Source: a virus. Taken from it: a stretch of DNA of 30,980 nucleotides. Below the pieces are notes generated by a model. That model did not search any database. It was given only the letters and a program-made list of their open reading frames with translations, and was not told the DNA's origin. The position numbers and the translations under genes were made by a program. The stretch spans positions 1 to 30,980 of the IMG/VR virus record IMGVR_UViG_3300010396_000084. One strand, written 5' to 3'. Of this stretch, positions 1 through 30,980 are shown one piece after another. How positions within the stretch are numbered: the stretch's first letter is position 1; each line of letters begins with the position of its first letter.

Positions 1-96
1 GAATCACAGGAACGCAGGCCACGCCAGCCGCGCGGACAAGGGACGCCGGCACAAGTCGAAACCGGCGCATTCGAGGACGACGACATTCCGTTCTAG
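1..96 (+). CDS. ssb: Single-stranded DNA-binding protein, C-terminal end (partial)
   Basis: Only the last 31 codons are in the window. The frame is open from base 1 and ends at TAG 94-96. The protein end is a polar Gln/Arg/Gly/Pro-rich linker followed by an acidic tip, FEDDDIPF. An acidic tail ending DDDIPF is the hallmark of bacterial and phage SSB, where it binds partner proteins of replication and recombination. The OB fold lies upstream of the window, so the identification rests on the tail alone. SSB genes are common in phage early and recombination modules, which fixes the context of the cassette genes that follow. The stop codon lies inside the first attC-like element. Confidence 0.8.
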   Translation, partial: ESQERRPRQPRGQGTPAQVETGAFEDDDIPF

Positions 97-145
97 CCCA
101 CTGGATCGCATAGCGCAGCGCGTCCGCTGGAATGAGTAGTTAGCC
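91..145 (-). other. attC-like site 1, truncated half-site next to ssb
   Basis: On the minus strand it starts with core GGCTAAC (139-145), then a normal left half (TACTC spacer, then TTCCAGCGGACG). The matching right half expected to end in GTTAG is missing: instead the sequence runs into TTCTAGC, which holds the ssb stop codon. Only a short weak pairing remains (CCACTGGA at 98-105 against TCCGCTGG). It looks like half an attC fused to the end of ssb. It could be a degenerate site, or a non-attC acceptor site. Confidence 0.5.
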
Positions 146-160
146 TGAAAAGGAACAACG

Positions 161-400
161 ATGAACCCGATAGCACGATACAAGCGGTGGAAGCTCTGGC
201 GCGATGCAGCGAAAGCATGGCGTGCTGCCGGACTTGGAACGATGCGATATGTCTGGCACGTGGGTGGCGCGCGCATTGAGTTCAGCGCGCCTGACGCGAA
301 AGACCTTCGAGACTTGCAAAAGGTTGTGAGCCATTTTGCTGATGTGCTGCAAGAACTACTTGATCGCAAGATTACCGTAGAGCCAGATTTCGAAGGCTAA
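161..400 (+). CDS. Cassette ORF A, 79-residue protein of unknown function
   Basis: Start ATG 161 has an AAGGAA ribosome site 7 bases upstream and lies 16 bases after the attC1 core; the TAA stop (398-400) lies inside the core of attC2. The protein is basic at the start (RYKRWKLWRDAAKAWR, a predicted amphipathic helix), followed by a short strand-rich part (MRYVWHVGGARIEFSAP) and a C-terminal helix rich in Leu and acidic residues. It has no signal peptide, membrane segment or Cys cluster. I do not recognise a family. Position in the phage early region suggests an accessory role during infection, but that is inference. Confidence 0.7.
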   Translation: MNPIARYKRWKLWRDAAKAWRAAGLGTMRYVWHVGGARIEFSAPDAKDLRDLQKVVSHFADVLQELLDRKITVEPDFEG

Positions 401-455
401 CGGTTGAGTTGTGCGGCGCGAGCTTGCGAGCGTCCGAACGAACGAATGGTTAGAC
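395..455 (-). other. attC site 2
   Basis: Plus-strand ends are GGCTAAC (395-401) and GTTAGAC (449-455), 61 bases. The inner arms pair as GTTGTGCGGCG (408-418) against the reverse of CGTCCGAACGAAC (431-443), with two extra bases in the right arm and one mismatch. Read on the minus strand it has the usual order: GTCTAAC, CATTC, left arm with extra bases, loop, right arm, GTTAGCC. The stop codon of the preceding ORF is in its first core. Confidence 0.75.
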
Positions 456-468
456 CGAGGACACGACG

Positions 469-753
469 ATGAGCGAACAACCGAAGTGCGAAGTGTGCGG
501 TGAGCCGATGCCGGAAGGCGAGCAGATGTTTAAGTTTCACGGTTATAGCGGACCATGCCCGAAGCCACCGCTGCCGAAGCCTCAATGGGTGGTGCATGTA
601 ATCGGGCCTGACGACGTGCACCCTCAGCCTGACGAATTGACCGCGCTGCGCGAAGCAAACGCCCTGAACAAGGCGCTCGCACGGCGCGAACGGAGCGAGC
701 TCGATCCATTTTGCATGGCGGTTGTAAAAGACCGAACAACCGAAGAGGTCTAA
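469..753 (+). CDS. Cassette ORF B, small protein with a putative Cys/His metal site
   Basis: 94 residues; ATG 469 follows a GAGGAC ribosome site and the attC2 core by 13 bases; TAA (751-753) is part of the attC3 core GTCTAAC. Near the N terminus C7 and C10 (CEVC), H24 and C30 form a CxxC-x13-H-x5-C pattern that could bind zinc, followed by a Pro-rich stretch (PCPKPPLPKP). The C-terminal third is charged and probably helical. The family is not recognised. A small zinc-binding protein could contact nucleic acid or another protein; the sequence does not say which. Confidence 0.72.
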   Translation: MSEQPKCEVCGEPMPEGEQMFKFHGYSGPCPKPPLPKPQWVVHVIGPDDVHPQPDELTALREANALNKALARRERSELDPFCMAVVKDRTTEEV

Positions 754-813
754 CGGCCAAGGTAACCGGAGCGAGCCCGCAGGGTGAGCTTCCGGTTGAC
801 CGCAGAGTTAGGC
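748..813 (-). other. attC site 3
   Basis: Ends are GTCTAAC (748-754) and GTTAGGC (807-813), both perfect matches to the integron core consensus. The inner arms GGTAACCGGA and TCCGGTTGACC pair fully except for one unpaired base in the right arm. Total 66 bases. This is one of the clearest sites in the array. Confidence 0.9.
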
Positions 814-836
814 GTAACCAACGAGAGAGACGAACG

Positions 837-1046
837 ATGGATAAGCAAATTCGATATGCGAAGCGGGTTGTTTTTAGCACCGACGACTCTGCCGTACCTG
901 TACAGATCGTTTGGCCTGATCCGCTTAGCGCGGAGGAGATTCAAGACCTTGAGGAGTTTTTGCAACTGTGGATGCGGGGGCTGAAGCGGCGGCTCGCTCA
1001 TGTGCCAGCGCCGCCAATTACAGAGCCCGCCCCCAATGAAGCCTAA
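837..1046 (+). CDS. Cassette ORF C, 69-residue protein of unknown function
   Basis: ATG 837 was chosen because it is the first start after the attC3 core and has a GAGAGACG ribosome-site-like stretch upstream; the frame is open further left (to 711), but that would run through attC3. TAA (1044-1046) lies in the attC4 core. The protein begins with a basic segment, then a strand (PVQIVWPDP) and an acidic-to-basic helix (SAEEIQDLEEFLQLWMRGL), and ends in a Pro/Ala-rich tail. It has no membrane segment or signal peptide, and I do not recognise a family. The strand then Pro then acidic helix order loosely resembles ORF A, but too weakly to claim homology. Confidence 0.68.
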   Translation: MDKQIRYAKRVVFSTDDSAVPVQIVWPDPLSAEEIQDLEEFLQLWMRGLKRRLAHVPAPPITEPAPNEA

Positions 1047-1097
1047 CACCCGAATTTAGTTGCGCGAGTGAGCGTCAACTGAGATGAGAAGTTAAAA
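1041..1097 (-). other. attC site 4
   Basis: Plus-strand left core GCCTAAC (1041-1047, perfect) and right core GTTAAAA (1091-1097, last base off consensus). Arms ATTTAGTTGCGC and GCGTCAACTGAGAT pair with extra bases only in the right arm. 57 bases. On the minus strand the end reads AAATTCGGGTGTTAGGC, a typical attC right end. Confidence 0.85.
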
Positions 1098-1113
1098 CTC
1101 ACGAGGTGGAGAG

Positions 1114-1362
1114 ATGGACAAACCCACAAAAGTAACGATGGAATGCACTGCCGACGGCTACGCAATCTCGGTGTTTGCCGGCGAACGCTGCATAGCCAAA
1201 CGCAGCTCGACAATGAAAAGCGTGGGCGAAGCGAAAGACGACCAGAAAGCAGACTGGTACGAGACGCTGCCCGATTTCGATGAGCTGGCCGAAGAATTGG
1301 ATGGGCTGACGTTCGGGCCGTTCGGGATTTCCGGCGAGTTGCGAAAGCTGCGTGAGTTCTAA
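1114..1362 (+). CDS. Cassette ORF D, 82-residue acidic protein of unknown function
   Basis: ATG 1114 follows GAGGTGGAGAG, a strong ribosome site, 16 bases after the attC4 core; TAA (1360-1362) lies in the attC5 core. The N-terminal half looks strand-rich (VTMECTADGYAISVFAGER), with basic residues after it. The C-terminal half is strongly acidic (LPDFDELAEELDG) and ends in a helix. Small acidic proteins are common among phage inhibitors of host enzymes, some of them DNA mimics, but nothing here proves that role. No known family was recognised. Confidence 0.7.
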   Translation: MDKPTKVTMECTADGYAISVFAGERCIAKRSSTMKSVGEAKDDQKADWYETLPDFDELAEELDGLTFGPFGISGELRKLREF

Positions 1363-1445
1363 CACCTGAATTGAGCCGGCGCGCAGCCGGACACACAACT
1401 GCCGGGCAGCTACGAAGCGCGCTCGGCTCCAATGAGTTGTTATAC
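1357..1445 (-). other. attC site 5
   Basis: Ends TTCTAAC (1357-1363) and GTTATAC (1439-1445), 89 bases, the longest of the set. Arms ATTGAGCCGGCGCGC and GCGCGCTCGGCTCCAAT pair over 15 bases with two unpaired bases, both in the right arm. A variable terminal part of about 30 bases lies between the arms. On the minus strand it ends TCAATTCAGGTGTTAG, very typical of attC. Confidence 0.9.
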
Positions 1446-1462
1446 GGCGACAGCGAGGAAAC

Positions 1463-2095
1463 ATGGCTGAGAAAGTGACAATCGGGAATGCGGAACTCTG
1501 GCACGGCGACTGCCGGGAAGTGCTGCCGCTTTTGCCGCGCGCCGACCTGATAGTGACAGACCCGCCATATGGAATTGGCTACGCCGCGAATCCGATTGTT
1601 GGCAAGGGGAAGAAAGCCAGCAATCACGAAGGTAAGGCATGGGATGACGAAGTGCCGCCAGCTTGGCTCTTTGGCTTGATGCAGGAGAAGGCGAGTCATC
1701 TTGTGATATGGGGTGGGAATTACTACGACCTGCCGCAAACGCGTGGCTGGATGTCATGGTTCAAGCCGGATGCACCCCCAAGCATGGGAAATTTTGAACT
1801 GGCGTGGACTTCATTTGATCGACCGGCCCGCCAGCTTTCCGTTTCGATCGGAGAAACCAACCCGGAGCGAGTTGGGCACCCAACGCAAAAGCCGCTGCGC
1901 CTAATCGAGTGGTGCGTCGGGTCAGTGCCAGGCGCGCAGACGTGCATTGATCCGTTCATGGGAAGCGGCACAACTGGCGTGGCCTGCGTCCGGCTTGGCT
2001 TGAAGTTTGTTGGGATTGAACGCGAGCGCAAGTATTTCGACATTGCTTGTCGCCGTATTGAGGATGAGCAGCGGCAATGCCGGTTAGCCGTATAA
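1463..2095 (+). CDS. Cassette ORF E: DNA methyltransferase, N6-adenine/N4-cytosine type (beta class)
   Basis: The 210-residue protein has catalytic motif IV DPPYGIGY (residues 33-40) before the S-adenosylmethionine motif I DPFMGSGTTG (163-172), the order seen in beta-class amino-methyltransferases (N6_N4_Mtase family). HPTQKP (139-144), typical of the family, precedes motif I, and VGIERERKYFDIACRRI follows it. It should transfer a methyl group to adenine N6 or cytosine N4 in DNA. No restriction enzyme is nearby, so it is probably an orphan phage enzyme that protects phage DNA from restriction or alters host regulation; specificity cannot be read. ATG 1463 follows GCGAGGAA, 17 bases after the attC5 core; TAA (2093-2095) is in the attC6 core. 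It is the only cassette ORF with a clear function and proves that plus is the coding strand. Confidence 0.93.
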   Translation: MAEKVTIGNAELWHGDCREVLPLLPRADLIVTDPPYGIGYAANPIVGKGKKASNHEGKAWDDEVPPAWLFGLMQEKASHLVIWGGNYYDLPQTRGWMSWFKPDAPPSMGNFELAWTSFDRPARQLSVSIGETNPERVGHPTQKPLRLIEWCVGSVPGAQTCIDPFMGSGTTGVACVRLGLKFVGIERERKYFDIACRRIEDEQRQCRLAV

Positions 2096-2149
2096 CACTT
2101 GAGTTAAGCCGGGTCACGGAGTGACCTCGGCTTGAACGAATTGTTAGCC
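2090..2149 (-). other. attC site 6
   Basis: Ends GTATAAC (2090-2096) and GTTAGCC (2143-2149), 60 bases. Arms GAGTTAAGCCG and CGGCTTGAACG pair with one extra base in the right arm; the loop is itself a small hairpin, GGTCACGGAGTGACC. Read on the minus strand (GGCTAAC, AATTC, GTTCAAGCCG ... CGGCTTAACTCAAG, GTTATAC), the L boxes match, as I remember it, the well-known attC of aadA1. This site fixes the polarity of the array. Confidence 0.93.
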
Positions 2150-2171
2150 ATCACATCACGGAAGGAGCGAA

Positions 2172-2372
2172 ATGGAATACATGGCAGCGCAGATGGACAG
2201 CCAGATTGAAGGCGCACAAAGCGAGAACGAGCGACTGCTGAGCGAGGCAGACGCGCTCCGCGAGATGGTCGGGTGGGCCTACGGAAAGCTGCACATGCAG
2301 AACTACAGCAAGCTGGACGATGCCTTGATGCTCGACAGGATGAAGCTGGTGTTGGAGTACGGGGTTTTGTGA
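2172..2372 (+). CDS. Cassette ORF F, 66-residue coiled-coil protein of unknown function
   Basis: ATG 2172 has GAAGGAG 6 bases upstream and lies 22 bases after the attC6 core. Its TGA stop (2370-2372) falls just before the attC7 core, unlike the TAA stops of the other cassettes. Residues 5-35 are a charged, Gln/Glu-rich helix with heptad-like leucines (SENERLLSEADALREMVGW), so a short coiled coil and dimer formation are likely. Proteins of this kind are frequent among small phage early genes. No enzyme motif is visible, and I do not recognise a family. Confidence 0.72.
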   Translation: MEYMAAQMDSQIEGAQSENERLLSEADALREMVGWAYGKLHMQNYSKLDDALMLDRMKLVLEYGVL

Positions 2373-2373
2373 C

Positions 2374-2443
2374 GGCTAACGTTGGAGGTAAGTCGTGAGA
2401 ACGAGCGCAGCGAGTGAGCATCGGCTTGACCGACTAGTTGGGC
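2374..2443 (-). other. attC site 7 (right edge of array)
   Basis: Ends GGCTAAC (2374-2380) and GTTGGGC (2437-2443), 70 bases. Arms GGTAAGTCG and CGGCTTGACC pair through one G-T pair and one extra base in the right arm. The inner part (GAGCGCAGCGAGTGAGC) holds smaller repeats. No further attC is seen to the right of it, so the array ends at or just after the next ORF. Confidence 0.88.
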
Positions 2444-2448
2444 GGCTA

Positions 2449-2628
2449 GTGCTGCGCTGCCCGAAGTGCGGCAAGCAGAAAACCACGAAGCGGCAACCAG
2501 AGGATTACCCGGAAGCCGTGCGGATGGAGATTGTTTGCCCGAAGTGCGACGACGGAGACTTCCACGAGCCGTTCTATTACGACGCAGATGGAACCCATAT
2601 AACCCGCGATCCTTCACCGGAGAAATGA
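2449..2628 (+). CDS. Small zinc-ribbon protein
   Basis: Two CPKC knuckles (C4/C7 and C30/C33 counted from GTG 2449) make a four-Cys zinc ribbon in a 59-residue protein. The frame is open left to GTG 2395, but that start lies inside attC7, so the ORF upstream of 2449 is attC sequence read by chance. GTG 2449, six bases after the attC7 core, gives a protein that starts directly with the ribbon; its ribosome site is weak. Zinc-ribbon proteins of this size are common in phage early regions and bind nucleic acid or act in transcription. It could be a further cassette gene lacking a closing attC, or the first resident phage gene. Confidence 0.62.
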   Translation: MLRCPKCGKQKTTKRQPEDYPEAVRMEIVCPKCDDGDFHEPFYYDADGTHITRDPSPEK

Positions 2629-2868
2629 ATGATGGGGACGAAAGAGACAATGATGCAACTTGCGCCGGACGTGCCATTCCCGTGGCGCCTTGGCGAAGGG
2701 ATAGATGCGCACCTCATCTTTGATGCGAAAGGCGACCCGATCGCGGAGTTCTACGGCCCAGCCAAAGAACGGGCGCAGGCAATGAGTGCAGTCGTTTGCG
2801 CCGTCAATACCTTGGCCGGCTACAGAGCAGAGATTGTGCCGCCCAACAACAATTCGACGGAGCGTTGA
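2629..2868 (+). CDS. Phage early protein of unknown function, 79 residues
   Basis: ATG 2629 follows the preceding TGA directly (TGAATGATG), with GGAG six bases before it; ATG 2632 is an alternative. The tight junction means translational coupling to the zinc-ribbon gene. The middle reads as strand-turn-strand-helix (AHLIFDAKGDPIAEFYGPAK, then a helix to AVVCAVNTLAGY), an arrangement seen in many small phage hypothetical proteins. No catalytic residues are recognisable. Soluble, with no signal peptide or membrane span. Confidence 0.72.
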   Translation: MMGTKETMMQLAPDVPFPWRLGEGIDAHLIFDAKGDPIAEFYGPAKERAQAMSAVVCAVNTLAGYRAEIVPPNNNSTER

Positions 2869-2877
2869 AGGTCTGCA

Positions 2878-3015
2878 ATGTATCCGCGCATTGATTCATA
2901 TCGCGCGGTGATCGATGGCCGCGAGTGGAAGGCAAGCGTGGGCTGGTCGCGCGTCCTGGACGGTCTGCGCCGCGCATTGCCGCGCTTGGCGAGTCCGAGA
3001 CATTTTGGAGAATGA
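2878..3015 (+). CDS. Small phage protein, 45 residues
   Basis: A short ORF from ATG 2878 to TGA 3013-3015 exactly fills the gap between two early genes. A GAAGG ribosome-like site lies 5 bases upstream, and its stop is one base from the next start. The product starts MYPRIDSYRAVIDGREWK and is basic, with Trp and Arg in the second half. The strand-turn-strand look of the first 20 residues resembles small phage proteins, but no family is recognised. Spacing and coupling are the main support. Confidence 0.5.
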   Translation: MYPRIDSYRAVIDGREWKASVGWSRVLDGLRRALPRLASPRHFGE

Positions 3016-3016
3016 T

Positions 3017-3451
3017 ATGGACAGTGAATTGGTGAAGGCTGAGCTGGACGATTTGCCGGCGCTACAGGCGATTGCATTTTTCGAGATGTATGTCGGCTGC
3101 GGTACTGAGCCGAAATTGCCGCCGCTGTTTGTCGAACATTTCCAGACCGTTGCCGAGAGTCACAAGCGCCTCTCCAGCCGCGTGAAGGAACTGGAGCGGG
3201 AGAATGCGGAGTTGCGCAACGACAAAACGCAACTAGACAAAGCGTGCCGTCAACACCTCACGCGAGCACTGGAGAACGGACAGGCAGCGCAACGCGCCGA
3301 GTCCGAATTGGCCGCGCTTCGCAAGAGGATTGCTGAGGCTCCGACCCACGTCGCCGAATGGACGCTGGCGTACGGCCTGACATTCAACGATGCGGACGGG
3401 ACGCTCGACGGCCATCGCGTCGCCCTGCTCGACATGGGGAAGGAGGGGTGA
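3017..3451 (+). CDS. Coiled-coil phage early protein, 144 residues
   Basis: ATG 3017 was chosen over the open frame further left (to 2915) because GGAG sits 6 bases upstream and the start follows the stop of the small gene before it. After an N-terminal domain rich in acidic and hydrophobic residues (about 1-45), residues 55-110 form a long coiled coil (SSRVKELERENAELRNDK and on). The C terminus (WTLAYGLTFNDADGTLDGH) looks like a short strand module found in other phage early proteins. Function unknown. It overlaps the next start by one base (TGATG), so the two genes are coupled. Confidence 0.72.
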   Translation: MDSELVKAELDDLPALQAIAFFEMYVGCGTEPKLPPLFVEHFQTVAESHKRLSSRVKELERENAELRNDKTQLDKACRQHLTRALENGQAAQRAESELAALRKRIAEAPTHVAEWTLAYGLTFNDADGTLDGHRVALLDMGKEG

Positions 3452-3633
3452 TGGATAACTACACGCGCGAGGACTTGGAGGATGACGTGCGCTGCGCTGC
3501 GTATCGGTTGAGAGAGTACATGCGAGCTGCTGCAATCATTCTCAAATGCTCGCCGCGATCCAAACGGGTTATCGCCATCGGCACGCCGGCAGAAATTCGC
3601 GCGCTGCTTGATGCGAAGGACAACGCGCAGTGA
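3451..3633 (+). CDS. Phage early protein of unknown function, 60 residues
   Basis: ATG 3451 overlaps the preceding stop (TGATG) and has a near-perfect ribosome site, AAGGAGGGG. The protein is mostly helical (TREDLEDDVRCAAYRLREY), with a basic middle (CSPRSKRVIAIG) and ends near DAKDNAQ. No motif is recognised. Tight coupling to genes on both sides (its stop overlaps the next GTG start) places it in the operon that ends with the integrase. Confidence 0.7.
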   Translation: MDNYTREDLEDDVRCAAYRLREYMRAAAIILKCSPRSKRVIAIGTPAEIRALLDAKDNAQ

Positions 3634-3932
3634 GCGAGCGCGATGACCCATGGCTGTCGCGTGTCGCGGTCGAGCACTTGACCGGCACTCGCTGGCGGCG
3701 GCTGCAATGCGAGCGCCTGCGCGCGATGGGCGTTCCGTTCAAGCCAAACGCCGTGGGGCTGCCGCTGGTGGAGGCGTCGCTGTTCTTGACGAACGAGCCC
3801 GTTCGCCTGCATCGTTCGCCGGATTGGGGGAAGGTCAAGCGTGGGAAGGCGGCGAAAGCACAACCGGCACCTGCCGCAGCGAATGATGATGCGGCGCGGC
3901 GCGTACTACCTTTTGGCCTACGCCGAGGGTAA
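3630..3932 (+). CDS. DUF4224-like protein, putative excisionase or integrase partner
   Basis: 100 residues from GTG 3630, overlapping the preceding stop. Residues 11-50 (EHLTGTRWRRLQCERLRAMG, then VPFKPN and a GLPLVEA segment) match the pattern of DUF4224: a LTG-x-R... helix, a W/C...L...GIPF turn and a G-x-P strand. Such small proteins are usually encoded directly before phage tyrosine integrases and are thought to bind DNA as directionality factors; that role is inference. The C-terminal Ala/Lys-rich tail overlaps the start of the integrase by 92 bases, which suggests tight coupling. Confidence 0.68.
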   Translation: MSERDDPWLSRVAVEHLTGTRWRRLQCERLRAMGVPFKPNAVGLPLVEASLFLTNEPVRLHRSPDWGKVKRGKAAKAQPAPAAANDDAARRVLPFGLRRG

Positions 3933-4809
3933 GCAGCGCTGGATACCGCTGGGCCGTGACTACTCCGAAGCCCTGCACAAATACGCGGAAGTCGAGCGCG
4001 GCGAGCCCGTGCCACTGCACACCGTTTCCGGACTGCTCTCGGCCTATATAGCCGACCGCACGCTCACGCTCTCCCCGAAAACCCTACTGGACTATCGGCT
4101 ACAGGCCGACCAACTGAACGCGGTGTTCGGCGATCTGCGGCTTGCGGACGTGCGCCGCCCGGATGTTGCCCGCTATTTGAGCCTGCGCGGGAATGTCGCC
4201 GGCAACCGTGAGCGGGATCTGTTTCGCGCCGCGTGGAACTGGTCGCTCAATTCAGGATTGACCGAAGCGTCGAACCCCATGGCGGGAATGCGCGTGCGCA
4301 ACCCAGAGGGCAAGCGCAAGGCGACGCTGGGATACGTGGAGGATGCCACCTTCCGTAAGCTGGACGAGCAGGCCAATCCGACGCTGCAGATGCTGCTGCG
4401 GTTTCTGTATCTGACCGGCATGCGGATCGGGGATGCACTGGCGCTGGACATCAGCGCAGGCGGCCAGGAAGGAATTGCGTGGCGTACCGGCAAGACTGGT
4501 CGGCCCATGCTGGTCGCCTGGTCGCCGGAATTGGAGCGCACGTGGCAGGCTGCCGCAAATGGCCGCGAGGTCGGGCCTTTGTTCGTGAACCGGAAGGGTA
4601 AGCGCTACAGCTTGGACGGCATCGAGACGATGTTCGCCAGACTGCGCAGGAAGGCCAAGGTGGCCGGCGTCACCCTGCACGGCATCCGCGCCAAGGCGGC
4701 AGACGACGTTGAACTGGCGCACGCTCAGGCGCTTCTAGGCCACGCCGATTCAGGGGTTACCCAACGCCACTATCGGCGCAAGGTGCGGGCGGTGAAGCCG
4801 ACGCGATAA
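3841..4809 (+). CDS. int: Phage tyrosine integrase (site-specific recombinase)
   Basis: 322 residues. Residues 1-45 (RRRKHNRHLPQRM then RRGAYYLLAYAEGKQRW) are a typical phage N-terminal arm-binding segment, which supports GTG 3841 rather than the ATGs at 3883. A core-binding SAM-like domain lies at about 60-150 and the catalytic domain after that: R195 (TGMRIGDAL), K218 (KTGRP), H280 and R283 (LHGIRAKA), H301 (LLGHAD) and nucleophile Y311 (RHYRR). It should integrate and excise the phage at a tRNA gene; the putative attP begins 62 bases after its stop. I see no sign of the extra helix region typical of integron IntI, so it should not act on the attC sites. Confidence 0.95.
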   Translation: MGRRRKHNRHLPQRMMMRRGAYYLLAYAEGKQRWIPLGRDYSEALHKYAEVERGEPVPLHTVSGLLSAYIADRTLTLSPKTLLDYRLQADQLNAVFGDLRLADVRRPDVARYLSLRGNVAGNRERDLFRAAWNWSLNSGLTEASNPMAGMRVRNPEGKRKATLGYVEDATFRKLDEQANPTLQMLLRFLYLTGMRIGDALALDISAGGQEGIAWRTGKTGRPMLVAWSPELERTWQAAANGREVGPLFVNRKGKRYSLDGIETMFARLRRKAKVAGVTLHGIRAKAADDVELAHAQALLGHADSGVTQRHYRRKVRAVKPTR

Positions 4810-4823
4810 AGACGCGCGAAACC

Positions 4824-4840
4824 GTAATGGACACATGAAC
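4824..4840 (+). repeat. Putative integrase arm-type site, left
   Basis: GTAATGGACACATGAAC, matching the copy at 5037-5053 in 16 of 17 bases. It sits between the integrase stop and the attP core, 31 bases from the core. Direct repeats flanking a core on both sides are the normal layout of integrase arm sites. Confidence 0.6.
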
Positions 4841-4871
4841 CCGTCAGTACAGATTCAAGTCATTGATTTAA

Positions 4872-4924
4872 TGGTGCCGCTTGTCCGACTCGAACGGACG
4901 ACCTACTGATTACAAATCAGTTGG
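4872..4924 (-). other. attP: attP core: 3' part of a tRNA-Thr(TGT) gene
   Basis: On the minus strand the sequence holds the whole anticodon arm (stem ACTGA/TCAGT, loop TTTGTAA, anticodon TGT), the T arm (GTCCG, TTCGAGT, CGGAC), the acceptor 3' strand AAGCGGC, and A plus CCA. The D arm and 5' acceptor strand are missing; sequence upstream of the anticodon arm is unrelated. This is the usual phage copy of a tRNA 3' end that restores the gene on integration. The host target is predicted to be a tRNA-Thr(TGT) gene beginning GCCGCTT. Confidence 0.85.
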
Positions 4925-4973
4925 CTTGTTTCACGTGGAACCGTTATGGCGAAAGGCTTTCAGGCATCCCCTA

Positions 4974-4983
4974 GCGTCCATAA
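4974..4983 (-). repeat. Putative integrase arm-type site, inverted copy
   Basis: The minus strand reads TTATGGACGC, matching nine of ten bases of the arm repeat (TAATGGACGC). It lies 49 bases to the late-gene side of the attP core and is in the opposite orientation to the other two copies. Confidence 0.4.
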
Positions 4984-5036
4984 TCCAATCCGGAAGCGCC
5001 TCTGAAACCCGCATTCTGTCGTGTGTCAAAGTCGCG

Positions 5037-5053
5037 GTAATGGACGCATGAAC
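5037..5053 (+). repeat. Putative integrase arm-type site, right
   Basis: GTAATGGACGCATGAAC, one base different from 4824-4840. It lies 112 bases beyond the attP core on the late-gene side. Its presence on the side opposite the integrase indicates that both arms of attP are in the window. Confidence 0.6.
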
Positions 5054-5215
5054 GAACCCTTCGGAGTTTCCGAATAGTTCGCCTGACTTCCGGGGCGCGA
5101 TCAGGATCGCCGATCAGAGGGTGCGCGTCTGTCGGCGCGTGGATCGGCGGGGTGTAGGGATGGGACTACGGTAACGCCCAACGCGCGCGCCACCATGCCC
5201 GCAGGACGCGGCGTT

Positions 5216-5440
5216 TCACGGGCTTGCCTTGTGCGGGTTGGGCGCGTGCTCGGCCATCGTGTCGGCGGCACGATAGAGCATCTTAGCCAGCTCCGCCTCG
5301 TAACCTGCGGGACACACGATCACGCAATCGCTCGTCCCGTCTGCGCGGATGAGTGCGCTTAGCACGCCATGCTTGCCGTAGGTCTGCACCAGGTCGTGCG
5401 AGACGCTATCGAGCTTGGTGGCGACTGCGTTCATGGGCAT
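5216..5440 (-). CDS. Last gene of late operon, 74-residue protein of unknown function
   Basis: ATG 5440 lies directly next to the stop of the o-spanin gene (5442-5444). The protein has a helical start (ATKLDSVSHDLVQTYGKHG), two strands (VLSALIRADG and DCVIVCPAG) and a helix (YEAELAKMLYRAADTMAEH). No membrane segment, so it is not a holin. It is the promoter-distal gene of the minus-strand operon, a place where phages often carry accessory genes. Family not recognised. Confidence 0.65.
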   Translation of the reverse strand: MPMNAVATKLDSVSHDLVQTYGKHGVLSALIRADGTSDCVIVCPAGYEAELAKMLYRAADTMAEHAPNPHKASP

Positions 5441-5441
5441 C

Positions 5442-5726
5442 TCATTTCGTCACTGGCGCTTTGCATGCATTCGGCGGAGCCGTCCAACAGCCCATGCGAA
5501 CGCCCCAACAGTCATAGGCCAGCACCGCGCGCTTATCCTTGTCCGCCATGACATCGCGGTGATCGAGGATCATTTCGTGCTGGTCAAGGCACGGGTTGTA
5601 AGCCGGCGCTTTGTCAGTCTGTGAAGCCGTCGTTGCGCAGCTCGGCACCAGCAGTGCCAACAGGATCAGCATCAATGCGCGTGATGCCGTCCACCGGCTT
5701 GAGCTTTGCCACCTGTTCGTCAACAT
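5442..5726 (-). CDS. Outer-membrane spanin-like lipoprotein (Rz1 type), second copy
   Basis: From ATG 5726 the product has 94 residues: a basic start, a hydrophobic segment (LMLILLALLVP) and a lipobox-like SC with Cys at residue 30, then a soluble part with four more Cys. ATG 5672, just before the hydrophobic stretch, is an alternative start. The gene starts inside the Rz-like gene (5614-5898) in another frame and runs past its end, an embedded-overlapping layout found almost only for spanin pairs. The lipid-anchored protein would pair with the inner-membrane spanin to fuse inner and outer membranes in the last step of lysis. Its Pro content is low for Rz1, so the call is moderate. Confidence 0.65.
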   Translation of the reverse strand: MLTNRWQSSSRWTASRALMLILLALLVPSCATTASQTDKAPAYNPCLDQHEMILDHRDVMADKDKRAVLAYDCWGVRMGCWTAPPNACKAPVTK

Positions 5727-5898
5727 CGTTGCGTACCTCAGTTGCGTGTATTTCATGGGCCTGCACGGCAACGGTTTGTTCCGCCGTATCCGCCCGCGCG
5801 GTTTCAGATGCCAGCTTCTTGCGTTGCAGGTAGCCGCCGATCCAGCCGGCGAACCAGCCGAGAGCGGCTTTCAGGATCATGGACAGGATTGTTTTCAT
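5614..5898 (-). CDS. Inner-membrane spanin-like protein (Rz type), second copy
   Basis: ATG 5898 overlaps the stop of the preceding fibre gene (ATGA). The 94-residue protein has one N-terminal membrane helix (TILSMILKAALGWFAGWIGG), then a charged coiled coil (RKKLASETARADTAEQTV) facing the periplasm. That order is the i-spanin layout. The frame also opens further upstream, but only inside the fibre gene. A related protein, sharing KLASETxRADxAE after the membrane helix, is encoded at 30521-30787, so the phage carries two Rz-like genes. Confidence 0.75.
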   Translation of the reverse strand: MKTILSMILKAALGWFAGWIGGYLQRKKLASETARADTAEQTVAVQAHEIHATEVRNDVDEQVAKLKPVDGITRIDADPVGTAGAELRNDGFTD

Positions 5899-7571
5899 GA
5901 CGACGACACGGGCAGGATGCCCTTCAGGGTCAGGATCAGGTTCGGATCGGACGTGGCGCAGGTGATCGCTGCCAGATACCAGCAGGAGTTCAGCCCGACT
6001 TGGGCTATTGCCTGCACGCAATGGTTCGCTGCGATCGTCACGGTGCCGAGAACGACCTGTGTGCTGTTGATGAGCGCCCCGGTCACGACTTGATCTTTGG
6101 CGGGATCGTCGCCGCGCTGCATGGTGATCTGCGTGGAGATGATGCTGGTGAGCGTGACGCCAGTGGGCAAGTCTGCCGTGGCGTCGAAGGTCAGCACCAC
6201 GGTTTCGCGCGGGTCTTTGGTGTCGAAAATGGGCGTCATGTTGGGATCGCTCAGGATGTAGAACGAGCGCGCGGGAAGCTGCGCGTAGAAGGATCGGGGA
6301 GGAAGGCTTGCGTAGAACGGGCGTACCGGCAGGGCTACGTAGTAGCGGCCGTCCGGCGCGTAACCAACCTCAGGTGTTGCGGATGCCGTGAACGACAGAT
6401 CGGCCTCGCCGCCGATAGAGATGATCGAGGTCGGTGAGCCGCTCGCTGTCCACAACAGGCTTGCGTCACCGGCCAGACTTCCGATGCCGTTGAGCGTGCC
6501 CGCAGAGGAGAATGCGAGAGGCGATGCACCTGCCAGCTTTCCTACGGCTGCTGGGGTAGCCGTCGCAATGAACGCAAGCGGTGCGGTGCCGGCGATAGCG
6601 GCTTGCGCCTGAGGCGTTGCGGTGGCTGTAAATGAGAGGTTGGCCGCGCCACCGAGATTGAAGCTATTCGTCGCAGTGCCGGACGCCGTGAACGTCAGGT
6701 TCGAGGAACCCGCCAGCGCTCCGGTTGCTTGGGGCGCAGCACTGGCGGTAAGGGCGAGATTCGATGTTCCGACCAGCGCGCCGGTTCCAGTGGCGGTTCC
6801 TGTCGCCGCAAGGGACAGGTTGGCCGAGCCACTCAGTGCGCCAGCCGCAGCGATTACTGCAGATGTCGCCAACGCCAGCCCCGCGTTGCCGATCAGTGCG
6901 CCAATCAGCGATCCCGTGGCGGTCGCCGTGAATGCAAGATCGGCAGTACCGGCAAGCCCTGGCGTCGTGCTCGCCGGGACAAGCGCAATGGCATGGCTGG
7001 CACTTGCAACCGCGCTAGCTACCGTGAAACTGCTCGCGCCACTCGATGCAGCCGACGCCAGTGAGCCATCGCCCATCTGCGGCTCGACGCTTTCCCGTGT
7101 GGCAAGCCCGGATAGCGTCGCGTTGACGATGGATGACTGCGGCGATGCGGCCGCATAACCGGATAGCACGACAAGCCGATTCGTGCCGAGCGTGGTAATG
7201 GCGGGAATGTTGACTGTCGTGCTGGAAGCATTCTGTTGTCCGGCACCAGCTTCAGTGGGATCGCCTGAAGCTACACATCCACTGTAGGCTGCAATGACGG
7301 CAGTGATTTGGCCCGACTGCGTGGCTGAAAAGCTCAGCGTCCCCGCCGCACTCGCCCGTTGCCAGTAGACGTTGTAGAACGGAGCAGCTGTTGAGGTCGG
7401 ACAGCCGGCACAAAGCGTCCATCCGCTTGGTGTGGCGGGATTGCCGCTCGTTGCTTGAACAAACGCGAGGCAAATATCCCCAACCGCCAAGACAGGGGAT
7501 GTGGCCGTTATGCCACCGGAAGCGGTGCCGCTAACGCGGGTTCCAATCGCCTTGAAAGCGGGAGCGGTCAC
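5895..7571 (-). CDS. Tail fibre or adhesin with ten exact 20-residue repeats
   Basis: 558 residues from GTG 7571. Residues 1-200 are a Ser/Thr/Ala-rich, strand-forming N-terminal domain (WTLCAGCPTS, FSATQSGQITAVIAAYSGC) seen in phage adhesins. Residues 205-404 are ten tandem 20-residue units with core G-x-A-x-L-x-F-x-A. Residues 408-440 hold a shorter repeat (YYVALP, FYASLP, FYAQLP, FYIL). The last 115 residues (about 445-558, from IFDTKDPRETV) form a separate domain like small phage fibre-adaptor proteins. It is the last tail gene before the spanins, the usual place for host-recognition proteins. The fusion of adhesin, repeat rod and adaptor is inferred. Confidence 0.75.
   Translation of the reverse strand: MTAPAFKAIGTRVSGTASGGITATSPVLAVGDICLAFVQATSGNPATPSGWTLCAGCPTSTAAPFYNVYWQRASAAGTLSFSATQSGQITAVIAAYSGCVASGDPTEAGAGQQNASSTTVNIPAITTLGTNRLVVLSGYAAASPQSSIVNATLSGLATRESVEPQMGDGSLASAASSGASSFTVASAVASASHAIALVPASTTPGLAGTADLAFTATATGSLIGALIGNAGLALATSAVIAAAGALSGSANLSLAATGTATGTGALVGTSNLALTASAAPQATGALAGSSNLTFTASGTATNSFNLGGAANLSFTATATPQAQAAIAGTAPLAFIATATPAAVGKLAGASPLAFSSAGTLNGIGSLAGDASLLWTASGSPTSIISIGGEADLSFTASATPEVGYAPDGRYYVALPVRPFYASLPPRSFYAQLPARSFYILSDPNMTPIFDTKDPRETVVLTFDATADLPTGVTLTSIISTQITMQRGDDPAKDQVVTGALINSTQVVLGTVTIAANHCVQAIAQVGLNSCWYLAAITCATSDPNLILTLKGILPVSSS
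6360..6959 (-). repeat. Ten tandem 60-base (20-residue) coding repeats
   Basis: Every unit is exactly 20 residues: GTADLAF, GNAGLAL, GSANLSL, GTSNLAL, GSSNLTF, GAANLSF, GTAPLAF, GASPLAF, GDASLLW and GEADLSF recur at a constant spacing from residue 208 to 394. The units have diverged in sequence but kept length, so structure (probably a beta rod, one turn per unit) is conserved rather than DNA identity. Confidence 0.9.
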
Positions 7572-7579
7572 GGGCTAAA

Positions 7580-8020
7580 TCAGCTCACGGTGCCGCTGAG
7601 CTGTCCCACACCAAAGCTCGGCGTGATGCCGTTGGAGACCGCAAGGCTGCTAGTCAATGCACCAAACAACAGAATCTCGCCGGTGCCGGTCGAAGACGTG
7701 CCGATGCTGAAATACGTCTCGGTTTCCGATCCGGCTGTACAAGCCGGGAACGTGATCGCTGCGGTATTGCTGTAGGCATTGCCGGTGATAGACCAGCCAC
7801 CGCTGGTGCGCGCAACAGCCACGCGCGCATAGCCGGTATACGCAGCCTCGCTGGTGCTCTGGTTGCCGCTGACGCCGGGGCTTGCGGTGTGCAGAGCGAT
7901 GTACAGGGACCCTGCCACTGTGGAAGGTTGCAGGCCGCCGACATTGCCGATGTTGGCGAGCGCGGTGTTCTGCAACAAAAGATCGAGCAGGCCCGTGGAA
8001 AATGTGGTGGAAGCACCCAT
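7580..8020 (-). CDS. Phage tail fibre-associated structural protein
   Basis: 146 residues from ATG 8020, which has GAGGA about 7 bases upstream; the longer frame (to 8065) would run into the terminator. The sequence (FSTGLLDLLLQNTALANIG, then LYIALHTASPG and TSEAAYTGYARVAVAR) resembles a small family often found among prophage fibre genes, recalled from pattern rather than a search. It is strand-rich with a Gly/Ser-rich end (GQLSGTVS), fitting a virion surface protein. It follows a terminator, so it may need its own promoter or read-through. Confidence 0.72.
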   Translation of the reverse strand: MGASTTFSTGLLDLLLQNTALANIGNVGGLQPSTVAGSLYIALHTASPGVSGNQSTSEAAYTGYARVAVARTSGGWSITGNAYSNTAAITFPACTAGSETETYFSIGTSSTGTGEILLFGALTSSLAVSNGITPSFGVGQLSGTVS

Positions 8021-8050
8021 GATGAAATCCTCGTTGGTGAAATCGCGGGC

Positions 8051-8073
8051 AAAAAAAACCGCCACGAGGGCGG
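8051..8073 (-). terminator. Rho-independent terminator within the fibre gene cluster
   Basis: On the minus strand CCGCC, loop CTCGT, GGCGG is followed by eight T. It lies 26 bases after the stop of the 8099-8755 gene and 31 bases before the start of the next, so it would split the late operon before the last fibre and lysis genes. Confidence 0.82.
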
Positions 8074-8098
8074 GTCTGGATAATGCATTTTTGAAGGA

Positions 8099-8755
8099 TC
8101 AGGCCGATCCTTCGATGATGGCCTTCAGATGGATGATCGTGTGCGAGATGTTGTTAAGTGATGCATCGAAGAAATCAATGGTGAAGGTGTAATTCCGATC
8201 TTCCGTTCCAGCACTGGGGCCAACCGACTGGGTTGTGTAGTGTGCATCCGGATTGGTGGAAATCAGTTGTGGTGTCGTGGCGGCGTTGCTGGTTGTGCCG
8301 AACGCGTCGGTGGAGCCGGTATCCACTGTAAAGCTACCCCAAGTGAATTGGACCTTGACCGACCCGCTTGGTACTGGGCCACTGGCAAGCGTTGTGGGGC
8401 TGCTTGCAGAATCCGTACCGTACACAATATACGTCGTGCCGCTCGTGATCTGGAATCCGATGGTTGAATTGCCCGTCAAGGAAACGACTTGATGAAAATG
8501 CGTATAGGTGCTGCCATTGATCGGTAGCGCGTAACTGGCCGTTCCAATCTTGGCGTAAAGCGTGTTGAGATCAGCGCCTTCCGAATCAATGCCGGTCGCA
8601 GCCGCCGCGCTTCCATAGATTATGTTCGCGTAGATATTGCTGGTGTCGTTACCTGCCTCGGCTATACCAGCCGCACGCGCTTTCGTGGTGCCGGCAACAT
8701 AGGGGTCGAATATGCTCGACAGCGGCACCCCCTTGGATTGGATTGGCGAGGTCAC
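8099..8755 (-). CDS. Virion protein of the fibre cluster, probable receptor-binding component
   Basis: 218 residues from GTG 8755, whose GTGA overlaps the stop of the S74 fibre gene. It begins with a proline-rich loop (PIQSKGVPLSSIFDPYV), followed by mostly short strands rich in Thr, Ser and Gly (STIGFQITSGTTYIVYG, VKVQFTWGSFTVDTGST), and ends with a strand-rich domain (RNYTFTIDFFDASLN). No enzyme motif. Its place between the S74 fibre and other fibre genes, and its composition, point to a fibre or fibre-tip protein. A terminator follows it. Confidence 0.68.
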   Translation of the reverse strand: MTSPIQSKGVPLSSIFDPYVAGTTKARAAGIAEAGNDTSNIYANIIYGSAAAATGIDSEGADLNTLYAKIGTASYALPINGSTYTHFHQVVSLTGNSTIGFQITSGTTYIVYGTDSASSPTTLASGPVPSGSVKVQFTWGSFTVDTGSTDAFGTTSNAATTPQLISTNPDAHYTTQSVGPSAGTEDRNYTFTIDFFDASLNNISHTIIHLKAIIEGSA

Positions 8756-9813
8756 CAGATCGCCTCCAGCAAGCGGCGCACGAAGCCACGCTTGCGCGGT
8801 TCGATCCTCGCGTTCGCCAGCGAACGCTCCAGTTTCTCCACGCGACTAGTCAAGCGATCCACTTCCTGCGAAGCCCACACCGCCTGCTCGTAAGCGAGCG
8901 AGGTCATATCCACGCTCAGGCGCGTCTTGCCGTCCACTTCAAACGTGCCGACATACTCCGGGCGATGCTTGCGCAGCGATTGCGCGATCACGCCGCGGCC
9001 TTTGGAGCCATCGGCGTTGCGGATGAAGCTCACGTAGCGCACGAGCCGGTGTAGCGGGAGCGGTTGCGCCTTGCGGATGTTGTGCTTCAGGCGGCGATCA
9101 GAACCCGTGGCGTTGGAGGTGGTGCAAGTTAGAGTTCCTGCAAACGTGCCGTTTCCGGAATCATCAATCGTCAACAGAGCTCCAGTACCGGCGTTGTTTA
9201 CGATGCTGAAATTCCCAATGGCGTTGCAGCGTATGTATTTATTCGTTGGCGTGGATCCACCCCCAACGAGCTTGACGTTCGCACCCGCCGAACCCGCGTC
9301 AGTGATCGTGAGTGATCCATTACTTCCGGATGTAGTGACCCCCACGTTGTTGGTGAAGGTTTTGGATCCGGTGATAGTTTCTGTTCCGGCGATGTGCACC
9401 ACGCTAACGTCATTGGCCGCGACATATCCAAGTGCGTCATCCACGTCAGTGAGCGTAAGCGTTACCGCTCCCGTGCGCGTGTTGAAAGATGTGACGCCGG
9501 TTCCGGACGCGAAACTCTCCATCTGCCCAGCAGTCGGGCCGCTGAAGACATAATCTCCGGCAAGCCATGCGCTGGCACTGGTTCCCTCTTGCCCGCGCAC
9601 TACGGTCAACGTCGCGCCAGAAACCGCCGTGGCGTAGACGATCTCGTACACCCCGCGAGTCGCAGCATCGTTCAGCGTGATCGCCAAGTACGATCCGCCA
9701 GGGATGGAGGCCGGAAGATTGGCGGAACTCGACAAGGTGATGGATGTGGCGGACGAAGAAATGCCCGACGCCAACGTCGTGTTGACGTTGTTCGCAAAGA
9801 CAAAGGTGGTCAT
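8752..9813 (-). CDS. Tail fibre with C-terminal S74 intramolecular chaperone
   Basis: 353 residues. Residues 1-95 are an attachment domain (TTLASGISSSATSITLSS, YEIVYATAVSGATLTVVRGQEG) common to phage fibres; 105-235 are a Gly/Ser/Thr-rich beta shaft (VTSFNTRTGAVTLT). Residues 236-340 are a peptidase S74 domain with S238-D239 and K243 (SDRRLKHNI), the autocleavage dyad of trimeric fibre chaperones, then GVIAQSLRKHRPEYV and a coiled coil (VDRLTSRVEKLERSL). The chaperone helps the fibre trimerise and is then cut off. Start ATG 9813 lies just after the DUF2612 gene. Confidence 0.85.
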   Translation of the reverse strand: MTTFVFANNVNTTLASGISSSATSITLSSSANLPASIPGGSYLAITLNDAATRGVYEIVYATAVSGATLTVVRGQEGTSASAWLAGDYVFSGPTAGQMESFASGTGVTSFNTRTGAVTLTLTDVDDALGYVAANDVSVVHIAGTETITGSKTFTNNVGVTTSGSNGSLTITDAGSAGANVKLVGGGSTPTNKYIRCNAIGNFSIVNNAGTGALLTIDDSGNGTFAGTLTCTTSNATGSDRRLKHNIRKAQPLPLHRLVRYVSFIRNADGSKGRGVIAQSLRKHRPEYVGTFEVDGKTRLSVDMTSLAYEQAVWASQEVDRLTSRVEKLERSLANARIEPRKRGFVRRLLEAIW

Positions 9814-9816
9814 GGT

Positions 9817-10719
9817 TTACCCTGCGGAGATGGCGATAACGCCAGCGTTGTTCCAAAGGTGATTGACCACATGCGGGTCAGTCAGAGGCAGATTGCCGCC
9901 GCCCAAAGCGCGCAAGGCGTCGGGCGTGATGCTTCCGTACAACACAGCGGGCGCGGTTGGGTTGGGGGTGATTCCCGCAACGACTCCAATGCTTCCCCCG
10001 TCATACCAAACCGAACCCGGCGCAAGTCCCGTGGCGGAAGACGGGTAATTGAGCGCCATCGGCAAGTGCAGCGCGCCCGATACATTCGAGAACACTACGT
10101 TTGCAAAGCTCATGGTGTACTGGAATGGAAAGGCCAGAGCGCCGTTGGCATAGGCCAGTTGCAAGTCCGAGTAAATCTGGCTCGCAAAATACGAAACGGT
10201 AAACACGCCGGCCGAGACAGTGATGGAAGGCTCGGAATCCAGTACGTCGAAATCAGATCCCGCAACGCCATTGATGAAGCGGGCGATTCGGTTCTTCAGC
10301 CATTGCAGGCAAAAAACCTGCCCGTCGCCTTTGTACAGATTCCACGTCAGCACGCGCTTGTAAATGTCGTCGTTTGCGGTCGTTGCCGTGCCTGAAGCGC
10401 TGTAGGCCAGATAGTTATAGGGAACGGTGTCGTAAGCCTGCTCGTCGTAGCCAGCCTCAATAATGACCTGGGACGAAGCCAGCACCGGACGCGGCATTCC
10501 ATAGATGCCCTGCCCGATCCAATCCAGCAGCGATCCGCTGATGTTGTCGGACGTATAGACCGACAAGGGCGTCTGATTGAACCAGTCCAGGTAGCCTTGT
10601 GTGATGGTGTTGTAGGAGGCGACGAAGGCTTGCAAGTCCTCGTCGTCGGAATATTCCTGATACAAATAGCTCGGGATCACCGCCTGCAAGGGCAGTGACT
10701 GGAAGGACTCGGTTTGCAT
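9817..10719 (-). CDS. Baseplate-to-fibre protein (DUF2612-like)
   Basis: 300 residues starting at ATG 10719, directly after the gpJ gene. The N-terminal half (YLYQEYSDDEDLQAFVASYN, TPLSVYTSDNISGSLLDWIG, then YKRVLTWNLYKGDGQVFCLQ) fits DUF2612, a family encoded after baseplate J in contractile-tail phages and equivalent in place to P2 gpI. The C-terminal part is strand-rich and may bind the fibres (LPLTDPHVVNHLWNNAG). It probably links the baseplate wedge to the tail fibre encoded next. The family name rests on pattern and position. Confidence 0.78.
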   Translation of the reverse strand: MQTESFQSLPLQAVIPSYLYQEYSDDEDLQAFVASYNTITQGYLDWFNQTPLSVYTSDNISGSLLDWIGQGIYGMPRPVLASSQVIIEAGYDEQAYDTVPYNYLAYSASGTATTANDDIYKRVLTWNLYKGDGQVFCLQWLKNRIARFINGVAGSDFDVLDSEPSITVSAGVFTVSYFASQIYSDLQLAYANGALAFPFQYTMSFANVVFSNVSGALHLPMALNYPSSATGLAPGSVWYDGGSIGVVAGITPNPTAPAVLYGSITPDALRALGGGNLPLTDPHVVNHLWNNAGVIAISAG

Positions 10720-10722
10720 GGA

Positions 10723-12132
10723 TCAGCCCTGCGTGACCGTGACGGCGGTTGCGCTGCAACTGAAGTAGCCTTCCGGGTCGGAGGCGATGATGCTGGTTCC
10801 GGCCGAGGGAGAAACCGTGACGCCGTTGATCGTGACGACAAAGGTCAGTGTCGTGATGTTGGGTTGCGAGATCACCGAAGCGACGGCGTTCTGAAACACC
10901 GCCGTCATTTCCAGAAGATTGATCGGCTGGCCCACGAAAATGGAATTGATGTAGGACTGGATTGCGGGAGCTGCGAGCTGGTTGACCGAAGTACCGGCGG
11001 TGAAGCTCGGGAGCGTGGTATTCCACGTGACCGCGACCGTGACAACTTGCGCCGGAGGATTGACGAAGGTGATGTTGTAGGTGTTCGGTTCCTGATACAC
11101 CGAAACCGACACGTCACGGGGATTGGGAGAGAACTTCGCGCCCGAAGTGTAGGAACCGAATGTCGTTCCGTTCGTGGTCGTGGTGATGGATGTTCCGGAA
11201 ACCGAGGCCACGGTGTAAGTCAGGTTGTAGGCCGAGGGCGTAGCGCCCGCCACGGTGAAGGTCTGCCCCGCCGTGAGGTTGCTGTTGTAGTTCGTGGTGA
11301 CCACAACCGGGTTTGCCGCCGTCATGGCGGTAATTCCAAGAGCCGATCCTTTGAGCGTGGAGATGTCCGGAACCGCCTTCAGGATTGCGCCCGCCACCGA
11401 GAACGAGTCACCGCCCCCGCACACTACTTGCCATCCGCCCGTGACCTGGTTGACTGACACGCGCTGCTGCTGCACTCCAGTGATCCCGTACAGCAGGCCC
11501 TTGAGGTAGGCGGGGGTTCCGGTGGAGTTGCCCTGAAACTCTTGCAGGATGCGCGAGCGGTAGGATTGAACCGATTCTGAGGACGCGGCGGGCGTACCAG
11601 CTTCCGGATTGGTTACCGTGATCGTGTATCCGGACGGAACCGAAGTCACCAGTTGCGTCACTGATCCCGCCGGAATGGCGAAGATGTTGGAATTGGTCGC
11701 GACCGCGAAAAGCTGGGGAGATGTACCGCCGGAACCGATCACTCCGCCATCTTGCAAAACGTACTGATTCGATCCGTCCGAAACCGTGAAACCGGCCGGA
11801 AGCACATATCCCGCCGGACCCGAGAACACCACGAACACGCTGGCGTTGGTCGGCGTTCCCTGCGGGATACCGAACATGGTCCCCTGTTGGGCCAAAACGT
11901 AGGCGTTTGCCCCGTAAGGAGTGACCGCATTGATCGCATCCACCCGCGCTTGGTCGATCAGCGTCAAGGCCCCAACATCGGTCGAGGACACGTCTTCGAT
12001 CAGCGATCCCGGAAGGTTCGCGGTGTAGTCGGGATTGGTAGCCGCGACGTTGCTGATGAGTGTCTGTTGCAGGGTAGCGGGAGGCGTCGGAACCGGTCCG
12101 GACGCGCTCATCACCAGAGGGATCGTGCTCAT
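10723..12132 (-). CDS. Baseplate wedge protein, gpJ family, with inserted beta domain
   Basis: 469 residues. The N-terminal region (SLIEDVSSTDVGALTLIDQA, AYVLAQQGTMFGIPQG, YVLPAGFTVSDGSNQYV) matches the baseplate J pattern, and the C terminus (VVTVAVTWNTTLPSFTAG, INSIFVGQPINLLEMTAVF) continues it. Residues about 264-334 are a separate domain (ITAMTAANPVVVTTNYNSN, TFTVAGATPSAYNLTYTV) that breaks the family and also occurs in the sheath gene here. gpJ forms the wedge ring that opens on infection. The start overlaps the stop of the gp25-like gene (ATGA). Confidence 0.88.
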   Translation of the reverse strand: MSTIPLVMSASGPVPTPPATLQQTLISNVAATNPDYTANLPGSLIEDVSSTDVGALTLIDQARVDAINAVTPYGANAYVLAQQGTMFGIPQGTPTNASVFVVFSGPAGYVLPAGFTVSDGSNQYVLQDGGVIGSGGTSPQLFAVATNSNIFAIPAGSVTQLVTSVPSGYTITVTNPEAGTPAASSESVQSYRSRILQEFQGNSTGTPAYLKGLLYGITGVQQQRVSVNQVTGGWQVVCGGGDSFSVAGAILKAVPDISTLKGSALGITAMTAANPVVVTTNYNSNLTAGQTFTVAGATPSAYNLTYTVASVSGTSITTTTNGTTFGSYTSGAKFSPNPRDVSVSVYQEPNTYNITFVNPPAQVVTVAVTWNTTLPSFTAGTSVNQLAAPAIQSYINSIFVGQPINLLEMTAVFQNAVASVISQPNITTLTFVVTINGVTVSPSAGTSIIASDPEGYFSCSATAVTVTQG

Positions 12133-12476
12133 GTCGGGATTGAGGTTCCAATGACCGCCCCGCTATGAGTGGTAGCGGTGACGTTGTAGACGGGCGGAAA
12201 GGCGTTCGGAACACGGGTGATGACCAGGGACGCGAAGTTGGGCGCAAACTGGGTCTGCGTCTGCATCGTGTAGTAGTCGGGGAACACCTGCGTCATGATC
12301 GTCTGGTATTGGGGAATGCCGTAGTTGGCGAAGAATGGAGACTCACCGAGATTGAGCTTCAAGGTCTGCGCGAGCGTGGTTAGCCAAACCGAGTCGTTGT
12401 TGCCATTCGCGTCGGTGTTGACCTGCACCCATGTCTTGGTGCCGTCCTCGTTGGTAATGCGTCCATAGGTGCGCAT
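12129..12476 (-). CDS. Baseplate wedge protein, gp25/gpW-like
   Basis: 115 residues between the spike and gpJ genes, the normal place of gp25-type proteins. The middle (SVWLTTLAQTLKLNLGESPF, NYGIPQYQTIM) is the usual segment with a helix, then LGE and F-x-x-YG that defines this group. The C terminus (NFASLVITRVPNAFPPVYNV) carries the strand module. It connects the sheath to the wedge and starts sheath assembly in related phages. Start ATG 12476; its stop overlaps the gpJ start, so the two are translationally coupled. Confidence 0.8.
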   Translation of the reverse strand: MRTYGRITNEDGTKTWVQVNTDANGNNDSVWLTTLAQTLKLNLGESPFFANYGIPQYQTIMTQVFPDYYTMQTQTQFAPNFASLVITRVPNAFPPVYNVTATTHSGAVIGTSIPT

Positions 12477-12478
12477 GA

Positions 12479-13189
12479 TCAGGTCCCGGAAACCGGAGGC
12501 CCGGACGTACCGCTGCCGGTAGTGACTCCGCTATGGTCGTGGGTGGAGAGCTTCACGTTATTGCCCTTCACTTCGCCCGTGAACGTGGCAGTGCTGTTGC
12601 CGGTCACCGCGCCGTGGAAGGCAATCCCGCTTGAGTTGATCGTTATCGAGCTCCCGCCCGCCGTGAGCGTGATACTCGTGTTGTTGATGGCAATCGTGTT
12701 ATTGCCGTAGGTGACGGTCGTGCCGTCCTGATCCGTGACGATGCTGGAAGTGTTGCTTCCTTCCGTGGCCCGTATGATTGCCCCGTTCGGGCCCTCAATC
12801 TGCGCCGCGTTCTGGTCAATCGGAGGGTCGTTCTTGTTGCTGACTGGAACGAATACCAGGGCGGCCAAGTTATGCGGTCGCGAGAGCGTTGGAGTTCCAC
12901 CGCCCAGCCCGGAGATCGCGCCGAGATAGGCGTCCGCCGGAACCGTCCAGCCTTTGTCGCCCACCTGAGTCGGCATCCTGATCCAGTTGCTTTCAGCCTT
13001 CGGGATCGTGATGTTCGGCAACGTGATTGAAGAAGTAACCTCGAAAGCTACGGTTACGATCGCGCCGTTCACCGCTGTAACGCGGCACGGCAATGCCCTG
13101 CCAGTGTTCTGGATAAGCGTGCGCGCACGGTTGATCGCAATCCGGTTCAGGCAATCCTGCAACCAGAGTTTTTTGAAATTGTCGGCCAT
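12479..13189 (-). CDS. Baseplate central spike (gpV/Gp138-like)
   Basis: 236 residues. Residues 20-110 look like an OB-fold domain (LPCRVTAVNGAIVTVAFEVT, then GDKGWTVPADAYLG) as in Gp138-type spikes. After that come a beta-helix of short Thr/Ser/Ile strands (NNTIAINNTSITLTAGGSSI) and a tip with HDHSG near residue 218, similar to the iron-binding H-x-H tips of phage spikes. It punctures the outer membrane. Start ATG 13189 lies directly beside the stop of the hub gene; the neighbouring baseplate genes support the role. Confidence 0.85.
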   Translation of the reverse strand: MADNFKKLWLQDCLNRIAINRARTLIQNTGRALPCRVTAVNGAIVTVAFEVTSSITLPNITIPKAESNWIRMPTQVGDKGWTVPADAYLGAISGLGGGTPTLSRPHNLAALVFVPVSNKNDPPIDQNAAQIEGPNGAIIRATEGSNTSSIVTDQDGTTVTYGNNTIAINNTSITLTAGGSSITINSSGIAFHGAVTGNSTATFTGEVKGNNVKLSTHDHSGVTTGSGTSGPPVSGT

Positions 13190-14152
13190 TCAGAGCTGCA
13201 AACAGTTGCAGACCGTCGCCCATTCGCCCGCATCGGAGCTGCGGAAGTTGCCGATATGGCGAAGTTGGGTGATCTGGAAGTCCTGAGTAAACGTGGACTT
13301 GTATTTGTAGGAAGACGGCATGGATTGCGCGGTTGTGGTCACCGATCCAGGGGCGCCCACGAAGCCCTTAGGCATCTTGATCTTGGAACCGAACTGCAAG
13401 TCTGCACGCATTACGGTGCTGATCTGCATGGTGTTGGGATCAATCCACGTCGGCTGGCCGATTAGGTCATTGAAATTGATCTGGATCGCGTCCGGTGAAT
13501 AGGTCGAGTCCTGCACGAGTATCTTGCCGTTCTGGATTGTGATCGCCACTCCGACAGGACCACTGGACTTGCTAAGCGTGTATTCCGCGATTTGCTCGGA
13601 AATTCCGTCCAGCGTGTAGCTGTAAGCGGGCAAGTCCTGATCGGCGACCCAGTCATCACTGATGTTGATCGAGATCGGCATCGGCGTTTTAGTGTAGGCC
13701 GTGGTCAACATCTGATTGATGGCGTCGGACAGCTTCTGACCCTTGGTCCAATTCAGCACGAAGTTTCCGGGCGTGCTGTAGTCGAAAACTGCCGGGTTCA
13801 GCACGAAGTCAAGCGTCATCTCCGTACCGACCCAGTTCCCGAACGACTGGAATATTTGCCCCTGCATGATCGTGCCTTGCTGGGCCTTTGTTTCCAGAGG
13901 CAACCCTCCGCCCATTCCAGCTTTGAGAGTGACATTCATGCCCGCGAATTGCTGGGCCTCAGACAGATCGGAAAGCGAGATGCCTTCGATCGTGATCATG
14001 GGCTGACCGACCGGAGAGGACTGCTCTGAGATGATCATGTCGAACATGATGTTCAGCGCGCCAGGATCGGGCTTCCCGTTCGGGTACGAAGTCCACTTGC
14101 GGAAAGGCGTCGAAGATCCCTGCTGCGTCACCGTGAGTTCGTAGTACCTCAT
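13190..14152 (-). CDS. Baseplate hub protein (gp27/gpD-like)
   Basis: 320 residues from ATG 14152, which overlaps the stop of the plug gene (ATGA); the longer open frame (to 14329) would overlap that gene fully. The first 30 residues (RYYELTVTQQGSSTPFRKWT) and the segment LNIMFDMIISEQSSPVGQP are typical of hub proteins in small contractile-tail phages. The rest is strand-rich, with FNDLIGQPTWIDPNTMQIS and a C-terminal FQITQLRHIGNFRSSDAGEW, the latter a known hub-like ending. It forms the trimer below the tube and above the spike. Confidence 0.78.
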   Translation of the reverse strand: MRYYELTVTQQGSSTPFRKWTSYPNGKPDPGALNIMFDMIISEQSSPVGQPMITIEGISLSDLSEAQQFAGMNVTLKAGMGGGLPLETKAQQGTIMQGQIFQSFGNWVGTEMTLDFVLNPAVFDYSTPGNFVLNWTKGQKLSDAINQMLTTAYTKTPMPISINISDDWVADQDLPAYSYTLDGISEQIAEYTLSKSSGPVGVAITIQNGKILVQDSTYSPDAIQINFNDLIGQPTWIDPNTMQISTVMRADLQFGSKIKMPKGFVGAPGSVTTTAQSMPSSYKYKSTFTQDFQITQLRHIGNFRSSDAGEWATVCNCLQL

Positions 14153-14427
14153 GGCGTCTGCTCGAAGTTCCCGGTGTCCTCGCGATAGAGCAAGGTCGAG
14201 GACGCGAAGATGCCGGGAGCCAGAGGAATGTCGGTCGTCAGTGGCGAGCCGATCAGCGGACCATTCCAGATCACGTTGCCGGCCTGATCCGTAAGCGTGA
14301 AATACCAGCGTTGCCCGTATACGTTCCATGTGGCCGCGCCGTTGTAGACCGACCCGTCCAGCGTGAACACCGCAGAGAATGGCGGCGCAAGCTGATTGTT
14401 GGGCTGGAACGCGATCAGGGTCGTCAT
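14149..14427 (-). CDS. Baseplate plug protein (Pam3 gp18-like, DUF6983 type)
   Basis: 92 residues from ATG 14427, coupled by overlap to genes on both sides. The pattern FSAVFTLDGSVYNGAATWN, then RWYFTLTDQAGNVIWNG and PLTTDIPLAPGIF, matches a family described as the baseplate plug in cyanophage Pam3: a strand with LDG-x-x-Y, WN, RWY-x-x-L-x-D and a final PL segment. The upstream open frame (to 14520) is read inside the neighbouring tail gene and is not used. It probably closes the tube end between hub and spike. Confidence 0.72.
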   Translation of the reverse strand: MTTLIAFQPNNQLAPPFSAVFTLDGSVYNGAATWNVYGQRWYFTLTDQAGNVIWNGPLIGSPLTTDIPLAPGIFASSTLLYREDTGNFEQTP

Positions 14428-15137
14428 ATCGGCTGCGACAGGAAGTTGGTTACGTTCGCAACCTGCTGCGGTACACCGGACAACGCGCCTTGCGAGGACA
14501 CGCCGGACAACCCGGACCAACTAGACCCGGCAGGCTGACCGCCCGCGATCTTGCTCATGAGTCCGTTCTGGGACGCCTGAGCCTGTTGCTGGGTGATCAG
14601 CGGCTGCACGAAGTCCAGTTGCCACATGATTTGCTGTTGTCGCGTCTCGCCCGAAGTGATGTCCGTCATCGCCACCATGATGCAATTGGTGTAGACGTAG
14701 CTCGGCGTGGCGATGCTGTAGGTGCCTCCGGCCGCGTTGTGCGAGGCCAGAGATTGCTGCAACGCGGTGAAGATCGCGAGCTTGGTCAGATACCCGCCGC
14801 CGCTCTTGACAGGGGCGATCATCTGCAAGCTGATGTTCAGCGGTTGGCGGATGATGGCATTCGCCGCCACGTCCTGATTGGCGAACGGATAAGTCCCAAT
14901 CGCATTGGAAATGACCGTGGAACCCGGCATCGGAACGAACCGGGCGTAAAAGTCATCCAAGCTGAACCCATTGGTCAGCGCCCCTTGTGCAAACGCCGCC
15001 GCCTGTCCCATTAGCGCTATGATCGGCAAAGCAGAGCCGTTGGTATTCGCCACTGACCCGCCGGTCAGGATGATGGGCGAAACCTGGAACGCGATGTCAT
15101 AGGCTGATCGCGCGGCACTGGTGAGGAAATTGGTCAC
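14424..15137 (-). CDS. Tail protein between tape measure and baseplate hub, function unknown
   Basis: 237 residues from GTG 15137, which has GAGG about 6 bases upstream; the frame is open to TTG 15164, where it would abut the divergent plus-strand gene. The N-terminal two thirds (YDIAFQVSPIILTGGSVANT, NGFSLDDFYARFVPMPGST) resemble proteins encoded at this place in Bcep-type myoviruses. The tail is low-complexity (Gln, Gly, Ser: QQQAQASQNG, SSWSGLSGVSSQG). The last residues overlap the plug gene start (ATGA). Probably a baseplate or tube-initiator component; the exact role is not certain. Confidence 0.65.
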   Translation of the reverse strand: MTNFLTSAARSAYDIAFQVSPIILTGGSVANTNGSALPIIALMGQAAAFAQGALTNGFSLDDFYARFVPMPGSTVISNAIGTYPFANQDVAANAIIRQPLNISLQMIAPVKSGGGYLTKLAIFTALQQSLASHNAAGGTYSIATPSYVYTNCIMVAMTDITSGETRQQQIMWQLDFVQPLITQQQAQASQNGLMSKIAGGQPAGSSWSGLSGVSSQGALSGVPQQVANVTNFLSQPI

Positions 15138-15164
15138 GCCTGGCCTCGGTGAGGGGGAATCCAA

Positions 15165-15533
15165 ATGCGAAAGCTTTTATTTCTAGTGCTGCTCTGTTTG
15201 CCGTGCGTCACTCTTGCCCAGAGCGCAGAGGAACAAGTTGAAAACATCGCGCAACGCATCCCCATGCCTATGGACTGCAACGGCACGGAAGCCACGACCA
15301 TCATGAAAATGTGGCTCTCAGATCAGTACAACGTCGGAGATGATGAGGTGCAATTAGGTTTCTGGGCACCTCCTCAGCCCCCGCAAGATGGTCGCGTCGG
15401 TCTTGTGCTGCTATGCAGATACGAAATACGCATCCACGGGATGCCCACTTTTGACGGCACCGCACTCTTTCAATCCAGTGCAGACGGCAAGCGGTTTGGC
15501 GGCGTGACTTTCACCCCGCGCGCCGGCATTTAG
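15165..15533 (+). CDS. Exported small protein, probable moron (lysogenic conversion or exclusion gene)
   Basis: The only plus-strand gene inside the late region: 122 residues from ATG 15165, with ribosome site GAGGGGG. It has a clear signal peptide (MRKLLFLVLLCLPCVTLAQS, cut predicted after LAQ or nearby), then a charged periplasmic domain with Cys residues at about 14 (signal), 38 and 85 (LLCRYEIRIHG). It lies back to back with the tape measure gene (stops touch at 15533/15534) and its start meets the open frame of the tail gene at 15137. Orientation, position and export are the marks of a moron, a gene expressed from the prophage. No family is recognised; surface exclusion is a guess. Confidence 0.8.
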   Translation: MRKLLFLVLLCLPCVTLAQSAEEQVENIAQRIPMPMDCNGTEATTIMKMWLSDQYNVGDDEVQLGFWAPPQPPQDGRVGLVLLCRYEIRIHGMPTFDGTALFQSSADGKRFGGVTFTPRAGI

Positions 15534-17369
15534 TCAGCGCGCCGCATTCGCCTGCATCGCCACCCTTGACGATGTGGGCGTGGTGCTGGTGATCTCGATC
15601 TTCACCGGCTGCGCGGTATTGCGCGCAATCTGTTGCAGGATCGGAAGATCGCGGCCAACCATGTTTCCCTCAAAGGAGGCTATCTCTCGGCGCGTCTCGC
15701 GCGGGAGATACGCTTTCCAGTCGTCGCCATGGTGCTTGGCGTAGAAGTCCTTGAAGTTCCCCGGCCCGAAGTTGTAGGCCGCGAGCGCCATCTCCATATT
15801 CTCTTTGCCCGACGCTCCGGGTTTCAGCTTGCGCACGAAGGCGCGCATCTGCGCCAGATACTTAGCGCCCCCCAGCTCGTTCTGGATCGGGTCGTAGGGG
15901 TCGGTTACGCCCAACCCCTTTGCGGTATCCGGCATGAGCTGGAACAGACCCATAGCCCCCTTGCCGGAAAGCGCATTGGCGCGTCCCGAGGACTCGGTTT
16001 GCTTCAATGCCGCCAAGGTTCCGGGCTTGAACCCAAGGCTTTTCTCCAGAGCGCTTTCCTGCGCCTTGGTCATGGGCTTGCCATGCGCTCCTACGCCGCC
16101 GGCTACCGGCGCGCCCAGAGCGGCGCGTGCTGCCGCCTTGTCGGTAACGGAGTAGTCCCCGGTAAGGGCCTCCAAGTAAGTGGCATTCTTATGCTTGCTG
16201 CTGTCTCCAGCCAAAGCCTTGACATAAGCGTCGGCGGATTTTGAGTGGATCGTCTTGATGGGATGCGCGATCTTGTGAATAAGATCAGCGAGGTCACTAA
16301 GCGCCGATCCGAATTTCTTCACATCCGCCATGGCCTTTCCAGAACTCAGATAGGCGGTGAACTCATCCAGACCCTTTTTGATGACGTCCACGTTCTTTTG
16401 CGAGAACAAGCCATTCAGAAGGATTTCGGCGTCCTTGCCGATATTCGTAACGAGGCCGCCAAGCGATGGCCCCAGCTTAGATAGGTGCTGCGAGAGATTC
16501 GTTTCCAGAGACTTGCCGGCAGCCTCTATTTGGTACTGGAAGTTGCGCAACCCATTCAGCGCGGCATCGGAATAGTTGAAGCGATTGCGGTCGCCGCTAA
16601 ACCTTCGACTGGCGTCAGACAGATCGCTGTCGGGCGTCACCCCGATCCGCTCAACATCCTCCACACCCAGCCCCGCAGCCTGGAATCCCATCATGGCTGC
16701 CGCCTGCTGCGACATCATGGCGGGGTTGTTCTTGTTCTGCCGGTAATAGTCGTGCGCGCGCTGCACCATCACTTGCGAGAGCGCAACCGGGTCCATTCCT
16801 TGGACCTGATCAGGACTCAACCCCGCCGCAAACCCCAACACGCCCAGCTTGCTCAGATCATGCTGTGCGCCGAACACGCTATTGGGCAGGTTTTCGGGCG
16901 CGATCTGCCGGTAGTCGGTCCCGAACGCGCGCAGCTCACCGGGTGAGACGCCAATCCCGCGCGCACCACGTGCGGCACTCAGCGCCGATCCCGCCAGCTT
17001 GTCGATCCCGAACAAGGATCCCGCGAACAACCCGACGCCCCACGCGCCCATCTTCAGCACGAACTTGCCGATGCCGAAAATGGAATCCGCGACCTTCTTC
17101 GCCTCGCCGGCCATCTTCTTCATGCCGGTAAAGCTGGTGTGCGTGGCGTTGGCGAACTGCTTCTGTGCCGTGGTCGCCGAGTTCAGGTGCTTTGAGATGT
17201 TGTGCGTCTGTTCCGCGATCGCTGCCACGCCCGCGTTCAGGACTTCATTCGCGCCCTTCCACGCCTCGGGCATGGACTTGATGTCGGCCTGATACTTGGA
17301 AAAGAGTTCGTAGAAGGACTTGAACTGCGAGTCATCTACATCAATCCCGATTATTGGCTTTTTTGCCAC
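15534..17369 (-). CDS. Tape measure protein with C-terminal lytic transglycosylase domain
   Basis: 611 residues from GTG 17369. Residues 1-100 are helical, 100-135 are hydrophobic (FVLKMGAWGVGLFAGSLFG), and 135-400 are helical tape sequence. Residues 440-570 are an SLT-type transglycosylase: catalytic E459 (KQTESSG), GLFQLMPDTA (474-483) and LAAYNFGPGN (529-538). It sets the tail length and cuts peptidoglycan on entry. The length is short, so the tail should be short for a myovirus. Its start overlaps the frameshift-product stop by 19 bases, as usual after tail chaperones. Confidence 0.9.
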   Translation of the reverse strand: MAKKPIIGIDVDDSQFKSFYELFSKYQADIKSMPEAWKGANEVLNAGVAAIAEQTHNISKHLNSATTAQKQFANATHTSFTGMKKMAGEAKKVADSIFGIGKFVLKMGAWGVGLFAGSLFGIDKLAGSALSAARGARGIGVSPGELRAFGTDYRQIAPENLPNSVFGAQHDLSKLGVLGFAAGLSPDQVQGMDPVALSQVMVQRAHDYYRQNKNNPAMMSQQAAAMMGFQAAGLGVEDVERIGVTPDSDLSDASRRFSGDRNRFNYSDAALNGLRNFQYQIEAAGKSLETNLSQHLSKLGPSLGGLVTNIGKDAEILLNGLFSQKNVDVIKKGLDEFTAYLSSGKAMADVKKFGSALSDLADLIHKIAHPIKTIHSKSADAYVKALAGDSSKHKNATYLEALTGDYSVTDKAAARAALGAPVAGGVGAHGKPMTKAQESALEKSLGFKPGTLAALKQTESSGRANALSGKGAMGLFQLMPDTAKGLGVTDPYDPIQNELGGAKYLAQMRAFVRKLKPGASGKENMEMALAAYNFGPGNFKDFYAKHHGDDWKAYLPRETRREIASFEGNMVGRDLPILQQIARNTAQPVKIEITSTTPTSSRVAMQANAAR

Positions 17370-17656
17370 GTCAGGGCCTTCAGCAAGTCAACGAGATTAC
17401 GCTCGCGAAAATCGCGGGCACTGCGGTAAGGGTTTTCGTTTGATTCAAACAGCTCGCCGAAGGACGCTCCGGCGGCTTGTTTCAGGCAGGCAGCGATGAT
17501 GCTGGAGCCACCGAAGTCGCGGCAGGCGTCAACTTCGGCAAGGAACTCGCGTACTCCGAAAGCGGAGATGGCGTAATGGAGGCATTCAAGAGGGTAGCCG
17601 TCGCTTCCGCTATGCGCGGCCTGTCCGCCTTCTTCCCCAGCGCATAGTGGCAAGTA
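17351..17656 (-). CDS. Tail assembly chaperone, -1 frame extension (GT-type)
   Basis: This frame is open from the T8 tract to TAA (17351-17353) and has no good start of its own (the first is TTG 17653). If ribosomes slip by -1 on the T tract after residue 139 of the upstream chaperone, 101 residues (YLPLCAGEEGG ... AISAFGVREFLAEVDACRD ... LLKALTWQKSQ) are added, giving about 240 in all. It ends inside the start of the tape measure gene, which is where GT-type products end in lambda-like systems. It could also be an independent small ORF, or the result of a homopolymer sequencing error. Confidence 0.62.
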   Translation of the reverse strand, partial: YLPLCAGEEGGQAAHSGSDGYPLECLHYAISAFGVREFLAEVDACRDFGGSSIIAACLKQAAGASFGELFESNENPYRSARDFRERNLVDLLKALTWQKSQ

Positions 17657-18072
17657 AAAAAAACGATGGCCGAAAGCGTCTCATCCCATTCCTCGGCATC
17701 GATCGCCTTGGATTGGATCGCCGAATCCACTGGCAGCGTCTCCCATCCGTTCGCGGTAGGCGCAAGGATCGTGGTCAACCGCTTGATCTCGGCGAACAGC
17801 GCATCCGCCAAGGTTTCCTTGGGCTTGCCCATATCCATCGGGTCCGTCCAGACTTCCGCATCCCGCTTGGCGCGGTCGCGCAGAAGCATCGCCGCGATCC
17901 GTGGCCCGGATTCCATCTGGTAGTAAATGCCCTCGCTCGCCAAATGCGCCTTCACGCCCGCGAGCAGGCGATAGTTCGCCTCGAATACTTCCCGCGAGAT
18001 CGGCGTGTGGAACGCATGTAGCGCCCCGTCGCGCAAAGGCACGACGAGGTTTAACGCATCGTTGAGTTTCAT
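17482..18072 (-). CDS. Tail assembly chaperone (G-type)
   Basis: 196 residues from ATG 18072, which has AAGGGG 5 bases upstream; GTG 18078 lies inside that ribosome site and is less likely. The protein is helical in the first part (VFEANYRLLAGVKAHLASEG), then acidic with AAMLLRDRAKRDAEVWTDP, followed by a Pro/Ser/Ala-rich end after the T tract. Position between the tube and tape measure genes is that of tail chaperones in almost all tailed phages. The zero frame continues 57 codons after the slip site, longer than usual. Family not named from sequence alone. Confidence 0.72.
   Translation of the reverse strand: MKLNDALNLVVPLRDGALHAFHTPISREVFEANYRLLAGVKAHLASEGIYYQMESGPRIAAMLLRDRAKRDAEVWTDPMDMGKPKETLADALFAEIKRLTTILAPTANGWETLPVDSAIQSKAIDAEEWDETLSAIVFFTCHYALGKKADRPRIAEATATLLNASITPSPLSEYASSLPKLTPAATSVAPASSLPA
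17656..17662 (-). promoter_or_regulatory. Putative -1 ribosomal slippery site (T TTT TTT)
   Basis: Coding strand reads G then eight T then A, with zero-frame codons GTT TTT TTT ACT. Tandem slip by one base lets both tRNAs re-pair on T TTT TTT and joins the upstream chaperone to the -1 frame at TAC. No strong downstream stem was found by eye. Confidence 0.55.
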
Positions 18073-18114
18073 GTCCACCCCTTACAGTGTAACCCCTTGA
18101 TGATCACCGGGCAG

Positions 18115-18139
18115 GACCGGAAGGGGTGGCCGGTCTTTT
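18115..18139. repeat. Inverted repeat between tube and chaperone genes
   Basis: GACCGG and CCGGTC, separated by 9 bases, followed on the plus strand by four T. It falls in the 100-base gap after the tube gene. On the late-gene (minus) strand no T run follows, so it is more likely an RNA processing or attenuation hairpin than a terminator. Confidence 0.4.
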
Positions 18140-18172
18140 CGGATTGCTCCTAGCCCAGCGAACTGTTTCCGA

Positions 18173-18619
18173 TCAGGTGAGATTCCACAGATCGTTGTTG
18201 ATGTAGTACACGCCGCGAATGGTGATCCGCACCACCGGGTCTTTGCCGTCGAAGGCCCCCGGTTCGATGCTCTGGATCACGCAATTGTCGAGCGTGGCCG
18301 GCGGATAGGACGCGCTGTCGGGATGGATCGTCACTTGCCCGATCGCCGACTTCGTTTGCGCCTGCGTCACCCACTGCGATGCGAGCGCCTGAGTCTTCAG
18401 CACGCCTACGGTGATCGTCCCGAAAACGTACGGCTCGTGTGAAGTGACCGCCCCGGTCGCCGTGCCGATAAGGTCGGCGAAGGGTTCGGAGAAGTTCACC
18501 GAGGCGAAGCTCGCCCCCATGTAGGACGAGGTGACGTTCAGCGTGGATTCGCTGGGGACGACCACCGAGCAGCGCAGCCGGTTCAGCGTGCCCTGCTGAA
18601 CGAGGGGATTCGTTGCCAT
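18173..18619 (-). CDS. Tail tube protein
   Basis: 148 residues starting ATG 18619 with GGAGC upstream. It is strand-rich with conserved-looking segments (LNRLRCSVVVPSESTLNVTS, GASFASVNFSEPFADLIGTA) and ends with VVRITIRGVYYINNDLWNLT, a pattern seen in tube proteins of small myoviruses. It directly follows the sheath gene, which is the strongest support. It forms the hexameric tube inside the sheath. Its termination may be linked to the hairpin that follows. Confidence 0.82.
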   Translation of the reverse strand: MATNPLVQQGTLNRLRCSVVVPSESTLNVTSSYMGASFASVNFSEPFADLIGTATGAVTSHEPYVFGTITVGVLKTQALASQWVTQAQTKSAIGQVTIHPDSASYPPATLDNCVIQSIEPGAFDGKDPVVRITIRGVYYINNDLWNLT

Positions 18620-18630
18620 GATCTAGCTCC

Positions 18631-19956
18631 TTACGCGAACGCCACGGCGTCGAGGTTGAAGGTGATGGTCAGGAACCCGCTCTGGCCGGTGAACGTCGCG
18701 CTGAGGCCGTTGTAGATGCCGTTGGCGTAGTCGTTGGGCTGCTGCTGCGTGTAGGTGAAGAACGGGACCGCCGTGACCTCAATGGCGGAGGCGCAGCCGT
18801 AGGCGACCGCATTGCTCGCAATCTGCTGGGCCACTGCAAGCAGGGTGTTGATACCCGCTTGGTTGTAGAGCAGCGGCGGATTGGAGTTGGAACCGACGAT
18901 GATCGCCTCGGCAAGGGCCTGCTTCACCTGTATCCGGAAGTAGTCCACGCCATACCAGAACGCGGCCTGCTCGCCATCCATCGTGGTGCCCTTGAACAGC
19001 GTGGCGGTGGAGATTCCGCCCTCGGCTCCGGTCAGGATCAGGTTGCCGTAGGCAGTCAGCACTGTGTTGATCGTGCTGGTGTTGCCCTGCTGCGCCCACG
19101 GCGTGACCCCGAACAGGTAGCGGAAGGCCATCGGTGCCAAGGCATTGGCGGGTCCGGGGTTGTTCACCGTCCACTGATAGAACGGGGCCGCGCCCTGCAC
19201 TTCGGTGATTGCCGCCGTTGGGCTGGGAACGATTGCGAAAACCGCCTTGTTGTTGGCGTAGGCCGAGACGTGCGCAGACGTGGTGTTGATGAAGAAGTAC
19301 GTCTGCCCGGAAGGCGAATCGTGGTTGGCCGTCATCGTTTGTAGGCCAGCCGAGTCGGACGTATCCCATGCCGAGTCGATCAGGTAGGAATAGAACAACT
19401 GCGGGCTGGTGCTGTCATTGGTGATGAACGTACCAAGGGCCGTCACGGCCGCCGTCCATGTCGCTTGCTCACCCAATTCCAACACGTACAAACCGACCGC
19501 CGAGCCTTGGGCGAAAAACGTCTGCGCGGCGTTGCTCACGAAGGCTGAACCGGGAATGGTGTAAGTGCCCGGGACCGTCTCCGTGCCCGGATTGGAGGCC
19601 AAGGCGTAGGTGAAGGTATCGGTGCTGGTCACAGTAGCCACGTAGGTGCCGTTGTAAGCCGCCGGAGTCGCGCCTGAAATCGTGGTGAGGAAAGTCTCAC
19701 CCACTCCCAGGGACAAGACACCCGCCGTGGTGACGGTCACCAATGAAGCCGCCCAAGCAAGGGAGGTGATGGTGGCGGGCGCGGGCAATAGCGCCTGCAC
19801 CGCCGAGAGATTCGAGCAATACTGATAGCCGTTCGCTGAAAGCGTCGTACCACCCGCCGAGACAATCGCGCCGCTCTGTTGCAACTGCGAAACGGAAGGA
19901 GCGGTCGTGACTTGGGTGTTGACGTTGACAATCGTCGGCGTGATGGTGGTCGCCAT
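18631..19956 (-). CDS. Tail sheath protein with inserted beta domain
   Basis: 441 residues. The C-terminal half (YDIAF-like absent; PFFTYTQQQPNDYANGIYNG, then TITFNLDAVAF) and the middle (WYGVDYFRIQVKQALAEAII) match a DUF3383-like sheath family of small myoviruses. Residues about 62-137 form a separate beta domain (TSLAWAASLVTVTTAGVLS, TISGATPAAYNGTYVATVT) also found in the gpJ gene here. The first 45 residues carry the N-terminal arm that links neighbouring subunits. The sheath contracts to drive the tube through the envelope. Start ATG 19956 follows GGAGACG. Confidence 0.85.
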   Translation of the reverse strand: MATTITPTIVNVNTQVTTAPSVSQLQQSGAIVSAGGTTLSANGYQYCSNLSAVQALLPAPATITSLAWAASLVTVTTAGVLSLGVGETFLTTISGATPAAYNGTYVATVTSTDTFTYALASNPGTETVPGTYTIPGSAFVSNAAQTFFAQGSAVGLYVLELGEQATWTAAVTALGTFITNDSTSPQLFYSYLIDSAWDTSDSAGLQTMTANHDSPSGQTYFFINTTSAHVSAYANNKAVFAIVPSPTAAITEVQGAAPFYQWTVNNPGPANALAPMAFRYLFGVTPWAQQGNTSTINTVLTAYGNLILTGAEGGISTATLFKGTTMDGEQAAFWYGVDYFRIQVKQALAEAIIVGSNSNPPLLYNQAGINTLLAVAQQIASNAVAYGCASAIEVTAVPFFTYTQQQPNDYANGIYNGLSATFTGQSGFLTITFNLDAVAFA

Positions 19957-19968
19957 GGGCGTCTCCTA

Positions 19969-20262
19969 TCAGGCGAAGGACACGGACAGGACTTGACCCG
20001 TGCCGGGGACAATCAAGATGCCGGCGGCGCAAGGCCATTCCAGTTCGTAGATGCCAACGGTGTTGGGAATATCGGCGATGAGGTTCGCGGCGATGTTTCC
20101 GCTTGTGGTCGAGGCGTCGTAGGCGGAGCCGGCAGCGGAACCGGCCGTGTTGACGCTGACGCGAAAGAGCGTGCCGGGGGTGGCCTTGACCACGGTCGCT
20201 GCCGTGATGTTCAACTTCGAGGCATTACCGCCATAACGCGGGACGAGGGCATTCTGAGGCAT
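19969..20262 (-). CDS. Small virion-region protein before the sheath, function unknown
   Basis: 97 residues from ATG 20262. The sequence is Ala/Gly/Thr-rich and strand-forming (LFRVSVNTAGSAAGSAYD, GIYELEWPCAAGILIVPGTG). Such small beta proteins just upstream of sheath genes may be tail-terminator or sheath-cap related, but no family is recognised. The end (GQVLSVSFA) looks like an edge strand. It is tightly packed between the neck and sheath genes with 12 bases either side. Confidence 0.65.
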   Translation of the reverse strand: MPQNALVPRYGGNASKLNITAATVVKATPGTLFRVSVNTAGSAAGSAYDASTTSGNIAANLIADIPNTVGIYELEWPCAAGILIVPGTGQVLSVSFA

Positions 20263-20274
20263 GACTGACTCCGA

Positions 20275-21225
20275 TCAGAGGTTGGTTGTGACGGTTGCCG
20301 AAAGGATGTAGCGGCGTGCAAGGGCATCGGCAGTGCCCAAGTAGTAGGACGCCGAAATCTGGATGCATTTCTTCATCGCAATGGCGGCAATTTCCGACTG
20401 CGTGCGTTTTTCATCTTGGATCGCGGGCGAGTTGCAAAACCCGAAAGCATCCGTGTCGCGCGAGTACTCCATGAGCGACACAAAAAACTGGATGGCCTCT
20501 TGGTTGTTGAGGCCGTACAGCGTCAACCGGACTTCATCGCGCAAAAGCTGCGAGGAAGGCCAGTCGTATAACGTCGCCGGATTGCCGACCGATTCCGGCA
20601 CTCCGGGAGGAATCAGAATCGGGAAAGCGCCCAGCGCTTCCGTCTTGCCCGGTTCCACGTGCGCCACGATGTAGGGAGGCTGCACGTTCTCGGGAACAAG
20701 AAAGCTCGGGTAAACCGGAAACTTGGCGTTCTGGCTCAGCCAGATCGGCAGGCTGTTCGACACGATGGGTTGTGCCGGCAGGTCCGTCTGCGCATTGATC
20801 AATTGCGATTGCAGGGCCGGATACACTGCGTTCCCGGAGTAATGCCACACCCCGGCCTGCTCGTAATATCGTCCACGCTGCCGGAAGGCGATCTGGATGG
20901 GTCCGCCGTCCGCGTCGAAACTGGCAATCCAAAGCGTCTGGTTGTTGACGCTGTTGAACTCGGTGATCTCTTGCGTGGAGGTGAAGATCACATCGTTCAC
21001 GCCGATGGTCTGATCTTCGTCCTGATTGCGATCTGTCGCGTAGTGCAGTGAACCCGGATAGGCTTGGGAAGTCCCTGACCGCACCCAGAACACAAAGCCA
21101 TCCTCAGCGAGCACGGTTTTCGAGTACTGCGCAAACGTGACCGTCTGGCTCTCGGCGATCGAGGCAATACCCGCCGCCATCGACGCCTGCAAATTGGTCG
21201 CAGCGCCCTCGTTTGCCAGTCCCAT
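20275..21225 (-). CDS. Neck or tail-completion protein, function uncertain
   Basis: 316 residues from ATG 21225. The pattern of mixed helices and strands (FVFWVRSGTSQAYPGSLHYA, WIASFDADGGPIQIAFRQRG, LRDEVRLTLYGLNNQEAIQF) resembles large proteins encoded between connectors and sheath in Bcep781-like phages, including the neck terminator group. The segment LMEYSRDTDAFGFCNSPAIQ may be a loop. It has no membrane segment or enzyme motif. Its start follows the end of the preceding connector gene directly. Confidence 0.65.
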   Translation of the reverse strand: MGLANEGAATNLQASMAAGIASIAESQTVTFAQYSKTVLAEDGFVFWVRSGTSQAYPGSLHYATDRNQDEDQTIGVNDVIFTSTQEITEFNSVNNQTLWIASFDADGGPIQIAFRQRGRYYEQAGVWHYSGNAVYPALQSQLINAQTDLPAQPIVSNSLPIWLSQNAKFPVYPSFLVPENVQPPYIVAHVEPGKTEALGAFPILIPPGVPESVGNPATLYDWPSSQLLRDEVRLTLYGLNNQEAIQFFVSLMEYSRDTDAFGFCNSPAIQDEKRTQSEIAAIAMKKCIQISASYYLGTADALARRYILSATVTTNL

Positions 21226-21648
21226 TTATTCCTCCAGCCACGCCCTGAAACTGGCCTGATAGAGGCCCGTGTCCACGAAGGCGGTACGCGCCTTGTTTTT
21301 CTTGGCGTGCGAGTTTTTCTTGCGGTGGCTCACGCCGGCATCTGCGGCGGCGACGGTCTGCCCGCTCACCCCGCGCCATTCGCCGCGATCCAGATAGTCC
21401 CGGAAGCGTTCCTCGATCCGGTTCATGGGGCCGGTGAAGTCAAGGCTGGGAGGCTTTCCCTGCGCCACGCTTTCGATCTCACCGGCCACGGCGTTCGCCA
21501 GTTGCTCGCCGACGTAGTCCTCGTTCAGCTCCACGAAGGTGCGCATGACGTGGTAGTCGTTTTCAAGGTACTCGGCCACCTGTCCCGTGGTCGTGGCCTT
21601 CCCGGCATCGCTGTAGGTGACTTCATTCACTCCCAGCAGGAGTTTCAC
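21226..21648 (-). CDS. Probable head-tail joining protein
   Basis: 140 residues from GTG 21648, whose GTGA overlaps the stop of the upstream gene. The longer open frame (to 21708) would run inside that gene. The first half is helical with many charged residues (YLENDYHVMRTFVELNEDYV), then GEWRGVSGQTVAAADAGVS, then a Lys/His-rich stretch (HRKKNSHAKKNKAR) and a short amphipathic end (TGLYQASFRAWLEE). This is the common makeup of gp10-like tail-completion proteins in myoviruses. Identity is inferred from position. Confidence 0.62.
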   Translation of the reverse strand: MKLLLGVNEVTYSDAGKATTTGQVAEYLENDYHVMRTFVELNEDYVGEQLANAVAGEIESVAQGKPPSLDFTGPMNRIEERFRDYLDRGEWRGVSGQTVAAADAGVSHRKKNSHAKKNKARTAFVDTGLYQASFRAWLEE

Positions 21649-22097
21649 GACACGCCGCAGATGTTGGGGCCGTATTGCTGGGCGTAGAACAGGTACTGCT
21701 GGCCCCATGGGGTTTTCAGGAAATCCATAGCGACCAGCGACAAGTCCTCAAGCCCTTTCGATCCCGACAGGGTTTGATTGGTCCCCTGATCGCCGCTGCT
21801 GATCACCGCACCCGCGACAAACGCAAGCAGGTTGTACTGTTTGCGCGTGTCGGAAAAGAACGTCTGCCCCGATTGGTCCGTGGCTGTGCGCAGCAGGTAA
21901 TGGAACCCGGCGTTGTAGCAAGCCAGCACGTACGAAGGCGGAGGAAGCCCGGTCACGTAGTTGGCGATGTTGACTCCGTAGGTAAATGCCCACGTCAGAT
22001 ATTCCGAATTGTTCGGAAGCTGAGCCGTGGTCACGCCCTGGTTGTAGACGAACGTGTCGAAGTCCGCCTGATTGGGCGCGGAGGGGTCAACGAACAT
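21645..22097 (-). CDS. Probable head-tail connector protein
   Basis: 150 residues from ATG 22097, overlapping the upstream stop (TGATG). It is mainly helical with aromatic residues (FDTFVYNQGVTTAQLPNNSE, YNAGFHYLLRTATDQSGQTF, DTRKQYNLLAFVAGAVISSG, MDFLKTPWGQQYLFYAQQYG). Position two genes after the capsid gene is that of head-completion (adaptor) proteins. No enzyme motif. It is coupled to the next gene (GTGA), a pairing usual for adaptor and stopper. Confidence 0.65.
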   Translation of the reverse strand: MFVDPSAPNQADFDTFVYNQGVTTAQLPNNSEYLTWAFTYGVNIANYVTGLPPPSYVLACYNAGFHYLLRTATDQSGQTFFSDTRKQYNLLAFVAGAVISSGDQGTNQTLSGSKGLEDLSLVAMDFLKTPWGQQYLFYAQQYGPNICGVS

Positions 22098-22594
22098 CAG
22101 CGCACGCTCGGCTTGTCATGGCCGTCCGGAGTCACGGTGACGCCGAACTTGATTTCCTTGCCGGTGGCCTTGGAGAAAGGCGGCACATCCTGCGAGACTT
22201 CCAGCGAAGTCACCTTGGCCCCGCGCCTGCGAGTGCGCTTGTCGCGCAGGGCTGCATCGAATCCCAAAGCGCCCTTGGTCAGTTCGTCCGCCGAGCGCTG
22301 ATCCTGCTCGTTGACTAAGGCCTCGTGCGCGGCCTCGATCTTGCCCACCGGAATCGGCTTGTCCAAGCTGTAGAGAAGGCCGGAGTATTTCTGGAGCTTT
22401 CCCGACGCATCCCGCGCCGGACGCGCGCCAAAGACCTCCAGTTGCTTGACAACGGAATCGGTCTGCGCGGCATTCCAGTCATCCCCCACCTTGACCTGTT
22501 GGCCGCTGGGGATGTTCACGACATGGATGCGCGTGCGCTCGGGAACTCGGAAGTTCGGGCGATAATGTTGTTTGGTGGTGTTGGCTATGTACAT
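22097..22594 (-). CDS. Virion-region protein after the capsid gene, function unknown
   Basis: 165 residues from ATG 22594, with AAAGGGG 7 bases upstream. The much longer frame (to 23446) lies wholly inside the capsid gene and is chance reading. After a short strand-rich start (MYIANTTKQHYRPNFRVPER), with VVNIPSGQQVKVG next, comes a helical section (GKIEAAHEALVNEQDQRSAD) and a basic stretch (RDKRTRRRGAKV). It follows a terminator, so it should need read-through or its own promoter. Function is not recognised; possibly a connector-associated protein. Confidence 0.72.
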   Translation of the reverse strand: MYIANTTKQHYRPNFRVPERTRIHVVNIPSGQQVKVGDDWNAAQTDSVVKQLEVFGARPARDASGKLQKYSGLLYSLDKPIPVGKIEAAHEALVNEQDQRSADELTKGALGFDAALRDKRTRRRGAKVTSLEVSQDVPPFSKATGKEIKFGVTVTPDGHDKPSVR

Positions 22595-22644
22595 GGTGTT
22601 GCCCCTTTGTTGAGAGGGCGACGCCGGTTGCCCGGACGCCGCCC

Positions 22645-22668
22645 AATAAAAAAGCCCCTCTCGGGGCC
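22645..22668 (-). terminator. Rho-independent terminator after the major capsid gene
   Basis: Coding strand: GGCCCC, loop GAGA, GGGGC(T), then TTTTTTATT. It lies 24 bases after the capsid stop. Terminators after capsid genes allow much capsid mRNA with less of the downstream tail genes. Confidence 0.88.
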
Positions 22669-22692
22669 GGTTCACTCCGCTTGCAGCGTGGA

Positions 22693-23718
22693 TCAGTACG
22701 GCATCGAGAGCAGGTAAAGGCCCTGCGGACGCACGCACCAGCCGCACGTTGCGCGCAGCTTCTGCACTTCCGTGATCGCGCCATCCGGGATCGGAGTCGG
22801 GATCTTCATCGGAGCCGCCATGTCGGTGTACATTAGGTTCACGGCGTTCAGATGCGGCTTGGTCTTGCCGAACTCGTTGGTGTTGAACTGGTCGATGCTC
22901 GGGGTTTCGATTTCCGGCATGGTCAGGATGATCATGTCCGAACCGCCCGCGCCCTTGCCTTCCAGCGTGTCGTCGTAGTACCACTCGATCGTGTAGCCGG
23001 CGTCTTGCGCAACCTGCTTGATCACTTCGGCGGTCGTGGACGAACCCGCACCCGGACGCTGGTAACTCGTCACCTGCACGATGTTGGCAAGCTGGAACTG
23101 CATGAACACGCGCTGCGGCCCCAGAATGACGATCTTGCCCTTCTGCTGGTTGCCGGTCTGGTACATGCCGACCACAAGGTTCGTGATCTGCTGCAACAGC
23201 CATACCGCCATCTCGCCGTTGTCGTAGGTCGAGGTCGTGGTATTGCCGTAGGAGTCCGCCGGCAGGGTCACCGCCGTCGCGCCCACGGTGTTCACCAGAC
23301 CCTCGCCATTGCCCGGCGTCAGGCCGTACAACAGCATGGAACGCAGGCCCTGGTAGATGCCCTGCTTGTTGGCGAAATCCAGCGCCTGCGGCAACGCGAT
23401 GTTGTAGGACGCGGCAGCCGCCACATCCTCCGGGCCGTACTCGCACCGGGTCATCAGGTTGTAGGTCTGGGTGCTGCCGTAGGTGCCGACCAGCGACGCA
23501 GACGGCAGGAAGCTCGGCGAGAACTGCGAGGCCAACTGTTCGCTGCGCACGTCAATGGAGTTGATGTATGCGTACAGGTCGCCTTCGCCGAGCTTGACGC
23601 GCGGTGCGCCACCTTCCAGCAAGTCGAAGCAGCCCGAAGGCTGGGCGTAGGTGAGGATGGCATCCGGTTCCGAGAAACTCGGATGGACTTTGAGTTGTGC
23701 TGCAAAATTGGCTGACAT
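22693..23718 (-). CDS. Major capsid protein (DUF2184-like, HK97 fold expected)
   Basis: 341 residues from ATG 23718. It has the usual makeup of a capsid of the DUF2184 type: an N-terminal arm (FAAQLKVHPSFSEPDAILTY), a central region (FANKQGIYQGLRSMLLYGLT), a long segment with WLLQQITNLVVGMYQTGNQQ, and a C terminus ending in a beta hairpin (WCVRPQGLYLLSMPY). Position after scaffold/protease and decoration genes, and the strong terminator behind it, support the call. The N-terminal arm may be cut by the DUF2213 protein encoded upstream. Confidence 0.87.
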   Translation of the reverse strand: MSANFAAQLKVHPSFSEPDAILTYAQPSGCFDLLEGGAPRVKLGEGDLYAYINSIDVRSEQLASQFSPSFLPSASLVGTYGSTQTYNLMTRCEYGPEDVAAAASYNIALPQALDFANKQGIYQGLRSMLLYGLTPGNGEGLVNTVGATAVTLPADSYGNTTTSTYDNGEMAVWLLQQITNLVVGMYQTGNQQKGKIVILGPQRVFMQFQLANIVQVTSYQRPGAGSSTTAEVIKQVAQDAGYTIEWYYDDTLEGKGAGGSDMIILTMPEIETPSIDQFNTNEFGKTKPHLNAVNLMYTDMAAPMKIPTPIPDGAITEVQKLRATCGWCVRPQGLYLLSMPY

Positions 23719-23727
23719 GGCTTGTCC

Positions 23728-24321
23728 TTAGAGCTGAATGATGGCCACGTCGCCCGTGGACCAGGTGACCGCGCCCGTGCCAGAGTTGTAATTCACAATC
23801 TTGGCATTGGTGCTGACGCCTACGACCTTGACGTTGAGGGCGGTGCCCGAGGCGTAGGGGATGAGCTGCTGGTTGGTGAAATCCCACTGGACTTGGGTGT
23901 TGATCCCGTTGCCCTCGACGGCCGTAAGCAGCGCGGCGGTCGCGAGTACAGGGATGCGGATATTGCTGCCCAAGCGGTAGTACGGCAGCGACATGCCGGC
24001 GGAGGCCGTCTGCACGTTGTTCCCCGGCGTGTTGATCATGTTGTAGCCGCGATTGAACACGCTGAAGCCGGTCACGTTGGCCTGTGTGGACGCAAGCTCC
24101 ACGCTGTTGCCAGCGCCATCGGCACCGGCCGTGGCCACCAACTCGGTCAACGCCATGCCGCCCCACAGGGGTTGCGTGACGGTGGAATTGATAGCCGCGC
24201 TCAAGAGCCACTGGCGGGCGGACGGATCAGCCAAGGCAATGCCCTGGGTATAACCCTGCGTGCTGCTGAGGAACGAGCTCGGCGGCGCAACCGTCAGGGA
24301 AGGATTGATGGAGATGCTCAT
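23728..24321 (-). CDS. Capsid decoration-like structural protein
   Basis: 197 residues from ATG 24321 (overlap TAATG with the upstream stop). It is Ser/Thr/Gly/Asn-rich and strand-forming (FLSSTQGYTQGIALADPSAR, WLLSAAINSTVTQPLWGG, then VKVVGVSTNAKIVNYNSGTG). Position between scaffold and capsid genes is that of head-decoration or cement proteins. No catalytic motif, no signal peptide. Specific family not recognised, so the decoration role rests on place and composition. Confidence 0.7.
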   Translation of the reverse strand: MSISINPSLTVAPPSSFLSSTQGYTQGIALADPSARQWLLSAAINSTVTQPLWGGMALTELVATAGADGAGNSVELASTQANVTGFSVFNRGYNMINTPGNNVQTASAGMSLPYYRLGSNIRIPVLATAALLTAVEGNGINTQVQWDFTNQQLIPYASGTALNVKVVGVSTNAKIVNYNSGTGAVTWSTGDVAIIQL

Positions 24322-25136
24322 TAGTTGACTCCTCGACGGGTTGCGGCATCAGCGATGCGCACGGTCATGCCCCGAGCCTTGAACGGGCCGAGCCATGCCT
24401 TGGGATCGCCGTGGAACTTGGTGATGGTGCGGCCGGCGCCATCGGTGGACTTGATCGCGACCAAGCGGCCATCCAGCGGCTTGTCCGGGTTCATGGCCGC
24501 AGCCTGCGCGTCGGCGAAGATGCGCTCCTCGATCACGCCGAAGGAGGTATCGTCCAGCGCGTCCAGCTTGATGCCCTTGGTGCCCGAGCTGTGCTTCTGG
24601 AACTTGCCGGCCATGCGCTTGCGGTACTCGATCGGGGTTTCGCCAGCGAGCGGCGGGGTGATCGAATCACCAAACATCTGCGCCAGCGTGTCGGCGCGCT
24701 GCTGCACGCGGGCCAGCTCGTCGCGGTCGGTGGCCGACAGCGGGCGAACCAGACGCGAGAACCGCGCATCCATGTCGGCAATGCGCTGCCGCAGATCGGC
24801 GTTTTCCTTGGCCTGCGCATCGGCGCGTGCGTCCATCTTTTCCTCCGAGTCTTTCTTCTCTTCGACCTTCTCCTTGTCGTCTTCTTTCTCGGACGCCTCT
24901 ACCTCGGCATCCGCCTTGTGTTCGTCGCATTCGGCCATGTCGGCCTTCTGTTCCTGCGCGACCTTGCCGGCGATCTTCTCGGCGGCTTCCTTGTCGCAGC
25001 CTTCGCCTGCCACCTTCTTTTCCAGTCCTTCGAAGCTATCTCCCTTTGCCTCGATCGCATCCAGACGCGAGCAGGCCGCGTCCAGCCGCTTTCCCAGCTC
25101 ATCGGCCCACGCGGGCACTTGCTCTTCGACTGCCAT
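24321..25136 (-). CDS. Nested scaffold protein from an internal start (putative)
   Basis: Codon 303 of the fusion gene is ATG 25136, with AGAGGA 7 bases upstream, a better site than most real starts nearby. Translation here would give a separate 271-residue protein made only of the Glu/Lys-rich coiled coil (VEEQVPAWADELGKRLDAAC and on) and the C-terminal domain, without Nudix and DUF2213. Lambda makes its scaffold Nu3 from inside the protease gene in the same way. No other evidence is available. Confidence 0.45.
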   Translation of the reverse strand: MAVEEQVPAWADELGKRLDAACSRLDAIEAKGDSFEGLEKKVAGEGCDKEAAEKIAGKVAQEQKADMAECDEHKADAEVEASEKEDDKEKVEEKKDSEEKMDARADAQAKENADLRQRIADMDARFSRLVRPLSATDRDELARVQQRADTLAQMFGDSITPPLAGETPIEYRKRMAGKFQKHSSGTKGIKLDALDDTSFGVIEERIFADAQAAAMNPDKPLDGRLVAIKSTDGAGRTITKFHGDPKAWLGPFKARGMTVRIADAATRRGVN

Positions 25137-26042
25137 TGCAGTTTCCTCTTGTGTTGAACGAACCCCTTTCGGTTCCCCGCCTTTGTCCCAGACTCCCTCC
25201 TCGCAAATGGCGAGATGATCGAGGTAAGACGGTTTGCCCTCGATCAGGAGTGTTTTCCCATCCACTTCCAGTTTTTCGGTGTCCTCGGCATTCCTGAACA
25301 CCACCGCCGGAGACGTGCTCGCGTGCGTGGTGCGCATCAGGTTGGCCGCATCCTCGTCGTAGACCTTGGCGATGCCCCACACCTCGTCACCCTTCACGTA
25401 AGGCAATACCACCGTGCCAATAGCGCGCTGGCGGTATTCCTCGGTGTTGAGGAGGGTGTCTTTCGGGTGTACGAAAATCAGCGGAAGGCCGTTGCACCGC
25501 TCCAAGAAATCCGCCGACAGGAAATCTTCCGGGGGGCGATAGACGTACTCATCCAGAGCCGTACGGTAGCTCGTCCCGGTGCCCGTGACACGGACATCGA
25601 ACAGCCAGATGTTTTCGTACTGCTGCGGGCTATCCAGTTCGCCGTCGCGGATGGCTTTGGCGATGTCCAGTTCAGTGCCCACCAGTAACCGGATGCTCTT
25701 GGCGACCTCGGGATGCGTGTTCCCCGGCAATTCACTGGCCGAAAACCACCCAGAATCCAAGCTCTCGTCGCACAACACCGGATCGAAGTGCGGAACATCG
25801 GCCAGAAAGGTCGTGAACCGCACATTGCCGGATTCACTGGTGCGCACAAGGCGCATCTCGCCGCCCGGAAAGCCCGTTTCCTCCTCCGTCTCGCGCAACG
25901 CGCCATCGGCCAAAGACTCACCTTCTTTCAGGTGACCACCGGGCTGTACCCACACACCCTCGTCGGCGTGCAGAAGCAACAGGAACTTGCTGGCCGGATC
26001 TCGCAACAGGATGCCGGCGCAGATTTCAACCTCTCCGCTCAC
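24321..26042 (-). CDS. Nudix hydrolase fused to DUF2213 prohead protein and scaffold
   Basis: 573 residues from GTG 26042. Residues 1-130 carry a complete Nudix box (G36-x5-E42-x7-R50E51-T-E-E54E55-T-G57-F), with WVQPGG before it. Residues 145-300 (FDVRVTGTGTSYRTALDEYV, RCNGLPLIFVHP, THASTSPAVVFRNAED) fit DUF2213, proposed as a phage prohead protease/scaffold. Residues 305-430 are Glu/Lys-rich coiled coil (scaffold-like), and the C-terminal 145 residues are a capsid-binding type end. The Nudix part should cut nucleoside diphosphate-X substrates; whether it acts in the virion or the cell is unknown. It overlaps the preceding gene (GTGA). Confidence 0.85.
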   Translation of the reverse strand: MSGEVEICAGILLRDPASKFLLLLHADEGVWVQPGGHLKEGESLADGALRETEEETGFPGGEMRLVRTSESGNVRFTTFLADVPHFDPVLCDESLDSGWFSASELPGNTHPEVAKSIRLLVGTELDIAKAIRDGELDSPQQYENIWLFDVRVTGTGTSYRTALDEYVYRPPEDFLSADFLERCNGLPLIFVHPKDTLLNTEEYRQRAIGTVVLPYVKGDEVWGIAKVYDEDAANLMRTTHASTSPAVVFRNAEDTEKLEVDGKTLLIEGKPSYLDHLAICEEGVWDKGGEPKGVRSTQEETAMAVEEQVPAWADELGKRLDAACSRLDAIEAKGDSFEGLEKKVAGEGCDKEAAEKIAGKVAQEQKADMAECDEHKADAEVEASEKEDDKEKVEEKKDSEEKMDARADAQAKENADLRQRIADMDARFSRLVRPLSATDRDELARVQQRADTLAQMFGDSITPPLAGETPIEYRKRMAGKFQKHSSGTKGIKLDALDDTSFGVIEERIFADAQAAAMNPDKPLDGRLVAIKSTDGAGRTITKFHGDPKAWLGPFKARGMTVRIADAATRRGVN

Positions 26043-26863
26043 GCCGCCACCCTCGTCTCTTCCAGTGCGTACCGCCCCTTGGCCGTCAGCATGTATTCGG
26101 GCAGTTCTCGCAGGCTGTGCAGGTACACGTACCAGCAGCGGCAGAACGGCTCCTCACCCACGCGCTGGATCTCGTCGGTATAGCCATCGCCCTTGTTCAG
26201 CAGGCCGCGCTGCATGGCCCAGCTATTGCGGATCGCAAACACCTTGCCATCGCGCGCTAGATGCTCAGGACGCGCGTCGTAGTGCTTGTCGTGCCGCCCG
26301 TGCGAGCGCCACACCGCAGCAATCGCCCCGGTCTGGATCGCCAGCACTTCGTTGATGGATGCGACCAACTTGTGGCCTTGGTCGATCTGAACCCGGCGCA
26401 CCTCGAACGGAATGCCCTTCACGGCCTTGCCGATGTCGGCCTTGGTTTCGGCCTTGTCCACCACCTTGGAGCCGCCAGAGGGAACCGATGAGGCCCAGCC
26501 CGAGAACCGCTGCAGGGTCTTTTCGATCGCCTGGTCGCGGTTCAACTTGATCAGGTTGGACGAGGCCAGAATCCTCCGGTCAAGCTCGGCGCGAAGCTGC
26601 GGCTTGATCTGGTTCACCCGGTAGGGTTGCAGACCCAACTGCATCTTTTGCAGCTTCGCAGGCTTCAGCGCGCGCTCGAAAGCCGCATGCATCGCCGCCG
26701 CGATCTGTGTATCAATGTCCAAATCCTTCGGGGCCGAGAGCATCGCCGCATAGCGCAGCCTGCGTAGCCATTCATGCAAGCGTGCGATGTCGTCGAAGCC
26801 ATAGGCCGTCATGTCCCGGACGGCATCTGCTAGCACGTCCGCAAATCTGGGCTTAGATGTCAT
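26039..26863 (-). CDS. Head morphogenesis protein (SPP1 gp7 / Mu gpF-like)
   Basis: 274 residues from ATG 26863, overlapping the portal gene end; the open frame to 26935 lies inside the portal gene. The N-terminal part is helical (PRFADVLADAVRDMTAYGFD). The C-terminal domain has the gpF/gp7 pattern: IQTGAIAAVWRSHGRHDKHY, then DARPEHLARDGKVFAIRNSW, and a final Cys/His pair near FCRCWYVYLH. Such proteins enter the prohead with the portal. Its last bases overlap the Nudix-DUF2213 start (GTGA). Confidence 0.82.
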   Translation of the reverse strand: MTSKPRFADVLADAVRDMTAYGFDDIARLHEWLRRLRYAAMLSAPKDLDIDTQIAAAMHAAFERALKPAKLQKMQLGLQPYRVNQIKPQLRAELDRRILASSNLIKLNRDQAIEKTLQRFSGWASSVPSGGSKVVDKAETKADIGKAVKGIPFEVRRVQIDQGHKLVASINEVLAIQTGAIAAVWRSHGRHDKHYDARPEHLARDGKVFAIRNSWAMQRGLLNKGDGYTDEIQRVGEEPFCRCWYVYLHSLRELPEYMLTAKGRYALEETRVAA

Positions 26864-28304
26864 ACGCCGCCCGTGTCTCCGGCTCTTTTTCTGCAGGAGC
26901 AGGGGGCACGTACTCGGCCATCGCGTCCACGTCAATTTCCAGCGGACTCGACACCAGCATCTTGCGGGCGTTCATCGTGTCCGCCAGCCAAGCCGCAATC
27001 GTGGCCTTGTTCAGTGGGTCGGCCACCGGCAGCAGCATTTCCGCTACGCCAATCGCCGACTCCATGATCTTGGCGTCGCGCTCGACTGCCTTGGAATCAG
27101 GTTCAACGAGCAGGTTCGGCCACTCCGCAGAGAATGCGTTCTTCCACTCGTAGAATGCCGTCTGGTAGGGCTTGTCTGCGTACTCGGGATACTTGCGCTG
27201 AATGGTTTTGTAGAACTCAGGCGTCCATGCGCGGTGCATGACAATCACATCGAAATAGTCATACAGCGGCTGCATTTCCACGCGTACGCCGTCGATGTAG
27301 CTGGCAATGGACTTGGCGTCCTCCGTGCCCTCGCCAAACCCTTCCGCCAGAGTTTCCTGATTGATCATGGAGGCGGGCATATTTGCCGCCGTCGCGATGT
27401 TCTTCAGGATGTTGTTGCGAGCGAACTCGGCGGCATCCCGCAGGTTCTTGAGATCCACCGACTGCAAGTCTTCATCCACCCCCAGCGACAACACATTGCC
27501 GGTTGCGGCATCGTTGATCGTGTTGCGCTTGGCGGCGAAAAAAACCTTGGTTAGGTTGTCGATGATTGAAGATGGCGACTTGAGCTTGGCGACCAGCAGC
27601 GCCGCCTTCTTCGTCACTACATCGTCCGTGATCATGGACTGGATGTAGGACTTCAGCGGGTACAGCGCACGCTGGTAAACCGAACGGCCTACGAACCCGA
27701 AGGCCGAGGTCGTCCACTGGATGTAGATTGGCTCCTCGTTCATCACCACCACCGCGCGGGAGGGGTGATAGAACTGCGCGCCGGACCGGATCGACTTGGG
27801 CTTCTGGAAGTCCGGGGCGTTCGGGTCTTGCTCCAACACCAAGGAACCCGCCGTGTTCAGCGGGTCCAGGATGTTGAAGTACAGGTCCTGCTCATGCAGG
27901 GTCGTGAGGTCCAGAGGCTTATCCGGATCAGCCTCGCGCGTCCCCACGACAATCGAACCAATGCCGTAGATGCGCGATACCCGCATGGTGTTGTTGATTA
28001 GCCGATCCGCTCCGATCTTGCCGAGCTTGCGCCACTCGCGCCCGTAAACCTCGATCAGATCCTTTTCCGGCGCGTCCGGGATCGTGATCGTGCGCGGCAG
28101 GGATTGAGCCAGTCCGACTGGCCCATCCACCATCTTTGCGCCCAGCGGGTGATAGCTGTAGAGCGCCTTGCACACCTGATAGCTGGGGTCCGTTCCGGGC
28201 ACGATGTCGCCTTGGTTCAGAATCCACATCAGCTCGGACGATCCGCCCCCGGTCGCGGTCAGTGAAGCATTGCCGCTGTCAGGGTCATTTCCGAACGATG
28301 CCAT
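26853..28304 (-). CDS. Portal protein (DUF1073-like)
   Basis: 483 residues from ATG 28304, overlapping the terminase stop by one base (TGATG); TTG 28307 is the other option. Segments such as QGDIVPGTDPSYQVCKALYS, RVSRIYGIGSIVVGTREADP, and LPRTITIPDAPEKDLIEVYG match the DUF1073 portal group, and position after the large terminase fits. The ring of 12 copies is the DNA gate of the head. The Pro/Ala/Glu-rich last 40 residues (EYVPPAPAEKEPETRAAYD) are a flexible tail. Normal length. Confidence 0.88.
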   Translation of the reverse strand: MASFGNDPDSGNASLTATGGGSSELMWILNQGDIVPGTDPSYQVCKALYSYHPLGAKMVDGPVGLAQSLPRTITIPDAPEKDLIEVYGREWRKLGKIGADRLINNTMRVSRIYGIGSIVVGTREADPDKPLDLTTLHEQDLYFNILDPLNTAGSLVLEQDPNAPDFQKPKSIRSGAQFYHPSRAVVVMNEEPIYIQWTTSAFGFVGRSVYQRALYPLKSYIQSMITDDVVTKKAALLVAKLKSPSSIIDNLTKVFFAAKRNTINDAATGNVLSLGVDEDLQSVDLKNLRDAAEFARNNILKNIATAANMPASMINQETLAEGFGEGTEDAKSIASYIDGVRVEMQPLYDYFDVIVMHRAWTPEFYKTIQRKYPEYADKPYQTAFYEWKNAFSAEWPNLLVEPDSKAVERDAKIMESAIGVAEMLLPVADPLNKATIAAWLADTMNARKMLVSSPLEIDVDAMAEYVPPAPAEKEPETRAAYDI

Positions 28305-29575
28305 CAATAGCCCTCAGCGTTGCCCAGTCCGATTGCGATGCCATAGGTGAAGCAGTCCAGCAGGTCCATCTGGTGAGCGTTCTTTTCGCCCACGCGGAAT
28401 CCGCACACCTGAGAGATCAGGTGATTGCGGACTTGCCCGCGATAGTTGGTCGTCTTGTCGTAGGCTTCCGGGGTAATCTTTACTTCTCCCCGATACACGT
28501 AGCCCGACACGTTCAGCGCCCGCCCGTCCTTGCCCAGAGCGGTCAATTCCGCCGGCAACTCCTTGGCAGGCATTCCATGCTTGGCGGCGTGCTGCAACAG
28601 GGTGATGCCGCTCGCCTTGTCCTCGATCCATGGACCCGCCCATCCATGCCGCGCCTGGTACTTCGCGGCCAATTCCTCCAGCCTGCGATGCACGCTCGGT
28701 AACCAGTCCGCGAGCAGGTTGGACGTGATTTGCAACACGTCCCAATCCAGGATTACCAGCGGATGTCCGCTCACCCGGTTGCGGGCGAAGTACACCACCG
28801 CCGTGCCGTCGTGTTCCTTGCCGTCCTTGAGCGCCGTATCTATGACCGCGTACACCACATCGGTTCGCAGCGGCATCTGGCAGGGCTTGCCATCAACCAG
28901 TAGCGAGTCCTCGCTGAAGAAGGCAGAACCCTTCCAGTCCACGAACTCCGCCAGATATTCCTGCTGGTACACCAGCGGCGGGTATTCGTCTTTGAGCTTT
29001 GCTACCGCCTCAGGATCAAGCGTCGGATTGCTCGACGTGGGAGCGTGGAACTCTTGCCATCCCAGCGTCTTGTCCGTGCATATCTGATAGAACCAATTCT
29101 CAGGATCGGCCCCGTTCGGGGTGCTCATCGCCCATGCGAAGCCTTGATAATCCAGAAGGGTCGGCGCGATTGCTCGCTGCCAGACATCCCTCATGTCGTC
29201 CCCGGCGAAAGCTCCTTCATCAATCAGCACGCCCTTGTATTTTCGGGATCGGCCGGCGCGCGGATTGTTCAGTGTCCAGAAGTCAATACGCCCACCCGTC
29301 GTAAGCCGGATCACTCCCTCGGTCTTGTTGGAGTGCTCCGTGATCGGCCTGAGCGTCTCCTCAAGCTCCCGGTAGGTTTCCGAGATGATCTTGTAGTCGG
29401 GTGCGAAGATACCGAATGGCCATCCCTTGGCGGCCGTCTGCGCGGCTATCGTGCCGCCCAGCAGGGTCTTGCCCCACCTGCGCCCGCATCTCAGTGCATT
29501 AAACCTTGACCGCTGATTCCACGCTTTAAGCTGCCCCTCATGCGGAGGGGTGAGGACTATCCGATGCTCCGTCAT
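28304..29575 (-). CDS. terL: Terminase large subunit
   Basis: 423 residues from ATG 29575 (GGGGG 8 bases upstream); the frame opens to TTG 29602, a poorer start. ATPase: Walker A CGRRWGKT (30-37), Walker B GVLIDE (115-120), coupling motif STPNG (151-155). Nuclease: D246 (VYAVIDTALK), E318-D319 (WIEDKASG) and D404/D407 (MDLLDCFTYG). It packages phage DNA using ATP and cuts it. All active residues are present. Overlaps the small subunit gene end, and its stop overlaps the portal start. Confidence 0.95.
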   Translation of the reverse strand: MTEHRIVLTPPHEGQLKAWNQRSRFNALRCGRRWGKTLLGGTIAAQTAAKGWPFGIFAPDYKIISETYRELEETLRPITEHSNKTEGVIRLTTGGRIDFWTLNNPRAGRSRKYKGVLIDEGAFAGDDMRDVWQRAIAPTLLDYQGFAWAMSTPNGADPENWFYQICTDKTLGWQEFHAPTSSNPTLDPEAVAKLKDEYPPLVYQQEYLAEFVDWKGSAFFSEDSLLVDGKPCQMPLRTDVVYAVIDTALKDGKEHDGTAVVYFARNRVSGHPLVILDWDVLQITSNLLADWLPSVHRRLEELAAKYQARHGWAGPWIEDKASGITLLQHAAKHGMPAKELPAELTALGKDGRALNVSGYVYRGEVKITPEAYDKTTNYRGQVRNHLISQVCGFRVGEKNAHQMDLLDCFTYGIAIGLGNAEGY

Positions 29576-29834
29576 CGGGTAGACCCCCGTGAATATGGAC
29601 AATGACGCCGCCAGTCTTCGTGGCGTCTTCGTTTGCTTGCAGCGGGATCAATCTTCCGACTAGACCCATAAAGGCGACCGGAGTATCCAGCGCCCGCGCC
29701 TTCAGATATGCCACACCACCAGCCTCATGCAGCGCCTCGGTGATCATGTCCTTGACCTGCGCGGTCAGTTTGTTGGGCTGACCTTTCTTTCGGCCACCCC
29801 TACGTTCGCCGGGTTTTGATCCTCTCCCAGCCAT
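29538..29834 (-). CDS. Terminase small subunit-like DNA-binding protein
   Basis: 98 residues, start ATG 29834. The first 25 residues (GRGSKPGERRGGRKKGQPNK) are very basic, as in the DUF5681 group and several small terminases. The helical middle (LTAQVKDMITEALHEAGGVA) may be the DNA-recognition part, and VAFMGLVGRLIPLQ the oligomer part. Position before the large subunit supports the role: recognising the packaging start and recruiting the large subunit. The end (DDGASDSPHPSA) overlaps the terL start. Small for a terminase subunit. Confidence 0.72.
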   Translation of the reverse strand: MAGRGSKPGERRGGRKKGQPNKLTAQVKDMITEALHEAGGVAYLKARALDTPVAFMGLVGRLIPLQANEDATKTGGVIVHIHGGLPDDGASDSPHPSA

Positions 29835-29870
29835 GGCTATCCATCACTACTGTTGCAATCGGGCACAGAC

Positions 29871-30197
29871 TCAGGCCGAGCCAATGCCTGCTGTGAAATA
29901 CACGGCATTCGTACCCGTGGAAGCCAGTACACCGATATGCGACTGCCCACTCAGGCTGAAGGTCACCACCGCGCCAGCAGGCACGGGAATGCCATTGGCG
30001 GGCGTACCCACAATCGGGGCCACCACAGTCACGGCCGATGTTCCGAACGCGACGAATACCGCCGCCGTCCCGGTGTTGGCGACCTGTACCTCATGATTCC
30101 ATGCTGTCAGGGTTCCAGGCAACGGAATAGCCGCACTGGATGACGTGGTAGTGGCAGAGAGACAGCCCGTGTTCGATGATGGGGAAAAACTAGACAT
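29871..30197 (-). CDS. Small beta-rich phage protein, function unknown
   Basis: 108 residues from ATG 30197. Almost entirely Ala, Gly, Ser, Thr and Val in strand-like runs (AWNHEVQVANTGTAAVFVAF, GAVVTFSLSGQSHIGVLAST), with a Ser-rich start (MSSFSPSSNTG). It resembles small fibre- or capsid-surface proteins of phages, often encoded near the terminase genes. No signal peptide, lipobox or enzyme motif. The 99-base gap before it (30198-30296) holds no clear terminator or ORF. Confidence 0.65.
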   Translation of the reverse strand: MSSFSPSSNTGCLSATTTSSSAAIPLPGTLTAWNHEVQVANTGTAAVFVAFGTSAVTVVAPIVGTPANGIPVPAGAVVTFSLSGQSHIGVLASTGTNAVYFTAGIGSA

Positions 30198-30296
30198 GAG
30201 TATTCCTAAGCGAATGCTGCTGGCGTGGGGTGAGGCTCATGGGAATAAGTAAACTCTTCTCGGCGGCGCCGGTACATTAAATCCCGGTCTTGTCCA

Positions 30297-30527
30297 TCAC
30301 CGACACGGCCGCGCTACCCAGCCGCACGCAGCCTTCCCGGCCTTGTTGTGGACCACGATCTGCTTGGCTGTCGAATCGGTCAGCACGTCCGCGCAGGCGA
30401 CGTCAATCTGCCGGAACGTGACGCACTCGGCACGATTGTCGGGTGGCGGGCAGTATGGCTTGGCCGGCGCCGCGGCACAGGCGGCCAGGATCAGCAGGCA
30501 GGCGATGATCAGCGCGCGCGTCACCAT
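30297..30527 (-). CDS. Outer-membrane spanin-like lipoprotein (Rz1 type), first copy
   Basis: 76 residues from ATG 30527. Signal peptide MVTRALIIACLLILAAC with lipobox LAAC (Cys 17), then PAKPYCPPPDNR, Pro-rich like Rz1, and a Cys-containing rest (six more Cys after residue 17). It overlaps the end of the Rz-like gene by 7 bases. It is predicted to be lipid-anchored in the outer membrane and to join the inner-membrane spanin across the periplasm. The long Cys-rich C terminus is unusual for Rz1. Confidence 0.78.
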   Translation of the reverse strand: MVTRALIIACLLILAACAAAPAKPYCPPPDNRAECVTFRQIDVACADVLTDSTAKQIVVHNKAGKAACGWVARPCR

Positions 30528-30787
30528 GTTCCCTTCTCCAGTTCGGCGGCAGCCGTTCCCGGCTTGGCTTGCCCGACTTGCTGGGCCGGTGCGTCCGGGA
30601 GAGATTGCGCAGACTGCTCTGCCTCTGCGCGAATCTTGCCGGCGGCGATCACGTGCTCGTCGGCCTCGACCTGCGCTTCAGCCCTGTCGGCGCGCTGGGT
30701 TTCGCTGGCGAGCTTCCGGCGTTGTTCCCAGCGCGTGAGCCAGTTCAGCGTCCACGTCAGGAGCGCGCCGATGATCGTGTCGAGCAT
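30521..30787 (-). CDS. Inner-membrane spanin-like protein (Rz type), first copy
   Basis: 88 residues from ATG 30787. One N-terminal membrane helix (IIGALLTWTLNWLTRW), then a charged coiled coil (RRKLASETQRADRAEAQV) with Ala/Glu-rich sequence to the end (GTAAAELEKGTW). Type and order are those of an i-spanin, followed by an overlapping lipoprotein gene. Related to the protein at 5614-5898 in the part after the membrane helix. Its start lies 3 bases after the stop of the gene ahead, so it is in the same transcription unit. Confidence 0.78.
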   Translation of the reverse strand: MLDTIIGALLTWTLNWLTRWEQRRKLASETQRADRAEAQVEADEHVIAAGKIRAEAEQSAQSLPDAPAQQVGQAKPGTAAAELEKGTW

Positions 30788-30790
30788 GGA

Positions 30791-30980
30791 TCAGCTCGCG
30801 GCCGGCGCGGCTTTGTGCTTGAACAGGCCAGCGGTGTTGAAGGCCGCGACCCATGCATTGATCAGCGGCCCGGCAATCGCTTGCAGGTCGCCTACCACGC
30901 CCACATCGGCGGACACGCCGGCAAGGAAGGTATTCACCTTCGCCTCGGCGGCAGCGAACTTCTGGTTGCCGTTGAAGCCC
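30791..30980 (-). CDS. Phage protein, C-terminal end, probably lysis-region (partial)
   Basis: Sixty-two codons plus the TGA stop (30791-30793) are in the window; the start lies beyond the right edge. The visible part is Ala/Gly/Val-rich and helical (FAAAEAKVNTFLAGVSADVG, VVGDLQAIAGPLINAWVAAF), ending in a Lys/Ala tail (FKHKAAPAAS). It is encoded just ahead of the spanins, where holins and endolysins lie in many phages. No transmembrane run long enough for a holin is certain here, and I do not name a family. Confidence 0.6.
   Translation of the reverse strand, partial: GFNGNQKFAAAEAKVNTFLAGVSADVGVVGDLQAIAGPLINAWVAAFNTAGLFKHKAAPAAS

What the first reader, a model, noticed from the sequence alone, without database searches (positions are those of the whole stretch)
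91..2443. A phage early region built from integron gene cassettes (attC array)
Six complete attC sites plus a half-site separate six short ORFs between an SSB gene and phage early genes with an integrase. The sites have both cores, paired arms, and extra bases only in one arm, at 395-455, 748-813, 1041-1097, 1357-1445, 2090-2149 and 2374-2443. No integron integrase is in the window, so a host IntI could supply it. This would let the phage exchange single accessory genes in its early region. Integron-type clusters without an integrase are known in bacteria and some mobile DNA; a multi-cassette array as the phage early operon would be exceptional.
Basis: partly seen in the sequence, partly recalled or inferred. 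Interest (0 to 1): 0.95.

Follow-up and report, generated by a model that had tools for sequence, protein, structure and literature searches.

The report
Phage cassette array with backwards genes
A temperate bacterial virus carries six small genes packaged as swappable integron cassettes, and in it and dozens of other viruses the genes point the opposite way from the cassettes of bacteria, which suggests that phages run their own version of the integron gene-swapping system.

Summary
Confirmed. The 7-bp boxes match perfectly across five of the six ORFs (6/7 across the other) but never within a site: the signature of separately inserted circular cassettes.

At all six sites the + strand is the attC bottom strand, so every ORF is inverted relative to bacterial cassettes. 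This is a rule in viruses: 173 inverted vs 10 standard inter-site ORFs over 33 viral records, against 6 vs 65 in bacterial integrons with the same model. The window's methyltransferase cassette recurs in ~40 viral arrays; a Dam cassette is shared by unrelated phages with homology ending exactly at the attC box.

The window has no integron integrase, but other phages with inverted arrays do, at the 3' end of the array; 12 of 14 such IntIs fall in one virus-only clade. Many Burkholderiales (the likely host order) also encode IntI.

Integrase-less attC clusters in phages are already published (Qi et al. 2023). The inverted polarity, the phage IntI clade and the scale appear new. Recombination itself is inferred, not observed.

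The parts
1..96 (+). 3' end of a probable single-strand DNA-binding protein gene (tail ...FEDDDIPF*), cut by the contig end
   Evidence: read from sequence; SSB-like genes (tails ...SIPF*) lie just upstream of arrays in relatives L275 and L277
94..145 (+). half-site: right box GTTAGCC (139-145) intact, left box degenerate; bounds the first cassette
   Evidence: right box is the perfect reverse complement of the left box of the site at 395 (GGCTAAC); no covariance-model hit
161..400 (+). cassette 1 ORF, 79 aa, unknown; stop TAA at 398-400 = last bases before the cut point of the next site
395..455 (+). attC 1 (+ = bottom strand), boxes GGCTAAC / GTTAGAC
   Evidence: 37.2 bits, E 7e-8
469..753 (+). 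cassette 2 ORF, 94 aa, N-terminal CxxC motif; N-terminal domain shared with a cassette of a bacterial chromosomal integron (L338) and with two viral contigs
748..813 (+). attC 2, boxes GTCTAAC / GTTAGGC
   Evidence: 37.0 bits, E 8e-8
837..1046 (+). cassette 3 ORF, 69 aa, unknown
1041..1097 (+). attC 3 (weak), boxes GCCTAAC / GTTAAAA
   Evidence: 19.4 bits, E 0.005; left box perfect across cassette 3
1114..1362 (+). cassette 4 ORF, 82 aa, unknown
1357..1445 (+). attC 4, long loop, boxes TTCTAAC / GTTATAC
   Evidence: 46.2 bits, E 2e-10
1463..2095 (+). cassette 5 ORF, 210 aa orphan DNA methyltransferase (N6_N4_Mtase); recurrent cassette gene in viral arrays
2090..2149 (+). attC 5, aadA-type, boxes GTATAAC / GTTAGCC
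   Evidence: 67.5 bits, E 3e-16; 85% identical to plasmid aadA attC
2172..2372 (+). cassette 6 ORF, 66 aa, unknown
2374..2443 (+). attC 6, boxes GGCTAAC / GTTGGGC; last site, on the side where intI lies in other phages
   Evidence: 44.7 bits, E 6e-10
2395..2628 (+). downstream zinc-ribbon ORF that starts inside attC 6; possible seventh cassette without a far site
3841..4809 (+). phage tyrosine integrase (temperate phage), not an integron integrase
28304..29602 (-). terminase large subunit; with portal (26853-28307) and tail sheath (18631-19956) shows a myophage

Best explanation
The region is an integron-type gene cassette array, without its own integrase in the held sequence, placed next to ssb in the early region of a temperate myophage whose closest portal relatives are prophages of Burkholderiales. 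Each ORF is one cassette. A cassette consists of an attC site followed by an ORF whose TAA stop is the end of the next site's left box, so the cut point RYYYAA^C closes the gene (TAA in cassettes 1-5). The coding strand is the attC bottom strand, the strand that integron integrases bind when it folds as single-stranded DNA; the ORFs are therefore inverted compared with bacterial cassettes. Shown here: the sites, the polarity, the matching boxes across ORFs, and shared cassettes between unrelated phages. Inferred: an IntI supplied in trans (host, co-infecting phage, or the missing part of this genome) cuts out and inserts single cassettes. They are then co-transcribed, most with their own ribosome-binding site, from a phage promoter upstream; in bacteria they would be read from a Pc promoter at attI. 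In other phages the full system is present, with the array running towards a phage-specific intI on the same strand. Cargo (methyltransferases, Dam, Lar, a Tad3) points to an exchangeable set of counter-defence and other early genes.
For: attC model hits at exact positions. Boxes match perfectly across the ORF in 80% of viral cassettes and 69% of bacterial ones, but within a site in only 12% and 15%, the random level being 11%. Strong covariation of the stem over 150 viral sites: 478 two-sided changes vs 145 shuffled (counted on an alignment fitted to this structure). Polarity: viral records 173 inverted vs 10 standard, bacterial integrons 6 vs 65 (Fisher p 3e-42). Dam cassette shared by G006 and G010, 81% over 470 bp, the only match between the parts of the two contigs compared, ending exactly at the attC box, with the same junction in L104-L108. 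The MTase cassette lies in some 40 viral arrays. Phage-borne IntI: intact in G077, truncated by the contig end in G055; further IntI loci with arrays 39 inverted vs 2 standard; virus-only IntI clade of 21 rows, support 99/94, holding 12 of 14 IntIs of inverted arrays. IntI over cut-off in 114 of 300 genomes of the order of Paraburkholderia. Phage attC sites are substrates of IntI1 (PMC9892861).
Against: No IntI in the 31-kb window, which is incomplete. No excised circle or insertion event was seen; exchange is read from comparisons between genomes. The test whether the upstream rather than the downstream attC body travels with the ORF was in the expected direction but not significant (rho 0.19, p 0.12 vs rho -0.07). 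No close relative of this phage with an alternative array was found; its nearest structural relatives lack detectable attC in the parts held. Expression of the cassettes is untested.
Confidence: 0.88

Rival explanations
1. A piece of a bacterial chromosomal integron that was accidentally captured by the phage (or joined to it by mis-assembly) and is now inert.
For: Burkholderiales chromosomes often carry integrons with similar attC, and one (L338) even holds a few inverted cassettes, one related to window cassette 2.
Against: Bacterial arrays are overwhelmingly of the other polarity (65 vs 6); the array is followed by phage early genes and integrase in one contig; the same inverted layout recurs in some 30 viral records with unrelated terminases and portals.
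Confidence: 0.06
2. The hairpins are RNA elements of the early operon (processing sites, weak terminators or translational insulators) that resemble attC; movement of genes is by homologous recombination between them.
For: The hairpins lie between co-directional genes at a fixed distance, about 13-30 nt before most start codons, and the + strand would be the RNA.
Against: A single-stranded RNA hairpin needs no matching of boxes across an ORF with random matching within a site; exactly that cassette signature is present, at the same level as in real integrons. The extrahelical bases and box sequences fit IntI sites, and phages of this kind carry intact IntI next to the array.
Confidence: 0.04
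3. A fossil array: assembled by IntI in an ancestor, but now fixed and vertically inherited in this phage lineage.
For: No intI in the window; sites 0 and 3 are degenerate.
Against: Five of six box pairs are still perfect; five sites score 37 bits or more; host IntI is common in the likely host order.
Confidence: 0.2

Closest known systems
Phage CALINs (clusters of attC lacking integrase) of Qi et al. 2023, PMC9892861, including MW202573, TJE1, P12002L and PH101
   Same: attC arrays without integrase in phage genomes, small ORFs, orphan methyltransferases; five of six phage sites tested there were recombined by IntI1. MW202573 carries the same inverted layout as the window.
   Different: That paper reports 17 CALINs in 10,705 phage genomes and does not mention a consistent inversion of ORF against attC. 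TJE1 has the bacterial polarity here. Its complete integrons are those of three temperate phages (from Vibrio anguillarum, Escherichia coli and Shewanella), not a phage clade of IntI.
Class 1 and sedentary chromosomal integrons
   Same: attC architecture, cassette boxes matched across the ORF, attC bottom strand and intI on the same strand with the array upstream of intI.
   Different: Cassette ORFs read away from intI in bacteria (65 of 73 inter-site intervals) and towards intI in phages; no attI or intI in the window.
Phage morons and mosaic early-region accessory genes
   Same: Small, often unknown early genes, orphan methyltransferases and anti-restriction genes that vary between relatives.
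   Different: Morons have no site-specific recombination site per gene; here every gene has one.

Membership tests
Integron attC array without integrase (CALIN) | At least two attC sites, found by a covariance model, close together | tested here: met
   Six hits within 2.1 kb, five at E <= 8e-8
Integron attC array without integrase (CALIN) | No integron integrase nearby | tested here: met
   Only a phage tyrosine integrase in the array's neighbourhood; the contig is incomplete
Integron attC array without integrase (CALIN) | Extrahelical bases confined to one arm, covarying stem | tested here: met
   alignments; 150 viral sites, covariation score 0.41 vs 0.12 shuffled
Integron attC array without integrase (CALIN) | Cassette boxes complementary across the ORF, shuffled within sites | tested here: met
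   Window 5 of 6 pairs perfect including the half-site, 0 of 6 within sites; bulk 80% vs 12%
Integron attC array without integrase (CALIN) | ORF orientation relative to attC as in bacterial cassettes | tested here: not met
   All ORFs inverted; not a defining feature of attC, since a minority of bacterial cassettes is inverted too
Integron attC array without integrase (CALIN) | Recombination by an IntI | not testable with these tools
   Shown for other phage attC sites with IntI1 (PMC9892861)
Complete integron | intI gene and attI site | tested here: not met
   No IntI found in the window; present in related viral arrays G077, G055 and others
Temperate myophage | Terminase, portal, contractile tail, integrase in one contig | tested here: met

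The most novel reading that the evidence does not exclude
Phages possess their own class of integron: a virus-only clade of integron integrases and a large pool of cassettes whose genes are inverted relative to attC, so that array and intI form one co-directional early operon. The inversion keeps the phage cassette pool apart from the bacterial one: a phage cassette would be antisense at a bacterial Pc promoter, and the reverse. The pool carries counter-defence genes; the window is a member that has lost, or never had, its own intI.
Probability: 0.7. Interest if true: 0.93.

Novelty: new variant of a known kind. Interest (0 to 1): 0.88.

Why it matters
Integrons are regarded as a bacterial (and archaeal) system, and phage attC clusters as occasional strays. 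Here inverted cassette arrays recur in unrelated phages, with a phage lineage of integrases and genes against host defences as cargo. That gives phages a one-gene-at-a-time exchange system, makes arrays a place to look for unknown anti-defence genes (most small ORFs have no match), and turns the question of what attC polarity does into a testable one: the same sites are used with genes in both directions by two kinds of genome. The mixed array in a bacterial chromosome (L338) shows a place where the two pools may meet.

Tried and rejected
Megablast of the first 12 kb against phages: no match. Rfam has no attC hit in the window. Relatives by the window's integrase: one distant, unrelated locus. 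Structural relatives have no convincing attC in the parts held, so exchange could not be shown at this very locus. Search for window cassette 2 gave only its N-terminal domain. The test of upstream versus downstream attC body travelling with the methyltransferase was inconclusive. Single-sequence scan with the G077 IntI found only itself; the alignment-based scan worked. PF03237 found no terminase in the IntI-bearing contigs; PHROG profiles did. Greedy calling of the longest ORF misassigns the strand in these GC-rich contigs and was replaced by codon scoring. Considered and rejected: terminators or ordinary intergenic hairpins (do not explain the box pattern), inversion of a whole bacterial array (would keep the ORF-to-attC relation), duplication of one site (sites differ in loop and boxes).
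Full report
What was checked. The window is one linear IMG/VR contig of 30,980 bases, a temperate myophage: terminase, portal, tail sheath, baseplate and a tyrosine integrase. It begins inside a gene with an SSB-type C-terminal tail (...EDDDIPF*, stop 94-96). Its nearest portal relatives in bacterial genomes lie in Paraburkholderia phenazinium (62%) and Caballeronia calidae (58%), so the host is probably a member of the Burkholderiales (inference).

The sites. I built a covariance model (R1) from 19 attC sites of class 1 integrons on plasmids and of an IntI-bearing array; no window sequence went into it. An independent pattern detector agrees on five of the six. Site 2090-2149 is 84-85% identical over 60 bases to attC of aadA cassettes. 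The half-site keeps only its right box.

Polarity. In the class 1 integrons used for training, the genes are on the strand opposite to the one that R1 reads, that is, R1 reads the attC bottom strand. In the window R1 reads the + strand and the ORFs are also on +. Every ORF is thus inverted relative to bacterial cassettes. The methyltransferase fixes the coding strand by homology; the ORFs that follow a complete site start 14-24 nt after it, mostly with a Shine-Dalgarno-like motif, and five of six stop with a TAA formed by the left box of the next site.

The cassette signature. In an integron the two 7-bp boxes of one cassette end up on either side of its gene, and the two boxes of one site belong to different cassettes (established integron biology). 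In the window the pairs across the ORFs are GTTAGCC/GGCTAAC, GTTAGAC/GTCTAAC, GTTAGGC/GCCTAAC, GTTAAAA/TTCTAAC (6 of 7), GTTATAC/GTATAAC and GTTAGCC/GGCTAAC; within sites no pair is perfect. In bulk, 139 of 174 viral pairs across ORFs are perfect in the four variable positions against 26 of 216 within sites; bacterial integrons give 47 of 68 and 12 of 82; random pairing gives 11%. I know of no other explanation for this than insertion of separate circular units.

How general it is. A 16-base stretch of the attC arm found 36 stretches in viral contigs. Of the contigs with two or more sites, ten have inverted arrays, two have bacterial polarity, and one is the IntI-bearing array L068/L071. MW202573, one of the published CALIN phages, is inverted; TJE1 is not. 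The window's methyltransferase has 57 relatives in viral contigs; most sit in arrays, with nearly all sites on the gene's strand, and 34 of the 38 contigs searched whole have attC. With codon scoring over 33 viral records, 173 inter-site intervals are inverted, 10 standard, 4 undecided; in ten Burkholderiales integrons fetched next to IntI plus L068, 65 are standard, 6 inverted, 2 undecided (Fisher p 3e-42). Caveats: neighbouring intervals in one array are not independent, and many viral records were found through the methyltransferase; the arrays found by pattern alone show the same. The bearers are unrelated phages: terminases phrog_2, _9 and _15, portals phrog_21, _146 and _30703, and a P22-like phage.

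Exchange. G006 and G010 share one stretch of 470 bp at 81% and nothing else in the 40 kb of each compared; it spans a Dam methyltransferase gene and stops at the last base before the attC box in both. The same gene in L104, L105, L106/L107 and L108 ends at the same junction ...GTGGG|box with different sites behind it. Upstream of several arrays lies an SSB-like gene (L275, L277) or a gp157-like gene (MW202573, L279), as ssb does in the window, with other cassettes behind. A chromosomal integron of a Burkholderiales genome (L338) mixes both polarities and holds an inverted cassette whose N-terminal 36 residues are 72% identical to window cassette 2.

Integrase. None was found in the window. Of the 38 methyltransferase contigs, G077 has an intact IntI of 328 aa (421 bits) with catalytic residues and the IntI-specific insert, and G055 has one cut by the contig end; both contigs carry phage structural genes. 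A scan with an IntI alignment gave 80 viral loci. Where arrays were found next to IntI, 39 intervals are inverted, 2 standard and 3 undecided; phage genes were confirmed on eight of these contigs. Array, attC bottom strand and intI have the same geometry as in bacteria: only the cassette genes are turned round, so that they read towards intI. In a tree of 110 integrases, 21 viral rows form a clade with support 99/94 that contains 12 of the 14 IntIs of inverted arrays; L362 falls among bacterial IntIs and L405 apart, so the inverted layout also occurs with other integrases. Some branches are long. In the order of Paraburkholderia 114 of 300 genomes carry IntI over the cut-off, so supply by the host is plausible for the window phage.

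Cargo. Of 148 inter-site ORFs, 16 are N6_N4 methyltransferases, 3 Dam, 2 Lar restriction-alleviation proteins, and one each D12 methyltransferase, MazG, dATP/dGTP pyrophosphohydrolase and Tad3, a Thoeris inhibitor (L281:10630-11067); most have no Pfam match. A role against host defence is an inference from these names.

What is known. Qi et al. 2023 (PMC9892861) described 17 CALINs and a few complete integrons in phages and showed that five of six phage attC sites are recombined by IntI1. They describe divergent directions in one phage but no inversion rule. I found no paper in the held library that describes a phage clade of IntI or inverted phage cassettes; preprints and most subscription papers are not held, so priority cannot be claimed.

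Verdict. Movement of cassettes in this phage remains to be shown.

Noticed in passing
window 18093-18160 (-): Match to the Rfam family int-alpA (36.0 bits, gathering score 35.8), next to the tail gene block on the minus strand.
   Followed up: no
L338 (Burkholderiales genome G226, contig C5), reverse strand 247-3771: A bacterial chromosomal integron with IntI that mixes standard and inverted cassettes, one of them sharing its N-terminal domain with window cassette 2.
   Followed up: partly
L276, L279, L256 and L274: Single viral contigs with inverted attC arrays on both strands, that is, two arrays of opposite direction.
   Followed up: no
L281:10630-11067 (-): A Tad3-type Thoeris inhibitor lies between attC sites as a cassette in a viral contig.
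   Followed up: partly
L397-L399, L407, L408, L415-L417: Viral integron-integrase-like proteins in deep separate branches of the IntI tree, with no attC found nearby (in those searched) by a model trained on other sites; they may use a different site.
   Followed up: no
window 2395-2628: The zinc-ribbon ORF downstream of the array has its start inside attC 6, as several ORFs in other arrays do; it may be a seventh cassette that lost its far site.
   Followed up: no
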